In this document: one piece after another, positions 1 to 64,000 of the stretch
How positions within the stretch are numbered: position 1 is the first letter of the stretch
Layout of the letters: the number at the start of each line of letters is the position of its first letter
Assembly: GCF_003751225.1 (NCBI RefSeq)
Contig: NZ_RJKE01000001.1
Coordinates: 8,122,001-8,186,000 of the forward strand
Direction: 5' to 3'
Source: Actinocorallia herbida
Lineage (GTDB): Bacteria > Actinomycetota > Actinomycetes > Streptosporangiales > Streptosporangiaceae
Length of the DNA stretch: 64,000 nt
The notes under the pieces: model-generated
What the model was told of the DNA's origin: nothing
Databases searched by the model: none
What the model saw: only the letters and a program-made list of their open reading frames with translations
Made by a program: the position numbers and the translations under genes

Positions 1-1472
1 TGCTCGCCGAGCACGGCGTCGGCGCGGACGGCGCGGCGAAGGTCGCGGCCTGGATCAAGGGTCTCCAGGACTGGCAGTCCGGCGGCCACGAATGGCACCT
101 GCGCTCCAGCCGGTACATGAACTCCGGCGCGGGCCTGCGCTACTCGCCTTCGGGCCTCGGCACATCGGCGGCCCGGATGTTCCCGTCGCCGCAGAACCTC
201 GGCGCCGGCAGGTTCCGCGCCTACACCCACGTCCCGTTCCGGCGGGTCGGCCCGACGGCGATCCCCGACCTCGACCCGCCCTACCCGCTGCGGCTCAGCC
301 CGCACCTCGACCACGCGCGGAGCGCGAACGACTCGTGGAGCCTGGCGACGGGCATCGGCGCGCCGGGCTCGCTGTGGACCGAGCGGCAGCTCAAGGGCTT
401 CGACTTCCCCCTGTGCTCGGCCGGGCTCGACCCCGACGCGACCGCGGACGAACTCGTCCTCTCCTCGCAGTGGCTGACGTGGGGCACCTACATCGACGAC
501 TGGTTCCCGCGCCTCTACGGCGGCGCGAAGGACGCGCTGGGCGCCCGCGCGTTCGCGGTGCGGCTCGCGGACTTCATGCCGCTGGACCTCGGCGAGACGC
601 CGCAGCCGCTCAATCCCGTCGAGGCGGGCCTCGCCGACCTGTGGCGGCGGACCGCCGAGCCGATGTCGCAGCGCCGGCGGGCGGGCTTCCACAGGGCGAT
701 CTCGATGATGATCGACGCGATGGCCTGGGAGGTCGGCAACCTCGTCCAGCACCGGCTGCCCGATCCCGTCGACTATGTGGAGATGCGCCGGGCCACGTTC
801 GGCTCGCAGCTCACCATGTTCCTCTCCCGGCTCGCCCACGAGAAGGACATCCCGGACGAGTTCTTTGAAAGCCGGACACTTCTCTCGATCAACAATGCGG
901 TTTCTGATTTTGGAATGTTCACCAATGACCTGTACTCCTATCAAAAGGAGATCGAATTCGACGACGAGCTGCACAACATCGTCCTCATCCTGGAGAATTT
1001 CCTGAACATCGGAAAGGATGAGGCGGTTTCGACGGTCGCCCGGCTCATGGCCGACCGGCTGCGGCAGTTCGAGCACCTCGTCGCGGCCGAGCTGCCCGTC
1101 GTGTCCGACCGGCTCGGCCTGGACGCCGCCGCGCGCACCGCGGTGGCCGCCTACCTGGACGAGCTGCGCGACTGGATGGTCGGCATCGTGCACTGGCACC
1201 GGCACACCAGCCGCTACCTGGAGTCCGAGCTGAAGCCCCTGGCCCACCTCAGGACGGCGGGCGCCTCCGCACCGCGCCCGTCCGGGCGCCGTCCGTCCGC
1301 AGAGCTCCCCGTGCCCACCGGCGCGGGCTCCGCCGGGACGGCGACCCCGGGCCGCGGCGGCCGGCCCGCCGCGGCGAGCGCCGCGCCGCCCGCGGTCGAG
1401 CACCGGCCGCTGCCGCTCTACCCGCGCGGCCTGGGCACGGCGGCCGCCCACCTTCCCCGACCGCAGAGCTAG
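1..1472 (+). CDS. geoA: Germacradienol/geosmin synthase, 3' part (5' end outside window)
   Basis: Bifunctional terpene synthase that turns farnesyl diphosphate into germacradienol (N-terminal domain) and then geosmin (C-terminal domain), a soluble cytoplasmic enzyme. The frame is open from base 3, so the window starts inside the gene: only the end of the N-terminal domain (a GGHEWHLRSSRY stretch), the linker and the whole C-terminal domain are present. The C-terminal domain shows the aspartate-rich metal motif as IDDWFP and the NSE-type motif as NDLYSYQKE. After the fold ends (LESELKP) there is a tail of about 75 residues rich in Ala, Pro, Gly and Arg. A GLGTSAA motif in the linker recurs as GLGTAAA near the C-terminus. 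A polyprenyl synthase follows after 14 bp, so the two are probably co-transcribed. The first ATG seen in this window (base 117) is internal, not the start. Confidence 0.93.
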   Translation, partial: LAEHGVGADGAAKVAAWIKGLQDWQSGGHEWHLRSSRYMNSGAGLRYSPSGLGTSAARMFPSPQNLGAGRFRAYTHVPFRRVGPTAIPDLDPPYPLRLSPHLDHARSANDSWSLATGIGAPGSLWTERQLKGFDFPLCSAGLDPDATADELVLSSQWLTWGTYIDDWFPRLYGGAKDALGARAFAVRLADFMPLDLGETPQPLNPVEAGLADLWRRTAEPMSQRRRAGFHRAISMMIDAMAWEVGNLVQHRLPDPVDYVEMRRATFGSQLTMFLSRLAHEKDIPDEFFESRTLLSINNAVSDFGMFTNDLYSYQKEIEFDDELHNIVLILENFLNIGKDEAVSTVARLMADRLRQFEHLVAAELPVVSDRLGLDAAARTAVAAYLDELRDWMVGIVHWHRHTSRYLESELKPLAHLRTAGASAPRPSGRRPSAELPVPTGAGSAGTATPGRGGRPAAASAAPPAVEHRPLPLYPRGLGTAAAHLPRPQS

Positions 1473-1486
1473 AGAGGCAGGCACCC

Positions 1487-2494
1487 ATGACAGCCGTACA
1501 CGAGGTGGCGGAGCAGGCCGCGGAGGTCCTGGCGCGCGGCAGGACCCTGGTCGAGCCCGCGATGCGCGAGGCCGTCGACTCCCTGCCCGACCCCGTCCGT
1601 CTGATCACCGGCTACCACATGGGCTGGTGGGACCGCGAGGGCGCGTCCACCCCGTCCGCGGGCAAGGCGCTGCGCCCGACCCTCGCGGTGCTCGCCGCCG
1701 AGGCGGTCGGCGGCCGGGCCGAGGACGCGGTGCCCGCCGCCGTCGCGGTCGAACTGGTCCACAACTTCTCACTGCTGCACGACGACGTCATGGACGGCGA
1801 CGTGCTGCGCCGCCACCGCCCGACGGCCTGGCACCTTTTCGGGAACGGTCCCGCGGTCCTCACCGGGGACGTCCTGCTGGCCCTGGCGATCGAGCTCGTC
1901 GCGTCCAACGGCCTGCCCGCCCGGATGGTCACCTCGGCGGTGCTCGACCTCCTCGACGGCCAGAACTCCGACCTCACCTTCGAGTCGCGCACCGACGTCA
2001 CCCTCTCGGAGTGCGTCGCGATGGCGGTGAACAAGACCGGCGCCCTGGTCCGCTGCGCCTGCGCGCTGGGCGCGACCGCGGGCGGCGGCACCCCTGAGCA
2101 GATCGCCTCCCTCGGCCTGTTCGGCGAGCACCTCGGCCTCGCCTTCCAGTACATGGACGACTTCCTCGGCATCTGGGGCGACCCGGCCGCCACCGGCAAA
2201 CCCGCCCACTCCGACCTTCTCAACCGCAAGAAGTCACTCCCGGTCGTCGCCGCCCTCACCGCGGGCACCCGCACCGCCGCCGCCCTCGCCGAGTCCTACC
2301 ACTCCCCCGCCCCCCAGGACCCCGCCCACCTGGCCCGCCTCGTCGAAGCCGCCGGCGGCCGTTCCTGGACCCTCGACCGCCTCGCCCAGCTCCGCAACCA
2401 GGCCACCGCCACCCTCACCGCCCTCACCCTCGCCCCCGCCCCCACCGCCTCCCTCATCACCCTCACCCACCTGGCCACCGACCGCACCCGCTAG
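1487..2494 (+). CDS. Polyprenyl diphosphate synthase (trans-type, FPP/GGPP class)
   Basis: 335-residue all-helical isoprenyl diphosphate synthase condensing IPP with allylic diphosphates. The first aspartate-rich motif is intact (LLHDDVMDGD, followed by RRHRPT); the second is DDFLG followed by IWGDP, the variant usual in actinobacterial GGPP-synthase-like proteins. A Lys-Lys-Ser motif (RKKSLPVVAAL) follows. Phe sits five residues before the first motif, a position that affects chain length, so the product (C15 or C20) is not certain. It begins 14 bp after the geosmin synthase stop with GAGAGGCAG as a plausible ribosome site. A role in supplying prenyl substrate to the adjacent synthase is inference. 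Related actinobacterial proteins are described as cargo of family 2 encapsulins, but no encapsulin gene is in the window. Confidence 0.88.
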   Translation: MTAVHEVAEQAAEVLARGRTLVEPAMREAVDSLPDPVRLITGYHMGWWDREGASTPSAGKALRPTLAVLAAEAVGGRAEDAVPAAVAVELVHNFSLLHDDVMDGDVLRRHRPTAWHLFGNGPAVLTGDVLLALAIELVASNGLPARMVTSAVLDLLDGQNSDLTFESRTDVTLSECVAMAVNKTGALVRCACALGATAGGGTPEQIASLGLFGEHLGLAFQYMDDFLGIWGDPAATGKPAHSDLLNRKKSLPVVAALTAGTRTAAALAESYHSPAPQDPAHLARLVEAAGGRSWTLDRLAQLRNQATATLTALTLAPAPTASLITLTHLATDRTR

Positions 2495-2506
2495 TACCCC
2501 CGAGCC

Positions 2507-2556
2507 GGACGGAGCGCGGCGCCCCCGACCCCCAGCCGCCCTCCGTCCTCCCCTTT
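2507..2556 (+). terminator. Hairpin downstream of the prenyl synthase
   Basis: GGACGGAG (2507-2514) pairs with CTCCGTCC (2541-2548) across a long GC-rich loop and is followed by TCCCCTTTTC. It lies just after the prenyl synthase stop and before the converging exonuclease gene, as expected for an intrinsic terminator. The loop is long, so confidence is moderate. Confidence 0.4.
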
Positions 2557-2558
2557 TC

Positions 2559-3116
2559 TCAACCGGGCCACCTGCCGAGCGCCGCGAGGTGCAGCACCAG
2601 CGCGGCGGCGTTCCACGCGTCGTCGGCGCCCCTGTGCTCGGTCCCGTCGCCGGTGAGGCCGGCGAGCCGCAGCGCCTCGGGCCGCGACGGGCGGTGCCCG
2701 AGCCCGTGCGCTTCGGCGAACACCGCCTTGGCGTCGGTGTGCCGGTCCGAGAAGGGGTAGGGCACGCCGTCCCTTGCGCACTGGCTCCGGAAGATCTCCC
2801 GGTCGAACCCGCCCCAGCTCGCCCACGGCCGCCGCCCCGCGTCGTGGGCGCGCGCGAGTTCCGCGCACCCCCACCCGAAGGGCGGGGCCGCTGCGAGGTC
2901 CGCGGCGGACAGCCCGGTCAGCTCCGTGCAGAACCGCGACACTCGGGAGCGTCCGGGCCGGACCAGGAGGCGGTCGCGGGCGAGCCGCACCCCGGCGGCC
3001 AGGTCCACCACGCAGACGCCGATCTCGATGATCTCGGCGGTCTCACCCGGCGGTGCCATCCGGCCCGGCCAGCAGGTCGCCTCGACGTCCACCACGTTCA
3101 GCAGCAGCGCTCCCAT
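2559..3116 (-). CDS. 3'-5' exonuclease, DEDDh type (ERI-1/KapD-like)
   Basis: 185-residue single-domain exonuclease. The DEDDh residues are visible: Asp/Glu in VDVEATCW near the N-terminus, an Asp in SWGGFDRE in the middle, and His-x4-Asp in HRGADDAWNAA near residue 160. Such proteins remove nucleotides from 3' ends of RNA or DNA; the in vivo substrate is unknown. Starts at an ATG at 3116. Transcribed alone, convergent with the upstream prenyl synthase gene; no partner suggests a specific pathway. Confidence 0.82.
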   Translation of the reverse strand: MGALLLNVVDVEATCWPGRMAPPGETAEIIEIGVCVVDLAAGVRLARDRLLVRPGRSRVSRFCTELTGLSAADLAAAPPFGWGCAELARAHDAGRRPWASWGGFDREIFRSQCARDGVPYPFSDRHTDAKAVFAEAHGLGHRPSRPEALRLAGLTGDGTEHRGADDAWNAAALVLHLAALGRWPG

Positions 3117-3261
3117 ACGGGAGACGCTAGAACCGCGGCCGACGGCCGGACCAGGGACCAGGGTCCCCCAGGAGACCCGTTCCGGGCCCCGCGACGACGG
3201 CGCTCCGGGTCCGGGAGCACGGCGGTGGCCGCGCCCCGTGCCGGAGACCGGGTCCGCCGGT

Positions 3262-3843
3262 TCAGGCCGTCCAGCCGGGGTCGCGGCCGGAGGCGGCCAG
3301 GGCCTTGTGCAGGGGGGAGGCGGTTTCCGGGAGGGGGACTTGGGCGGCGAAGCCGTCGTATTGGCGGTACATCTCGGCGACTTCGGCGACGCCGGTGTGC
3401 AGGAGGGCGGCGGCGGGGTCGGAGAGGTCGAGGTCGGCTCCGACGGAACGGGCGACGTCCCAGGTGTGCAGGGCCAGGTCGGCGAAGAGGAGGGCGGCGA
3501 TCTGAGGGGCCGGGGTAGCGCCCGCGCCGGAGGTGATGTCGCCTTCCCAGACCTCGGGCCGCGACCAGGCGGCGACGGCGCGGTCGAGGGCCGCGGCGAA
3601 GTCCGCGCGCCAGGACGGGGTCGCGGTGAAGTCCACCTCGGTGAGCGCCTCGGGGAGCTCCTGGCGCAGCGCGCGGTGCTCCAGGGCGTGCGAGCCCCAC
3701 AGGATCCAGTGGTTCACCAGGGTGCGCAGGTCGAACTCCGTGCACGGGGTGGGGCCGCCGAGCGCGTCCTGCGGGACGAGCGCCGCGACCCGGGCGGCCT
3801 CGGCGGCGGTCTCTGCGATGGCCTTGAAGAGATCTTCGTTCAT
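3262..3843 (-). CDS. TIGR03086-like metal-binding protein (maleylpyruvate isomerase/DinB fold)
   Basis: 193-residue protein of the DinB/mycothiol-dependent maleylpyruvate isomerase superfamily. Typical features are an N-terminal helix, PCTEFDLRTLVNHWILWG, and a later LHTWDVARS; the His residues in these are the expected metal ligands. The start is placed at the ATG at 3843 because the longer frame upstream has no domain similarity and runs into the divergent regulator gene. Family members are mycothiol-linked thiol transferases or of unknown function. The 62-bp gap to the divergent AraC-type gene suggests shared control. Confidence 0.72.
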   Translation of the reverse strand: MNEDLFKAIAETAAEAARVAALVPQDALGGPTPCTEFDLRTLVNHWILWGSHALEHRALRQELPEALTEVDFTATPSWRADFAAALDRAVAAWSRPEVWEGDITSGAGATPAPQIAALLFADLALHTWDVARSVGADLDLSDPAAALLHTGVAEVAEMYRQYDGFAAQVPLPETASPLHKALAASGRDPGWTA

Positions 3844-3905
3844 GTGTTCGAGGTTAATCACGTGTTCCCCTGCGGTCTTGGACAAACGCGACATAGCCTG
3901 GGGCG

Positions 3906-4745
3906 ATGGCAGAGACGGCGAACCCGCAGGCGGGGACTGGTGGGCGCGGACTGCGGGAGGCGCGCGGGGTCGTGCGCCCCGCCGAGATGGCCCGGCACAT
4001 CGCACTCGACCAGCGGCCGCCGGATCCGGGCCTCGCCGCGTTCGTGGAGCACCACTGGTGCGTGCGGTGGCGGGTCGCCGAGCCCTATGACGCCAAGGTG
4101 CTGAGCCACCCGAACGTCCACCTGGCCTTCGAGCCGGAGGGGCCGTTCGTGTACGGCGTCGACCGGAGCGTGTTCGTCCGGCGTCTGAACGGGGCGGGAC
4201 ATGTACTGGGCGTCAAGTTCCGGCCCGGAGCCTTCCGCGCCCTGCTCGACGGCCCCGTCGCCGATCTCGCCGACCGGAGGATCGACGCCGCCGCGGTCTT
4301 CGGCCCCTCCGTCCTGGCCGTCAACGCCGCCGTCCAGGCCAGGACCGACCTGGCGGACATGACAGCGGACGCCGAGTCCTTCCTGGGCCCGCTGCTTCCC
4401 GCCGAACCCGATCCGCAGGCAGTCCGGGCCGCCGGACTCGTCGCCCGGTTCACCGCCGAGCCGTCCCTCGTCCGGGTGGACGACGCCGCGGACGAAGCGG
4501 GCCTCTCCGTCCGGGGCCTCCAGCGGCTCTTCGCCGAGTACGTGGGCGCCTCCCCCAAGTGGGTGCTGCGCCGCGCCCGCCTTCACGAGGTCGCCCAGCG
4601 CGCCGCCGCGGGCGCCGGCATCGACTGGCCCGCTCTGGCCGCCGACCTCGGCTACACCGACCAGTCCCACCTCATCCGCGACTTCACCGGCGCGGTCGGC
4701 GAGAGCCCCGCCAGGTACTCGGCCGCCGCCTCGCCGCGAGGCTGA
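3906..4745 (+). CDS. AraC family transcriptional regulator
   Basis: 279-residue regulator. The N-terminal half (about residues 30-150; HHWCVRWRV, LSHPNVHLAFEP, GVKFRPGAFRALL) matches the DUF6597-type sensor found in many actinobacterial AraC proteins. The C-terminal half carries the double helix-turn-helix, with SVRGLQRLFAEYVGASPKWV and a second helix pair ending in GYTDQSHLIRDFTGAVGESP. Divergently placed from the DinB-like gene, its most likely target. The ATG at 3906 is used; an in-frame ATG at 3987 (MARHIALDQ) is an alternative. Confidence 0.85.
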   Translation: MAETANPQAGTGGRGLREARGVVRPAEMARHIALDQRPPDPGLAAFVEHHWCVRWRVAEPYDAKVLSHPNVHLAFEPEGPFVYGVDRSVFVRRLNGAGHVLGVKFRPGAFRALLDGPVADLADRRIDAAAVFGPSVLAVNAAVQARTDLADMTADAESFLGPLLPAEPDPQAVRAAGLVARFTAEPSLVRVDDAADEAGLSVRGLQRLFAEYVGASPKWVLRRARLHEVAQRAAAGAGIDWPALAADLGYTDQSHLIRDFTGAVGESPARYSAAASPRG

Positions 4746-4776
4746 TCGGTGTTCGGGCGCCCGGCCCCGCAAAGGG

Positions 4777-4812
4777 CCGCGCCCCGCCCGGAAGGGTCCG
4801 GACGGGGCGCGG
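4777..4812. terminator. Bidirectional hairpin terminator between AraC gene and glyA
   Basis: CCGCGCCCCG (4777-4786) and CGGGGCGCGG (4803-4812) form a perfect 10-bp stem with a 16-nt loop, placed between two converging genes. There is no strong T-run on either side, common in high-GC organisms. Confidence 0.55.
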
Positions 4813-4831
4813 GTGGAACTGCTCTCGGGGC

Positions 4832-6091
4832 TTACAGGCCGGGGTAGAGCGGGTGCTTGTCCGCCAGGGCCTTGACGCGGGCCGCGAGGGACTCGGCGTC
4901 GAACTCCGGCTGGAGGGCCAGCGCGATGATGTCGGCGACCTCGGTGAAGTCGTCGGCGGTGAAGCCGCGGGTGGCCAGGGCCGGGGTGCCGATGCGCAGG
5001 CCCGAGGTGGTCATCGGGGGGCGCGGGTCGTTCGGGACGGCGTTCCGGTTGACGGTGATGCCGATCCCGTGCAGGCGGTCCTCGGCGTCGCGGCCGGTCA
5101 GCTCGGAGTCGACCAGGTCGACCAGGACCAGGTGCACGTCGGTGCCGCCGGTGAGGACCTTGACGCCCGCCTTGGCGGCGTCGTCGGCCAGGAGGCGCTC
5201 GGCGAGGATCTTCGCGCCCTCGACGGTGCGCTGCTGGCGCTCCTTGAACTCCTCGGACCCGGCGATCTTCAGCGCGACGGCCTTGGCTGCGATCACGTGC
5301 TCCAGCGGGCCGCCCTGCATGCCGGGGAACACCGCGGAGTTGATCTTCTTGCCGAGCTCCTCGCGGGCGAGGATCAGACCGCCGCGCGGACCGCCGAGGG
5401 TCTTGTGCGTGGTGGTGGTGACGATGTCGGCGTGCGGCACGGGCGACGGGTGCAGCCCGGCCGCGACCAGGCCCGCGAAGTGCGCCATGTCCACGAACAG
5501 CAGCGCGCCCACGGAGTCGGCGATCTCCCGGAACTTCGCGAAGTCCAGCTGGCGGGGGTAGGCCGACCAGCCCGCGACGATCATCTTCGGCCGGTGCTCG
5601 GCGGCGAGCGCCGCGACCTCGGCCATGTCGACCCGGCCGTCCTCGGGGCTGACGTGGTAGGGCACCACGTTGAGGAACTTGCCGGAGTAGTTGATGCGCA
5701 TGCCGTGCGTCAGGTGGCCGCCGTGCGCGAGGTCGAGACCGAGGATGGTGTCGCCGTGGTCGAGCAGCGCGAAGTAGACCGCGGTGTTGGCCTGGGCGCC
5801 CGAGTGCGGCTGGACGTTGGCGTGCTCGGCGCCGAACAGGGCCTTGGCCCGGTCGATCGCGAGCTGCTCGGTGACGTCGACGTACTCGCAGCCGCCGTAG
5901 TAGCGCTTGCCGGGGTAGCCCTCGGCGTACTTGTTGGTGAGGACCGAGCCCTGCGCCTCAAGGACGGAGACGGGGGCGAAGTTCTCCGACGCGATCATCT
6001 CGAGGGTGTGCTGCTGCCGGCCCAGCTCAGCGCGGACCGCGTCGTAGACCTCGGGGTCGACGTCCGACAGATGCTGGAAAAGGGTGCTCAT
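4832..6091 (-). CDS. glyA: Serine hydroxymethyltransferase
   Basis: 419-residue fold-type I PLP enzyme interconverting serine + THF and glycine + 5,10-methylene-THF in the cytoplasm. Family landmarks are LEMIASENF near the N-terminus, the PLP-lysine motif [13 protein letters not shown], and VDLAHGG-like glycine-binding segments. The start is the ATG at 6091, which overlaps the gcvH stop by 4 bp (ATGA), giving translational coupling. It is the third gene of gcvT-gcvH-glyA: GcvT/GcvH make methylene-THF from glycine and GlyA uses or replenishes the same pool. Length is normal for bacterial SHMT. Confidence 0.97.
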
Positions 6092-6474
6092 GCTTCCTCG
6101 ATGATCTTGTTGTAGGACTCCGCGTCGAGCAGGTCCGGCTGGTCCTCGTCGATCCTGATGCGGAACAGCCAGCCCTCGCCGTAGGCGTCGGCGTTGATGA
6201 TGCCCGGGTCGTCGACGACCGCCTGGTTGACCGCGACGATCTCGCCGGACAGCGGCGAGTAGATGTCGGAGACCGACTTGGTCGACTCGGCCTCGCCGCA
6301 CGGCTCTCCCGCCGTGACGGACTGGCCTTCCTCGGGCAGCTGAACGAACACGATGTCGCCGAGGGCGTCGGCGGCGTAGTCGGTGATGCCGACGGTCACG
6401 ACGCCGTCCTCACCCTCCAGGCCGGAGACCCACTCGTGCTCCTCGGTGTAACGGAGCTGCTCAGGAACACTCAC
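6088..6474 (-). CDS. gcvH: Glycine cleavage system H protein
   Basis: 128-residue lipoyl carrier of the glycine cleavage complex. The lipoylated lysine is Lys66 in [14 protein letters not shown], within a canonical biotinyl-lipoyl fold ([19 protein letters not shown] before it). It shuttles the aminomethyl group between GcvP, GcvT and GcvL. Coupled on both sides: its start overlaps the gcvT stop by 4 bp and its stop overlaps the glyA start by 4 bp. gcvP and gcvL are not in the window. Confidence 0.97.
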
Positions 6475-7616
6475 TTGTTCGTCCTCTTGTTGCGATCCTC
6501 ACCGGCCCCGGCAGGGCGGTGTTCACGGTGGTAAAACGGCAGGTCGACCACGTCGACCGCCTCGTGCTTGCCGCGGATGTCCACGGCGACGGGCCGGGCG
6601 CCCCTCCGGACCGAGGCCAGCGCGATCGGCTTGCCCAAGGTCGGCGACGGCGCCCCGCTGGTGACGGTGCCGCACGGCTCGCCGTCCTCGCCGATCACGG
6701 CGTATCCGGCGCGCGGGACCCTGCGCCCCACGGCGACCAGCCCGACCAGCTCGTGCTCCGGTCCGGCCTCGGCGACCGCGGCGAGGGCGTCCCGCCCCAC
6801 GAATTCCTTCTCCAGCCGGACGACGCGGCCGAGACCGGCGTCGTACGGGGTGGTCTGAGCGGTCAGCTCATGCCCGTACAGCGGCATTCCGGCTTCGAGC
6901 CGGAGGGTGTCGCGGGCGGACAGCCCGCAGGGGACGAGGTCGGCCCCGCCCGCCTCGGTGAGCGCCCGCCACAGGGGGGCCGCGTCCTCGGCGGCGACGA
7001 ACAGCTCGAAGCCGTCCTCCCCGGTGTAGCCGGTGCGCCCGATGAACGCCGACCGGCCCGCGACGGTGCCGCTGACCAGCGCATAGTACTTGAGGCCGGA
7101 CAGATCGGCGTCGGTGAGGCGGGCGACGATCTCGGCGGACTTCGGGCCCTGGACGGCGATCAGCGCCCAGGAGTCGGAATCGTCCGAGACGGTGGCCTCG
7201 TAGCCCTTGGCCCGTTCCGTCAGCTCGGCGGCGACGACCTCGCGGTTGGCGGCGTTGGCGACGACCATGAACCCGTGGTCGCTGAGGCGGTAGACGATGA
7301 GGTCGTCCAGCACCCCGCCCTCGGGGTTGACGATCATGGTGTAGCGGGCCCGGCCGTTCGTCAGCCCGGAAGGGGTGCCGACGAGCGCGTGGTCGAGGGC
7401 CTCAGGGGCCTGGGCGCCGGTGACGAAGATCTCACCCATGTGGGAGATGTCGAAGATCCCGGCACCGGTCCGCACCGCGTTGTGCTCGACGGTCTCCGAG
7501 CCGTAGCGCAGCGGCATGAGGTAGCCCGCGAAGTCGACGAGGGTACCGCCGAGTTCCCGGTGGATCTCCAGAAGCGGCGTGGTCTTGGCGGGCTCTGCCG
7601 AAGAGGTGGCGGACAC
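6471..7616 (-). CDS. gcvT: Glycine cleavage system aminomethyltransferase (T protein)
   Basis: 381-residue T protein that transfers the H-protein-bound methylene group to THF, releasing ammonia. Seen motifs: [23 protein letters not shown] near residue 55, [13 protein letters not shown] in the middle and the C-terminal barrel with [19 protein letters not shown]. Translation starts at a GTG at 7616 with AAGGAG about 10 nt upstream. First gene of the gcvT-gcvH-glyA operon; the 327 bp upstream is non-coding and structured, so leader-level control is possible. Confidence 0.97.
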
Positions 7617-7943
7617 GGTGGGCTGGCTCCTTGGTGACCGTGAGTGCGTCGGACGGAACCCATCGTCCCATCCACGGGTATGGGGCCCGTGACCTGCCCC
7701 CGCACTCTATCGCCGTGGCGAGACCGGCGGCGCGGACGGTTCCGCGGCGCCGGTCTCAAGCAGAAGGTCCAGCCAGTTCGTCTCGGATGATCGAAGTCCC
7801 CTCTCCTCGCTTCCGTCACTCCGTGAGGAGCGACTTGCTATGAACGATACGGAGCACTCTCCCCCGAGACACCTGCGAACCCGGCAAATACCGGTAGAGC
7901 ACTCTTTAACGACCTTCGGCCGCTTTCCGGCCCGCCGCGCCCG
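7617..7943 (-). promoter_or_regulatory. gcvT upstream leader/promoter region
   Basis: 327 bp without a credible gene, less GC-rich than the surroundings. It holds two direct copies of GAGCACTCT (7852-7860 and 7897-7905, 45 bp apart; AGAGTGCTC on the gene strand) and an inverted repeat CTCCTC/GAGGAG (7803-7808 and 7825-7830). On the gene strand two GGAGAG elements occur, a feature of tandem glycine aptamers, but the other conserved core (CCGAAGG-GCAA) is not recognisable. It most likely contains the gcv promoter and regulator sites. Confidence 0.4.
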
Positions 7944-8468
7944 TCAGGCGAGGCGGGTCTCGTGGTAGACGAGGCGGAATCTGACGACCGAGTGCAGGCC
8001 GACGAGGCCGACGGCCTCGCGGAAGCGGGCGAGCGGGGCCTCCCGGATCATGCCGAGCAGCAGGCCGAGGTCGGCGCTCTCCTCGCACGAGACGTGCAGG
8101 ACGAGCCGGGAGCGAGACCGCGAACCGGTCAGCCTGAGCTCGACCTCCTTGACGCCGGGCAGGTCCTGGAGTTCGGAGGTCAGGTCGGCCAGGGCCGCCC
8201 GGGTGCGCACCCGGCGGGCGCCGCGCATGAGCGGGAACCTGCGCAGCGCGGCGGCCCGCCCCTCGGTGACGAGCCAGTACAGCCCGGCGCCCGCGGCGAC
8301 CGTCAGCACGGCGGTGACGAGCGGCCAGAACCAGGCGTGGTCGGCCGCGAAGGACGCGAGGTCCGCGCCGAGGACGGGCTTGGCGCCGCCGTCGGCGCAC
8401 AGGCGCAGCACGAGGCCGCCGGCGGCGCACAGCGCGAAGCCGGTCAGCAGGAGTCCGGGGCGCGCCAT
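7944..8468 (-). CDS. AmaP-like membrane anchor protein (alkaline-shock family)
   Basis: 174-residue protein with two hydrophobic segments near the N-terminus (about residues 4-22, and 48-68 around WFWPLVTAVLTVAAGAGLYW), then a basic stretch and a cytosolic Asp23-like domain (RTRAALADLTSELQDLPGVKEVELRL). In actinomycetes such proteins form envelope-stress clusters with Asp23/Gls24 and DUF6286 proteins. The start codon ATG at 8468 overlaps the upstream DUF6286 stop by one base (TGATG), so the pair is coupled. Function beyond membrane anchoring is unknown. Confidence 0.65.
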   Translation of the reverse strand: MARPGLLLTGFALCAAGGLVLRLCADGGAKPVLGADLASFAADHAWFWPLVTAVLTVAAGAGLYWLVTEGRAAALRRFPLMRGARRVRTRAALADLTSELQDLPGVKEVELRLTGSRSRSRLVLHVSCEESADLGLLLGMIREAPLARFREAVGLVGLHSVVRFRLVYHETRLA

Positions 8469-9070
8469 CAGCGCCGCCAGACCACGGAGAGGGCGAGCGG
8501 ACGGTCGCGCACCGGCTCGATCTCGCCGAGCCGGGACATGACCGCCCGGCGCACGAGATCGGCGAGATTGCCCGGGTTGCGGTACCCGGTGGCGATCTCC
8601 AGCTCGATCCTGCGCCCGATCACCGCGTGCGCGCCGGTGACCCCTGCCACGCCGCACGCCGCGTTCTCCACGGACCTGGCGAGCGCGTCGCGGCTCAGCG
8701 CCGCCGAGCTCCCCGGATCCGCCGCGCCGATCGCCTCCATCGGGCGGCGGGCGGGCCAGACGGCGTGCGCGAGCAGCGCGAGGCCGCCGAGCAGCATCCC
8801 CCAGCCCGTGGCCGCCACGGACGGATCGGCCCAGGGCGTCGCGCGCAGATCGGCGGCGATCGCCTCGACGAACTCCGGCGGCACCGCGTGCATCCCGTGT
8901 CTTCGCGCGACGATCTCGGCAGCCGCCGCCGCGCACAGTGCGGCGGTGGCCGCGGCGGTGAAGAGCGCGGCGACGGTCCGGCGCGGCTGGAACTCCTCCT
9001 CCGCCCGCAGCCGGGTCTGCCTGCGCAGGGCGGTATCCCCGAACAGCTCTGTGACCAGCGTCTCAGCCAT
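8468..9070 (-). CDS. DUF6286-like membrane protein
   Basis: 200-residue protein: N-terminal basic segment, a hydrophobic helix (about residues 32-55, RTVAALFTAAATAALCAAAA), a second one near residues 85-105 (GWGMLLGGLALLAHAVW), and a C-terminal soluble domain with LARSVENAACGVAGVTGAHAV resembling the Asp23 envelope-stress fold. Coupled to the AmaP-like gene by a one-base overlap. The ATG at 9070 is used; a GTG at 9076 two codons upstream is possible. A separate Asp23/Gls24 gene usual in these clusters is not adjacent. Confidence 0.62.
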   Translation of the reverse strand: MAETLVTELFGDTALRRQTRLRAEEEFQPRRTVAALFTAAATAALCAAAAAEIVARRHGMHAVPPEFVEAIAADLRATPWADPSVAATGWGMLLGGLALLAHAVWPARRPMEAIGAADPGSSAALSRDALARSVENAACGVAGVTGAHAVIGRRIELEIATGYRNPGNLADLVRRAVMSRLGEIEPVRDRPLALSVVWRR

Positions 9071-9162
9071 GGACACGCACAGTAACGGCCCGGCCGTATT
9101 GAGGCATGCCCGACAGGTCCATGATCAAGAAAAGCCGGGTGCCGGACCGGCCCGCCCGCCCC

Positions 9163-9780
9163 TCAATGGAGCGTCTTACCCTCCTTCAACATCAGGACGA
9201 ACTTCTCGATCCTGGCGGAACGGGTGGCGGCGCGCTTCGCCTCCTCGATCCGGAAGACGATCGCGAACCTGTTCTGCGAGCTCAGCGTGGCGAAGAAGGC
9301 CGCGGCCTCCGGCTCGGTGTCGAGCGCCGCCTGGAGATCGGGCGGCACCTCCCGGCTCGACTGCGGCGCGTACGCCGCGGCCCACCGGCCGTCCGCCTTC
9401 GCCGCCTCGACCTGGGCCAGGCCCGCCGGACGCATCAGGCCGCGCGCCTCCAGGGCCGCCACCTTCTCGGTGTTGATCTTCGACCAGCGGCTGCGTGGTC
9501 GGCGCGGGGTGTACTTCTGGAGGAAGTGCACGGCGTCCAGGGCCTTGCGCTGGCCGTCGATCCAGCCGAAGCACAGCGCGTGGTCCAGCGCCTCCGCCGT
9601 GGTCACCGAGGCGACGCCGCTGCCCTTCTTGGCGACCTTGATCCAGACGCCGGCGGCCGTGCCGTGCTCGGCCTCCAGCCACGCCTCGAAATCCGCCGCC
9701 GTCGCGAACTCCAGCGTCGGCAGGCCATCGCCGCCCGCCGCCCCGGCCGCCTGTTCCCGCACACCCGTCTCCCCGTCCAT
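9163..9780 (-). CDS. YdeI/OmpD-associated family protein
   Basis: 205-residue cytoplasmic protein with the family signatures FEAWLEAEHGTAAGVWIKVAKK-like N-terminal block (about residues 30-50), ALDHALCFGWIDGQRKALD, YTPRRPRSRWSKIN, and a C-terminal EEAKRAATRSARIEKFVLML helix. Members have been linked to bacteriocin or envelope stress protection, but biochemistry is poorly known. Monocistronic by spacing. Confidence 0.85.
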   Translation of the reverse strand: MDGETGVREQAAGAAGGDGLPTLEFATAADFEAWLEAEHGTAAGVWIKVAKKGSGVASVTTAEALDHALCFGWIDGQRKALDAVHFLQKYTPRRPRSRWSKINTEKVAALEARGLMRPAGLAQVEAAKADGRWAAAYAPQSSREVPPDLQAALDTEPEAAAFFATLSSQNRFAIVFRIEEAKRAATRSARIEKFVLMLKEGKTLH

Positions 9781-9834
9781 GCCCCCGACGCTAGCCGCGG
9801 GGTACGACAGTTCCGGGTCGCCGGCGCGGATCGG

Positions 9835-10677
9835 TCAGCGGAAGACGACGGTCTTGTCGCCGTTCAGCACCACCCGGTGCTCGGCGTGCCAGCGCACCGC
9901 GCGGGCGAGCGCCAGGCACTCCATGTCGCGGCCGACCCGGCGCAGGTCCTCGGGCGTCTGGGTGTGGTCGACCCGCCCCACCTCCTGCTCGATGATCGGC
10001 CCCTCGTCCAGGTCGGGCGTGACGTAGTGGGCGGTCGCGCCGATCAGCTTGACGCCCCGGGCGTGCGCCTGGTGATAGGGCTTCGCGCCCTTGAACGACG
10101 GCAGGAACGAGTGGTGGATGTTGATCACCCGGCCCTGGAGCTTCGCGCACAGGTCGTCGGTGAGGATCTGCATGTACCGCGCGAGCACGACGAGATCGGC
10201 CCGGTAGTGCTGCACCAGGGTCAGGATCTCGGCCTCCTGCGCCGCCTTCCCCATCGACATGGGCAGGTGGTGGTAGTCGATCCCGTACGACTGGGTGAGC
10301 GGCCGCATGTCCGGATGGTTGGACACCACCGCGACGACGTCGATGTCCAGCAGCCCCGACCGCACCCGGAACAGCAGGTCGTTGAGGCAGTGCCCCTCCC
10401 GGGACACCATGATCAGCACCTTCATCCGGCTCGCCGCGTCCCCGAGGTGCCAGTCGAAGGCGAACTCGGTCGCGATCGGCGCCAGCAGAGTCTGGAGCTC
10501 GCCCAACGGCAGTTGTGCGTCGAACTGCACCCGCAGGAAGAACCGCCCCGTCGACTGGTCCCCATACTGCTGGCTCTCCAGGATGTTGCAGCCCTTCTCG
10601 GCCAGCAACCCCGAGACCGCCGCCACGATCCCGGGCCGGTCCGGACACGACAGCGCCAGGATGTAACTCAAGCCCAA
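9835..10677 (-). CDS. purU: Formyltetrahydrofolate deformylase
   Basis: 280-residue enzyme hydrolysing 10-formyl-THF to formate and THF, balancing one-carbon pools. N-terminal ACT domain (residues 1-80; LSCPDRPGIVAAVSGLLAEKGCNI) and a C-terminal formyltransferase fold with VINIHHSFLPSFKGAKPYHQA and GATAHYVTPDLDEGPIIEQE, which carry the catalytic Asn-His-Asp set. Only TTG codons can start this frame: a stop lies directly upstream and no ATG or GTG occurs before the ACT domain. TTG at 10677 is given; TTG at 10671 is better spaced from GAGGG. Functionally related to the nearby gcv-glyA operon. Confidence 0.95.
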   Translation of the reverse strand: MGLSYILALSCPDRPGIVAAVSGLLAEKGCNILESQQYGDQSTGRFFLRVQFDAQLPLGELQTLLAPIATEFAFDWHLGDAASRMKVLIMVSREGHCLNDLLFRVRSGLLDIDVVAVVSNHPDMRPLTQSYGIDYHHLPMSMGKAAQEAEILTLVQHYRADLVVLARYMQILTDDLCAKLQGRVINIHHSFLPSFKGAKPYHQAHARGVKLIGATAHYVTPDLDEGPIIEQEVGRVDHTQTPEDLRRVGRDMECLALARAVRWHAEHRVVLNGDKTVVFR

Positions 10678-10817
10678 CCCTCACAGCCTGCTCGATTCGG
10701 CCGGCTCGAACGCGGGGCGTCCCGCCCCGACTCCGCGGCCGCACGTAAGCCCCCGAGTCTATGCGCTGGTCGCGGACCCCCGGACGGCCCGGCCGGTAGG
10801 CGCTAGATTCACCACGT

Positions 10818-11681
10818 ATGCAGCGACTTACGGCACTGGTTCTGCTCTGCTCGGTCTTGACCGCCTGTTCCGGCGGTGACATCGGACAGCTCGAGGATCC
10901 CGGACCGCGCACGCCGTCTGCCGAGCGCGGCGGCATCCCCGTCTCGCAGGGCACGCACGTCATGCGGCTCGACCAGCCCGGATTCCGCGACCGCGAGTAC
11001 CGCCTGCGCGTGCCGCGGAACTTCGACGGGCCGCTGCCGCTGGTGCTCGCCGTGCACGGTGGCGCCTCCACCGCGGAGCGGTTCCAGGAGGAGTCCGGCT
11101 TCGACGCGGTGGCCGACGACAAAGGCTTCCTCGTCGCCTACCCGGAGGGCTTCCTGCGCAGTTGGAACGCGGGTCCCTGCTGCGGCCCGGCCAAGGTCGC
11201 CAAGGCCGACGACGCGGGCTTCCTGCGCACCCTGATCGACCGCCTGGTCAGGGCGGGCGTCGCCGACCCGGAGCGGGTGTTCGTCGCGGGGTTCTCCAAC
11301 GGCGGGGGGATGGCCTACCGGCTGGCGTGCGAGGGGCCGGGACGGGTCAAGGGGATCGGGGTGGTGTCGGCGTCACTGGTGATCGGGTGCGAGCCGGAGC
11401 GGCCGGTGTCGGCGATGATCGTGCACGGGCGGAAGGACACGTCGGTGCCGTTCCAGGGCGGGGGACGCCGGGACTTCGACGACTCCCGGCCGTACGCGCC
11501 GGTGTCGAAGGCCGTCACCTTCTTCCGGAAGGCCGCGGGCATTGCGGCCTTGACGTCCGACAAGGGGTGCCGGGCGGGGAAGCGGAAGGGGATCGCCGTC
11601 CGGTTCTGCCCGCACGGCGGCGGACATGTCTGGCCCGAGAACGCCGCCCGGGACCTGTGGAGGTTCTTCGCGGCCCTGTGA
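10818..11681 (+). CDS. Secreted lipoprotein esterase of the PHB depolymerase/LpqC family
   Basis: 287-residue alpha/beta hydrolase (CE1-type). The N-terminus is a lipoprotein signal with lipobox VLTAC, so the enzyme is probably anchored outside the membrane through the Cys at about residue 17. Catalytic features: oxyanion segment LAVHGGAST, nucleophile GFSNGGGMAYRL, and a C-terminal His in CPHGGGHVWPE. Relatives cleave short polyhydroxyalkanoates or feruloyl/acetyl esters; the substrate is unknown. Divergent from purU, with about 140 bp between them holding both promoters. Confidence 0.87.
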   Translation: MQRLTALVLLCSVLTACSGGDIGQLEDPGPRTPSAERGGIPVSQGTHVMRLDQPGFRDREYRLRVPRNFDGPLPLVLAVHGGASTAERFQEESGFDAVADDKGFLVAYPEGFLRSWNAGPCCGPAKVAKADDAGFLRTLIDRLVRAGVADPERVFVAGFSNGGGMAYRLACEGPGRVKGIGVVSASLVIGCEPERPVSAMIVHGRKDTSVPFQGGGRRDFDDSRPYAPVSKAVTFFRKAAGIAALTSDKGCRAGKRKGIAVRFCPHGGGHVWPENAARDLWRFFAAL

Positions 11682-11751
11682 CCGGCGCCCCACTGGGCGA
11701 AATGGACATGAAGTCTTTTCACGTTTCATGTTCTGTGGCAGGCTGGACGGC

Positions 11752-12939
11752 ATGGACCCCCTGAAGCTCAAGGCGCGCTATGACGCGGCCACCGCCGCGT
11801 TCGACGCGCCGTTCGCGATAGTCGACCTCGACGCGTTCCGCGCGAACGCGGCCGACCTCGTGCGCCGGGCGGGGGGCAAACCCGTGCGGGTCGCCAGCAA
11901 GTCCGTGAGGGTGCGGGCGCTGCTGGACGAGGTCCTGAAGATGGACGGGTTCGCCGGGATCATGGCGTTCACGCTGCCCGAGGCCCTCTGGCTCGCCGCG
12001 CACGGGACCAGCGACGACATCCTCGTCGCCTACCCCACGGCCGACCGCGGCGCGCTGCGCAGGCTCGCCGACGACGAGCACGCCGCCTCCGTCGTCACCC
12101 TGATGGTGGACTGCGTCGAGCACCTCGAACTGATGCCGTCCGACGGCCACCCGATCCGGGTGTGCATGGACATCGACGCCGGATACCGGGTGCTCGGCGG
12201 CCGGATCAAGGTCGGCGCGCAGCGGTCCCCGATCGTCACGCCGGCCCAGGCCCGCGCGTTCGCCGAGGAGATCGCCAAGCGGCCGAACCTGCGGCTGGTC
12301 GGCATCATGGGTTACGAGTCGCAGATCGCCGGGGTCGGCGACGCACCGGCCGGGCAGCCCGCCAGGGCGCGGATCATCCGGGCCATGCAGTCGCGGTCCA
12401 GGCTCGAGCTCGCGGCCCGGCGCGGCGAGATCGTCCGGCGGGTCCGCGAGGTCGCCGACGTCGAGTTCGTCAACGGCGGCGGCACCGGCAGCGTCGAGTG
12501 GACCGTCGCGGAACGGGCGATCACCGAGGTCGCCTCGGGCTCCGGGCTCTTCCACCCGCACCTTTTCGACCACTACACGGCGTTCCACGGCATCCCCGCC
12601 GCGCTGTTCGCGCTGCCCGTCGTGCGGCGGCCCGGCCCGGGCGTCGCGACCTGCCTCGGCGGCGGCTACCTGGCGTCCGGCCCCGCCGACGCGCTGCGCC
12701 TGCCCCAGCCGTACCTGCCGCCCGGCCTGAAGTTCACCGCGCTGGAGGGCGCGGGCGAGGTCCAGACTCCGCTCACCGGGGCCGCCGCCGACCGGCTGGA
12801 GATCGGCGACCGGGTCTGGTTCCGGCACACCAAGGCCGGCGAACTGTGCGAGCGGTTCGAGGCCGTACATTTGATCTCGGGCGAGCGCACCGTTCGCACC
12901 GTCCCGACCTATCGTGGCGAGGGACAGACCTTCCTTTAA
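11752..12939 (+). CDS. PLP-dependent amino acid deaminase/aldolase (D-threonine aldolase-like)
   Basis: 395-residue fold-type III PLP enzyme. The alanine-racemase-like barrel begins at DAPFAIVDLDAFRANAADLVRRAG, with the likely PLP lysine in VRVASKSVR. The C-terminal part has the D-threonine-aldolase signature VWFRHTKAGELCERFEAVHL with candidate metal ligands. Family enzymes cleave or deaminate D-3-hydroxyamino acids; the substrate is unknown here. The start is the ATG at 11752, since upstream sequence in this frame has no similarity. It opens a cassette with a PfkB kinase (16-bp gap) and a GH4 enzyme. Confidence 0.85.
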   Translation: MDPLKLKARYDAATAAFDAPFAIVDLDAFRANAADLVRRAGGKPVRVASKSVRVRALLDEVLKMDGFAGIMAFTLPEALWLAAHGTSDDILVAYPTADRGALRRLADDEHAASVVTLMVDCVEHLELMPSDGHPIRVCMDIDAGYRVLGGRIKVGAQRSPIVTPAQARAFAEEIAKRPNLRLVGIMGYESQIAGVGDAPAGQPARARIIRAMQSRSRLELAARRGEIVRRVREVADVEFVNGGGTGSVEWTVAERAITEVASGSGLFHPHLFDHYTAFHGIPAALFALPVVRRPGPGVATCLGGGYLASGPADALRLPQPYLPPGLKFTALEGAGEVQTPLTGAAADRLEIGDRVWFRHTKAGELCERFEAVHLISGERTVRTVPTYRGEGQTFL

Positions 12940-12955
12940 CGCCGGAGGTGGGCCG

Positions 12956-14005
12956 ATGAGCGACCCGTGCGGCGGGCGCCCCGAGCCGACCACCGCGGGC
13001 CTCGACGTCTTCCTGTCCGGCCAGGTCTACATGGACATGATCTTCACCGGGCTGCCCGGTCCGCCCCCTCCCGGCGGCGAGGTCATCACCGACGGCCTGG
13101 GCTCGGCCCCCGGCGGCGTCGCCAACATGGCGGTGGCGATGAGCCGGCTCGGCCTGCGCGTCGGCCTCGCCGCGGCCTTCGGCGACGACATCTTCGGCAC
13201 CTATCTCTGGGACACCCTGGCCGAGCAGGAGAACGTCGACCTCGCCTGGTCCCGGCGGATGCCGGGCTGGTCGAGCCCCGTCACCGTCTCGCTCGCCTAC
13301 GACGCCGACCGCAGCATGGTCACGTACGTCAATCCGCTCCCGCCGCTCGCGCCCGTGGGCGCCCCGCCCCCGGCCAGGACCTGCGTCATCGACATCGCCC
13401 AGCCCGTGCCGCCGTGGGCGGTGGAGCTGCGCGCCGCGGGCGGCCTCGTGGTCGCCGACCTCGGCTGGGATCCCACCGAGACCTGGTCGGCCGACGTGCT
13501 CGACCGGCTCAGGCACGTCGACATCTTCCTGCCCAACGCCGTCGAGGCGATGGCCTACACCCGGACCTCGACCCCCTCCGCCGCGCTGGAGCACCTGGCC
13601 CGGCTCGTGCCGACCGTCGTCGTCAAGCGCGGGGCCGAGGGCGCGCTCGCCGCGCACGGCCGGGAGCGCGCCGCCGAGCCCGCGCTGCCGGTCGACGCGC
13701 TCGACCCGACGGGCGCGGGCGACGTGTTCTGCGCCGCGTTCGTCTACGGCACCCTCGCCGGGTGGGGGCTGCCGCAGCGGCTGCGGTTCGCCAACCTGTG
13801 CGCGGGCCTGTCGGTGCGGCACTACAGCGGCTCGCTCGGCGCGCCCTGCTGGGGCGAGATCGCCGCGTTCGGGGAGACCGGAGAGGTCCCCGGCGAGGTG
13901 CTGGAGAACTACGCGTTCGTGGTCGAGCACATCCCCGATTCCGAGCTGGACCGCGGGCCCGAGTCCGTCGCGCGGGCCCAGCCGACCCTGAGAGGACGCC
14001 AGTGA
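12956..14005 (+). CDS. PfkB family carbohydrate kinase
   Basis: 349-residue ribokinase-like sugar kinase. Motif 1 is GGVANMAVAMSRLG near residue 46; the ATP/anion-hole motif is DPTGAGDVFCAAF near residue 255, with the catalytic Asp in GAGD. The start ATG at 12956 follows GGAGG at good spacing. Its stop overlaps the GH4 start (GTGA), so the two are translationally coupled. The sugar is unknown; phosphorylating a product before or after a 6-phosphoglycosidase is the natural inference. Confidence 0.88.
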   Translation: MSDPCGGRPEPTTAGLDVFLSGQVYMDMIFTGLPGPPPPGGEVITDGLGSAPGGVANMAVAMSRLGLRVGLAAAFGDDIFGTYLWDTLAEQENVDLAWSRRMPGWSSPVTVSLAYDADRSMVTYVNPLPPLAPVGAPPPARTCVIDIAQPVPPWAVELRAAGGLVVADLGWDPTETWSADVLDRLRHVDIFLPNAVEAMAYTRTSTPSAALEHLARLVPTVVVKRGAEGALAAHGRERAAEPALPVDALDPTGAGDVFCAAFVYGTLAGWGLPQRLRFANLCAGLSVRHYSGSLGAPCWGEIAAFGETGEVPGEVLENYAFVVEHIPDSELDRGPESVARAQPTLRGRQ

Positions 14006-15264
14006 AGATCGCCGTCGTGGGCGCGGGAAGCGGCTACCTGCCGGGGGTCGTGCGCGGGGTGCTGCACCGGGCGGACGACCTGCGCGGCGCCGAACTCGCC
14101 TTCCACGACCCGGACGTCCCGGCGATGGAGCTGATGGCGCGGCTCGCCCGCGGCATGCTCAAGGGCCTGTGCCGGGTCACCGAGCATCCGGCGCTGAAGA
14201 CCGCCCTGGACGGGGCCGACTTCGTCTTCACGACGTTCCGCCCCGGCGGGATGCCCGCCCGCCACCTCGACGAGGCGATCCCGCTCGGGCACGGCGTCGT
14301 CGGCCAGGAGACGGCAGGGCCCGGCGGGTTCCTCATGGCCTGCCGGTCGGTGCCCGTGCTGCTGGAGCTCGCCGAGCTCGCGCCCGAGAACGCCTGGATC
14401 GTCAATTACACCAACCCGACCAGCGTCGTCACCGACGCGGTGCTCCAGCGCTTCCCGGGGCGCCGCTTCCTCGGCCTGTGCGACCAGAGCGTCGGCGACA
14501 CCGAGATGTGGGAGGACCTCCTCGGCCTCGAAGGGCTGGAGCCCGACTGGATCGGCCTGAACCACCTGACCTGGGCCGACACCGTCCGCCACCGCGGCAT
14601 GCCCCTCGACCTCGCGCCCCTGCTCGCCGCGCTGGAGCCCCCGGACGGCGGCGCGACGCCCTGGCGGGACCCTTCCCGGATGGCCGACCTCGGCAAGGCA
14701 CTGGGATTCCTCCCCAACTCCTACGCCAAGTACTACTTCTTCCATGACGAGGTCGTCGCCGAGCTGCGCAAGAAGGGCACCACCCGAGCGCAGGACATCA
14801 TGGGGACGCTCCCCGCGTTCTACGCCCAGGTCGAAGCCGAGTCACGCAAGGCCGATCCCGACCCGTCACGCGAGCGGGGCGGCGGGGAGCACGGCGAGTT
14901 CGCGATCGACGTCATCTGCGCGATCGCCGGGGACGAGGGCCGGAGGATGGTGCTCAACGTGCCGAACACCGGGCGTGCGATCCCGTCGCTGGCCGCGGAC
15001 ACCGTGGTGGAGATGCCCTGCCTGGTGGACGCCCGGGGCGCGGCGCCGCTGCCCGTCGGCGACCTTCCGCTGCCGGTGCGCGGCCTCACCCAGGCGGCCG
15101 CGTGCTACGAGCGGCTCGCCTCGCGGGCGGCGACCACCGGCGACCGCGCGGTGGCGCTCCAGGCGCTGATGGCGCATCCGTTCGTGCCGGGCAAGCGGGC
15201 GGCCGAGGCGATCCTCACCGAGGGCCTGGCGGCGCACGCCGCCGATCTGCCGCAGTTCCGCTGA
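14002..15264 (+). CDS. Glycoside hydrolase family 4, 6-phospho-beta-glucosidase-like
   Basis: 420-residue GH4 enzyme, a family that cleaves glycosides by an NAD+ and metal dependent redox-elimination mechanism. The N-terminal Rossmann motif GAGSGYLPGVVRGV, NYTNPTSV, Cys160 (FLGLCDQS) and His188 (GLNHLTW), the usual metal ligands, are all present. The start is a GTG at 14002 overlapping the kinase stop by 4 bp. Phospho-specificity is inferred from the family and the coupled kinase; no PTS genes are in view, so the kinase may supply the phosphate. Confidence 0.9.
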   Translation: MKIAVVGAGSGYLPGVVRGVLHRADDLRGAELAFHDPDVPAMELMARLARGMLKGLCRVTEHPALKTALDGADFVFTTFRPGGMPARHLDEAIPLGHGVVGQETAGPGGFLMACRSVPVLLELAELAPENAWIVNYTNPTSVVTDAVLQRFPGRRFLGLCDQSVGDTEMWEDLLGLEGLEPDWIGLNHLTWADTVRHRGMPLDLAPLLAALEPPDGGATPWRDPSRMADLGKALGFLPNSYAKYYFFHDEVVAELRKKGTTRAQDIMGTLPAFYAQVEAESRKADPDPSRERGGGEHGEFAIDVICAIAGDEGRRMVLNVPNTGRAIPSLAADTVVEMPCLVDARGAAPLPVGDLPLPVRGLTQAAACYERLASRAATTGDRAVALQALMAHPFVPGKRAAEAILTEGLAAHAADLPQFR

Positions 15265-15271
15265 GGCGTGC

Positions 15272-15607
15272 TCAGAGGGGCAGGGTCAGTTCCAGCCGCG
15301 TCCGCTTGGCCGAGCGGCGCGAGCCGAGCACCAGCAGCAGCGTGACGCCCGCGGCGATCGCGCCGCCGACGATGAGCAGCCGCTTGCGCTGCTCCTCCGA
15401 GATCGGGGACTCCTGCCCCTCCTTCGGCGAGACGACGGAGCCGAGCGCCTGGGCGACATGGGTGATCTCCTCGCGGGCGCGCTCTCCCGTCCGGTGCACG
15501 ATCGCGGCGGGCGCGACGCGTTTGGCCAGCGCGTCGACATTGCGCGCGAGGTCTGCCAGCTCCCCTTCGATCTCCTGCTTGATCAGGTCAGGATTCCTGT
15601 CGGCCAT
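15272..15607 (-). CDS. DUF3618 domain protein
   Basis: 111-residue small membrane protein. The N-terminal DUF3618 signature DPDLI-type helix (NPDLIKQEIEGELADLARNVDALAKRV) is followed by a linker and one transmembrane helix near residues 77-95 (LLIVGGAIAAGVTLLLVLG), then a basic C-terminus. In other actinomycetes DUF3618 proteins sit next to phage-holin-like and DUF4235 proteins of envelope stress islands; here it is alone, divergent from bcp. Confidence 0.82.
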   Translation of the reverse strand: MADRNPDLIKQEIEGELADLARNVDALAKRVAPAAIVHRTGERAREEITHVAQALGSVVSPKEGQESPISEEQRKRLLIVGGAIAAGVTLLLVLGSRRSAKRTRLELTLPL

Positions 15608-15711
15608 CCCGCGTCCCCATGTTCGGCGTAGTGTCAGGTGTGTCGATCAGTCTCGCAGGTCGCACCAGCGCGTGCCGCCGCGAGGCCCGGTAAATTGGAC
15701 CGGCGGCACTC

Positions 15712-16197
15712 ATGGCGAAAGGATCCAAGGTGACAAATCGTCTCGAACCAGGCGATGAAGCTCCGGACTTCACCCTCACCGACGCGGAAGGCAAGCCCTT
15801 CACTCTGTCCTCCCTGCGGGGCGACCGGGTGATCCTCTACTTCTACCCCGCCGCCATGACACCGGGCTGCACCAAGGAGTCCGTCGACTTCGAGGACGCC
15901 CTCCCCGCGCTCGCCGAGGCCGGCGTCAAGGTCGTCGGCATCTCGCCCGACGCCCCCGCCAAGCTCGCCAAGTTCGCCGAACGCGACGGCCTCACCTTCC
16001 CGCTCCTGTCGGACCCCGACAAGGAGGTCCTCCAGGCCTACTCCGCCTACGGCGAGAAGAAGCTCTACGGGAAGGTCACCGTCGGCGTCATCCGGTCCAC
16101 GTTCGTCATCGACGCCGAAGGCAAGGTCGAGAAGGCGTACTACAACGTGAAGGCCACCGGGCACGTCGCCCGGATCCGGCGGGAACTCGCCCTCTGA
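15712..16197 (+). CDS. bcp: Thiol peroxidase of the Bcp/AhpC-TSA family, one-cysteine form
   Basis: 161-residue peroxiredoxin reducing hydroperoxides in the cytoplasm. Family motifs: PGDEAPDFTLTDAEG, then FYPAAMTPGCTKES with the peroxidatic Cys53. The resolving cysteine usually found five residues later is Val58, and Cys53 is the only cysteine in the protein. It must therefore be resolved by an external thiol (mycothiol, thioredoxin or similar; inference). Starts at ATG 15712; a GTG at codon 7 is an alternative. Divergent from the DUF3618 gene; the tRNA gene lies about 40 bp downstream. Confidence 0.92.
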   Translation: MAKGSKVTNRLEPGDEAPDFTLTDAEGKPFTLSSLRGDRVILYFYPAAMTPGCTKESVDFEDALPALAEAGVKVVGISPDAPAKLAKFAERDGLTFPLLSDPDKEVLQAYSAYGEKKLYGKVTVGVIRSTFVIDAEGKVEKAYYNVKATGHVARIRRELAL

Positions 16198-16237
16198 ACA
16201 CCTCGGGCGTCCCGCTGATATCGTCGGGGCTCCCGAA

Positions 16238-16311
16238 GGGGCCGTAGCCCAATTGGCAGAGGCCGGCGGTTTAGGTCCGTCGTGTTGTGGGTTCGAGTCC
16301 CACCGGCCCCA
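16238..16311 (+). tRNA. tRNA with UAG anticodon (Leu-type codon), short variable arm
   Basis: Complete cloverleaf read by eye. Acceptor GGGGCCG (16238-16244) pairs perfectly with CGGCCCC (16304-16310), discriminator A16311; the CCA end is not fully encoded (ACCT). D stem GCC/GGC, anticodon stem GGCGG/CCGTC with one G-T pair, loop TTTAGGT giving anticodon TAG (16272-16274), T stem GTGGG/CCCAC with TTCGAGT loop. The variable region is only GTGTT. The anticodon reads CUA (Leu), but leucine tRNAs normally have a long variable arm, so its charging identity is not certain. Confidence 0.85.
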
Positions 16312-16320
16312 CCTCGGAGA

Positions 16321-16353
16321 GGCGGCATCGCGCATCGGCGGAGCCGCCTTTCG
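16321..16353 (+). terminator. Hairpin after the tRNA gene
   Basis: GGCGGC (16321-16326) pairs with GCCGCC (16343-16348) over a 16-nt loop and is followed by TTTC. Placed 10 bp after the tRNA 3' end, a likely tRNA transcript terminator. Confidence 0.4.
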
Positions 16354-16499
16354 CGTCGGCGGCCGGGTCCGGCCAGCCGCGGGCGGAACCCGGATCGGAC
16401 GCCGGACGCACGACCGTCAATATGTGAAATATCGGCGGGACGCATCGCGGTCCCGACGCGTACCCTGGGTGGATCGACGTCGTGGGGGCGCGGTTAAGG

Positions 16500-17366
16500 A
16501 TGCGGAACGCCATGCAGGTCTTCCGGCCGGTCAGAGATCTTCTGCCCGGCGACCACGCGTGGTTCCCCTACGCCTCCGACGAGGAGCAGGGTTGCGTCAT
16601 CGGCCCCTGGATCGCCGACGGCCTGGAGATCCGCGACAAGATCATCTATGTCACGGACGCCGAGCACTGGCAGCTCCCCGGCCTGTACGGGCATGACCTC
16701 TCCCACCAGGTACGGCTCGGCCTGCTCACCCTGATCCCGATCGGCGAGGCCTGCCTCACCAAGGGCATGTTCGACCCGAACAAGCTGCTCGGCACCCTCG
16801 CCGACGAGATCGCCAAGGCGGAGGAACAGGAGTTCCGCGGCATCCGCATCACCGCGGAGAACTCCTGGGCCCTCGCCCAGCCGTTCGGCGACTCCCGGAT
16901 CGACTTCTGCGAGCAGCGCCTCAACGCCAGGGTCGCCCCGAGCGTCTCGGTCACCGCGATCTGCCAGACCGACGTGCGGCAGTGCCGCGGCGGCCAGTAC
17001 GGCCTCCTGGACTCCCACCACGAGGTCAGGGTCCTGCCCAACCCCGACTTCGACGACCCGCAACTCACCATCACGCGCACGTTCCGACCGGTCGGCCTCC
17101 ACCTGCGCGGCGAGATCGACGACTCGCGCCGCATCCGCTTCGGCGAGGCGCTGGACAACCTCCCCCGCGAAGCCGAGACGTTCGAACTCGACCTCGCCGA
17201 GGTCACGTTCGTCAGCCTCGACGCGTTCAAGGAACTCACCGGGTTCACCCGCAGGCGCGGCCCCCGGTGCCGGGTCATCCTGCGCCACGTGGACCCGGTC
17301 GTGCGCTCCGTCATCGACGTGGTCGGCCGCACCAGGCTGCCCGGAATCGAGCTTGGTGACAGCTGA
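16500..17366 (+). CDS. MEDS-STAS signalling protein, copy 1
   Basis: 288-residue protein. The N-terminal about 165 residues form a MEDS (DcmR-type sensory) domain beginning PVRDLLPGDHAWFPY. The last about 95 residues resemble a STAS domain (LRGEIDDSRRIRFGEALDNL ... FELDLAEVTFVSLDAFKEL). The usual STAS phospho-acceptor segment (DS-S/T-G) is SLDA, so the serine phosphorylated in SpoIIAA-like proteins is missing. Its stop overlaps the next gene by one base (TGATG). Start ambiguous: ATG 16500 is given, ATG 16512 has AAGGA 11 nt upstream. Probable role is partner switching with the adjacent ATPase-domain protein. Confidence 0.75.
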   Translation: MRNAMQVFRPVRDLLPGDHAWFPYASDEEQGCVIGPWIADGLEIRDKIIYVTDAEHWQLPGLYGHDLSHQVRLGLLTLIPIGEACLTKGMFDPNKLLGTLADEIAKAEEQEFRGIRITAENSWALAQPFGDSRIDFCEQRLNARVAPSVSVTAICQTDVRQCRGGQYGLLDSHHEVRVLPNPDFDDPQLTITRTFRPVGLHLRGEIDDSRRIRFGEALDNLPREAETFELDLAEVTFVSLDAFKELTGFTRRRGPRCRVILRHVDPVVRSVIDVVGRTRLPGIELGDS

Positions 17367-18319
17367 TGTCTCTTACACACGCGGCCCTGCCCTATCCGGA
17401 CGATGAGGCGTTCCTCGCGGCGGCCGTCCCCTTCCTGCGCGACGGCGTCCGGGACGACGTGCCCGTCCTCGCCGTCACCGTCGGCAAGACCGATCTGCTG
17501 CGCCGCGAACTCGCCGCGCACGACGGGGCGATCACCTACATCGACTCCGCCGCCTTCTACCAGCACCCCGCCCGGATCGTCGCGCGGATCCTCGACCTCG
17601 CCGAGCGCGAGACGGGGTCGGGCGGCGGCATCCGGCTGCTGGGCGAGCAGATGTGGGACGCCCGCACCCCGCTGGAGAACCAGGAGTGGCAGCGGGTGGA
17701 GGCGCTCGTCAACCTCCTGTTCGCCGACACCCGCGCGCACATCCTGTGCGCCTACGACCGGCGGCTGCCCGAGCACCTCCTGCGCACCTCGAAGCTCACC
17801 CACCCGGAGCTCGCCGAAGGCACCGAGCGCAGGCCGAACCCCGCCTTCCAGGACCCGCACGACTATCTGTCCTCGGCCGACCGCCAGCCGCTGGAGCCCG
17901 CGCCCCGCGACTCCGCGCTCGTCGCCGTCCGCTCCCGCGACCTGCGCGACCTGCGCGCCCTCGTCAGCGTGCACGCGCGGCGGCACGGCCTCGGCGGCGC
18001 GCTCCTGCACCAGCTGCTCGTCGCGGTCACCGAGGTCGCGACCAACGCGCTCGACCACGGCGAACCCCCGGTGACGCTGCGGATGTGGCCCGAGGCCGGC
18101 GGACTCGTCTGCGAGGTCTCCGACGAAGGCACCTGGGCGCCCGACGGCCCCGAGCACACCGGACACGTCCCGCCCCGTCCGCACGAGCGGGCGAAGCTCG
18201 GGCTGTGGGCGGTGCGGATGCTCTCGGGCGCGGTCCAGGTGCGCACCGGCCCGCACGGTACCCGGGTGCGCATCCACGCCCCCGTCTGCCGGGCCGACGG
18301 ACTGCGCCTCCCCGTCTGA
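17366..18319 (+). CDS. MEDS-HATPase anti-sigma-factor-like protein, copy 1
   Basis: 317-residue protein. N-terminal MEDS-like sensor (about residues 1-170, LPYPDDEAFLAAAVPFLRDGV ... AYDRRLPEHLL) and a C-terminal GHKL ATPase of the RsbW/SpoIIAB type: N box VTEVATNALDHG, G1 box CEVSDEGTW, G2 box KLGLWAVRML. No histidine-phosphorylation domain is present, so it is an anti-sigma/regulatory kinase type, not a classical sensor kinase. Translationally coupled to the MEDS-STAS gene. No sigma factor gene is nearby, so the target is unknown. Confidence 0.8.
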   Translation: MSLTHAALPYPDDEAFLAAAVPFLRDGVRDDVPVLAVTVGKTDLLRRELAAHDGAITYIDSAAFYQHPARIVARILDLAERETGSGGGIRLLGEQMWDARTPLENQEWQRVEALVNLLFADTRAHILCAYDRRLPEHLLRTSKLTHPELAEGTERRPNPAFQDPHDYLSSADRQPLEPAPRDSALVAVRSRDLRDLRALVSVHARRHGLGGALLHQLLVAVTEVATNALDHGEPPVTLRMWPEAGGLVCEVSDEGTWAPDGPEHTGHVPPRPHERAKLGLWAVRMLSGAVQVRTGPHGTRVRIHAPVCRADGLRLPV

Positions 18320-18330
18320 CGTGAAGGTTC

Positions 18331-18354
18331 TTCCTCCCGCAAGAGGAACTTTTC
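18331..18354 (+). terminator. Short hairpin between the two MEDS modules
   Basis: TTCCTC (18331-18336) pairs with GAGGAA (18343-18348), followed by CTTTTC. It lies just after the first MEDS pair and may end that transcript; the stem is only 6 bp. Confidence 0.3.
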
Positions 18355-18487
18355 AGATACCCGGAGGAAGAAATCCACAGAACCGGTCACTCTGCCCGCG
18401 AGGTTCCGTCCGGCGGCGTAGTCTGGTCGACACCAACGGCTACCACAGACGACCCAGCACGCACATCGCGGACCACCGCGGAGCACC

Positions 18488-19402
18488 ATGGACGTAACTG
18501 AGTACGGAACGCCTCGCCCCGGCTGGAGCACGGTCCGGTCGGTGGGCGACCTGCGCCCGGGCGACCACGCATGGCTCGCCTCCACCCACCCCGACGAGAA
18601 ACACCGCGTCATGGGCGACTTCGTCTTCGACGGGTTGAGCGCCGCCCAGCGCGTCGTCTGCGTCACCGACACGGCGCCGCAGTACCTGCCCGGCCTACTG
18701 GACAGGCACAACATCGACGCCAGGCCGTTCGCCGAGGCGGGACACCTCGAGGTGATCCCGTGGCGGCAGGCCTGCGCCCGGCATGGCCGCGCCGACCCCG
18801 AGATGCTCGGCAAGACCCTGGAACGCGAGATCCACCGCGCCTTCGAAGGCAGGTTCCGCGCGATCCGGATCACCGCCGACATGACCTGGGCGGCCGCCCT
18901 GCCCGGCGGTATGGAATTCATGCTGGCCTGCGACGGCGCGATGGAGTGCCTCGTCGGGCCCAGCACGCAGGCGATGGCCGTCTGCCAGGTAGACATGCGC
19001 GCCGCCCGTTCGGCGGACGCGCTCAACGCGTTGCAGAATCACCACGAGGTCCTAGTCGAAGTGAACCCCGATTACGACGACGGCGTGCTGCGCATGGTCC
19101 GCACCTACGCCCCGCACGGCCTGCGCCTCGAAGGCGAGATCGACAGCGCCCGGCACCCTGTCTTCACCAAGGCGCTGACCACGGTCAGCACCCCGCGCGC
19201 CGAGGTGCACCTGGAGCTGGGCAGACTGAAGTTCATCGACCTGGGAGCCCTGAAAATGCTCGGCGCACACGCGCTGGAACTCACCCGCGGCAACGGACTC
19301 GTCCTGGACAATCCGACCCCGGACCTCGAGAACGTCATCCGGATGGTGGGCTTCCACCTGTTCCCCGGCATCACCCGCGGCAAGGGCTGGAGGACGATGT
19401 GA
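18488..19402 (+). CDS. MEDS-STAS signalling protein, copy 2
   Basis: 304-residue paralogue of the 16500-17366 gene with the same order: MEDS domain (SVGDLRPGDHAWLAS) then STAS-like domain (LRLEGEIDSARHPVFTKALTTV ... LELGRLKFIDLGALKML). The phospho-acceptor position is again changed: DLGA replaces DSSG. Conserved blocks shared with copy 1 include FRAIRITAD, HHEVLVEVNPDYDD and the C-terminal MVGFHLFPGI. Its stop overlaps the next start by 4 bp (GTGA). Confidence 0.77.
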   Translation: MDVTEYGTPRPGWSTVRSVGDLRPGDHAWLASTHPDEKHRVMGDFVFDGLSAAQRVVCVTDTAPQYLPGLLDRHNIDARPFAEAGHLEVIPWRQACARHGRADPEMLGKTLEREIHRAFEGRFRAIRITADMTWAAALPGGMEFMLACDGAMECLVGPSTQAMAVCQVDMRAARSADALNALQNHHEVLVEVNPDYDDGVLRMVRTYAPHGLRLEGEIDSARHPVFTKALTTVSTPRAEVHLELGRLKFIDLGALKMLGAHALELTRGNGLVLDNPTPDLENVIRMVGFHLFPGITRGKGWRTM

Positions 19403-20328
19403 GCGGGAAGGAACTCCTGCACCAGGCGCTCCTGTACGGCAAGGACGAGGAGTACCTCGCCACCGCCGTCCCCTACGTCCGGGAGGGCCTGGCCGAGGAC
19501 GCGATGATCATCGCCGCGATCCCGCGCCGCTGCTACACCGCGGTCCGCGACGTGCTGGGCGACGTCATCTCCGTCTTCGCCCCGGCCGAGGACTTCTACC
19601 GCCACCCCGTCCGTACCATCGCCCAGTACATGGACATCGTCCGCGCCGCCGAAGGCCGCCCCGTCCGTGCCCTGGCCGAGGTCGCCTGGCAGGGCCGCGC
19701 CTCCTGGGAGGCCCGCGAATGGGGCCGCTACGAGTCCCTCGTCAACACGGTCTTCGACAATCGCGGCGTCAGCGTCATCTGCTCCTACGACCGCCGCGTC
19801 ATCGGTGAGGACATCGAGGCGGAAGCCCGCCGCACCCACCCCAAGCTCCTCGACGGCGGCCTCTTCCCCGCCTACAACGACGCCTACGAGCACACCGACC
19901 TCTACAACTCCCGGGTGGACAAGACCCCTCTGTCCCCCATCCCCGACAACGCGGTCCGCCGCGCCGTCACCTCCCCGGACCTCGCCGGCATGCGCGCCTT
20001 CGTCAAGGACCACTGCACCCGCATCGCCATGTCCCCCCTCGCCACCGGCCGCTTCGTCACCGCCGTCAACGAGATCGCCACCAATGCCCTCACCCACGGC
20101 ACCCCACCCGTCCAGATCACCTTCTGGCACACCGACGACCTGGCCTTCTGCGAAATAGCCGACATAGGTCTCTGGCACCCCGACGAACTGGAGAGCTACC
20201 TCCCCCCGGAGTCGGCCAACGCCCCGAGCTTCGGCCTCTGGAGCGCCCGCATGCTCGTCGACCTCGTCGAAATCCGCGCGGGCTACAACGGCACCCAGGT
20301 CCGCCTGCGCTCCAGCCTCACCGACTGA
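19399..20328 (+). CDS. MEDS-HATPase anti-sigma-factor-like protein, copy 2
   Basis: 309-residue paralogue of the 17366-18319 gene. MEDS-like N-terminus (LLYGKDEEYLATAVPYVREGL ... CSYDRRVIGEDIEAEA), linker, and GHKL ATPase with N box VNEIATNALTHG, G1 box CEIADIGLW and G2 box SFGLWSARML. Starts at GTG 19399, overlapping the MEDS-STAS stop. All ATP-binding boxes are kept, in contrast to the loss of the phospho-site in the partner STAS proteins. Confidence 0.8.
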   Translation: MSGKELLHQALLYGKDEEYLATAVPYVREGLAEDAMIIAAIPRRCYTAVRDVLGDVISVFAPAEDFYRHPVRTIAQYMDIVRAAEGRPVRALAEVAWQGRASWEAREWGRYESLVNTVFDNRGVSVICSYDRRVIGEDIEAEARRTHPKLLDGGLFPAYNDAYEHTDLYNSRVDKTPLSPIPDNAVRRAVTSPDLAGMRAFVKDHCTRIAMSPLATGRFVTAVNEIATNALTHGTPPVQITFWHTDDLAFCEIADIGLWHPDELESYLPPESANAPSFGLWSARMLVDLVEIRAGYNGTQVRLRSSLTD

Positions 20329-20647
20329 CGTCCTCCGGCCGCAGCCGCACCGACGCGGCGGGCGGGTCCCGGTCCGGATCCGAGGACGGGCTCACGAGCG
20401 AAAGAACCGACTTCCACAGGCTGGTGAAGATCGCCGGACGGTCCCGCGACCTCGCACGGCGTGCGCGCGCAGCCATCGCCCGAAGGGGTGCCGCCGGTTC
20501 GAACCATCGGTCAGGGTGATCGTCGGCGGCGGGTCCACCGCCTTCTTCCAGGATCTTCGATGACCTCCCCGGCCCGCGGTTCTCGCAGCGACCGGTGCCC
20601 GCCCCGCACCGGGATGACGGCCTCCATCGCCCAGCCCTCCGCAGACG

Positions 20648-20675
20648 CAGCCCGCAGCCCGCAGCCCGCAGCCCG
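20648..20675. repeat. Tandem heptamer (CAGCCCG) x4
   Basis: Four perfect consecutive copies of CAGCCCG inside the non-coding gap. Such short tandems can vary in copy number by slippage; no function is visible. Confidence 0.8.
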
Positions 20676-20772
20676 AGCGTGCCCGTCATTACGCCTCCCC
20701 GCGCATGATCCACCGAGCACTGATCGTGACATGGCGGGCATGATCAGACACGGGCGTTGTGCGGAGACGCGT

Positions 20773-20801
20773 CGACCCCGTCCTGGGGAGGGACGGGGTC
20801 G
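20773..20801. terminator. Hairpin downstream of rdgB
   Basis: CGACCCCGTC (20773-20782) and GACGGGGTCG (20792-20801) form a perfect 10-bp stem with a 9-nt loop, 18 bp beyond the rdgB stop. No T-run follows on the gene strand, so it is a probable rather than classical terminator. Confidence 0.5.
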
Positions 20802-20818
20802 GCGTGGAGAGCGGGAGG

Positions 20819-21418
20819 TCAGGCGCCCAGGGAGGCGGCCAGGGCACGGAAGGCGTGGCCTCGGTGGCTGAGGGCCGACTTCTCGTGGGGGGCCAGCTCC
20901 GCGGCGGTGCGGCCCTGGCCGGCGACCTCGAAGATGGGGTCGTAGCCGAAGCCGTTGGCGCCGCGGGGGGCGCGGATGACGCGGCCTTCCATGCGGCCTT
21001 CGAAGACCTCTTCGCGGCCGTCGGGGTGGACGAGGGCCGCGGCGCAGACGAAGTGGGCGGCGCGGTCGAAGTCCTGGACGTCGGCGAGCTGGTCCAGGAG
21101 GAGGTGGAGGTTCGCGCGGTCCACGCCCTCCGGCGCGGCCGTGCCGTAACGGCCCGACCAGCGGGCGGAGAGGACTCCGGGCATGCCGTTGAGCGCGTCG
21201 ACGCAGAGGCCGCTGTCGTCGGAGACCGCGGTCAGGCCGGTGTGGGCGGCGATCGCGCGGGCCTTGAGCAGGGCGTTGCCGGCGAAGGTCAGCTCGGTCT
21301 CGGGGACTTCGGGGGCGTCGGGGAAGGACTCCAGGCCGACGACGTCGAAGGCGGTGAGGAGATCACGGAGCTCGACGACCTTGCCCTGGTTGCGAGTGGC
21401 CAGCACCAGCGTCGTCAT
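20819..21418 (-). CDS. rdgB: dITP/XTP pyrophosphatase (RdgB/HAM1)
   Basis: 199-residue house-cleaning NTP pyrophosphatase hydrolysing dITP, ITP and XTP to monophosphates. Signatures: [16 protein letters not shown] at the N-terminus, [34 protein letters not shown] (metal/base site) and [10 protein letters not shown]. Start ATG 21418 overlaps the rph stop by 4 bp, so it is coupled to RNase PH, the standard actinobacterial arrangement. Confidence 0.97.
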
Positions 21419-22134
21419 CGGGCGAGGGCTTCCTTCTGCATCATGGTGAGGTCGGCGCAGCCGAGCTGGGCCAGGTCGAGGAGCTGGTTGAGCTCCTCGC
21501 GCGAGAAGGGGACGCCTTCCGCGGTGCCCTGGACCTCGATGAGGCGGCCGTCGCCGGTGCAGACGACGTTCATGTCGGTGTCGGCCTTGACGTCCTCGGC
21601 GTAGCAGAGGTCGAGGCGGGCCTCACCCTCGACGACGCCGACGCTGATCGCGCTCACCGAGGTCAGCAGCGGGTCGCCCTTGGTGAGGCGCTTGTCGCGC
21701 ATCCAGGTGACGGCGTCGGCGAGCGCCACGTAGGCGCCGGTGATCGCCGCGGTGCGGGTGCCGCCGTCGGCCTGGAGCACGTCGCAGTCGATGGTGACGG
21801 TGTTGGTGCCGAGCGCCTTGAAGTCCACGCAGGCCCGCAGGGAGCGGCCGATCAGCCGGGAGATCTCCTGGGTGCGGCCGCCGAGCTTGCCCTTGACGGA
21901 CTCGCGGTCGTTGCGGGTGTTGGTGGCGCGCGGCAGCATCGCGTACTCGGCGGTCACCCAGCCCATGCCGCTGTCGCGACGCCAGCGCGGCACCGAGTCC
22001 TGGACCGAGGCGGCGCACAGGACCCTGGTGCCGCCGAACTCGACGAGTACCGAGCCTTCGGCATGGTCGAGCCAGCCGCGCTGGATACGGACATGACGGA
22101 GCTGGTCGTTCACACGACCGTCAGGGCGAGGCAT
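21415..22134 (-). CDS. rph: Ribonuclease PH
   Basis: 239-residue phosphorolytic 3'-5' exoribonuclease that trims tRNA precursors. Typical sequences: [63 protein letters not shown] and [19 protein letters not shown] (phosphate/metal residues). The start is the ATG at 22134; the longer upstream frame is not supported. Second gene of an MBL-rph-rdgB run. Confidence 0.97.
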
Positions 22135-22156
22135 ACCGCCCACCCTACCGCCGGGA

Positions 22157-22900
22157 TCAGAGCCGGTAGACGGCTCCGCTGCGGGCGAGGTCGATAGGTC
22201 CGGAGTAGTCCGCGTCCTTCGCCTCGACCATCGAGCGTTCCGAGTCGTTCCACGGCACCAGGTGGGTGAGGACGAGCCTTCCGGCCCCCGCACGGGCCGC
22301 GTACTCGGCGGCTTCGCGCGCGCTGAGGTGCAGGTCGGGCGGGTTGTCGCCGTCGAGGAAGGACGCCTCGCACAGGAAGAGGTCTACGTCGCGGGCGAGG
22401 TCGACGAGCACGTCGGTGCGGCCGGTGTCACCGGAGTAGGCGACGGACTTGCCGTTCGACGTGATCCGGAAGCCGTACGACTCGATGACGTGGTTGACGG
22501 GCCTGACCGTGATCTCGAACGGCCCCGCGTGCAGGGTCGGGGCGAGCGGGGTGAAATCAAAGGTGTCGGTCATGCCCGGGTTGATCGGCAGATCGTAGGC
22601 CTCGGCCATCCGCTTGTCGGCCGCCGGCGGCGCGTAGACCGGAATGCGCGGCTTCTCCCCCGCCGGACAGTACTTGCGCGCGACGTAGTAGCCGCACAGG
22701 TCCATGCAGTGGTCGGCGTGCAGGTGGGAGATGGCGATGGCGTCGATGCCGTAAAGGTCGTGGTGGCGCTGGAGCGCGCCGAGCGCGCCGTTGCCGAAAT
22801 CGAGGAGCAGCGAGTAGCCCTCGTCCTCGAAGAGATAGCAGGAGGCGGGGCTGTCCGGCCCCGGGAAGCTGCCAGAGCAGCCGATGACGGTCACCCGCAC
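22157..22900 (-). CDS. MBL-fold metallo-hydrolase (RNase Z-like)
   Basis: 247-residue metallo-beta-lactamase-fold hydrolase. The zinc motif is [13 protein letters not shown], with further ligands in [20 protein letters not shown] and LTHLVPWN. Starts with GTG at 22900. Located between murI and rph, the order seen in many actinomycetes. Relatives include tRNase Z-type and cyclic-nucleotide phosphodiesterases; the lack of a clear exosite arm leaves the substrate open. Confidence 0.85.
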
Positions 22901-22925
22901 GGGGAGCTCCTCTACTGGCTGTGGG

Positions 22926-23750
22926 TCATGGGGTGAGGCGGAAGACGCTGGTGTCGGACGGGGACTCCACGTAACCGATCACCGGCCCTAGGAACCGTCT
23001 TCCTATCGCGGAGAACACGTCGGGATCGCCGGTCGCGCGGAACCGGTGGACGGGTGGGGCGGCGGCCTCCGCGCGGGCCATACCCCTGTCGTGCAGCAGT
23101 CGGTAGACGTCTTTTGCGGTCTCGTCGGCGCTGGAGACGAGGGTGACGCCGTCGCCTACCACGTAGGAGATCACCCCGGTCAGCAGCGGATAGTGGGTGC
23201 AACCCAGAATCAGAGTGTCACACCCCGCCTCGATGATGGGAGCCAGATAAGCGCGGGCGACGTCGAGCAGTTCGGGGCTCATCGTCACCCCCCGCTCGAC
23301 GAACTCCACGAATCTGGGGCAGGCGACACTGGTGAGTTCGATGTGCGGCGCGATCTCGAAGGCATCGTCGTAGGCGCGGCTGGTGACCGTCGCGTGGGTG
23401 GCGATGAGGCCGACCTTGCCGTTGCGGGTTGCGGCGACGGCCCGCCGCGCCGCGGGGAAGATCACTTCGACGACGGGGATTCCCGCGTACCGCTCGCGGG
23501 CGTCCCGCAGCATGGCCGAGCTCGCGCTGTTGCAGGCGATGACGAGCATCTTGACGCCTTCGCGGACGAGCTGGTCCAGCATCTCCAGGGCGTACTCGCG
23601 GACCTCGGCGATGGGCCTCGGACCGTAAGGCTGACGCGCCGAGTCGCCGAGATAGAGGATCGGCTCCCCTGGCAACTGGTCGAGGACGGCCCGTGCGACG
23701 GTGAGCCCGCCGAAGCCGCTGTCGAAGATTCCGATAGGCGCGTCTGACAT
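22926..23750 (-). CDS. murI: Glutamate racemase
   Basis: 274-residue cofactor-independent racemase producing D-glutamate for peptidoglycan. Two catalytic cysteines are visible: Cys73 in IACNSASS and the second in [24 protein letters not shown] at the N-terminus is diagnostic. First gene of murI-MBL-rph-rdgB on the minus strand; its upstream 72 bp are AT-richer and contain two ACATGT elements. Confidence 0.97.
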
Positions 23751-23822
23751 GACGCCCTAGGCTATGCGAACTGGCCGAAGCACATTGTGTGACGCTCAAT
23801 ACATGTGCCTGACATGTTGGTG

Positions 23823-24614
23823 TTACTTACGGGTACGGGCCCTGGCCGTCCGGGCGAGCTGTCGGCTCTGGGCCACCAGGGTGCCCGCGGAGTCCCAGAT
23901 CTCCACGTCCTCGTCGTTCCAGCCGTCCCGCACGAGCCGTCCCGAGCCATGGACGGTGAGCCAGCCGGGCGCGGGCAGGGCGCGCAGATGCCAGGTGAGG
24001 TCGACGGTCGGGGACCAGCCGGTGTGCCCGGTGTTGGCGACGACGGGGACGAGCGCGTCGAGGGCGATCGCGAGGACGTACGGGTCGGGGTCGGCGCCGT
24101 CGGCGAGCCGGAAGTAGGCGCGCATCTCGGGGCGGCCGCTGGGCTCACCGTCCAGCCAGCCCATGACCGCGGGGTCGAAGCGCATGTCGACCTGGGCGAC
24201 GAAGCCGCTGGTGTCGTGACCGGACGGGCGGCATTCCTCGACGGGCGGCATGGCGGGGCGTGCGCCCTGGTAGGCGGGCTCGGAGGCCGGGTCGAGGGTG
24301 CCGGTGGTGACCATGGCGTCGACGATCGGGCGGCCGTGCTGGGTGAGCGACACCCGCGAGGTGGCCGCGGTCCTGCCGGTCTTGCGGGTCTCGACGACGA
24401 TCTCGGCGGGGCCCGGCTGGCCGGGTCGCAGGAAGCTCGCGGCGGTCGTCAGGGGGTGGGCGTGCGGGGACTCGGCGACCGCGGCGCGCAGGAGCACGCC
24501 CATCAGGTAGCCGCCGTTGACCGCCTCGCCGAAGCTGTACTCCTCGGCCAGGCGAGCGGCGTACTTGCCTTCGCCCAGGGGGGTGACCGAGGTCGCCTCG
24601 TGGTAGGTCGTCAT
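23823..24614 (-). CDS. Acyl-CoA thioesterase family protein (TesB-like double hotdog)
   Basis: 263-residue predicted thioesterase. N-terminal hotdog with EEYSFGEAVNGGYLMGVLLRAA and TASFLRPGQPGPAEI; C-terminal hotdog with VVANTGHTGWSPTVDLTWHLR and the terminal WDSAGTLVAQSRQLA, which is typical of this family. It would hydrolyse acyl-CoAs in the cytoplasm; chain length unknown. Start at ATG 24614. Divergent from the DUF3825 gene with a 63-bp gap. Confidence 0.85.
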   Translation of the reverse strand: MTTYHEATSVTPLGEGKYAARLAEEYSFGEAVNGGYLMGVLLRAAVAESPHAHPLTTAASFLRPGQPGPAEIVVETRKTGRTAATSRVSLTQHGRPIVDAMVTTGTLDPASEPAYQGARPAMPPVEECRPSGHDTSGFVAQVDMRFDPAVMGWLDGEPSGRPEMRAYFRLADGADPDPYVLAIALDALVPVVANTGHTGWSPTVDLTWHLRALPAPGWLTVHGSGRLVRDGWNDEDVEIWDSAGTLVAQSRQLARTARARTRK

Positions 24615-24677
24615 GGCAGGTAAGCCTACATACCGCATAAATCTCGGACGAAAGCGAGATCCGTTAGCCTGGCCCCT

Positions 24678-25559
24678 GTGACGCTGCACGAGTCGAAGCC
24701 CTCGTCGTTCCCGGACTTCGGACGATTGCTGGGCGACCCTCCGTCCTCCGCCTCCGCCTCCGCCGCGCGCCCTGTCCGACCCGCCCGCGCGCTGTACGAA
24801 CAGGTGGAGATCGGCCCTCTGCGCATCGACGGGACCACCGTCGAGGACTGCTTCGACAGGCTGGCCCGGGTCGCCGCGCCCGAGCCGTGGACGGTCCACG
24901 GCAGGGACGAGACGTGGCTGCTGCGCGAGTACGTGGAGCAGACCTACGAGCGGCTGCACGCCCAGCGCCGGGTCGCGGTCGCCGCCGACGGATCGCGCAG
25001 CGTGTTCGACACCGGCCTCGTCACCACCGAGGACGCCACGGTCTACGGGCTGTGCCTGCCCGGCGTCAGCGCCGACGGCGCCCCCTGGGCCCTCCAGGGC
25101 TGGGTCGCCGAGGGCGATCCGCGGATCGCCGACCACTTCCCCGAGCCGCCCGGACGCGCCGATTACGCCGCCGACCCCTCCGAACTCGTCTACGACTGGC
25201 GGCACCCGCTCGTCGTGCATCCCCGCGCGCTGCTGGACAACCGGGAGTCGGTCGCGGTCCTGCCGGGGGAACTGCGCACCAACCCCTACCTCGCGGGCCT
25301 CGTCATGGAGGGCGCGGTGCGGCGGGCCGAGGAGCGGGCGCGGCGCGACCCGCGCTGGGCGGTGCCCGCCTGGGACCCGGCCGCCGAGAAGGTGCGGCTG
25401 CTGCTGCCGCTCGCGCTCAGCGCGCCCGACTCGGTGGACGTCGCCTTGGTCACGGCCCTCGACGGGCAGGTCTACCGGGGCACCGCGATCCTGGCCCTCG
25501 ATGTCGCGCGGGCCCGGGCCCGGCTCGTCTCACGGCTCGCCGACTGGATCGCCGCCTGA
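24678..25559 (+). CDS. DUF3825-like protein
   Basis: 293-residue protein starting at a GTG. Conserved blocks seen are VFDTGLVTTEDATVYGLC, ELVYDWRHPLVV, and the C-terminal LLLPLALSAPDSVDVALVTA, fitting the DUF3825 family. DUF3825 domains are thought to be nucleic-acid or nucleotide related, but no activity is established. Monocistronic, divergent from the thioesterase gene and ended by a hairpin at 25570-25599. Confidence 0.65.
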   Translation: MTLHESKPSSFPDFGRLLGDPPSSASASAARPVRPARALYEQVEIGPLRIDGTTVEDCFDRLARVAAPEPWTVHGRDETWLLREYVEQTYERLHAQRRVAVAADGSRSVFDTGLVTTEDATVYGLCLPGVSADGAPWALQGWVAEGDPRIADHFPEPPGRADYAADPSELVYDWRHPLVVHPRALLDNRESVAVLPGELRTNPYLAGLVMEGAVRRAEERARRDPRWAVPAWDPAAEKVRLLLPLALSAPDSVDVALVTALDGQVYRGTAILALDVARARARLVSRLADWIAA

Positions 25560-25569
25560 GAAAGGCGGA

Positions 25570-25599
25570 ACCCGCCGACGCGGTGCGCGCACGGCGGGT
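25570..25599. terminator. Bidirectional hairpin between DUF3825 gene and cysM
   Basis: ACCCGCCG (25570-25577) pairs with CGGCGGGT (25592-25599) across a 14-nt loop, between two converging genes. Confidence 0.5.
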
Positions 25600-25623
25600 C
25601 CTTGACGCCTCGGTGAAGCCCGA

Positions 25624-26574
<951 letters not shown>

Positions 26575-26847
26575 TCAGCCGCCGGCGACGGCGGGGAGCA
26601 CGGTGACCGTGTCGCCGTCGGAGACCTCGGTCGTCAGCCCGCCGAGGAAGCGCACGTCCTCGTCGTTCAGGTACACGTTCACGAACCGGCGCAGGCCCTT
26701 CTCGTCGACCAGGCGGGCGCGCAGACCGGGGTGCGCCGCGTCAAGGTCGGCGAAGAGCTCGTCCAGCGTGGAGCCCTTGCCCTCGACGGCCTTCGCGCCG
26801 TCGGTGAGGTTCCGCAGGATCGTCGGGATCCGGACCTCGATCGCCAT
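26575..26847 (-). CDS. cysO: Sulfur carrier protein CysO (MoaD/ThiS family)
   Basis: 90-residue ubiquitin-like sulfur carrier. The C-terminal Gly-Gly (VLPAVAGG) is adenylated and thiocarboxylated, then CysM joins it to serine-derived acrylate and Mec releases cysteine. The start at ATG 26847 is chosen because GGAG lies nine bases upstream and the N-terminus then matches mycobacterial CysO (xVxIPTILR); a longer frame from 26862 is less likely. Confidence 0.94.
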   Translation of the reverse strand: MAIEVRIPTILRNLTDGAKAVEGKGSTLDELFADLDAAHPGLRARLVDEKGLRRFVNVYLNDEDVRFLGGLTTEVSDGDTVTVLPAVAGG

Positions 26848-26899
26848 CTCGGTGATCTCCATTCACAAAAGTCGCTTAACGGGTTGTCGGGACGAACGC

Positions 26900-26959
26900 T
26901 CACCGACAGTCGTAGACGACCTCGGCACGCGAGTGGGCGAACAGGAAGCTCTGGACCAT
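26900..26959 (-). CDS. Candidate 19-residue leader/mini-protein between mec and cysO
   Basis: Reading the gene strand from ATG 26959 gives MVQSFLFAHSRAEVVYDCR and a TGA stop at 26900. It lies 10 bp after the mec stop and 52 bp before cysO. The penultimate codon is Cys (TGT, a rare codon in this GC-rich genome). A leader peptide sensing cysteinyl-tRNA at a cysteine biosynthesis locus would fit, or it could be a small conserved protein. No Shine-Dalgarno is clear, so it might be translated by reinitiation after mec. Not verified by comparison. Confidence 0.45.
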   Translation of the reverse strand: MVQSFLFAHSRAEVVYDCR

Positions 26960-26969
26960 GACGACGAGT

Positions 26970-27401
26970 TTACCCAGCTTCGTAAACATCCACGATCTGG
27001 ACCTCTTCCTCCGTGACGACGCCCTCCACGATCCGGTACGAACGAAACTCGGCGTCATCTTCTTCCCGGGTGGACACCAGAACGTAGTGCGCGTTCGGCT
27101 CCGACGCGTAGGAGATGTCCGTCCGGGAGGGGTAGGCCTCGGTCGCGGTGTGCGAGTGGTAGATCACCACGGGCTCCTCGTCCCGGTCGTCCATCTCCCG
27201 CCAGACCTTGAGCTGCTCCAGGGAGTCGAACCGGTAGAAGGTCGGCGACCGCTCGGCGTTCTCCATGGGCACGTACCGCTCGGGGCGGTCGGAGCCCAGC
27301 GGCCCCGCCACCACGCCGCAGGCCTCGTCGGGGTGGTCGGCGCGGGCGTGCGCCACGATCTTGTCGACGATGTCGCGGGTAACGGTCAGCATGAGCCGCA
27401 T
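26970..27401 (-). CDS. mec: Mec, CysO-cysteine peptidase (JAMM/M67 family)
   Basis: 143-residue zinc peptidase that cleaves the CysO-cysteine adduct to free cysteine and CysO. JAMM residues are complete: Glu in DEACGVVAG and the His-x-His-x10-Asp block YHSHTATEAYPSRTDIS. Strong match to mycobacterial Mec (AERSPTFYRFDSLEQLKVW). ATG at 27401 is given; an in-frame ATG at 27392 is equally possible. Upstream gene of the cysO-cysM unit. Confidence 0.94.
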   Translation of the reverse strand: MRLMLTVTRDIVDKIVAHARADHPDEACGVVAGPLGSDRPERYVPMENAERSPTFYRFDSLEQLKVWREMDDRDEEPVVIYHSHTATEAYPSRTDISYASEPNAHYVLVSTREEDDAEFRSYRIVEGVVTEEEVQIVDVYEAG

Positions 27402-27468
27402 ATTACCCAGGCGTCCCGCCGCCTCCGGGGGCCGGGCGGGCCTCGCCGCTTCCCCCGCCCGGGGCCGG

Positions 27469-28002
27469 TCAGTCCTGGAAAAGGCACTGGACGAGCCCGT
27501 CCTGGAGCTCGCTCAGCCAGTGGTACGTGACGAACATGGCATACGCGGGATCGCCGATGTCCAGCTCTTCGAAGCGCTCCCGGTCGTCCTCGGTGATCTC
27601 CAGCCGGGTGCCGAGGGCCAGCCTGAGATCGTTCAGGGCGCGGAGCCAGGAGTGGGCCTGCTCGTCGTCCAGCCGCATCTCGGCGCCCTGGGCGAGGCAC
27701 TTGAGCACCGTGGCGGCGTCCCGCTCCTTGCCGTCGCGCAAGGACGCCTCGGTGTAGCGCCGGAACTCGCCTGACGCGTCGTCGTCGTCGCGGTAGCCGT
27801 CGGGGAAGAGCCGGGCGAGGACGGGATCGTCGGGGGCCTCGGTGCTCTCGGAGATGCCCAGCTCGGCGAGGCCGGGATCGCCCTTGGGCAGTTCGTCGTA
27901 GAGCTGGCCGAGCTGGCCGAGGAGGTTCTCGATCACCTGTCCCTCGACCTGCTCCAGGCGCAGGGAGAGACCGCCGTCGGGCGTCCGCCGGAATCCGGTC
28001 AC
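27469..28002 (-). CDS. DUF2017 domain protein
   Basis: 177-residue acidic soluble protein of a family nearly always found next to clpS in actinobacteria. Family landmarks: LRLEQVEGQVIENLLGQL, DPVLARLFPDGYRDD, and the C-terminal YAMFVTYHWLSELQDGLVQCL. Starts with GTG at 28002, overlapping the clpS stop by one base (TAGTG), so coupled to it. Function unknown; the genetic link suggests proteolysis or N-end-rule control. Confidence 0.88.
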   Translation of the reverse strand: MTGFRRTPDGGLSLRLEQVEGQVIENLLGQLGQLYDELPKGDPGLAELGISESTEAPDDPVLARLFPDGYRDDDDASGEFRRYTEASLRDGKERDAATVLKCLAQGAEMRLDDEQAHSWLRALNDLRLALGTRLEITEDDRERFEELDIGDPAYAMFVTYHWLSELQDGLVQCLFQD

Positions 28003-28292
28003 TAGTCGTCCCGCTTCACGGTGGCCCACAGGCCGTAGGAGTGCAGCACCTCGACGTTGCGCTCCATCTCCTCACGGGTGCCGGAGTCCACGACGGCCCG
28101 GCCCTTGTGGTGCACGTCCATCATGAGCTTCTCCGCCTTCTCCCGGGCGTAGCCGAAGACCGACTGGAAGACGTACGTCACGTACGACATCAGATTGACC
28201 GGATCATTCCAAACTATGGTCAACCAGGGCAGATCCGGCCGGACATCCTCGTCCGCGTCGGATCTGTGCAATTCGGCGGGCGCGGTGCTCAT
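28002..28292 (-). CDS. clpS: ATP-dependent Clp protease adaptor ClpS
   Basis: 96-residue adaptor delivering N-degron substrates to ClpC/ClpAP. The core [47 protein letters not shown] block (here shortened in description) holds the N-degron pocket residues Asn-Asp in WNDPVN and Met/His in MMDVHHKG. Followed by the coupled DUF2017 gene. Confidence 0.95.
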
Positions 28293-28365
28293 CGGAAACT
28301 CCCTCCCCTCCCTACGAACCTACCGGGCGCACGGCCTTCGAGACCCTGCCCGTTACGCTGCCGGT

Positions 28366-29661
28366 GTGAACGTCGGACCTGGCGTGGGCACGGCGCTGCT
28401 CACCGATCATTATGAACTGACCATGCTCCAGGCCGCCCTGCGCGACGGCACGGCGGCGCGGCGGTCGGTCTTCGAGGTCTTCGCCCGGAGGCTGCCCCGC
28501 GGGCGGCGCTACGGCGTCGTCGCCGGGACCGGCAGATTCCTCGACGCGTTGGAACGTTTCACGTTCGACGCGGCGGATCTCGCGTTCCTCACCGCCACCG
28601 GGGTCGTCGACGACGACACCGCGGCCTGGCTCGCCGACTTCCGCTTCTCCGGCGATGTGTGGGGCTATGCCGAGGGCGACTGCTATTTCCCCGAATCGCC
28701 GATCCTGCGCGTCGAGGGGCCATTCGCGGAGGCCGTCGTCCTGGAGACGCTCGCCCTGTCGATCTACAACCACGACTGCGCGATCGCCGCCGCCGCGTCC
28801 CGGATGACGCAGGCCGCGGGCGACCGGCCGCTGATCGAGATGGGGTCGCGGCGCGCCCACGAGCGCGCCGCCGTCGCCGCCGCCCGCGCCGCCTACCTGT
28901 GCGGCTTCGCCACCACGTCCAACCTGGAGGCCGGGCGCACCTACGGGGTCCCGACGGCCGGGACCGCCGCGCACGCGTTCACCCTCGTGCACGACGACGA
29001 GCGGGCGGCCTTCGCGGCGCAGCTCGCCACCGCGGGACCGGGCACGACGCTTCTCGTGGACACCTACGACGTCCCCGAGGCGGTGAAGCTGGCCGTCGAG
29101 CTGGCCGGGCCGGACCTCGGCGCGGTCCGGATCGACAGCGGCGACCTGCGGGTGGTCGCCGAGGAGGTCAGAGCCCAGCTCGACGCCCTCGGCGCGCCGG
29201 GCACCCGGATCGTCGTCACCGGCGATCTCGACGAGTACTCCATCGCCGCCCTCGCCGTCGCGCCCTGCGACGGGTACGGCGTCGGCACGTCCCTCGTGAC
29301 GGGTTCCGGCGCGCCCACCGCGTCGATGGTCTACAAGCTCGTCGCCCGCGAGGACTCCTCAGGGGAACTGAAGCCGGTGGCCAAGGCGTCGCCCGGCAAG
29401 CCCAGCCGGGGCGGCCGCAAGCACGCCCACCGCCGCTTCGCCGACGGGGTCGCCACCGCCGAGCTCGTCACGGTCACCGAGGCCGGGCTCACCCCCGAGG
29501 ACCGGCCGCTCCAGGTGCCGCTGGTGCGGGACGGGGAGATCGTCGGCCGGGAACCGCTCACCGAGGCGCGCGAGCGCCACCGCCGGGCGCTATCGGAGCT
29601 GCCCGCCCACGCGTTGCACCTGTCGAAGGGCGACCCAGCCCTGCCCACGCTCCTCGTGTAA
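28366..29661 (+). CDS. pncB: Nicotinate phosphoribosyltransferase
   Basis: 431-residue enzyme making nicotinate mononucleotide from nicotinate and PRPP (NAD salvage). Family blocks: LLTDHYELTMLQAAL at the N-terminus, EMGSRRAHERAAVAAARAAY with the phosphorylatable His, GTAAHAFTLVHDDE, and VDTYDVPEAVKLA / IRIDSGDL-like PRPP site. Start GTG 28366 precedes the conserved N-terminus; the longer frame to 28195 overlaps clpS antisense and is rejected. pncA follows after 12 bp. Confidence 0.95.
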   Translation: MNVGPGVGTALLTDHYELTMLQAALRDGTAARRSVFEVFARRLPRGRRYGVVAGTGRFLDALERFTFDAADLAFLTATGVVDDDTAAWLADFRFSGDVWGYAEGDCYFPESPILRVEGPFAEAVVLETLALSIYNHDCAIAAAASRMTQAAGDRPLIEMGSRRAHERAAVAAARAAYLCGFATTSNLEAGRTYGVPTAGTAAHAFTLVHDDERAAFAAQLATAGPGTTLLVDTYDVPEAVKLAVELAGPDLGAVRIDSGDLRVVAEEVRAQLDALGAPGTRIVVTGDLDEYSIAALAVAPCDGYGVGTSLVTGSGAPTASMVYKLVAREDSSGELKPVAKASPGKPSRGGRKHAHRRFADGVATAELVTVTEAGLTPEDRPLQVPLVRDGEIVGREPLTEARERHRRALSELPAHALHLSKGDPALPTLLV

Positions 29662-29673
29662 GGGAGAGGACCC

Positions 29674-30249
29674 ATGTCCCGCGCTCTGATCATCGTCGAC
29701 GTCCAGAACGACTTCTGCGAGGGCGGATCCCTCGCGGTGAACGGCGGCGCGGAGGTCGCGTCCGCGATCTCCGCGCACGTCGCGGCCCACGGCGGCGACT
29801 ACGCCCACATCGTCGCCACCCGCGACTTCCACCTCGACCCGGGCGAGCACTTCTCCGAGCAGCCCGACTACGCCGCGACCTGGCCCGCGCACTGCGTCAT
29901 CGGGACGGACGGCGCCGACTTCCACCCGGCGCTGGCGCTCGGCGGCATCGAGGCGGTGTTCTCCAAGGGCCGCAGCTCCGCCGCCTACAGCGGGTTCGAG
30001 GGCGCGACCGACGACGGCACCTCGCTCGGCGACTGGCTCTCCGGGCACGGCGTCACCGCGGTCGACGTCGTCGGGATCGCCACCGACCACTGCGTCCGGG
30101 CGACCGCCGAGGACGCCGCGCGCGCGGGCCTGGACACGACGGTCCTGCTCGGCCTCACCGCGGGCGTCTCCGCCGACACCACGGAGCGCGCCCTGGAGCT
30201 CCTGCGCACCGAGGGCGTCACCCTCACCGGGGAGCCGGTCGTCCGCTAG
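29674..30249 (+). CDS. pncA: Nicotinamidase
   Basis: 191-residue isochorismatase-fold amidase converting nicotinamide to nicotinate. The catalytic triad is visible: Asp9 in IIVDVQNDFCEGG, the Lys in FSKGRSSAAYSGF, and Cys in GIATDHCVRATA. AGGGAGAGG precedes the ATG. Forms a two-gene NAD salvage operon with pncB; its product is the substrate of PncB. Its stop overlaps the stop of the convergent response regulator by 4 bp. Confidence 0.95.
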   Translation: MSRALIIVDVQNDFCEGGSLAVNGGAEVASAISAHVAAHGGDYAHIVATRDFHLDPGEHFSEQPDYAATWPAHCVIGTDGADFHPALALGGIEAVFSKGRSSAAYSGFEGATDDGTSLGDWLSGHGVTAVDVVGIATDHCVRATAEDAARAGLDTTVLLGLTAGVSADTTERALELLRTEGVTLTGEPVVR

Positions 30250-30908
30250 GCGTCGCCGATCCGGTAGCCGACGCCGGGGGTCGTGGTGATGACGGGCGGC
30301 GCGCCGAGCTTGCGGCGCAGCCGCCCCACGGTGACCGCGACCGTGTTGGTGAACGGGTCGGCGTGCTCGTCCCAGACCCGTTCCAGGAGGTCCTCGGCGC
30401 TGAGGAAGCCGGGCGCCTCGGCGAGCAGCGCCGCGAGCACCGCGAACTCCTTCACCGACAGCTCCACCGGCACGCCGTCGCGCCGGACGGTCCTGGCCAG
30501 CGGGTCGAGGTCGATCCCGGCGGCCCGCAGCACCCGCGGCCTGGCCCGCGGCCGGCGCCGCGCGAGCGCCCTGACCCGCAGGACCAGCTCGGGGAAGTGG
30601 AACGGCTTGGCCAGGTAGTCGTCCGCGCCGAGGGCGAGCCCGCGCACCCGGTCGCCGGGCTCCCCCGCCGCGGTGAGCATGAGCACCATCGGCGGATCCG
30701 CCTCGGCGGCCGCCATCCGGCACAGCACGTCTCCGTGCAGTCCGGGCAGATCCCTGTCCAGCACGACGACGTCGTACCGGTGCACCGCGATCTTCTCGGC
30801 CCCCGCCAACCCGTCATAGGCCACGTCGACGGCCATCCCCTGATCCCGCAGCCCCTCGACGACCACCTCGGCCAGCGTCCGCGCGTCCTCGACCACGAGC
30901 ACCCTCAC
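30246..30908 (-). CDS. OmpR-type response regulator
   Basis: 220-residue regulator. Receiver domain with acidic pair Glu7-Asp8, phospho-acceptor Asp51 (VVLDRDLPG) and Lys101 (YLAKPFHF); C-terminal winged helix with LSVKEFAVLAALLAEAPGFLS and TVAVTVGRLRRKLG. Starts at GTG 30908, overlapping the upstream histidine kinase stop by 4 bp although the kinase is transcribed first. Targets unknown; no clear output gene is adjacent. Confidence 0.92.
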   Translation of the reverse strand: MRVLVVEDARTLAEVVVEGLRDQGMAVDVAYDGLAGAEKIAVHRYDVVVLDRDLPGLHGDVLCRMAAAEADPPMVLMLTAAGEPGDRVRGLALGADDYLAKPFHFPELVLRVRALARRRPRARPRVLRAAGIDLDPLARTVRRDGVPVELSVKEFAVLAALLAEAPGFLSAEDLLERVWDEHADPFTNTVAVTVGRLRRKLGAPPVITTTPGVGYRIGDA

Positions 30909-32224
30909 CGCGCCCCCTCCCCCGACGCCCCCTCCCCCGACGCCCCGTCCCCACCCGAAGCGCCTTCGCCGCGGAAGGACACGGCGCTCCCAGCGGGGGG
31001 CACCGCGCCGGCACGCGAAGCGCCTTCGGCAGGCTCCGCGCTCCCCGCAGGGGGCACCACGTCTGCGGGCGAGGCGTCTTGTGCGGGGGCGGGTGGGGGG
31101 TTCGTGGCGGGGAAGGCGGCGGTTGCGCGGAGGCCGCCTTCGGGGCGGGGGGTGAGGCTCAGAGAGCCGCCGTGGGCCGCGGCGACGGCGGCGACGATGG
31201 CGAGGCCGAGACCTGAGCCGCCGTCGGAGCCGCCGGTGCGGGCCGGGCCCAGACGACGGAAGGGGCGGACGAGTTCGGCGACCTCCGACGGGACGAGCAC
31301 GGGGCCGTCGGTCTCGACGGTGAGATGGGCGGCCGCGCCGGTCCGGCCCGTCGTCACGCGGACCGCGCCGCCGGACGGGGTGTGGGCGGCGGCGTTGTCC
31401 ACGAGGTTGTCGACGAGCCGGGCCAGCAGGGCGGCGTCGCCGCGAACCGGAGCCGGGTCCAGGGTCGCGGTGACCACGAGGCCGTCGAGGGCGGCGGACC
31501 GGTCGGCGAGGGAGCGGGCCGCCTCGCGCGCCAGGTCGGCGCGGGCCGTGCCCTCCAGCGCGCCGTGCTGGGCGCGGGCGAGGACGAGGAGGCCGTCCAG
31601 GAGGCCGTCGGTGCGGTCCAGCTCGGCGCGCATCCGCCCGGCGAGCACCAGCGTCTGGGCGGCGACCTGCGGCTTGGCGGAGGCCACGTCGAGGGCGGCG
31701 CGCATCGTGGTGAGCGGGGTGCGCAGCTCGTGCGAGGCGTCGGCGACGAACCTGCGCTGCGCGGCGAACGCCTCCTCCAGCCGCGCCAGCAGGCCGTCGA
31801 TGGTGTCGGCGAGCTCCTTGACCTCGTCGTGCGGCCCGGCGACCGCGAGCCGCTCGTGCAGCGTGTCGGCCGACACCCGCCGGGTCGCCGCGGTGATCGC
31901 GCGGAGCGGCGCCAGCGCCCGGCCCGCCGCGATCCGGCCGAGCAGCACCGACGCCAGGGCGAGCAGCACGAGCGCGACGAACGACCCGAACAGCAGCCGC
32001 CGGTCCTGGTCGGCGCCCATCGCGGCCAGGCGCTCCCGCAGCAGCGCGGCCTCCTCGACCGGCCGCGTCGGCGGGCCGAAGGCCGGAACGCTCTCCGAGC
32101 GCGGCGACGTGCCCAGCACCACCGCGTTCGCGACGGCCAGGAGCACCGCCCCGGACGCGAAGAAGAGCAGCCCGTACAGGAGCGTGAAGCGCCCCCGGAC
32201 CGGGCGGTCGGTCAGAGCCCGCAT
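30905..32224 (-). CDS. Sensor histidine kinase
   Basis: 439-residue membrane kinase. Two transmembrane helices (about residues 13-35 and 78-96) flank a short extracellular loop, then HAMP (RALAPLRAITAATRRVSAD), H box with His165 in ASHELRTPLTTMR, N box LVDNLVDNAAAHTPSG and G2 GSGLGLAI. The G1 box is weakly conserved (VETDGPV). After the ATPase domain comes a repetitive tail of about 60 residues rich in Ala, Gly, Pro and Ser with PPAGSA twice and SGEGA-type repeats. Start ATG 32224. Coupled to the response regulator. Confidence 0.9.
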   Translation of the reverse strand: MRALTDRPVRGRFTLLYGLLFFASGAVLLAVANAVVLGTSPRSESVPAFGPPTRPVEEAALLRERLAAMGADQDRRLLFGSFVALVLLALASVLLGRIAAGRALAPLRAITAATRRVSADTLHERLAVAGPHDEVKELADTIDGLLARLEEAFAAQRRFVADASHELRTPLTTMRAALDVASAKPQVAAQTLVLAGRMRAELDRTDGLLDGLLVLARAQHGALEGTARADLAREAARSLADRSAALDGLVVTATLDPAPVRGDAALLARLVDNLVDNAAAHTPSGGAVRVTTGRTGAAAHLTVETDGPVLVPSEVAELVRPFRRLGPARTGGSDGGSGLGLAIVAAVAAAHGGSLSLTPRPEGGLRATAAFPATNPPPAPAQDASPADVVPPAGSAEPAEGASRAGAVPPAGSAVSFRGEGASGGDGASGEGASGEGAR

Positions 32225-32334
32225 CGGCCACCCCCTCGCTGGTCGGTTTCCCCCAGGATGCCCGGTCCGACCTAACACGGGGATGACGGCCTCCGTTCGG
32301 CCGGCGTCACGGGCGATTCCCTAGAAAACCGTCC

Positions 32335-34017
32335 ATGCCACCCACTCCGCTCCACGCCGCCTTCTCCGAGTTCTTCCGGACGCGCCGCTACGTCGTCGCC
32401 CTCGTGTGCGCGCTTGCGCTCACCGCCTTCGTTGGCCCCTTCCTGGCCTGGACCGACCGCTCCACCTGCTCCGAAGGGACGGTCGAGACACCGTGCCCTC
32501 AAGCTCCGCGCACCCCTGACGGCCGTTCCGTGACCGACGCCTTCACCTTCGCCCACCGGACCCTCCACGGCGACGGCTCCATGACGGCCCGCCTCTCGTC
32601 CTTCACCGGGACGATCACCTACCCGCCGCCCCGGCACGACCGGATCGTCTCCGGCCTCGTCCCCTGGGCCAAGGCGGGCCTCCTCGTGAAGGCGTCCCTG
32701 GAACCCGGCGCCCCCTATGCGGCCGTGATGCTCACCGGAAACCACGGAGTCCGCTTCCAGCATTCCTTCACCGCCGACGAGCCCGGCAGCCCGAGCCCCG
32801 CCGAGCTGCCCCGCTGGCTGCGCCTCACCCGCTCCGGCGACCTCCTCACCGCCGAGGAGTCCCCCGACGGACGGACCTGGCACCCCGTGGGCTCCGCCCG
32901 CCTCCCCGGCCTGCCGGACGACGTGCCCATCGGGCTCTTCACGACGTCCCCCGGCGACCTCACCGTCGTGCCGCGCTCGTTCGGCCCCGCCACGACCCAG
33001 GTCCGCTTCACCCAGGCCGTCGGCCTCTTCGACTCCGTCACGACCTCCGGAGACCTCACGCGGACCTGGACCGCCACCCAGGTGGGCGGCGCCGGCGCGG
33101 TCACCGACTGGGAACGCCGAACCAACCCGCCGGGCCTCGTCGAGTCCCCCGCCGCCCTCAAGGTCTCCGGCTCCGGCGACATCGCCCCCACCCCGACCGA
33201 AGCGGGCCGCCGCCTCGAATCCCTCCTCACCGGCGCCCTCCCGGCCCTCCTCGTCCTCATCGGCGCGGCCGCCGCCTTCACCTCCCGCCCGGCCCCGTCC
33301 CCCGCCGAGCCCCCGGCCCGCTCCGAGGGCTCCCCCACCGCGCGTCCCGCCGCATCCGGGGTGAGCCTCGAAGGCCCCTTCCCGGCCATGACGCCGGAAA
33401 GCCTCGCGCCCGCCGGTCACGCCCCCGCGCGGCCGGGCGGCATCGCGCCGGGCGGCTCTCCTGCGGCGCACGCCGGGGGGACGGGGACCGGCGCGGTCCG
33501 AGCGCGCCTCAGGGCACGTGCCGCGGTGCTGGGCGCCGTCGGGGCCGCGGTGGGGCTGCTCGGCGGTGCCGCGGCGGTCTGGGCCGGACCGGGGATCGCG
33601 CGGGGGACGGCGATGGTGGCGGTGCCCGTAGGCACCGAAGCGCGGGTGGTCGTGGGGTGCGCGATGGTCTGTGCCGCGGCGGCGGTGCTCGCGGGCTGCC
33701 TGGCGGTGCTGCTGGGCGGCGGATGGCGCGGCGCGGCGGCGGGCGCGGCGCTGCTGCCGTTGCCCTACGCGCTCGCCACGACAGGGGTGCTGCCCGCGGG
33801 GGCCGCGTCCTGGCTGCTGCGGGTCACGCCCGCGGCGGGCATGGCCGCGCAGCAGAGCCTCCCGCCTTACCCGCAGGTGACGGCTCTGTACTCCCCCGCG
33901 AACGGATACCTGCCCTTGGCTCCGTGGGCGGGCCTGGCCGTCCTGCTCGCGTTCACCGGCCTCGCGCTCGGGCTCGCCCTGCGCGCGGCGCGGCGGGGGG
34001 CGTCAGGCGCGGCGTGA
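32335..34017 (+). CDS. Orphan ABC-2-permease-like membrane protein with extracellular domain
   Basis: 560-residue protein. Basic N-terminus (FRTRRY), a transmembrane helix at about residues 17-38, a soluble segment to about residue 300 with LLVKASLEPGAPYAAVMLTGNHGVRF and SRSGDLLTAEESPDG-like features of a lectin-like beta-sandwich (DUF1349 type), a helix near 302-322, a disordered Pro/Ala/Gly linker of about 100 residues, then four or so helices to the end. Topology suggests an ABC-2 type exporter subunit, but no ATPase gene is adjacent. Ends in a 15-bp overlap with the convergent helicase gene. Function unknown. Confidence 0.6.
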   Translation: MPPTPLHAAFSEFFRTRRYVVALVCALALTAFVGPFLAWTDRSTCSEGTVETPCPQAPRTPDGRSVTDAFTFAHRTLHGDGSMTARLSSFTGTITYPPPRHDRIVSGLVPWAKAGLLVKASLEPGAPYAAVMLTGNHGVRFQHSFTADEPGSPSPAELPRWLRLTRSGDLLTAEESPDGRTWHPVGSARLPGLPDDVPIGLFTTSPGDLTVVPRSFGPATTQVRFTQAVGLFDSVTTSGDLTRTWTATQVGGAGAVTDWERRTNPPGLVESPAALKVSGSGDIAPTPTEAGRRLESLLTGALPALLVLIGAAAAFTSRPAPSPAEPPARSEGSPTARPAASGVSLEGPFPAMTPESLAPAGHAPARPGGIAPGGSPAAHAGGTGTGAVRARLRARAAVLGAVGAAVGLLGGAAAVWAGPGIARGTAMVAVPVGTEARVVVGCAMVCAAAAVLAGCLAVLLGGGWRGAAAGAALLPLPYALATTGVLPAGAASWLLRVTPAAGMAAQQSLPPYPQVTALYSPANGYLPLAPWAGLAVLLAFTGLALGLALRAARRGASGAA

Positions 34018-35757
34018 GGCCCATTCGCGGATCTTGTCGATCCGGCGCTTGATGTCCGCCTCGCTGGCCTGGGCGACGGCGGGCCCGCCGCACGCCTGGC
34101 GCAGTTCGGTGTGCACGACGCCGTGCGGCTTGCCCGTGCGGTGGCTCCACGCGCCGACCAGGCCGTTCAGCTCGGTGCGCAGCGTGCGGAGGTCCTCGGA
34201 CGCGGTGGTCTCCTTGGGGGCCGCCGCGTCGCTGCCGCGTTTGCGCTGTGCGGCGACCTGTTCGGCCTGGCGCTGCCGCAGCAGCGCGGTGACCTGCTCG
34301 GGCTCCAGCAGGCCCGGAATGCCCAGGAAGTCCTGCTCCTCCTCCGAGCCGATCTCCCCGCCGACGCCGAACTCACCGCCGTCGAACAGCACCCGGTCGA
34401 AGGTCGCGCTGGCCTCCATCGTCTCGAAGGGGATCTCCTCCGAGAGGTCGGCGCCGTCGTTCTTGCGGTTGGCCTCGGCGAGCGCGTCGTCGTCCAGGCC
34501 GTCCTGCTCGCGCTGCTTGCGGTCCAGCACGTGGTCGCGCTCGGTCTCCATCTCCGCGGCGTGCCCCATCAGGGTCGGCACGCTCGGCAGGAACACCGAC
34601 GCCGTCTCGCCGCGCTTGCGGGCGCGCACGAAGCGGCCGACCGCCTGGGCGAAGAACAGCGGCGTCGCGGTCGAGGTGGCGTAGACGCCGACGGCCAGGC
34701 GCGGGATGTCGACGCCCTCGGAGACCATCCGGACCGCGCACAGCCAGCGGTCCTCCGAGTCGCCGAACTGCTTGATCTTCTTGCTGGCGTTCGGGTCGTC
34801 GGACAGGACGATCGTCGCGCCCTGCCCGGTGATCCCGCGGATCATCTTGGCGTAGGCGCGGGCCGCCTCATGGTCGGAGGCGATGACCATCGCACCGGCG
34901 TCCGGCATGCCCTTGCGGATCTCGGTCAGCCGCTTGTCGGCAGCGGCGATGACCTGCCGGATCCAGTCGCCCTTGGGGTCGAGCGCGGCCCGCCACGCCT
35001 GCGCGTTCTGGTCCTGGGTCATCGGCTGGCCGAGGCTCGCGGCGATCTCGTCGCCCGCGCGGGTGCGCCAGCGCATCTCGCCCGCGTACGCCATGAACAT
35101 CACCGGACGGACGACGCCGTCGGACAGCGCCGGGCCGTAGCCGTAGGTGTAGTCGGCGCGGCTGCGGCGGATGCCGTCCGGGCCCTCCTCGTACTCCACG
35201 AACGGGATCGGGTTGATGTCGGTGCGGAACGGGGTGCCCGACAGGGACAGCCGGCGCGCCGCGGGCTCGAACGCCTCGCGCACCGCGTCGCCCCACGACA
35301 GGCCGTCGCCCGCGTGGTGGACCTCGTCCATGATGATCAGCGTCTTGCGCATCTCGGTGCGGTTGCGGTGCAGCGCGGGCCGGGCCGCGACCGTCGCGTA
35401 GGTGACGGCGACGCCGTGGAACTCCTTGCCCACCTTGCCCTGGGAGTTGGTGAACTCGGGGTCGATCTTGATGCCGACACGCGCGGCGGACTCCGCCCAC
35501 TGGCGCTTCAGGTGCTCGGTCGGGCAGACCACGGTGAGGTTCTGGACGACCCGGCGGTCGAGCAGCTCACGGGCGAGGCGCAGCGCGAAGGTCGTCTTGC
35601 CCGCACCGGGGGTCGCCACGGCGAGGAAGTCGCGCGGGACGTCGCGGAAGTAGAGCTCCAGCGCCTGCTGCTGCCAGGCGCGCAGCGACCCCGCGGTGCC
35701 CCACGCGGCCCTCTCGGGGTAGGCGGGGGGCATGTTGGAGGCGGCAAAGGTACTCAC
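34003..35757 (-). CDS. DEAD/DEAH box SF2 helicase
   Basis: 584-residue helicase of the type III restriction subunit/UvsW-like branch. Motif I ATPGAGKTTFALRLA near residue 50, motif Ia VCPTEHLKRQWAES, motif II IIMDEVHHAGDG, motif III SLSGTPFRTD, motif V VRMVSEGVDIPRL and motif VI QAVGRFVRARKRG. The C-terminal about 170 residues are charged and specific to this actinobacterial family. No methylase or nuclease is adjacent, so a general DNA/RNA repair role is more likely than defence. Confidence 0.88.
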   Translation of the reverse strand: MSTFAASNMPPAYPERAAWGTAGSLRAWQQQALELYFRDVPRDFLAVATPGAGKTTFALRLARELLDRRVVQNLTVVCPTEHLKRQWAESAARVGIKIDPEFTNSQGKVGKEFHGVAVTYATVAARPALHRNRTEMRKTLIIMDEVHHAGDGLSWGDAVREAFEPAARRLSLSGTPFRTDINPIPFVEYEEGPDGIRRSRADYTYGYGPALSDGVVRPVMFMAYAGEMRWRTRAGDEIAASLGQPMTQDQNAQAWRAALDPKGDWIRQVIAAADKRLTEIRKGMPDAGAMVIASDHEAARAYAKMIRGITGQGATIVLSDDPNASKKIKQFGDSEDRWLCAVRMVSEGVDIPRLAVGVYATSTATPLFFAQAVGRFVRARKRGETASVFLPSVPTLMGHAAEMETERDHVLDRKQREQDGLDDDALAEANRKNDGADLSEEIPFETMEASATFDRVLFDGGEFGVGGEIGSEEEQDFLGIPGLLEPEQVTALLRQRQAEQVAAQRKRGSDAAAPKETTASEDLRTLRTELNGLVGAWSHRTGKPHGVVHTELRQACGGPAVAQASEADIKRRIDKIREWASRRA

Positions 35758-35845
35758 GATCCAGAGAGGCTACCGACCCCCACCGACAATGCGGGCCGAC
35801 TTGAAGCGTGCGGGATCTCACGCCGCGCCTTCCCGGGGCCCTCGG

Positions 35846-36532
35846 TCAGGCGCCGCGCCTGCGCGGAGCGCCCGGCGCACAGGGCCTCGCCGACGTCCTG
35901 GGCCACAGCCTGCCGTACCAGAAAAGGAGTCCTCCGGTGAGGAGGATCGCCGCGCCCGTCCGTCCCATGGCCGCGGTGTCCTGGCCGGTATAGGGCAGTT
36001 CGTCAGGACGGGCATTGGGCTTGCCCTTGCCCCCGCCCTCGCCTTCGGCCTTCCCGGGCTCGCCACCCTTCGCCGCCTCCCCTTCCGGGGCCTCCTCTTG
36101 GGGAGCAGCGCCCTCTTCGGCCGGACCCTGGGGCGACGCCCCGGTGGGGACCGGCACGGTCTCTGCGGGCGCCTCAGGCGCTTGGGCCGCCTCCTGCGCG
36201 GGCGCGGAGGGCTCGGTCGCGGCGGTGCCGCAGTACGCGGTGCGCTCGGCCGCGCCGATCTCGGCGCCCTGGCCGTCGTGGACCGAGATGCGCAGCGGGA
36301 CCCCGTCGCCGGTGAGGAAGACCCGGCTGTCCAGCCGGGTGCCCGCCGCGATGAACTCCGTGCGCAGGACCTGGTCGCCGGTCCGCAGCTCGTAGAACGC
36401 GTCGGCGCCGCCCGGGTTGACGACCTGGACCTCCACCACGCGGTCCGGGCATCGCACCTCGCCGAACGTGGCCTGAAGCGCGGTCCCCGGACCGTCCCCG
36501 GCCACGGCGAGCAGCAGCAGTTCCCCGAACAC
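35846..36532 (-). CDS. LPXTG cell-wall-anchored protein, shorter paralogue
   Basis: 228-residue predicted sortase substrate. A GTG at 36532 preceded by GGGGGAGG starts a short hydrophobic signal (FGELLLLAVAG) without the usual N-terminal positive charge. A domain of about 75 residues framed by two cysteines (VRCPDRVVEV ... ERTAYCG) is followed by a Pro/Glu/Gly-rich wall-spanning stretch, then LPYTG at residues 179-183, a hydrophobic helix and a basic tail. The Cys-framed domain resembles that of the upstream neighbour. No sortase gene is in the window. Confidence 0.75.
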   Translation of the reverse strand: MFGELLLLAVAGDGPGTALQATFGEVRCPDRVVEVQVVNPGGADAFYELRTGDQVLRTEFIAAGTRLDSRVFLTGDGVPLRISVHDGQGAEIGAAERTAYCGTAATEPSAPAQEAAQAPEAPAETVPVPTGASPQGPAEEGAAPQEEAPEGEAAKGGEPGKAEGEGGGKGKPNARPDELPYTGQDTAAMGRTGAAILLTGGLLFWYGRLWPRTSARPCAPGAPRRRGA

Positions 36533-36576
36533 CGCGACCTCCCCCGGAACGTGATCGACCGATCACACCGGGTCGC

Positions 36577-37398
36577 CTACCCGCGATCGGGGCCGAACAT
36601 TCCCTCCTTGCGGCGCGGCCACAACCCGCCCCACCACAGGATGATCGCGCCGGTGATGATCGACGCCGCGCCCGTCGCCACCCGGGCGACGAGGGTGCTC
36701 GAGTCCGCGCCGGTCTCCGGCAGCCGCTCCGGCTTCTCCGAAGGCTTGGCGCCGCCGCCCTTCGCGCAGTTGAGCTTGTAGGTGCGGCTCTTGATCGTCT
36801 TGCCGTCCTGGGTGACCCGGACGACGACGTTCTTGTCCTCGGTGAGGCGGACCTCGCTCGTCCGGGACGCGGCGGCGCCGAGCCGGTCGGCGAGCACGAG
36901 GCCGCCGTTCTTCGTGATCGAGTACCCCTGGCTCTCGGCGCCCTCGTTGGTCACCCGGACGGTGATGTCCTTGGCCGGGCAGTCCATGCCGCCGAACGCC
37001 ACGACGATGCCGCCGGCCTGGGTCGTCGGCTGCGGGGCCGCGGGGGGCTTGGTCTGGCTCGCCGACGGGGTCGCGGACGCCGGGGGCTTGGTCGCCGACG
37101 GGGCGGGCGCCGGAGACTGCGACTTCGTCGGCTCCGGGTCCTTGGTCGGCGACGTGGAGGGCGACTTCGAGGGGGTCTTCGTCGGCGTCGCCGAGGGGGT
37201 GCCCGAGGGTTTCTTGGTCGGCGGCTTCGTCGACGTCGCCGTCGGATCGGCCGACGGATCGGCCGACGAGGTCGCGCCCGACGGACTGGGCGTGCCCGAG
37301 GCGTTCGACGTGTCGTTGTCGTTCATGAACGCGGGGATCATGATCAAGGCCCCGATCACGATGAAGATCGCCGCAATGATCGCCCTGACCGGCTGCAT
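36577..37398 (-). CDS. LPXTG cell-wall-anchored protein, longer paralogue
   Basis: 273-residue predicted sortase substrate. N-terminal signal/anchor helix (residues 4-25), a long Ser/Thr/Pro/Lys-rich stalk (about 30-125), a domain of about 75 residues between cysteines (MDCPAKDITVRVTN ... TYKLNCAKG), then LPETG at 226-230, a hydrophobic helix and RRKEG tail. The sorting-signal end (WWGGLWPRRK) is close to that of the downstream protein (FWYGRLWPRT), supporting tandem duplication. The stalk implies surface exposure across the wall. Confidence 0.8.
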   Translation of the reverse strand: MQPVRAIIAAIFIVIGALIMIPAFMNDNDTSNASGTPSPSGATSSADPSADPTATSTKPPTKKPSGTPSATPTKTPSKSPSTSPTKDPEPTKSQSPAPAPSATKPPASATPSASQTKPPAAPQPTTQAGGIVVAFGGMDCPAKDITVRVTNEGAESQGYSITKNGGLVLADRLGAAASRTSEVRLTEDKNVVVRVTQDGKTIKSRTYKLNCAKGGGAKPSEKPERLPETGADSSTLVARVATGAASIITGAIILWWGGLWPRRKEGMFGPDRG

Positions 37399-37529
37399 CC
37401 CGCGCCTCCCCTAGGCATCAATTGATCGTTTCTTTACCCCCCATTGTGCGGCTTACGCCCGCGTTGCGGGGGCTGCTTGGCGTGCCCACTGCTGGACCGG
37501 CGTGTCCTGGACTTGTGGGACAAGAGATG

Positions 37530-38117
37530 ATGGAGGCCATGGATGACGACATCCGGCCCGGCCGACTGCTGGTGGCCACCCCGATGCTGGAGGACCCGAA
37601 CTTCCGCCGCAGCGTGGTCCTGGTGGTCGACCACGGGCCCGAGGACGGGACGGTCGGCGTCGTCCTCAACCGGCCGACCGAGGTCAGGGTGGGCCGGATC
37701 CTGCCACCGTGGGCCGAACTGGCCGGCGGCGGAGAGGACGTGGTGTTCCAGGGCGGGCCCGTCGCCCTCGACAGCGCCCTCGCCCTCGCGCACGTGCCGG
37801 GCACCGGGGAGCCGCTCGGCTGGCGCCCGCTGGAGGGGATTCCGGCCGTGGCCCGGGTCGGCCTGGTCGACCTCGACAGCCCGCCCGCGCTGCTGGCCGA
37901 CTCGGCCGCGCAGTTCCGGGTGTTCGCCGGATACGCCGGGTGGGGCCGCGACCAGCTCAAGTCGGAGATCGCCGAGGACGCGTGGCTGGTGGTCTCGGGG
38001 CAGACCGCGGACGTCTTCTCGGCCGAGCCAGCGGAGCTGTGGCGGCGCGTCCTGCACCGGCAGGGCGGGGAGCTGGCCTTCCTCGCGACCTTCCCCGACG
38101 ACCCGACGCTGAACTGA
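37530..38117 (+). CDS. YqgE/AlgH family protein
   Basis: About 195-residue conserved bacterial protein of unknown function. Landmarks: GRLLVATPMLEDPNFRRSVVLVVDH, GVVLNRPTEV, VFQGGPVALDSALAL, FAGYAGWGRDQLKSEI, WLVV and a C-terminal Trp. Start is uncertain: ATG 37530 is used; 37527 and 37539 are alternatives and the frame is open upstream. Divergent from the LPXTG genes. Confidence 0.9.
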   Translation: MEAMDDDIRPGRLLVATPMLEDPNFRRSVVLVVDHGPEDGTVGVVLNRPTEVRVGRILPPWAELAGGGEDVVFQGGPVALDSALALAHVPGTGEPLGWRPLEGIPAVARVGLVDLDSPPALLADSAAQFRVFAGYAGWGRDQLKSEIAEDAWLVVSGQTADVFSAEPAELWRRVLHRQGGELAFLATFPDDPTLN

Positions 38118-38169
38118 CCCCTCCGGCCGACGCTGAACCAACCCCGCCGACCCGCCCTAAACTGAACGC

Positions 38170-38460
38170 ATGAGTGAGCCGACTTTCACGCCGGGCCAGG
38201 GCGGCACCGGGACCATGATCAAGCCGGATGCCGACGTCCGCCCGGATCTCTCCCACGGAGACGGCGACCACGAACGCTTCGCGCACTACGTCAAGAAGGC
38301 CAAGATCACCGAGAGCGCGCTGACCGGCACCCCGGTCATCGCGCTGTGCGGCAAGGTCTGGGTGCCCAACCGCGACCCGAAGAAGTTCCCGGTCTGCCCC
38401 GAGTGCAAGGAGATCTACGAGGGCATGGCCCCCGGCGGCGGCGACAACAACAAAGAGTAA
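38170..38460 (+). CDS. DUF3039 small zinc-ribbon-like protein
   Basis: 96-residue actinobacterial protein. DERFAHYVKK-type block (HERFAHYVKKAKITESALTG), then PVIALCGKVWVPNRDPKKFPVCPECKEIY, where one early Cys and a Cys-x2-Cys pair could bind zinc. Family function is unknown, and its location after YqgE recurs in relatives I recall only vaguely. Own ATG with a short 52-bp spacer from YqgE. Confidence 0.85.
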   Translation: MSEPTFTPGQGGTGTMIKPDADVRPDLSHGDGDHERFAHYVKKAKITESALTGTPVIALCGKVWVPNRDPKKFPVCPECKEIYEGMAPGGGDNNKE

Positions 38461-38529
38461 TCATCTCAACACGCAACGTCCCCCGACCGCTACGCTGGAC
38501 CGCCAATCAGCACACGGTTCGGGGGACGG

Positions 38530-39516
38530 ATGCGGCGACGCCTGGCGGCGATGGTCTCGGTGACGGCACTGGCGCTGACCGGAGGCACGGCGAACGCGAA
38601 TCCCGGCGATGACCCGGTGCGGTCCGCGCCCTCCGCCGGAGACTGCTTCCGCCCCGCGGTCGACCTGCCCGTGCCCGCGCGGCCCGCCAGACCCGCGCTG
38701 GACACCTCGCTGCGCCCCCGCGACACCGTCGACCCGACCCCGGCGCAGGTCCGCGAGATGCTCGCCGATCTCGCCCTCCGCGCGCCCTTCCGGCGGCCCG
38801 ACCGGCCCAACCGGCCCGCGGCCGCGCGGATCACCGTACCCGTCGCGTTCCACGTCCTCGCGCCCGACGGCACCGCCACCGGACGGCCGACCGCGGCCAC
38901 CATCAACGCCCAGATCCGCATCCTCAACGACGCCTACGGCGGCGTGCGCGGCGGCGTCGACACCGGCTTCCGGTTCCGGCTGGCCTCCACCGACACCACG
39001 GTCAACGCCGCCTGGTTCCGCGATCCGATAGGGCATGAGACCGCCTACAAGCCCCAGCTGCGCAAGGGCGGCACGGGCACCCTCAACCTGTACAGCGCCG
39101 ACGTCGGCCAGGCCGTCCTCGGCTACGCGACGTTCCCCCAGACCGTCAAGGACAAGCCGGCCCTCGACGGGGTCGTCATCGACCATCGCAGCATGCCGCG
39201 CGGCACCTACGCCAACTACGACCTGGGGTTCACCGCGGTCCATGAGGTCGGCCACTGGCTCGGCCTGTTCCACACGTTCGAGAACGGCTGCAACGCGCCC
39301 GGCGACGGGGTCGCCGACACGCCCGACCAGGCGACGGCGTCCGACGGGTGCCCGGAAGGCAAGGACACCTGCACGACGCCCGGCGCCGACCCCGTGCACA
39401 ACTACATGGACTACAGCTACGACGCCTGCATGAAGGAGTTCACCCGGGGCCAGGCCGACCGGCTGCGGCGCAGCTGGACCGCCTACCGCAACGGCGGCGC
39501 GGGCTCGCTGCGCTAG
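38530..39516 (+). CDS. Secreted zinc metalloprotease, M43 (pappalysin-like) family
   Basis: 328-residue protein with a signal peptide (residues 1-24, ending TANAN). After a propeptide-like segment the catalytic domain carries HEVGHWLGLFH (HExxHxxGxxH zinc site) and the Met-turn NYMDYSYDAC. Four nearby cysteines (NGCNAPGDG, SDGCPEGKDTCTT) probably form disulfides. Exported protease, substrate unknown. Convergent with the malic enzyme gene, 16 bp apart. Confidence 0.9.
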   Translation: MRRRLAAMVSVTALALTGGTANANPGDDPVRSAPSAGDCFRPAVDLPVPARPARPALDTSLRPRDTVDPTPAQVREMLADLALRAPFRRPDRPNRPAAARITVPVAFHVLAPDGTATGRPTAATINAQIRILNDAYGGVRGGVDTGFRFRLASTDTTVNAAWFRDPIGHETAYKPQLRKGGTGTLNLYSADVGQAVLGYATFPQTVKDKPALDGVVIDHRSMPRGTYANYDLGFTAVHEVGHWLGLFHTFENGCNAPGDGVADTPDQATASDGCPEGKDTCTTPGADPVHNYMDYSYDACMKEFTRGQADRLRRSWTAYRNGGAGSLR

Positions 39517-39532
39517 CGGCCCGCGCCCGGGA

Positions 39533-40945
39533 TCAGGCCGAAGGCTCCTCGACGGGCTCGGTGCCGCCGCCCGCCGCCTCGCGCACGGCCGCGGCCACCG
39601 CCGTGGTCACGTCCGGGTGGAACACGCTCGGGACGATGTAGTTCGGGCCGAGCTCGGCGTCGGTCACCACACCGGCGAGGGCGCGCGCCGCGGCCACCAG
39701 CATGTCCCGGTTGACGACCCGGGCCCCGCCGTCCAGCAGGCCGCGGAAGACCCCGGGGAACGCCAGCACGTTGTTGATCTGGTTGGGGTAGTCGCTGCGG
39801 CCGGTGGCGACCACCGCGGCGTGCTCCCGCGCCTCGTCGGGGCTGACCTCAGGCTCGGGGTTGGCCAGCGCGAACACGATCGCGTCCGAGGCCATGCCCG
39901 CGATGTCGTCGCCGTCGAGGATGCCGGGGGCCGACACGCCGATGAACACATCGGCGTTCTTCACCGCGCCCTTGAGGTCGCCGTCGTAGCCCGCGGCGTT
40001 GGTGTTCGCCGCGATCCAGCCGAGCGACTCGTCGAGGTCGGCGCGGCCCGCGTGGACCGCTCCGTGCATGTCGCAGACGATGACGTCCCGGGCGCCGGCG
40101 TGCAGCAGCAGCTTGAGGATCGCGGTGCCCGCGGCCCCCGCGCCCGCCATGGCGATCCGCACCTGGGACAGGTCCTTGCGGACCACCCGCAGCGCGTTGG
40201 TCAGCGCGGCGAGCACGCAGATCGCGGTGCCGTGCTGATCGTCGTGGAAGACCGGGATGTCCAGCAGCTCGCGCAGCCGGGCCTCGATCTCGAAGCAGCG
40301 GGGCGCGGAGATGTCCTCGAGGTTGATCCCGCCGAAGCCCGGCGCGATGCACTGGACGATCCGGACGATCTCGTCGGGGTCCTGGGTGTCCAGGCAGATC
40401 GGCCAGGCGTCGATCCCGGCGAACCGCTTGAACAGCGCCGCCTTGCCCTCCATGACCGGCATGGCGGCCTCGGGGCCGATGTTGCCCAGGCCCAGCACGG
40501 CCGAGCCGTCGGTGACGACCGCGACGCTGTTGCGCTTGATCGTCAGGCGGCGGGCGTCCTCCTTGTTGCGCGCGATCGCCATCGAGACCCGCGCCACGCC
40601 CGGCGTGTAGGCCATCGAGAGTTCCTCGCGGTTGCGCAGCGGCACCTTGGACTTCATCTCGATCTTGCCGCCGAGGTGCATCAGGAAGGTGCGGTCGGAG
40701 ACCTTGTGCACCTTCACGCCCTCGATGCCCTCGATGACCCCGACGATCGCCTCGGCGTGCGCGGTGTCCCGGGTGGCGATGGTCACGTCGATGCCGAGCA
40801 TGTCGGTGGCCGCGGTGTTGACGTCGAGGGCGGTGACGACGCCGCCCGCGTGCTCGACGTGGTGGGTGATCCCGCTGACGGCCCTGCCGCCCGCGGGGAC
40901 CTCCAACCGGACCGTGATCGAATATGACACGCTCGGCGCGCCCAC
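39533..40945 (-). CDS. NAD-dependent malic enzyme
   Basis: 470-residue malate oxidative decarboxylase producing pyruvate, CO2 and NADH. An N-terminal ACT-like regulatory domain (residues 1-85, SITVRLEVPAGGRAVSGI) precedes the catalytic domain, where AYTPGVARV, KRNSVAVVTDGSAVLGLGNIG, FHDDQHGTAICV and the Rossmann GAGAAGTAILKLLL motif are visible. GTG start at 40945. Upstream lies a strong hairpin that ends the preceding gene. Confidence 0.94.
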   Translation of the reverse strand: MGAPSVSYSITVRLEVPAGGRAVSGITHHVEHAGGVVTALDVNTAATDMLGIDVTIATRDTAHAEAIVGVIEGIEGVKVHKVSDRTFLMHLGGKIEMKSKVPLRNREELSMAYTPGVARVSMAIARNKEDARRLTIKRNSVAVVTDGSAVLGLGNIGPEAAMPVMEGKAALFKRFAGIDAWPICLDTQDPDEIVRIVQCIAPGFGGINLEDISAPRCFEIEARLRELLDIPVFHDDQHGTAICVLAALTNALRVVRKDLSQVRIAMAGAGAAGTAILKLLLHAGARDVIVCDMHGAVHAGRADLDESLGWIAANTNAAGYDGDLKGAVKNADVFIGVSAPGILDGDDIAGMASDAIVFALANPEPEVSPDEAREHAAVVATGRSDYPNQINNVLAFPGVFRGLLDGGARVVNRDMLVAAARALAGVVTDAELGPNYIVPSVFHPDVTTAVAAAVREAAGGGTEPVEEPSA

Positions 40946-40974
40946 GTGTGACTCCTCATGCCAGAGAAAAGAAC

Positions 40975-41008
40975 GAGCCCTGACATGCCTTCTGACATGT
41001 CAGGGCTC
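40975..41008 (-). terminator. Intrinsic terminator after the CnoX-like gene
   Basis: GAGCCCTGACATG (40975-40987) and CATGTCAGGGCTC (40996-41008) form a perfect 13-bp stem with an 8-nt loop. On the minus strand it is followed by GTTCTTTTCTC, about 60 bp beyond the stop of the thioredoxin-like gene. Its position before malic enzyme means read-through control is possible. Confidence 0.75.
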
Positions 41009-41068
41009 TCCTGAGAATACGCCGTCAAGGCGAGCGGATGTAAGCGACCGCAAAAAATTGCGAAAATT

Positions 41069-41968
41069 TCAGAACAACGCGGCTTGCAGAGCCCGCCTCG
41101 CCTTTGCTACGCGCTGATCATCGCTCGGCAGGCATTCGAACAGCGCGAGCAGGTGCACCCGCGCCGCGTCGCGGTCGTCGCCCGCGGTCGTGCGGACCAC
41201 CGCGACGAGCCGGGCGAAGGCGCCCTCGGCGTCGTCCTGGAGGAGCTGGACGTCGGCCGCCGCCAGGGGGTCGGACTCCACGCGCTCGGAGTCGTAGCCC
41301 TGGACCCGGATGGTCAGCTCGGTGAGGGCGAGGCGGCGCTTGGCCACCTCGTCGCGCGGGTCGGCGGCGAGCACCTCGCGGAACGCCGTCGCGGCGGCCT
41401 CGAAGTCGCCTCCGGCCAGGGCCTGCTCGGCGGCGGCGTGCGCGGGGTCGACCGGCTCCGCCTCCTCGGCGGGCTCCTCGCCCCCGGCGGGCGCGTCGCC
41501 CATCAGGCCCTGCTCCTTGAGCGCGGCGAACAGCTCGCTGAGGGCGGTGCGCAGCTCCGCCTCCGGCGGGACGCTGTTGAGGAAGGGCATCATCTGCCCC
41601 TGCACCACCACGCCGACGAACGGCAGGCGCTGCACCCGCATCTGCTGGAGGTAGCCCTGGAGCTGCTGGTTGACCTCGATGTCGACCCGGGCGAGCAGCC
41701 AGGAGCCGGCGCCCTCGGCGACCAGCTTCTCCAGATCGCCCATGAGCGCGTCGCACGACGGCTCCTTGTCGACCACGAACGCCACCATCACGGGTACGCG
41801 CATGGACCGCTCGACGACCTCGGACCCGAAGGTCGCGTCGTTCACCTCGATCAGGTACTGGCCGCCCGGCCCGGCCGGCCGCTCGGCGCGCTCCTGCTGC
41901 CTCTTGGCCGCCGCCGCGCGGGCACCCAGGTCGACGGCGCCGTGCAGGGAGAAATCACGCTTCTGCAT
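41069..41968 (-). CDS. CnoX/YbbN-like thioredoxin-fold TPR co-chaperone
   Basis: 299-residue protein: N-terminal linker, a thioredoxin fold (about residues 38-145, VNDATFGSEVVERSMRVPVMVAF ... RLPFVGVVVQG) and C-terminal TPR-like helices (AAAEQALAGGDFEAAATAFREVLAADPRDEVAKRRLAL). The usual CxxC motif is EPSC (Cys72 only), so it is not a classic oxidoreductase, matching the YbbN/CnoX class of holdase chaperones. ATG at 41968. Transcribed alone and ended by a strong hairpin. Confidence 0.85.
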   Translation of the reverse strand: MQKRDFSLHGAVDLGARAAAAKRQQERAERPAGPGGQYLIEVNDATFGSEVVERSMRVPVMVAFVVDKEPSCDALMGDLEKLVAEGAGSWLLARVDIEVNQQLQGYLQQMRVQRLPFVGVVVQGQMMPFLNSVPPEAELRTALSELFAALKEQGLMGDAPAGGEEPAEEAEPVDPAHAAAEQALAGGDFEAAATAFREVLAADPRDEVAKRRLALTELTIRVQGYDSERVESDPLAAADVQLLQDDAEGAFARLVAVVRTTAGDDRDAARVHLLALFECLPSDDQRVAKARRALQAALF

Positions 41969-42197
41969 GGGTCCATCCTGCCTCATGCGGGCGGGAACCC
42001 GAACGCGTCGGCGCGGCCCGGTCACACAGCGGACATTGCGGCGAGTGACCAAAAGGCTGCTGACAGCGATACCAAAGGACCGTTATAGTTCCGCTGTCGA
42101 TGCGTGTTGCGACGGCAAAAGGCCCGGCCGCCTGGGGATGACGCCGGAATGCCGCCAGCCCGTCACGCGTCGCCGAGAACTCAGGGGGAAACAGAAA

Positions 42198-42980
42198 GTG
42201 ATCGTGGAGACATCCGCGATCGTGGCGAAGGGACTGGGCGTCCGCCGTGGGGGACGGTGGGTGCTGCGGCCTGTCTCCTTCGGCCTGCCGGAAGGCGCGG
42301 TCGGGATCGCCGGCCCCGCCGGCTCCGGCACGTCGGACCTGCTCGCCACGCTCGCGACACTGCGCCGGCCGCACACCGGCCGCCTTGAGGTGCTGGGCCA
42401 CGACTCCGGCACCCGGGGCGGCCTGCGGCTTCTGCGCTCCCGAATCGGGTTCCTGCCCGCCGAGTCCCCCTGGGCCGCCAGTTCCACGGTCGGCGATTTC
42501 GTCGCCTACGCGGCCTACTACCAGCGCCGGCCCGCGACGTCCGTCGCGAAGGTCATCGACGGCCTCGACCTGCGGGACGTGGCCACCTGGCCGCTCAGCT
42601 CCCTGCCTCCCGACCTCCGGGTGCGCGCCGGGCTCGCCGCGGCGTGCGTGCACGAGCCCGACATCGCCTTCCTCGACCAGCCCTTCGCGGGCCTCTCCGA
42701 CACTCAGGCCGCCGAACTCGGCCCCCTGATCGCCGCGGCCGCGCCGACCGTGGTCGTCACCGCCGCCGAGACCGGCCCGCTCAGCCCCTGGTGCGACAGC
42801 GTCCTCGTGCTGCACCACTGCCGCCTCACCCCCGCGGACCGCGCCCCGGCCCCCTCGCTCTCCCGTTCCCCCTCTCCCGTGGAACCGGGGGCGGCGGCGA
42901 GGGCCGCGGCACAGGGCGGCGCTCCGCGCCGGCCCCTTCCCGGCGCCGTCCGCGGCCAGGCCCCTTTGCCCATCGGCTGA
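42198..42980 (+). CDS. Degenerate ABC-transporter ATPase-like protein
   Basis: 260-residue protein with the overall layout of an ABC ATPase, but the catalytic motifs are altered: Walker A is GPAGSGTS (Thr45 in place of Lys), the Q-loop Gln is Ala88, the signature is LSSLP, Walker B ends LDQP (Gln161 for the catalytic Glu), and the H-loop His is missing (VVTAAETG). ATP hydrolysis is thus unlikely. Start GTG 42198 with AGGGGGAA upstream. A Pro/Ala-rich tail ends the protein, and a membrane protein gene begins 6 bp later, so they probably act together as a non-canonical complex. Confidence 0.75.
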   Translation: MIVETSAIVAKGLGVRRGGRWVLRPVSFGLPEGAVGIAGPAGSGTSDLLATLATLRRPHTGRLEVLGHDSGTRGGLRLLRSRIGFLPAESPWAASSTVGDFVAYAAYYQRRPATSVAKVIDGLDLRDVATWPLSSLPPDLRVRAGLAAACVHEPDIAFLDQPFAGLSDTQAAELGPLIAAAAPTVVVTAAETGPLSPWCDSVLVLHHCRLTPADRAPAPSLSRSPSPVEPGAAARAAAQGGAPRRPLPGAVRGQAPLPIG

Positions 42981-42986
42981 CGCGGC

Positions 42987-44246
42987 GTGAGTGACCTGGC
43001 TCGGGCGGTACGGCCCGCACGGATCGCACGCGTGGCCCGGGTGATGCGGGTCGACGCGCAGCGCTGGTCGCTGCTCGTCGCGCTGCCCGCGCTCGCCGGG
43101 ATCGGCGCGGTCGCGGGCTGGCGGTCGCTGCCGGTCGGCCTGCACGACTGGGACGGCACGGTCCGCGCGGCCGAGGCCTCGGTGCGGTGGGCGGGGCCGG
43201 CCGCCGCCGCCCTGGCCGCCTGGACGGGGGTGCGCGGCAGGCGGCTGGACTACCTGCGCTCGCTCGCCGCCCGCTCCCCGGCCGCCGCGCCCCTGCACGA
43301 CCTGGCCCTGCTGCTGGTCGTCGCCCTCGCCGCGCACCTGTGCGGCTGGGCACTGGTGGCGGGCCGACTGCTCGGCGACGGGGGCTTCGGCGCCGCGCAG
43401 GCCGCGGCGGTCGCCGCGGGCGCCGGCGCCACCGGGCTGCTCGTCGTCGCCGGATACCTGGTGGGGCGGATCTGGCCGCGCGCGGCCGCGGTGCCCGCGG
43501 TGGCCGCCGCGGCCTGGGCGTGGTGCGCGTTCCGGCCCGCCCCGGCGTGGGCGCTGCTGCCACCGGCCAGACTGGGCCCCGTCGATCCGTTCGAGGACCT
43601 GCTCGTCGGGGTCCCTGCCGCGCAGGCGGGCTGGGCCGCGGGCCTGGCCCTGGCCCTGGTGCTCGCCTACACCGCGTGGCTCACCCGCCGGTCCCGGCTG
43701 CTGGGCCCGGTCGGGCTCGCGCTCGGCGCGGTGCTCGGCTGCACCGCCTGGCTGGAGGCCGCGGGCGGGGTCGTCGCCGAGCCCGCGCAGCCCAGTTACG
43801 TCTGCCGGGAGTGGCCGGTGAGCGTGTGCGTGCACCCGGCGCTGCGCGAGGCCCTGCCGACGCTCGGCGCGGCGATCGCCCCGCTGGCGACCCGGCTGGC
43901 GGGAACCCCTGGGGCGATCAAGCGGATGGAGCAGATCCCGGGCGGCGAGCCGGTCCGGATCGGGCGCGGGACCGTCGGCTTCCACCTCGCCGACCTCTCC
44001 CCCGGCTACGAGCGCCGGGTGGTGCGCGAGCTCGGCGCGGCGCTCGGCGGCTGCCGCACGGGTCCGGGCTCCGCCGCCTCGGCGGGCTACCAGGCCCAGG
44101 TGGTGTCCTGGCTGCTGGACGAGCCGATGCCCGTCCGGCCCGTCACCCCGTTCGGGCACTGGGCCGAGGGACAGCGGCGCGAGTGGTTCGCCCGCAACTA
44201 CCGCTTCTTCCGCGCCTGCGAGCTGGGCCGCGCCCACTTCATGTGA
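42987..44246 (+). CDS. Multi-pass membrane protein paired with the pseudo-ABC ATPase
   Basis: 419-residue protein beginning at GTG 42987. About six hydrophobic helices (roughly residues 27-45, 68-82, 104-127, 140-160, 165-185, 212-262) are followed by a soluble C-terminal domain with YVCREWPVSVCVHPALREALPTLG and a Cys (GGCRTGPG) suited to extracellular disulfides. It looks like an ABC-2 type membrane subunit, but I do not recognise a named family. The close spacing to the ATPase-like gene suggests one operon and one complex. Confidence 0.7.
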   Translation: MSDLARAVRPARIARVARVMRVDAQRWSLLVALPALAGIGAVAGWRSLPVGLHDWDGTVRAAEASVRWAGPAAAALAAWTGVRGRRLDYLRSLAARSPAAAPLHDLALLLVVALAAHLCGWALVAGRLLGDGGFGAAQAAAVAAGAGATGLLVVAGYLVGRIWPRAAAVPAVAAAAWAWCAFRPAPAWALLPPARLGPVDPFEDLLVGVPAAQAGWAAGLALALVLAYTAWLTRRSRLLGPVGLALGAVLGCTAWLEAAGGVVAEPAQPSYVCREWPVSVCVHPALREALPTLGAAIAPLATRLAGTPGAIKRMEQIPGGEPVRIGRGTVGFHLADLSPGYERRVVRELGAALGGCRTGPGSAASAGYQAQVVSWLLDEPMPVRPVTPFGHWAEGQRREWFARNYRFFRACELGRAHFM

Positions 44247-44247
44247 C

Positions 44248-44286
44248 GCGACGGCCCGGCCCGCCCTGTCCTTGCGGTGCCGTCGC
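44248..44286. terminator. Hairpin between converging membrane-protein genes
   Basis: GCGACGGC (44248-44255) pairs with GCCGTCGC (44279-44286) over a 23-nt loop, just past the stop of the 42987 gene and before the converging DUF3817 gene. Confidence 0.4.
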
Positions 44287-44341
44287 GCTTCGGCCGGCAC
44301 TGTCCTGGAGGTGACATTGTCCTTACCGGCGCCGCGCGCCG

Positions 44342-44641
44342 TCAGGCCTTGGCGATCCCGGCGACGGGCTCCTTGATCCAGTGCTTCTCGACGAAGAGCG
44401 GCGCGACGGGCAGGACCGAGGCGACGAGGGCGAGGAAGGCCTTGCCCAGGCTCCAGCGGAGCGGCCGGAAGCACAGCGCGACCAGCCCGACATAGGCGAT
44501 GAACAGGGCGCCATGGGCGGCGCCGACGATGGAGACCGCGATCGGGAGGTCCGCGAGGTACTTCAGCGGCATCGCGACGAGGAGCAGGAGCAGGAACGAG
44601 GTCGCCTCGGCCAGGGAGACGTAACGAAAGACACGGATCAC
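44342..44641 (-). CDS. DUF3817 membrane protein
   Basis: 99-residue membrane protein with three hydrophobic segments and the family signature VFRYVSLAEATSFLLLLLVAMPLKYL followed by VSIVGAAHGALFIAYVG (His in the middle of the second helix) and WSLGKAFLALVASVLPVAPLFVEKHW. Start taken at GTG 44641; a TTG three codons upstream is the alternative. Function unknown. Confidence 0.85.
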   Translation of the reverse strand: MIRVFRYVSLAEATSFLLLLLVAMPLKYLADLPIAVSIVGAAHGALFIAYVGLVALCFRPLRWSLGKAFLALVASVLPVAPLFVEKHWIKEPVAGIAKA

Positions 44642-44722
44642 GGGTCCCAAGGTAGGGCCATGATCACGAGATGGTCATCCGACCCCTGAATGAGCGTGCC
44701 CCGGGGCGGGGAGACTTCACCC

Positions 44723-45409
44723 ATGAACCCCACGAAATCAGAGCGGGCAGACAGATCGGACAAGGAGTCCGGCCCGCGGACGTCCGGCCGGATACTCAAG
44801 ACCGGCGCCGTCGTCGTGGTACTCGCCGTGCTGTACGCGGTGGCCCAGGGCCTCAGCCTGCTGCCGAGCTGGACCGACCCCTTCGGCCTCACGACCAAGG
44901 ACCGCTCCGGCCCGGCCGTGCTCAAGTCGATCCAGGACCTGTCGCGGTACGAGGCGGCCACCGGCCAGTTCCAGGTCGTGGTCGACCTGGAGAAGGACGC
45001 GAAGTTCCTCCCGGACTCGATCCGGGGCGAACGGACCCTCTTCGTCGGCGTCGGCAGTGTGGACGCCTACGTCGACTTCTCCAAGATCGACCAGGTGAAG
45101 GTCAGCCCGGACCGCACCGAGGTCACCATCGACCTCCCCGCCGCGGCGCTGGAAGAGGCCGCGCTCGACAACGACAAGTCCTATGTCTTCGCCAACGAGC
45201 GGGGGCTCTTCGACCGCTTCGGCGACTTCTTCTCCAGTAACCCCGGCGACCAGCAGCAGGTCTACCAGCTCGCCGAGGACAAGATCGCGGAGGCGGCCGA
45301 GGCGTCCGGGCTCAAGCAGCGCGCCGACGGCAACACCAAGCAGATGCTGGAGAACCTGATGAAGGCGCTCGGCTTCGAGAAGGTCACCATCAACGGACCG
45401 CAGGGCTAG
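44723..45409 (+). CDS. DUF4230 domain protein
   Basis: 228-residue protein with one N-terminal transmembrane helix (about residues 25-45, GAVVVVLAVLYAVAQGLSLLP) and an extracytoplasmic DUF4230 domain (DLSRYEAATGQFQVVVDLEKDAKFLPD ... VDAYVDFSKI). The C-terminus ends ALGFEKVTINGP. ATG 44723 follows GGGGAG at suitable distance; upstream in-frame codons are weaker. Function unknown; bounded downstream by a strong bidirectional terminator. Confidence 0.85.
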   Translation: MNPTKSERADRSDKESGPRTSGRILKTGAVVVVLAVLYAVAQGLSLLPSWTDPFGLTTKDRSGPAVLKSIQDLSRYEAATGQFQVVVDLEKDAKFLPDSIRGERTLFVGVGSVDAYVDFSKIDQVKVSPDRTEVTIDLPAAALEEAALDNDKSYVFANERGLFDRFGDFFSSNPGDQQQVYQLAEDKIAEAAEASGLKQRADGNTKQMLENLMKALGFEKVTINGPQG

Positions 45410-45443
45410 CCCGGCACGGGATCTCCCCCGGCACCGACGACGC

Positions 45444-45474
45444 GAGGGGCGCGGCCGCACCGGCCGCGCCCCTC
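45444..45474. terminator. Strong bidirectional terminator between DUF4230 gene and thiolase
   Basis: GAGGGGCGCGGCCG (45444-45457) and CGGCCGCGCCCCTC (45461-45474) form a perfect 14-bp stem with a CAC loop. A GGCACC/GGTGCC pair further out can extend it. It separates converging genes. Confidence 0.75.
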
Positions 45475-45520
45475 TTCGGTGCCTTCTCCCGGGTGATTCC
45501 GGAAGATCGGACCTCGTGGA

Positions 45521-46696
45521 TCAGACCTTGATGAGCAGGGCGTCGCCCTGACCGCCGCCGCCGCACAGGCCCGCCGCGCCGAGGCCGCCGCCGCGCCGCT
45601 TGAGCTCGTGCGCGAGGGTCAGCACGATCCGGGCGCCGGACATGCCGATCGGGTGGCCGAGCGCGATGCCGCCGCCGTTGACGTTGACGATGTCGGCGGT
45701 GATCCCGAGGTCGTCCATCGACTTCAGGCCGACCGCGGCGAACGCCTCGTTGATCTCCACGAGGTCGAGGTCGGAGACGGCGAGACCGGCCTTGCCGAGC
45801 GCGTGCTCGATCGCCCGCGACGGCTGGGAGTGCAGGGAGTTGTCCGGGCCCGCGACGTTGCCGTGCGCGACGATCTCCGCGAGCCAGGTCAGGCCCAGCT
45901 CCTCGGCCTTGGCCTTGGACATGACGACGACCGCGCAGCCGCCGTCGGAGATCTGCGAGGACGAGCCCGCGGTGATCGTGCCGTCCTTGGCGAAGGCGGG
46001 GCGCAGCTTCCCGAGGGATTCCGCGGTGGTGTCGGGCCGCACGCCCTCGTCCTCGGCGAAGACGACCGGGTCGCCCTTGCGGGAGGGGATCTCCACCGGG
46101 ACGATCTCGTCGGCGAGCAGCCCGTTCTTGATCGCGGCGGCGGCGCGCTGGTGGGAGCGCGCGGAGAACTCGTCCTGCGACTCCCGGGAGAGCCCCAGCC
46201 TGGCGTTGACGCGCTCGGTCGACTCGCCCATCGGGATGTGGTCGAACACGTCGGTGAGGCCGTCGAAGGCCATGTGGTCGAGGACCTCGATGGAGCCGTA
46301 CTTGTAGCCCGCGCGGGACTTGGGCAGCAGGTGCGGGGCGTTGGTCATCGACTCCATGCCGCCCGCGACCACGATGTCGAACTCGCCCGCGCGGATGAGC
46401 TGGTCGGCCAGCGCGATCGCGTCGAGGCCGGACAGGCACACCTTGTTGATGGTGATCGACGGGACGGTCATCGGGATGCCCGCCTTGACCGCGGCCTGCC
46501 GCGACGGGATCTGGCCGGCCCCGGCCTGGAGCACCTGGCCCATGATCACGTACTGCACGTCGGAGGCCGCGACACCCGACCGCTCCAGGGCGGCCTTGAT
46601 CGCGAATCCGCCCAGGTCGGTGGCGGTAAAGTCCTTCAGCGAGCCCTGGAGACGCCCGATGGGCGTCCTGGCTCCGGCAACGATCACAGATGTCAT
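45521..46696 (-). CDS. Acetyl-CoA acetyltransferase (thiolase)
   Basis: 391-residue thiolase condensing or cleaving acetoacetyl-CoA. Acylated Cys87 in [12 protein letters not shown], the VEINEAFAA segment, His in [11 protein letters not shown] and the second active Cys in [12 protein letters not shown] are all intact. Start ATG 46696. Divergent from methylmalonyl-CoA epimerase with 85 bp between; both feed CoA-ester metabolism (PHB/propionate/ethylmalonyl-CoA-like routes; inference). Confidence 0.95.
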
Positions 46697-46781
46697 AACT
46701 AGGGGGCCTCCCAAGCCGCGGCTCAACTCGTTTGCCACGATACCCAGCAGCCCCGTACCGAGTTTCTGGAGGGTTCGCCCC

Positions 46782-47210
46782 ATGCTGTCCCGCATCGACC
46801 ACATCGGCATCGCCTGCCATGACCTCGACGCGACCGTCGAGTTCTACCAGCGCACCTACGGCTTCACCGACGCCCACTTCGAGGTGAACGAGGAGCAGGG
46901 CGTCCGGGAGTGCATGCTCAAGATCAACACCACGGGTGACGGGGCCGCCTCCTACATCCAGCTCATCACCCCGATCCGGGACGATTCGACCGTCGCCAAG
47001 TGGCTGGAGAAGAACGGCGAGGGCGTCCACCACATCGCGTTCGGCACCGACGGCACCGATGTGCAGGAAGAGGCCGACGGGATCGCGGGCAAGGGCGTGC
47101 GGGTCCTTTATGAGCAGCCGCGCCGGGGTTCGATGGACTCGCGCATCACGTTCCTGCACCCGAAGGACTGCCACGGCGTCCTCACCGAATTGGTACAGAA
47201 GGCCGAATGA
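46782..47210 (+). CDS. mce: Methylmalonyl-CoA epimerase
   Basis: 142-residue VOC-fold epimerase interconverting (R)- and (S)-methylmalonyl-CoA. Metal and catalytic residues appear in [23 protein letters not shown] and the C-terminal [23 protein letters not shown] precedes the ATG. Fits with the thiolase next door and the PduO-type adenosyltransferase at 59.3 kb that would supply B12 coenzyme for the mutase; the mutase genes are not in this window. Confidence 0.95.
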
Positions 47211-47575
47211 CGGACACCTTCTGACGGAGTAGAAGGCCGGGAAGTCACCACATCGTTGGGAGTCGTCCAGCGTTGCCTGTTTCGTGACGTTATCGAAATC
47301 GCGCGGTCACGCAGCGGGGTTTCCATGGACGTCTCGGCCTTCATGTCCGGTTCTTCACGTCACTCTCCGTGGAAGAGTGGGCTCCGCACGCCCGTGTCGG
47401 AAAGGTAACAAATCCGACAATCTACGCAGTGCGTTCAGATGAGCCCCCAACACGGCAGCGGCGGGAGTACGCTGCACTCGCCGGAAGAAGCTCTGCGCAC
47501 CGTCAGGCCATCAACCGGTTGTGAAGTCACACAGATGACCCCGGCCCGCACTCGTCACACCAGGATTGAGCCTCC
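47211..47575 (+). promoter_or_regulatory. 365-bp upstream region of the coiled-coil gene
   Basis: No gene is supported. The stretch is less GC-rich than average and holds small inverted repeats such as CACTCT-CCGTGGA-AGAGTG (near 47360-47380). A TACGCT near 47470 could be a -10 element. It most likely contains the promoter and a long 5' leader of the DivIVA/FilP-like gene. Confidence 0.4.
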
Positions 47576-48856
47576 ATGCAGTCCGACATCGACGCCCAGC
47601 TCAGCAACTTCTTCGAAGACACCCCCGCCAAGGAGTTCGACGTCGTCCTCCGCGGCTATGACCGCCACCAGGTGGACGAGCACATCAAGCAGCTCGACAA
47701 CGAGGTGCGCAAGTCCACCGAGCAGTCGGGGGCGCTCCAGCGCGAGCTCTCCGACGCGCACCGCCAGTTGCAGGAGCAGGAGCGCCCGACCTACTCGGGG
47801 CTCGGCGCCCGCATCGAGCAGCTGCTGCGCCTTGCCGAAGAGCAGGCGACCGAGCTGGTCGGCGCCGCGCGCTCCGAGGCCAACGAGATCAAGGCCGCGG
47901 CCAAGGTCGACGCCGCGGAACTGCGTGCCACCGCTGAGAACGACGCCTCCGAGCTGCGCAACAACGCCCAGCGCGAGGGCGACGACATGCGCAACACCGC
48001 CGAGCGCGAGGCCGACGAGGTGCGCACGAGCGCCCGCCGTGAAGCCGACGAGCTGACCTCCACCACCGAGCGCGAGGTCGCCAAGCTGCGCGCCACCGCC
48101 GACCACGAGGTCGCCGAGAAGCGGGCCAGCGCCGAGCGCGAGATCGCCAAGCTGCGCACCACCACTGAGCGCGAAGTCGCCCAGCTGCGCGCCTCCACCA
48201 AGCGCGAGCGCGACGAGATCCTCACCACCGCCAAGCGGCAGGCCGATGAGATGCGCGCGCAGGCGCAGCGCATCCTTGAGGAGTCCGAGGCTCAGCGCGC
48301 GCAGGCCGAGGCCGAGTTCGAGATCCAGCTCGCGGCCCGCCGCGAGGAGGCCGACCGCCAGGACGCCGAGCGCCACGCCGCCGCCCAGGCCGCCACGCAG
48401 AAGCTGGTCGCCGAGGCCGAGCAGCGCGCCGCCTCCGCCGAGCAGCGCGCCGCCAAGGCCACGCAGCAGGCCGAGCAGACACGTCGCGAGGCCGACTCGC
48501 ACGCCAAGCAGCTCATGGCCAACGCGCGCAAGAACTCCGACAACGTCATCGCCGAGGCCAAGTCGCAGGCCGAGCAGCTGCTCGCCGAGACCAAGGCCGA
48601 GGCCGAGCGCATCCGCACCGCGGCACAGCGCCAGGTGGACGAGCTCACGCGTCAGCGCGACTCCATCACCAGCCACCTGAACCAGCTGCGCCAGCTCATC
48701 GGTGGCGTCGCCCCGGTCATGTCGGCCCCCGAGGCCGTCTCCGCGCCGGAGCCCGCCCCCGCGGTCTCCGCGCCGGAGCCGAAGGCCCCGGCCGCGAAGG
48801 CCGGTGCCAAGAAGCCCGCGTCCGCCGGTGACGACGACGACTGGTGGCAGGAGTGA
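47576..48856 (+). CDS. DivIVA/FilP-like coiled-coil cytoskeletal protein
   Basis: 426-residue protein. The N-terminus (EFDVVLRGYDRHQVDEHIKQLDNEV) is DivIVA-like, then about 290 residues of continuous coiled coil, and a Pro/Ala-rich tail ending DDDDWWQE. Part of the coil has an 11-residue rhythm (TEREVAKLRAT, ADHEVAEKRAS, AEREIAKLRTT, TEREVAQLRAS ...). In Streptomyces such proteins (FilP/Scy class, often named cellulose-binding protein) form filaments below growing hyphal tips. Monocistronic with a long leader and a strong terminator. Confidence 0.85.
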   Translation: MQSDIDAQLSNFFEDTPAKEFDVVLRGYDRHQVDEHIKQLDNEVRKSTEQSGALQRELSDAHRQLQEQERPTYSGLGARIEQLLRLAEEQATELVGAARSEANEIKAAAKVDAAELRATAENDASELRNNAQREGDDMRNTAEREADEVRTSARREADELTSTTEREVAKLRATADHEVAEKRASAEREIAKLRTTTEREVAQLRASTKRERDEILTTAKRQADEMRAQAQRILEESEAQRAQAEAEFEIQLAARREEADRQDAERHAAAQAATQKLVAEAEQRAASAEQRAAKATQQAEQTRREADSHAKQLMANARKNSDNVIAEAKSQAEQLLAETKAEAERIRTAAQRQVDELTRQRDSITSHLNQLRQLIGGVAPVMSAPEAVSAPEPAPAVSAPEPKAPAAKAGAKKPASAGDDDDWWQE

Positions 48857-48891
48857 CCGAACACCCCTAGGGGTTCGGTGAGGGACAATGT

Positions 48892-48924
48892 GGCCCGGGG
48901 TCGGCAACGACCCCGGGCCTTCCT
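48892..48924 (+). terminator. Intrinsic terminator of the coiled-coil gene
   Basis: GGCCCGGGGTCG (48892-48903), GCAA tetraloop, CGACCCCGGGCC (48908-48919), then TTCCT. A GNRA loop on a perfect 12-bp stem. A second smaller hairpin (ACCGAA..CCCC/GGGG..TTCGGT) sits just upstream. Confidence 0.75.
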
Positions 48925-48973
48925 GCGTCTATCTCTTTAGGCGTTTCGTCGGCTTCGGGGAAAAGGAGAGGGC

Positions 48974-50278
48974 ATGCGGGACTCCAACGCGGATCCGTCG
49001 GCAGGGCACGACCCGGGGAAGCTCCCGAGCGAGGTGCCCGCGGGCGGGTCCGAGCCGCCCGCGCAGGGCGCCTGGGGGTCCACCGAGACCCTCGGGACGG
49101 GCAAGTCCATCGAGCCCGTCGAAGCCGCCGGGCCGGTCGACGCCGAGCGGGTGCCGGCGCAGCGCGGCGCCGACCCGCTGACGGACATCGGCCAGCGCCG
49201 CCGTGAGGCGGGGGTCACCGAGCAGCTCCCCTTCGGCATGCCGGGCGCTCCGCTCAACAGGTTCCAGCCGTTCGTGTTCGGCTTCTTCACCGTCCTCGGC
49301 GGCATCCTCGCCTGGCTGCTCGTGCAGGCCGTCCTGGACGTCAGGCAGGTGCTGATCCTGCTCACCATCTCGCTGTTCCTCGCCGTCGGGCTGAACCCCG
49401 GTGTGGAGCGGCTGGTGCAGGTCGGGCTGTCGCGCGGCAAGGCCGTCGCCGTGGTGTTCCTCGCGGTCGCGCTGTTCCTCACCGGCATCGGCTGGGCCGT
49501 CGTCCCGCCCGTCGTCACCGAGATCAGCAAGTTCGCCGAGCACGTGCCGGAGTACATCGCCCAGCTCCAGCAGAACGAGCGGATCGCCGAGTTCGACCAG
49601 CGCTACAACCTGCTGGAGACACTGCAGCAGAAGCTGCTGGAGTCCAACTTCCAGGCGAGCGTCGCCGACTGGGCGCTCGGCGTCGGCCGGGGCGCGCTGT
49701 CGGCCATCTTCAACACCTTCACGGTGCTGATCCTCACCCTGTACTTCCTGGCGGCGCTGCCGCAGATGAAGAACTTCTTCTACCGGTTCACCCCGCGCAC
49801 CCGCCGCGCCAGGGTCGCGCTGCTCGGCGACGAGATCCTCGACCAGATCGGCGGATACGTCTCCGGCGCCGCGCTCATCTCGCTCATCGCCAGCGTGGCC
49901 GCCTACATCTTCCTCAGCATCGCCGGCGTGCCGTACGCGGCGGTGCTCGCCCTCATCGTGGCGCTGACGGGCCTGATCCCGATGGTCGGCGCGACGATCG
50001 GCGGGGCGATCGTCACCCTCGTCGGGTTCCTCACCGGCGTCCCCGAGGGCATCGCGTGCGCCATCTTCTTCGTGCTCTACCAGCAGGTGGAGAACTACTT
50101 CATCTACCCGCGCATCATGGAGCGCTCGGTCAACGTCCAGCCGGTCGTCACGGTCATCGCCGCGCTCGTCGGCGGCAGCCTGATGGGCATCACGGGCGCG
50201 CTGCTGGCGATCCCGGTGGCCGCGGCGATCTCGCTCATCATCCGTGAGGTGGTCCACCCCCGCCAGGACGCCCGCTGA
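48974..50278 (+). CDS. AI-2E family transporter
   Basis: 434-residue membrane protein. About 95 residues of disordered N-terminus are followed by the family core with FGFFTVLGGILAWLLVQAVLDVRQVL, a periplasmic helical segment (ISKFAEHVPEYIAQLQQNERIAEF), and C-terminal helices with GYVSGAALISLIASVAAYIFL, GLIPMVGATIGGAIVTLVGFL and QQVENYFIYPRIM. Relatives export small signals or antiport Na+/Li+; substrate not determined. Transcribed alone. Confidence 0.9.
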   Translation: MRDSNADPSAGHDPGKLPSEVPAGGSEPPAQGAWGSTETLGTGKSIEPVEAAGPVDAERVPAQRGADPLTDIGQRRREAGVTEQLPFGMPGAPLNRFQPFVFGFFTVLGGILAWLLVQAVLDVRQVLILLTISLFLAVGLNPGVERLVQVGLSRGKAVAVVFLAVALFLTGIGWAVVPPVVTEISKFAEHVPEYIAQLQQNERIAEFDQRYNLLETLQQKLLESNFQASVADWALGVGRGALSAIFNTFTVLILTLYFLAALPQMKNFFYRFTPRTRRARVALLGDEILDQIGGYVSGAALISLIASVAAYIFLSIAGVPYAAVLALIVALTGLIPMVGATIGGAIVTLVGFLTGVPEGIACAIFFVLYQQVENYFIYPRIMERSVNVQPVVTVIAALVGGSLMGITGALLAIPVAAAISLIIREVVHPRQDAR

Positions 50279-50290
50279 GGCCTCCCGCCG

Positions 50291-51076
50291 TCAGGCGGTG
50301 GACTTGGCGACCGCGCTGACGAAGTCCGCGACCGACTGGTTGAACAGGTCGGGCTGCTCGATCGAGGTGAGGTGGCCCGACCGCGGGATGACGTGCAGCT
50401 CGCCGTTGGGCAGCGCGTCCGCCATGTGCCGGGCGTCGGCCTCGGTGGTGATGCCGTCCTCGGCGCCGACGATGACCAGCGCGGGCGCGCGGACCGCCCG
50501 GAGCGTCTCGGTGCTGTCGGGCCGGGCCGCCATCGCGCGCTGCGCCCAGGCCGCGGCCTTCGGCGGGGTCGACTGGACGAGGCCGCGGATCCGCCCGTAG
50601 ACCAGGGCGCGCTGCCGCATCGTCGTCGGGCCGATGAGCTTGGGCAGCAGTTCCTCGGTGAGCACGGCGACGCTGTTCTCGGCGATGATCCGGTCGGCCG
50701 TGCGCAGCCGGTTCTCGCGCGCGGCGTCGGCGTCGGCGGTGGCCTTGGTGTCGGCGAGGACGAGGCCGCGCACCCGGTCGGGATGCCTGCGGCACAGCGC
50801 CATCGCCACATAGCCGCCCATGGAGAGCCCGCCGATCACCGCACGCGGGATGTTCTTGGACTTCAGCAGCGCCGCGACGTCGTCGGCCATCGTCTCCACC
50901 GAGGGTTCCTCCGCGCCCAGCACCGAGCCGCCGAACCCGCGCAGATCGGGGGTGATGATGCGGAAACGCCCGGCCAGCGCCTCGCGCTGCGGCAGCCACA
51001 TCGAGGACGAAAGGGGGAACGCGTGCAGGAGTACGAGCGGAGTGCCTTGGCCGACGTCCCGTGCGTACAACTGCAT
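50291..51076 (-). CDS. Alpha/beta hydrolase
   Basis: 261-residue soluble hydrolase. Oxyanion region LLHAFPLSSSMW, nucleophile motif GGLSMGGYVAMAL, acid in VGAEDGITTEADA and catalytic His in PRSGHLTSIEQPD. Similar to 3-oxoadipate enol-lactonase-like esterases, but the substrate is unknown. ATG 51076 is chosen because the longer frame adds no family sequence. Convergent with the AI-2E gene, 12 bp apart. Confidence 0.88.
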   Translation of the reverse strand: MQLYARDVGQGTPLVLLHAFPLSSSMWLPQREALAGRFRIITPDLRGFGGSVLGAEEPSVETMADDVAALLKSKNIPRAVIGGLSMGGYVAMALCRRHPDRVRGLVLADTKATADADAARENRLRTADRIIAENSVAVLTEELLPKLIGPTTMRQRALVYGRIRGLVQSTPPKAAAWAQRAMAARPDSTETLRAVRAPALVIVGAEDGITTEADARHMADALPNGELHVIPRSGHLTSIEQPDLFNQSVADFVSAVAKSTA

Positions 51077-51166
51077 CAGCAATCCCCTTAGAACGTCTTG
51101 AAACGGTTCAACGCACACTCCCGTACCCGGTTGATCAGAAGAACACCGCGGGCTGGCCGTGTGCGG

Positions 51167-51877
51167 TCAGAAGGAGACGGGCAGCGGCCAGGCGTCCGGG
51201 GCGACGCGCTTGACGATCTCGTTCAGCACCACCTGCACCGACGGCTCCCCGACCCACAGGTGCTTGGCGCCGGGCACGCCGATGACCTCGGCCTGCGGGA
51301 CCCGCGCGAACCTCAGGCTCGCCTCGGGTGGGCGCAGGTAGTCGTCGAGCTCGGGGACGAGCGCGGTCAGCGGGCGGCCGTCGGCGGCCCACGCGTCGAG
51401 GTCCGCGTCGGTGGCGCGGTGCAACGGCGGGGACAGCAGGATCGCGCCCGCCACGGACGGGTCGAGCCCCCACTTGAGGGCGAGTTCGGTGCCGAACGAC
51501 CAGCCGACCAGCCACACGTTCGGCAGATCGTGGTACTCGGCGAACTCCAGTGCGGCGGCGACGTCGTAGCGCTCGCCCTCGCCGCCGTCGAACGCGCCCT
51601 GGGAGGTACCGCGCTCGGAGGTGGTGCCGCGGGTGTTGAAGCGCAGCACCGCGAGCCCCGCGAGCGCGGGCAGCCGGTAGGACGCCTTGCGCAGCACGTG
51701 ACTGTCCATCATCCCGCCGTGGGTCGGCAGCGGGTGCAGGCAGACGAGGGTCGCCGCCGGGGCGCGGCCTTCGGGCAGCGCGAGTTCGCCGACGAGCTCG
51801 AGCCCGTCGCCGGTGTGCAGCGTGATGTCCTCGCGCTTGGCGGGCAGGACGGTGGATGCCCTGATCTCCGTGCTCAT
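51167..51877 (-). CDS. Alpha/beta hydrolase (dienelactone-hydrolase-like)
   Basis: 236-residue hydrolase. LVCLHPLPTHGGMMDSHVLR, FNTRGTTSERG, nucleophile GWSFGTELAL and late His in GAKHLWVGEP. Its ATG follows AAGG and lies one base after the stop of the upstream zinc-ribbon-like gene, so the two are likely co-transcribed. Probably an esterase/peptidase of small substrates; function not assigned. Confidence 0.85.
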   Translation of the reverse strand: MSTEIRASTVLPAKREDITLHTGDGLELVGELALPEGRAPAATLVCLHPLPTHGGMMDSHVLRKASYRLPALAGLAVLRFNTRGTTSERGTSQGAFDGGEGERYDVAAALEFAEYHDLPNVWLVGWSFGTELALKWGLDPSVAGAILLSPPLHRATDADLDAWAADGRPLTALVPELDDYLRPPEASLRFARVPQAEVIGVPGAKHLWVGEPSVQVVLNEIVKRVAPDAWPLPVSF

Positions 51878-51878
51878 G

Positions 51879-52157
51879 TCACCTTCTGGGTCTTCTGTGC
51901 AGCCGAGCCGACCAGCACGGCCGGTGCCAGTGCCGCCGGTCGTCGGGGCCGCCGCGGTCGGCGGGCCAGGTGACCAGGTGCGGGACCCCCGGGGGGATCA
52001 CCTGGTCGCAGCCCGGACACCGGTAGGCCTTGACCGCGGCCGCCGCGGTGATGGCGCGGACATGCCATTCGCCGTCCGCCTCGCGCCTGGTCTCCTGCAC
52101 GCCGAACGACGACAGCGGCCGCTCGCCGCCGTCGCCTCGCCGGTTCTTGCGTGCCAC
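51879..52157 (-). CDS. Small actinobacterial zinc-binding-like protein
   Basis: 92-residue basic protein starting with GTG at 52157 (ARKNRRGDGGERPLSSFG). A Cys-x2-Cys (YRCPGCDQVIPPG) and HWHRPCW suggest a zinc site with ligands Cys-Cys-His-Cys. Orthologues in Streptomyces are annotated as ATP/GTP-binding protein without real support. It sits upstream of, and almost touching, an alpha/beta hydrolase gene. Confidence 0.75.
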   Translation of the reverse strand: MARKNRRGDGGERPLSSFGVQETRREADGEWHVRAITAAAAVKAYRCPGCDQVIPPGVPHLVTWPADRGGPDDRRHWHRPCWSARLHRRPRR

Positions 52158-52177
52158 GGGCTGAAGATTATGCGAGT

Positions 52178-53236
52178 TCAGTCGGTCCAGGCGCCCCGCT
52201 CGCGCAAGGCGGAGATCGGGCCCACGGGGAAGCCGCAGCCGAGCGTCATGGCGGCGTCGGCGTCGGCGGCGGTGCAGTAGCCGCTGCGGACCATCTCGGC
52301 GGCGTCCTGGAGGTACGGGCCGTACAGCTGCTCGGCGATCTCCGCCGAGGCGGTGCCCTCGACCGGGGCGACGACGGTGCCGGAGCCCGCGCGGTCGTAG
52401 GTGTAGAAGCCGCCGCCGGACTTGCGGCCCACCGAGCCCTCGTCGACCAGCTTGCGCAGGATGCCCGCGGGCTCGTGCCGGGGCGAGCCGGAGTCGGCGT
52501 GGACGGCCTCCAGCACTTCGAGGCAGGTGTCGAGGCCGATGAGGTCCATCAGGGTGAGCGGGCCCATGGGAAGGCCGATCGCCTTGAGCGAGGCGTCGAT
52601 GTCCTCCTTGGCGACCCCGGTCTCCGCGAGCTGGGCGGCCGGGCCGAGCAGCCCGAACAGCAGCCGGTTGGCGACGAACCCGGCCCGGTCCCCGATCGTC
52701 ACCGGGACCTTGCCGAGGTCGCCGACCAGCTCGGTGACGGCCGCGACGAACTCGGGCCTGGACCGCTCGCTGTGGATCACCTCGACGAGCTTCATGACGG
52801 GCGCGGGATTGAAGAAGTGGACACCGACGATCGATTCCGGCCGGGAGGTCGCCGCGGCGATCTCGGTGACCGACAGGGACGAGGTGTTGGTGGCCAGCAC
52901 CGCGTCGGGCCGACACACCTCGTCGAGCTGGGCGAAGACCTTGGCCTTGAGCGCGATCAGCTCGGGGACCGCCTCGATGACGAGGTCGCAGTCGGCGAGG
53001 GCGCCGAAGTCCGTGCTGAAGGTGATCCGGCCGAGGATCTGGTCGCGGGCCTCCTCGGTGAGCTTGCCGCGGGTGACGGCACGGGTCGTGGAGCCCTCGA
53101 TGCCGCTTCTGCCGCGCTCCAGGGCCGCGTCGTTGATCTCGACGCCGACCGTCTCCACGCCGCCGCGGGCCAGCACCTCGGCGATGCCCGCGCCCATGGT
53201 GCCGAGTCCGACCACGCCCACCTTGCCGAAGCCCAT
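52178..53236 (-). CDS. 3-hydroxybutyryl-CoA dehydrogenase with extra partial domain
   Basis: 352-residue NAD(P)-dependent dehydrogenase. Rossmann motif VGVVGLGTMGAGIAEVLARGG, catalytic His in GVHFFNPAPVMKLVEVI, and the 3HCDH C-terminal domain (GFVANRLLFGLLGPAAQLAETGVA). The classical protein ends near GGGFYTYD (about residue 285); here about 60 more residues follow that resemble the first half of a second 3HCDH C-terminal domain (PYLQDAAEMVRSGYCTAADADAAMTLG). ATG 53236. Works with thiolase in acetoacetyl-CoA metabolism. Confidence 0.92.
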   Translation of the reverse strand: MGFGKVGVVGLGTMGAGIAEVLARGGVETVGVEINDAALERGRSGIEGSTTRAVTRGKLTEEARDQILGRITFSTDFGALADCDLVIEAVPELIALKAKVFAQLDEVCRPDAVLATNTSSLSVTEIAAATSRPESIVGVHFFNPAPVMKLVEVIHSERSRPEFVAAVTELVGDLGKVPVTIGDRAGFVANRLLFGLLGPAAQLAETGVAKEDIDASLKAIGLPMGPLTLMDLIGLDTCLEVLEAVHADSGSPRHEPAGILRKLVDEGSVGRKSGGGFYTYDRAGSGTVVAPVEGTASAEIAEQLYGPYLQDAAEMVRSGYCTAADADAAMTLGCGFPVGPISALRERGAWTD

Positions 53237-53305
53237 AGCAGTTCCTCTCAAGCCGTCCACTGGGAAGAAGTCTGGCAGACGCCTCCGCCGGGCAGGCAGA
53301 CGACC

Positions 53306-54331
53306 ATGCGCTTCGGACTCTTCCTCCCCGCCGGGCAGTGGCCCGGCCAGTCCCCCACCGACGCCCTTCGCCGCACGGTCGCGCTGGCCAGAGCGGCCGA
53401 GGACGCCGGATTCGACGAGGTGTGGCTCGCCGAGCACCACTTCATGACCTACGGGGTCTGCCCGTCGGCGACCGTGCTGGCCGGGCACCTGCTCGCCGCG
53501 ACGTCCCGGATCGCGGTCGGCACCGCGGTCGCCGTCCTGTCGGCCCGGCATCCGGTCGCGCTGGCCGAGGAGGCCGCGCTGCTCGCCTCGCTGGCGCCCG
53601 GGCGGTTCCTGCTCGGGATCGGCAGGGGCGGCCCGTGGCGGGAGCTCGAGGTCCTGGGCACCGGGCTCGAACGGTACGAGGAGGGCTTCCCCGAGGCTCT
53701 CGACCTGCTCCGGGCCTGTCTGGACGGCCGGGACACGATCGCGGCCGACGGGCGGTTCTTCCGGTTCGGCGAGGTCCCGTTCGTCCCCCGGCCGGAGACT
53801 CCCCCGCCGGTCTTCCTCGCCGCCACGAGCCCGGCCTCGGAGGAACTCGCCGCGCGGCGCGGCCTGCCGATGCTGCTGGGGATGCACGTGGGCGACGCGG
53901 CGAAGGCCGAGGCCGTCGCCCGGTACCGCGCGTTGGGCGGCCCGGCCGGGGCGGGCCACGTGGCGACGGGCCTGGCCTGGGTGGGCCGGACCCGTGAGGA
54001 GGCCAGGGCGACGGTCCGGGAGGAGCTGCCGCGCTGGATGGGGCCGGGCCTGGCGGGCCATGTCGCCGTGGACGGGAGGCCGCGGGCCCAGCGCGACGCC
54101 GCCGAGTACGCGGCGGATCTCGCCGACCTGCACGCGGTCGGCACCGTGGAGGACTGCGCCGCGGCCCTGGAACGCACGTGTGCGGTCCCGGACGTCGCGA
54201 GGGTGGTCCTGCTTGCCGAATGCGCCGCGGACCCCTCAGCGGTCCTGCAATGCGTGCGGAGCCTCGGCAGGGACGTCCTGCCGAGGCTCCGGGTGCCCGT
54301 CAGCAGTCGCGCAGGTGCGGCTGCTGGTTGA
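53306..54331 (+). CDS. LLM class flavin-dependent oxidoreductase
   Basis: 341-residue luciferase-like monooxygenase (TIM barrel, FMN or F420). MRFGLFLPAGQW at the N-terminus, AEDAGFDEVWLAEHHF, IAVGTAVAVLSARHPVALAEEAALL and LGIGRGGPWRELEVLG are visible. The 3' end overlaps the convergent SCO5389 gene by 32 bp. Substrate unknown; no reductase partner is nearby, which fits F420-type members. Confidence 0.9.
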   Translation: MRFGLFLPAGQWPGQSPTDALRRTVALARAAEDAGFDEVWLAEHHFMTYGVCPSATVLAGHLLAATSRIAVGTAVAVLSARHPVALAEEAALLASLAPGRFLLGIGRGGPWRELEVLGTGLERYEEGFPEALDLLRACLDGRDTIAADGRFFRFGEVPFVPRPETPPPVFLAATSPASEELAARRGLPMLLGMHVGDAAKAEAVARYRALGGPAGAGHVATGLAWVGRTREEARATVREELPRWMGPGLAGHVAVDGRPRAQRDAAEYAADLADLHAVGTVEDCAAALERTCAVPDVARVVLLAECAADPSAVLQCVRSLGRDVLPRLRVPVSSRAGAAAG

Positions 54332-54692
54332 GGATCTGCTCTCGCGCCGTCACGAACTTCCGGTAGGTGTCGGTGTCCCCGGCCTTGCCGGGGAAGACCG
54401 CCACCCGGTGGCAGTTCTGGAAGGCCAGCTTGACGCCGAAGTAGCGCTCGATGCTGCCGCGCATGGCGTCACTCGCCAGGACCCGCAGGAGCTGCCCACG
54501 CGCCTGCTCGTCCGGGGGAGGTGTCTGGTTGTCGGCGAAGTCGCCTCCGGCGACCTCGAGGTCGGCGACCAGACCGCTGATCAGATCCCAGGCGTACGGG
54601 AGCGAGGTCCGGATGCACTCGACGAACATCGCGTCGTCGATCTCACCTTGCTGTGCCCTTGCGAGCAGTTCGGGGGAGACATCAAGGGACAT
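54300..54692 (-). CDS. SCO5389 family protein
   Basis: 130-residue acidic helical protein (SLDVSPELLARAQQGEIDDAMFVECIRTSLPYAWDLI), near-identical in layout to the Streptomyces family of this name, whose function is unknown. It is a single gene with 3' overlap of the LLM gene by 32 bp. The upstream 180 bp are AT-richer and hold the promoter. Confidence 0.88.
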   Translation of the reverse strand: MSLDVSPELLARAQQGEIDDAMFVECIRTSLPYAWDLISGLVADLEVAGGDFADNQTPPPDEQARGQLLRVLASDAMRGSIERYFGVKLAFQNCHRVAVFPGKAGDTDTYRKFVTAREQILNQQPHLRDC

Positions 54693-54875
54693 ACGAGTGG
54701 CTTCCTTCCGCCGAAGTGTCCACTGGTGACGCTAATCACCTTTGCGTGAGACGTCCAGTGTGAACGGCGACGGATCGCGAGGTTTCCTTGACGATTTCGT
54801 GACACTTCCCTTACCGAAGGGTGTGGGTGCGCGGCCGGGCCACCCGCGGGGCCGGTGCGCCCCCTGGGACGCGGG

Positions 54876-55661
54876 TCACCAGAACATGAAGACCGAGTGC
54901 CCGACCTGCGCGAACTCCTCGGGAATGCCGAACCATCCGGTGATGCCGTAGACCACGGTGAAGAAGGCCCGGTTCAGCGGTGGTATCCACAGCAGCACCA
55001 GCAGGCCGATGAACACCCACATGCCGTAGCCGGCCACCTTCTGCACGAAGGCCCTGGGCAGGTACGGCTCCCAGATGCCGAAGCCGTCGAGCCCCGGGAC
55101 GGGCAGCAGGTTCAGCACCGCGGCGGTGACCTGGAGGAAGCCCAGGTAGCCGATGGCGACCCAGAAGGTCGTGTGCTCGGACTCGAAGGCCCACTGCTGG
55201 ATCGCGGCCCCGCACAGGATCGCGAACACGATGTTGGCCGCCGGACCGGCGAACGACACCATGCTGTGCCGCAGCCTGCCCTGGATCGCGCCGCGGTCGA
55301 TCCAGACCGCCCCGCCCGGCAGGCCGATGCCGCCGAGCATCAGGAACAGCACCGGGAGCACGATGCTCAGGGTCATGTCGGTGTACTTGCGCGGGTCGAG
55401 CGTGAGATAGCCGCGCGCGGCCACCGAGTGGTCGCCGAAGCGGTGCGCGAGCGCCGCGTGCCCGAACTCGTGCAGGCACAGCGACACCACCCAGGCGCCC
55501 ACCACGAAGGCGAACACCGCGAGGCCCGCCCGGCTCGATGGACCGGCGCCGGGCAGCCACTCGGCCCGCCACACCAGGTAGCCGAAGAATGCGGTGAAGG
55601 CCAGGATGCCGAGGAAGACCGGGCTGATCCCCCTGCCGGAACTGCGCTGCGTCTGTCTCAC
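54876..55661 (-). CDS. M50 family site-2-type membrane protease
   Basis: 261-residue polytopic membrane peptidase. Zinc motif HEFGHAALAHRFG in the second helix region and NLLPVPGLDG as third ligand (Asp). Family members cleave membrane-bound anti-sigma or other substrates, or process lipoprotein-like proteins. GTG 55661 is chosen because GGAGG lies upstream and the preceding in-frame codons give no known sequence. Target unknown. Confidence 0.87.
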   Translation of the reverse strand: MRQTQRSSGRGISPVFLGILAFTAFFGYLVWRAEWLPGAGPSSRAGLAVFAFVVGAWVVSLCLHEFGHAALAHRFGDHSVAARGYLTLDPRKYTDMTLSIVLPVLFLMLGGIGLPGGAVWIDRGAIQGRLRHSMVSFAGPAANIVFAILCGAAIQQWAFESEHTTFWVAIGYLGFLQVTAAVLNLLPVPGLDGFGIWEPYLPRAFVQKVAGYGMWVFIGLLVLLWIPPLNRAFFTVVYGITGWFGIPEEFAQVGHSVFMFW

Positions 55662-55727
55662 GAGCCGAACGCTACCTCCCCGGCCCCGCATCCGAATCCG
55701 AGCCTGTGGATAACTCTTCGGCCACGA

Positions 55728-56360
55728 CTAGGGCAGCAGCGCGGGGACGACGTACGTGCGCAGGAACTTCGCGGTCTCGGCCTCCGGCCGCTCCAGCGGC
55801 GCGAGGCTGAGCGAGGAGATGATCCGGAACAGGAACTCGACGGTGCCGTTGACCTCGAGCTCCGCGCGCAGCAGGCCCGCGTCGCGGGCGGCGAGGAAGT
55901 ACGGCTCGACCCGCTCGGCGCACAGGTCGACCGCCCGCTGGGACGAGTGCGCGACCGCCTTGTGGGTGTGCCCGACCGCTTCGGGCACGAACAGCGCGGC
56001 GAACTTGGGCTCGCCCTGCACGAACCGCACCGCGTCCAGCACCCCGGCCACCACGGACTCGGCGGGGTCGAACTCCTCGGGGACGTTCGCCACGAGTTCG
56101 TCGAGGAACCGCCCGATGTCGCGCAGGAAGACGGCGAGGATCAGCTCGTCCCGCCCGCCGGAGAAGTTCCGGTACAGGGTCGCCCGCGACATGCCCGCGG
56201 CGTTCGCGACGTCCTCGACCGTCGTCTTGGCGACGCCGAACCGCGCGAAGCACTCCTCGGCCGCGTCGACGATCCGCTCGGCGGAGGAGCGCGGGGCGGA
56301 GGACGGCGGGACGGCCGAGGGCGAAGACGGCACGGAGGGCGTGGCGGCACCTGAGGGCAT
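55728..56360 (-). CDS. TetR family transcriptional regulator
   Basis: 210-residue regulator. After a Ser/Pro-rich N-terminus the HTH domain reads ERIVDAAEECFARFGVAKTTVEDVANAAGMSRATLYRNF, then a ligand-binding helical domain. ATG 56360 is used (a GTG two codons upstream is possible). Divergent from the MpaB-family gene, with two inverted repeats in the 63-bp gap that are its likely operators. Confidence 0.92.
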   Translation of the reverse strand: MPSGAATPSVPSSPSAVPPSSAPRSSAERIVDAAEECFARFGVAKTTVEDVANAAGMSRATLYRNFSGGRDELILAVFLRDIGRFLDELVANVPEEFDPAESVVAGVLDAVRFVQGEPKFAALFVPEAVGHTHKAVAHSSQRAVDLCAERVEPYFLAARDAGLLRAELEVNGTVEFLFRIISSLSLAPLERPEAETAKFLRTYVVPALLP

Positions 56361-56376
56361 GGTCACACCCTATCCG

Positions 56377-56402
56377 TGAGACAGCACTTGCAATTTGTCT
56401 CA
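56377..56402. promoter_or_regulatory. Candidate TetR operator 1
   Basis: TGAGACA (56377-56383) and TGTCTCA (56396-56402) form an inverted repeat with a 12-nt spacer in the TetR/MpaB divergent gap. TGAGAC/GTCTCA half-sites are common for actinobacterial TetR regulators. Confidence 0.5.
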
Positions 56403-56408
56403 TGCGTC

Positions 56409-56426
56409 CATAAGTATGTGCTTATG
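56409..56426. promoter_or_regulatory. Candidate operator 2 overlapping the MpaB start
   Basis: CATAAG (56409-56414) and CTTATG (56421-56426) form a perfect inverted repeat with a 6-nt spacer. The last three bases are the ATG of the MpaB gene, so binding here or an RNA hairpin would block expression directly. Confidence 0.4.
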
Positions 56427-57305
56427 AACCTCAGGAAGCAGATCGACGACTCCTACTGGGGCATGCTCGCCGCCGCCCACCTCCCCGGCGAGCAGTACAC
56501 CGAGCCGGTCGGCGATCCCGGGCTCTTCGGCCCCGGCTCGGCCGTCTGGTACGTGCACGGCGACGTGTCCGGCGTCCTCGGAGGCGTCTCGGGACTCCTG
56601 CTCGGCACGCTCAACGAACCGGTCACCCACGGCACCAACCAGCACTCGAACTACCTCCAGGACCCGATCCGGCGCCTCGGGTTCACCAGCAGCTTCGTCA
56701 GCGGCATGTCCTACGCCGCGACGCCCGTCGCCGAGAAGCTCGCGGGCATCGTCCGGACGATGCACAAGCGGGTGCACGGCACGATGCCCGACGGCCGCCC
56801 CTATTCCGCGACGAGTTCCGCCGACATCATCTGGACCGGCATCACCCAGTCCGCCCAGGCCGCGAAAGCGCATCAGCGCTACCACCCGAAGCCTTTGGAC
56901 GGAAAAGGCCTCGACGAGTACTTCGCCCAGTACGCCGTCGTCTCGGAGATGCTGGGCGCGACCGACGTGCCCAAGTCGCGCGCCGACGTCGCCGACTACT
57001 TCGCCATGATGCGGCCGCGCCTCACCGTCTCGGAGGAGACCCTGGAGGCGATCGGATTCCTGCGCGGGCCCGTCGGCGGGGACGCCACCACCCGCTACTC
57101 CACGCAGGTCATCAGCCGGGTCGCCACCGATCTGCTCCCGTCCTGGGCCAAGCGCCTGCTGGGCCTGTCGCCCCGCACCCCGGTCGGCCCGCTCGCCGCC
57201 CGCGCCGCCGGGTACGCCCTCACCCGGACGCTGCGGTTCGGCGTGCACCAGCGGATCGTGGAAGAGGCGCACGCCCGGGTCGGCGTCCCTTACACCAGGC
57301 CATGA
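56424..57305 (+). CDS. MpaB/rubber oxygenase family (DUF2236) protein
   Basis: 293-residue protein of the latex-clearing-like/MpaB oxygenase superfamily. Conserved features: DSYWGMLAAAHLPGEQY, GPGSAVWYVHGD, GLLLGTLNEPVTHGTNQHSNY and the His-rich THGTNQH/KAHQRYHPKP segments that may bind heme or metal. ATG 56424 has no Shine-Dalgarno and lies inside an inverted repeat. Probably controlled by the divergent TetR gene. Substrate unknown. Confidence 0.85.
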   Translation: MNLRKQIDDSYWGMLAAAHLPGEQYTEPVGDPGLFGPGSAVWYVHGDVSGVLGGVSGLLLGTLNEPVTHGTNQHSNYLQDPIRRLGFTSSFVSGMSYAATPVAEKLAGIVRTMHKRVHGTMPDGRPYSATSSADIIWTGITQSAQAAKAHQRYHPKPLDGKGLDEYFAQYAVVSEMLGATDVPKSRADVADYFAMMRPRLTVSEETLEAIGFLRGPVGGDATTRYSTQVISRVATDLLPSWAKRLLGLSPRTPVGPLAARAAGYALTRTLRFGVHQRIVEEAHARVGVPYTRP

Positions 57306-57454
57306 CGATCTGGACCTTTCTCCCGGAACACCGATTTCTATTTCCGACAAAGGACTCGTTTTTCCGATAATTGACCAAGCACAAGCGCCGCCTCAAGATT
57401 CACCACCGCCCTTCTCGGACAGGTCATCGGATAACGATCTCTCCGGGAGGATGC

Positions 57455-57946
57455 ATGATCAAGCAGATGCTCTGTGCGGCGACAGCCGCGGCTGCGCTGG
57501 CCACGGCACCATCGGCCTTCGCCTCCGAGTCCACCATCCCCGCGGCGCCGCCGGCTCGGCCGGCCGCCCCGAGCACGGCCGTGGCCGCGGACTCCTCCGC
57601 CACGGCCGGCGGCCGGGTCGCCACCGCGGTCAAGGACGACTATCTGCGCCGCTACCGCGTCTCGGTGCGGCTCGACCTCCAGGACTACCGGCGCAACCGG
57701 TCGCTCCTGGAGATCCAGGTCACCCGGGCGGGCACCGACCGCGTGCTGCGGGACGCGCGGGCGTGCCTCCAGCGCAGGGAGGTCCGGGGCTACGACCGCC
57801 GCTTCGTGACGGTCTCGTGCCGCCGCACCGACCGGATCGGGCAGACCGGCTGGGTGCTGCGCAACAACCGCACGTACCGGGTCTTCGTGCCGAGCACGAA
57901 CCACCACTACGCGAAGTACACCTACTCGTTCAGTCCGGACCTCTGA
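57455..57946 (+). CDS. Secreted protein of unknown function
   Basis: 163-residue protein with a signal peptide (IKQMLCAATAAAALATAPSAFAS, cleavage after AFA) and GGGAGG upstream of ATG 57455. The mature part has an Ala/Pro-rich lead, then a basic domain with YLRRYRVSVRLDLQDYRRNRS and two cysteines (ARACLQRR, VSCRRTD) that could pair. I do not recognise the family. Monocistronic. Confidence 0.7.
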   Translation: MIKQMLCAATAAAALATAPSAFASESTIPAAPPARPAAPSTAVAADSSATAGGRVATAVKDDYLRRYRVSVRLDLQDYRRNRSLLEIQVTRAGTDRVLRDARACLQRREVRGYDRRFVTVSCRRTDRIGQTGWVLRNNRTYRVFVPSTNHHYAKYTYSFSPDL

Positions 57947-58069
57947 CGCGGCCGGGCCGAAGATCATCGGGCACGGGCCGCCCTCGGCCGACCGCACCGG
58001 GCCGTCATCCCGGACCGGGCACCGGGGGCGGCTCTCGGCGTCCCAGGGCCCGTAACCCGGTGGAACGCC

Positions 58070-58750
58070 CTAGAAGAGCATTCCCTCCTTCTCGATGCCG
58101 CGCAGGGCGTCGTAGTCCAGCGTGACGGTGTCGATGCCGCGGTCGTGCGCGAGCACCTTCGCCTGGGGCTTGATCTCCTGCGCCGCGAAGACGCCCTTGA
58201 CCGGCGCCAGCAGCGGGTCCCGGTTCAGCAGCTCCAGGTACCTGGTGAGCTGCTCGACGCCGTCGATCTCGCCGCGCCGTTTGATCTCCACCGCCACGGT
58301 GCCCCCGGACGCGTCGCGGCACAGGATGTCCACGGGCCCGATCGCGGTGGGGTACTCCCGCCGGACCAGCCGGTAGCCCTCCCCCAGGGTGGTGATGTGC
58401 TCGGCGAGCAGCTCTTGGAGGTGCGCCTCCACCCCGTCCTTCTGGAGGCCGGGGTCGACGCCGAGCTCGTGCCGATGGTCGTGCAGGACCTCGAAGACGG
58501 TGAGGATCAGCTGCTCACCGGACTTGCCGTGCGTGACCGTCCACTTCGCGATCGCGCCGTGCTCGGTGAAAGGCTCCTCCTTGACCGTGCAGGGCGGGTT
58601 CATCCAGTTCAGCGGCTTGAACGCGCGGTCGTCGGCGTGGATCGACACACTGCCGTCGGCCTTCATCAGGACGAGGCGGGTCGCGAGCGGCAGATGGGCG
58701 GTGAGCCGCCCGACGTAGTCCACGGAGCAGCGGGCGATGACGAGACGCAT
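58070..58750 (-). CDS. nucS: NucS/EndoMS mismatch-specific endonuclease
   Basis: 226-residue endonuclease used in non-canonical mismatch repair by actinobacteria and archaea. N-terminal DNA-binding/dimer domain ([16 protein letters not shown]) and C-terminal RecB-like nuclease with active-site Asp-x-Glu-x-Lys in [23 protein letters not shown]. The end (EGMLF) matches the C-terminal clamp-interaction tail. ATG 58750. Divergent from the GNAT gene by 57 bp. Confidence 0.95.
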
Positions 58751-58807
58751 GCGCCAAGTCTCCCACCGCCCTCGCCCCGCATGGTCCGGGAACGGCAGAC
58801 TGGGGGC

Positions 58808-59293
58808 GTGAACGACGTGGTCATCCGCAAGGCACGGCCGCAGGACGAGCGCGCGCTCGCCGACCTCGACCGGCGCACCTGGGCGCCGGACAACTCGGTG
58901 GTGCCCCGCCCGTCCGCCGGCCCGCACTTCTTCGACCGCTTCAACCTGCCCGACGACTTCCTCGTCGCCGAACGGGCCGGGAAGGTCGTGGGCTTCCTGC
59001 GGCTCGTCCAGCCGATCCGGCAGCCGACCGCCGCGCACGTCAGGCAGATCCAGGGCCTCGGCGTCGACCACTCCGTCCGCGGACTGGGGATCGGCCGCGC
59101 GCTGCTGGAGGCGGCCTGCGCCGAGGCCCGCCGTCAGGGCGCGCGCAGGCTGACCCTGCGGGTCCTGTCGGTCAACACCTCGGCGCGCCGCCTGTACGAG
59201 CGCACGGGCTTTCACATCGAGGGGATACTCCGCGAGGAGTTCCTCATCGAGGGCGCCTATGTCGACGACGTCCTCATGGCCCGCGTCCTGTGA
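58808..59293 (+). CDS. GNAT family N-acetyltransferase
   Basis: 161-residue acetyltransferase starting at GTG 58808. Acetyl-CoA loop is [21 protein letters not shown], then [23 protein letters not shown] at the end, like RimI/PhnO or ribosomal-protein N-acetyltransferases. Substrate unknown. Divergent from nucS. Confidence 0.88.
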
Positions 59294-59306
59294 CGCCCCG
59301 GGACCC

Positions 59307-59888
59307 TCAGCCGCCCGGCCTCCACAGCACCTCGGCGCCCGCCGACGCGGTCCGGCACAGGATGAACAGCAGGTCCGAAAGCCGGTTGAGATAGCGCGCG
59401 GTGAGCGGGTTCACCTTGTCCCCGTGCGCCTCGATCGCCGCCCACACCATGCGCTCGGCCCTGCGCGAGACCGTCCGCGCGACGTGCAGGTGCGCCGTGG
59501 GCAGGTCGCCGCCCGGCAGGATGAAGCTCCGCAGCACCGGGAGGGGCGCGTTGAACTCGTCGCACCAGCCCTCGAGGCGCTCGACGTAGGCCGGGGTCAC
59601 CCGCAGCGGCTCGTAGCCCAGATCCGGGACGACCGGGGCCGACAGGTCGGCGCCGAGATCGAAGAGGTCGTTCTGCACGCGCCGCAGGACCGCGGCGACG
59701 TCGTCGGCGAGGCCGCCGGTGGCCAGGGCGACGCCGATGAACGCGTTCGCCTCCTCCACGTCGGCGTACGCGGCGAGACGGGGGTCGGTCTTGCTGGTCC
59801 GGCTTCCGTCGCCGAGACCCGTGGTGCCGTCGTCCCCGGTCCGGGTGTAGATCTTGGACAGGACGACGGGTTCGTCTTCGCGGCTCAT
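59307..59888 (-). CDS. pduO: PduO-type ATP:cob(I)alamin adenosyltransferase
   Basis: 193-residue enzyme forming adenosylcobalamin. Signatures: [19 protein letters not shown] near the N-terminus, [26 protein letters not shown], and the C-terminal [25 protein letters not shown] with [12 protein letters not shown]. Start ATG 59888. It would supply B12 coenzyme to methylmalonyl-CoA mutase, linking to the epimerase at 46.8 kb. Confidence 0.95.
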
Positions 59889-59913
59889 AGGGGCCAGCGT
59901 AGAGCGCGGTGCC

Positions 59914-60366
59914 TCAAGCCCCCGAAGGCAGGTCGACGGGCCAGCCCGGAGGCGAGGACTCAAGCCACGCCAGGAAGCCCGTGAGGGCGGCCAGGGACAT
60001 CGCCAGCTCGACCTTGGAGTCCCCGCTGCGCACCTCGATGATCGCCGCGTCACCCGTCAGGGCCTCGGCCTCGCCGTCGGACGGGTCACGCCGCCCGAGC
60101 ACCACGAGGCCGCGCCGCTGGATGACCATCCGCGGCCTGCGCCGGAACCCGAAGATCTGGTGCCACTGGAGCTCGTCGCCCTGGTACCTGCCGATCCCGA
60201 GGCGCCACACCCCGGTGCCGCCCAGATCGCGCAGGCTGCACTCGACGGTGCCGCCGCCCAGCTCGAGCAGCCAGCGGCGCAGGGTCATCGCGCCGAACAG
60301 CACGACGACGCACAGCACAACGGCGACGAGCACCCAGCCGGTGATCTCTGCCAGGTGCTCGCCCAC
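59914..60366 (-). CDS. DUF2550 membrane protein
   Basis: 150-residue protein with an N-terminal transmembrane helix (residues 9-28, GWVLVAVVLCVVVLFGAMTL) and a small basic beta-rich domain (VWRLGIGRYQGDELQWHQIFGFRRRPRMVI). Almost always located just after atpC in actinobacteria, as here. GTG 60366. Function unknown; the position suggests co-transcription with the ATP synthase operon. Confidence 0.9.
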   Translation of the reverse strand: MGEHLAEITGWVLVAVVLCVVVLFGAMTLRRWLLELGGGTVECSLRDLGGTGVWRLGIGRYQGDELQWHQIFGFRRRPRMVIQRRGLVVLGRRDPSDGEAEALTGDAAIIEVRSGDSKVELAMSLAALTGFLAWLESSPPGWPVDLPSGA

Positions 60367-60382
60367 GTGTTGCCGGTCTCTC

Positions 60383-60772
60383 TCAGACGTCCGCGCCGGC
60401 GGCACGGAGCCGGGCGCGCGCCCGGCGCTCGGCCACGGCCTGCGGGTTGTCCCCGTCGCCGCCGCCCTGCGCCTCGGCGAGTGCCTGCCGGGCCTCCGCG
60501 AGGTCGATCTCGGCGCCCAGCTCGGCCTGCTCGGCCAGCACGGACACCTCGTTGTCGGCCACCGAGAAGAACCCGCTGCCGACCGCCGCGATGACGGGGT
60601 CGCCACCGGTCGGGAAGATCTTCACGACGCTGCCGTCGACGAGGACGCCCAGCACCGGGGAGTGACCGGTACGGATACCGATCTCACCCTCGATGGTCTG
60701 CGCGACCACCATCTCGGCCTCGCCCGCCCATACCTCGCGCTCGGGCGAGACGAGGGCGACTCTGATCGCCAT
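60383..60772 (-). CDS. atpC: F1 ATP synthase epsilon subunit
   Basis: 129-residue epsilon subunit that couples rotation and inhibits ATPase activity. N-terminal beta sandwich ([31 protein letters not shown]-type, with [15 protein letters not shown]) and a C-terminal helical hairpin rich in Ala/Glu. Last F1 gene of the operon; atpD is 61 bp upstream. Confidence 0.95.
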
Positions 60773-60833
60773 AGTGTCTCCTCTTCCAGGAAGGGCGGCC
60801 GGGGCTTCTCAGCCCCGGCCACGGGAGTCCGCC

Positions 60834-63175
<2,342 letters not shown>

Positions 63176-63178
63176 GGA

Positions 63179-64000
63179 TCAGGCCTTCTTGACGCGCTTG
63201 ATGGTCTCCTGCTCGACGTCCTCGGCGCCCAGGGCCTCAACCGGCTCGTCGGCGCCCAGGAGGGTGCCGGCGCTGGTGGTGAAGCCCTTCTTGAACTCGG
63301 TGATCGAGTCCTTCAGGACGGTCAGCGCGTCGTCGGAGAGCTTCAGGGTCTCGCGGATGCCGGGCAGGACGCTCTTGGCGTTGTGCTCGACGTAGTCGAG
63401 GAACTCGGCCTCGAAGCGGCGGATGTCCTCGATCGGGACCTCGTCCAGCTCACCGGAGGTGCCGGCCCAGACCGAGACGACCTGCTTCTCGACCGGGAAC
63501 GGGCTGTACTGCGGCTGCTTGAGCAGTTCGACCAGGCGGGAACCGCGGTCGAGCTGGGCCTTGGAGGCCGCGTCGAGGTCGGACGCGAAGGCGGCGAACG
63601 CCTCCAGGTCACGGAACTGCGACAGCGACAGGCGCAGCGTGCCGGCGACCTGCTTCATCGCCTTGATCTGCGCGGAACCGCCGACGCGGGAGACCGAGAT
63701 ACCGACGTTGATGGCCGGACGGACACCCTGGTTGAACAGGTCCGTCTCGAGGAAGCACTGGCCGTCGGTGATCGAGATGACGTTGGTCGGGATGAACGCC
63801 GAGACGTCGTTGCCCTTGGTCTCGATGATCGGCAGACCCGTCATCGAACCGGCGCCCAGGTCGTCCGACAGCTTCGCGCAGCGCTCCAGCAGACGGGAGT
63901 GCAGGTAGAAGACGTCGCCCGGGTAGGCCTCACGGCCCGGCGGACGGCGCAGCAGCAGCGACACGGCGCGGTAGGCCTCGGCCTGCTTCGACAGGTCGTC
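63179..64000 (-). CDS. atpA: F1 ATP synthase alpha subunit, C-terminal part (5' end outside window)
   Basis: The frame is open from the stop at 63179 to the window edge, coding the C-terminal 273 residues: [47 protein letters not shown], here seen from the edge, then [63 protein letters not shown], and the helical C-terminus. These are standard nucleotide-interface segments of alpha subunits. Upstream ATP synthase genes are not in view. Confidence 0.97.

Follow-up and report, generated by a model that had tools for sequence, protein, structure and literature searches.

The window, i.e. the whole stretch of 64,000 nucleotides that was analyzed, corresponds to positions 8122001-8186000 of a single-contig genome of 9.8 Mb. 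Two adjacent genes on its forward strand encode a degenerate ABC ATPase, referred to here as the pseudo-NBD, and a membrane protein (Table 1). The reading frame of the pseudo-NBD starts with GTG at 42198 and is open up to the TGA stop codon at 42978-42980, whereas the gene for the membrane protein starts with GTG at 42987, leaving 6 bp between the two. The ribosome-binding site, the 6-bp spacing, and the intact gene described in an initial annotation made from the sequence were all recovered, the first of them as AGGGGGA 8 nt upstream of the start codon. Elsewhere in the window, positions 38530-39516 encode a probable secreted protein with a pappalysin-like peptidase M43 domain (Pfam, 3.8e-15).

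Table 1. Features of the pseudo-NBD/membrane protein locus (window coordinates)
Feature	Position	Strand	Evidence
Shine-Dalgarno-like AGGGGGA, 8 nt 5' of the pseudo-NBD GTG	42183..42189	+	read from sequence
Degenerate ABC ATPase (pseudo-NBD), 260 aa	42198..42980	+	translation, PF00005, AlphaFold core, Foldseek
Former Walker A GPAGSGTSD, Lys45 replaced by Thr	42312..42338	+	Lys in 45/56 orthologues, Arg in 9, Thr in 2
Former Q-loop Gln, now Ala88	42459..42461	+	Gln in 0/56 orthologues
Former ABC signature, L136-P-P-D-L140	42603..42617	+	LPx[DE] in 56/56 orthologues; LSGG in 8/8 distant operons
Walker B IAFLDQ, Asp160 retained, catalytic Glu161 replaced by Gln	42663..42680	+	Asp in 55/56 orthologues
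Former H-loop His, now Ala189	42762..42764	+	His in 0/56 orthologues and in 8/8 distant operons
Membrane protein, 419 aa, divergent relative of DUF7224-type ABC permeases	42987..44246	+	orthologues, distant relatives
Basic loop, residues 82-101, candidate NBD-coupling loop	43230..43289	+	strongest conservation excess in ABC-bearing relatives
C-terminal domain, residues 265-419, predicted outside, four invariant Cys	43779..44243	+	invariant columns; DUF7224 in L138

PF00005 (ABC_tran) matched residues 23-164 of the pseudo-NBD with 45.7 bits (cut-off 25). An AlphaFold model derived from a 17-row alignment had a mean pLDDT of at least 90 in each ten-residue block of residues 11-210, and the NBDs of MlaF, CbiO, and LptB were among its best 50 Foldseek matches. 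As modeled, the core is a complete NBD fold; from about residue 213 the protein continues as a C-terminal tail rich in Pro, Ala, and Arg. A PADLOC match to mad3 (1.6e-5, residues 141-205) was attributed to the general resemblance among ABC proteins. The residues that mark an active ABC ATPase, i.e. the Walker A Lys, an LSGGQ-type signature, the Q-loop Gln, the catalytic Glu, and the H-loop His, were all absent from the protein. The replacements listed in the initial annotation (Thr45, Ala88, Gln161, and a missing H-loop His) were found again, with Ala at residue 189. The signature is lost, as it had stated, but its placement at LSSLP was three residues too early; LSGGQ aligns with L136-P-P-D-L140. 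According to the sections of PMC7756269 that deal with the ABC mechanism, the signature, Q-loop, and H-loop touch the gamma-phosphate, and the ATP site is assembled from both NBDs. On this established mechanism, a Pro together with an acidic residue within the signature should block formation of the ATP sandwich. The sequence thus points to a pseudo-NBD that would not hydrolyze ATP.

As a control, 47 other ABC stretches were drawn from the 86 other ABC matches in the window genome. The Walker A Lys was present in every aligned Walker A segment. Outside Walker A, deviations of one or two motifs at a time do occur: the Q-loop Gln was missing from several rows, some rows (which we take to be daunorubicin-exporter-like) carried Gln instead of the H-loop His, L208 had Asp for the catalytic Glu, and L005, L183, L197, and L201 were devoid of an LSGG-type signature. 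Because the other motifs deviate one or two at a time in the control and Walker A does not, it is the loss of Walker A and the combination of all five changes that are exceptional in the window protein. The single deviations reside in presumably working ABC proteins of the same genome, and this counts against the interpretation favored below. One of the control loci, L005 (G000:C1:9697571-9701278), also consists of neighboring ABC and membrane genes with a partly degenerate ABC, in which Walker A and Walker B are kept, the signature reads LPRGQR, and SGG occupies the position of the H-loop His.

For the membrane protein, scans with Pfam, NCBIfam, and PADLOC gave nothing usable (no Pfam match at E up to 1), and no PDB structure matched it by sequence at E up to 1. 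Its hydropathy profile has seven peaks, and together with the charge of the loops this suggests seven membrane segments with the N terminus inside and the C-terminal Cys domain outside. This is one helix more than the six initially assigned, and the outer Cys-containing domain proposed at the same time agrees with the prediction. An AlphaFold model from a two-row alignment was poor (pLDDT 48.5), so that topology and loop positions are derived from hydropathy and charge. Cys273, Cys281, Cys356, and Cys411 were invariant in all 25 aligned rows (24 of them distinct, as the alignment, A1, includes both L021 and L039), and the same holds for Trp276, Pro277, His283, and Pro284; the rows come from both clades, with and without an ABC gene. 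Residues 281-290 form the most conserved block among the ABC-bearing permease rows. The outer C-terminal domain is likely the working part of the membrane protein.

The membrane protein was chosen as anchor for the orthologue search because it is specific. Orthologues were present in 187 of 297 family genomes (E up to 1e-5), and the ABC genes of 56 of these (36 distinct genomes plus 20 further ones) were examined. The aligned core was free of stop codons in all 56. Not one of them had the Q-loop Gln, an LSGGQ-type signature, or the H-loop His, and LPx[DE] took the place of the signature throughout (56/56). The Walker A position was occupied by Lys in 45, by Arg in 9, and by Thr in 2 proteins. 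The Walker B Asp was retained in 55, followed by Glu in 30, Asp in 24, Gln in the window protein, and His in its nearest relative. Among the genera examined, the Walker A Lys was lost only in the genus of the window (3/3, the genome set holding just three genomes of this genus) and in genus g52 (8/8). A tree in which these two genera were held together was not rejected (p-AU 0.275), so that the Lys may have been lost once or twice. The motif losses are thus layered: three are common to all 56 orthologues, that of the Lys is confined to two genera, and one clade, described below, is devoid of the subunit. The initial annotation had considered the loss of all five motifs as the selected property, a view that does not extend to the orthologues: relatives with intact Walker A/B, which it had itself named as counter-evidence, are frequent with respect to the Walker A Lys (45/56) and the Walker B Glu (30/56). 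Since most orthologues keep the Lys and 30 keep the Glu, these proteins may bind ATP or hydrolyze it weakly, which counts against the interpretation favored below. The ABC and permease genes overlapped by 8 nt in 26 of the 33 distinct relatives measured; within the genus of the window the overlap is lost (gaps of 6, 6, and 77 nt). Some pseudo-NBDs reach up to 409 aa owing to long Pro/Ala/Arg-rich C-terminal tails or insertions (L105, L106, L107, and L019), and in L013, L017, L106, and L107 tens of residues are inserted right after Walker B, at the position of the D-loop.

Selection on the ABC core (residues 1-212) was estimated by the Nei-Gojobori method. The pair of the window and G075, both without the Lys, yielded a dN/dS of 0.237, three overlapping Lys-less pairs of g52 yielded 0.134, 0.180, and 0.189, and eight Lys-retaining pairs ranged from 0.196 to 0.403, absolute values being rough because synonymous sites saturate in GC-rich DNA. 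Loss of the Lys was therefore not accompanied by visible relaxation in near pairs. The values of 0.13-0.24 resemble those of neighboring genes in the window/G075 comparison, i.e. malic enzyme (0.157), the permease (0.174), the YbbN-like protein (0.215), the DUF4230-like protein (0.279), and DUF3817 (0.290). Two wider pairs within the genus (window/G016 and G075/G016) gave 0.552 and 0.589 for the ABC gene and 0.618 and 0.481 for the permease. These values reflect either saturated synonymous sites or looser constraint, and they count against the favored interpretation. Because the core is free of stop codons, dN/dS is low in near pairs, and the replaced LPx[DE] signature is invariant, we concluded that the gene is under selection and not simply decaying here, in line with the preference for selection over decay expressed at the outset.

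A set of thirty loci of more distant orthologues, with permease identities of about 34-40% (g4, g6, g33, g31, and others), formed a sister clade. In the stretches analyzed, the ABC gene was absent and the permease present in 29 of 29 testable loci. L096 (122 bp upstream) and L072 (contig ending 16 bp before the permease) were uninformative on this point; L096 was kept under the ABC-less label in the trees and the loop comparison, and L076 was excluded from the trees owing to a mis-set permease start. L021 and L039, being one contig, were counted once, and L102, L103, and L068 repeat genomes already counted. In 8 of 8 loci (L073, L076, L081, L084, L087, L092, L100, and L141), a divergently oriented MarR-type regulator gene adjoined the permease gene in the place of the ABC gene, L141 having a mutase-like gene upstream as well. 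Beyond the MarR gene, a subtilase-like gene followed in four of the seven loci other than L141. The neighborhood of L141 and L142 matched that of the window, L068, L102, and L103 on at least one side, the shared genes encoding DivIVA-like, epimerase, thiolase, and DUF4230-like proteins, the permease, a YbbN-like thioredoxin/TPR protein, and malic enzyme (names mostly read off the sequences; DUF3817 and thioredoxin/TPR from a Pfam scan). When 21 ABC-less genomes were searched as a whole, only generic ABC proteins were detected (best E 4e-30; 89 of the 106-364 first-look candidates scored in each), and positive controls in two genomes reached 8e-88 and 5e-77. In nearly all genomes this search scored a part of its candidates, a point against the favored interpretation. 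The DNA upstream of the permease was read in all of the 21 except G141 and G167, whose genera were covered by other members. In the permease tree, a single branch split 36 ABC-bearing from 29 ABC-less-labeled rows. Because the sister clade retains the membrane protein gene without the ABC gene, the ABC subunit is dispensable over longer times. Of the reading given in the initial annotation, selective retention of the gene stands, whereas neither loss of all five motifs nor presence of the gene extends across the relatives.

A profile of the membrane protein also retrieved distant relatives within and beyond the family. At 8 of 8 distant loci (L132-L139, of which L133-L135 are near-identical), an ABC gene lay directly upstream of the permease gene, and all eight ABC proteins were intact, with Walker A Lys, Q-loop Gln, LSGG, catalytic Glu, and H-loop His. 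When four of the distant permeases were scanned against Pfam, one (L138) scored DUF7224 at 2e-14 across its C-terminal domain, and the family profile A1 recovered the same protein at 8.5e-7 in a whole-genome search. A family search of 148 genomes yielded three DUF7224 proteins above the cut-off; A1 matched one of them (L144, 26.7 bits), and a profile widened with the distant relatives matched all three. A DUF7224 (PF23866) match was absent from the window permease (E up to 1), from the 25 aligned members (E up to 0.1), and from the window genome. No literature was found for DUF7224, and among the papers listed on degenerate or pseudo ABC ATPases, no title or abstract opening matched this pair. 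In the NBD tree, a long stem led to a single pseudo-NBD clade. A tree constrained to join this clade with the NBDs of the distant permeases was not rejected (p-AU 0.767), and as it scored above the free tree, the free search was non-exhaustive. Judging from the intact ABC proteins of the distant relatives and the profile similarity to DUF7224, the most likely ancestor of the pair is a standard ABC system of one ATPase and one permease. As the outgroup carries ABC partners, it is simpler to assume that the sister clade lost the gene.

The permeases of the two clades were compared by mean pairwise identity per column (36 ABC-bearing versus 29 ABC-less-labeled rows, 373 columns). The ABC-less permeases were more uniform overall (0.643 versus 0.549). 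Residues 82-101 were the 20-residue segment that most favored the ABC-bearing rows, with a difference of +0.217 (mean -0.092, s.d. 0.093), a trend already noticed, before this larger comparison, in a subset of 12 versus 12 rows. This basic loop lies between predicted helices 2 and 3, about where the coupling helix of an ABC exporter is expected, and the ABC-less consensus has a four-residue gap just past it. We infer from this conservation pattern that the pseudo-NBD may dock on loop 82-101 of the permease.

Taken together, the locus is probably a former exporter of the DUF7224 type; its ATPase would now serve as a non-hydrolyzing docking subunit, and its membrane protein would act independently of ATP hydrolysis. 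The ancestor would have been an ABC exporter with one ATPase gene and one permease whose outer C-terminal domain was DUF7224-like. On the way to a large part of the family, the ATPase would have lost its Q-loop Gln, its signature, and its H-loop His, so that two copies could not assemble the ATP sandwich required for transport. As a non-hydrolyzing subunit, it would have been retained, docked on cytoplasmic loop 82-101 and holding or regulating the permease. In most genera examined, the subunit may still bind nucleotide via the Walker A Lys; in the genus of the window and in g52, loss of the Lys as well would have left a purely structural subunit. An ATP-independent role of the membrane protein, which in the sister clade would use no ABC subunit, might consist in non-catalytic sensing, binding, or an envelope function. 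Against this interpretation, a partner NBD encoded elsewhere, for instance by one of the 86 other ABC matches, could restore one working site. As a more tentative extension, on which we are somewhat doubtful, an exporter lineage may have escaped from ATP altogether, giving an ATP-independent permease with an outer Cys domain that was accompanied first by a dead scaffold ATPase and then, in a whole clade, stood alone. If this were true, the living relatives would represent a natural series from a pump to a motor-free membrane protein.

Slow decay, in which the ABC gene is a vestige bound for deletion with translational coupling of the downstream permease as its sole role, would account for the layered motif losses and for the absence of the gene from the sister clade. 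The large variable insertions after Walker B, the variable tails in several rows, and the dN/dS values of 0.55-0.59 that two wider pairs within the window's genus gave are consistent with it, and the prevailing 8-nt overlap (26/33) would by itself select for an intact frame. Coupling requires only an open frame, yet core dN/dS is 0.13-0.24 in the near Lys-less pairs and the replaced signature is invariant (56/56); moreover, the genus of the window, in which the overlap has given way to gaps, still retains the gene in 3 of 3 genomes. We regard decay as unlikely. That the Lys-retaining proteins bind ATP or ADP without hydrolysis and signal the energy state, this ability having been lost secondarily in the window lineage, seems a little less likely again: it fits the conservation of the Walker A Lys (45/56) and Walker B Asp (55/56) but leaves the window gene, in which Lys and catalytic Glu are both gone, unexplained.

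The least probable alternative is an asymmetric transporter in the manner of Pdr5, composed of the pseudo-NBD and an intact NBD encoded elsewhere and hydrolyzing ATP at a single good site. There is a precedent in that the part of PMC7756269 concerned with Pdr5 describes a degenerate site with altered Walker A, Walker B, H-loop, and signature, and binding of ATP to the dead site would be in keeping with the Lys that 45 of 56 orthologues retain. The operon, however, comprises one NBD and one permease and holds no canonical partner NBD. Because one and the same polypeptide has lost both its cis motifs and its signature, the partner's own site would also have to face a dead signature. Furthermore, 11 of 56 orthologues lack the Lys, and the sister clade lacks the entire gene.

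The NBDs of MlaF, LptB, and CbiO, which are active ATPases, share the complete NBD fold with the window protein at 20-26% identity. SUR-type regulatory ABC proteins use ABC architecture for regulation and not for transport; SUR responds to nucleotide, whereas the window protein is devoid of the nucleotide-binding Lys, and the comparison is one of architecture. DUF7224 (PF23866) proteins with an ABC partner resemble the pair in the order of ABC and permease genes, in N-terminal membrane helices followed by a C-terminal Cys-containing domain, and in profile similarity. The relative L138 differs in that its ATPase is intact, unlike the presumably dead one of the window, whose permease in turn fails the DUF7224 profile. 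Degenerate ABC sites as such are already known; what the sequences suggest here is a stand-alone dead ABC subunit in a lineage of DUF7224-type exporters. Living relatives display one and the same subunit as intact, half-dead, fully dead, or absent next to related permeases, and this series renders testable what use an NBD has for its permease beyond hydrolysis and how a transporter becomes something else. At the degenerate site of Pdr5, as far as it is described in the relevant part of PMC7756269, the Walker A Lys, catalytic Glu, H-loop His, and signature are all replaced, just as these motifs are in the window protein. In Pdr5 a second, canonical site powers transport (PMC7756269, same part), whereas some relatives of the window permease lack an NBD altogether. 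A degenerate ABC site usually belongs to a pair that still works as a whole; in this operon there is a single ATPase, which appears dead on both faces and is nevertheless conserved.
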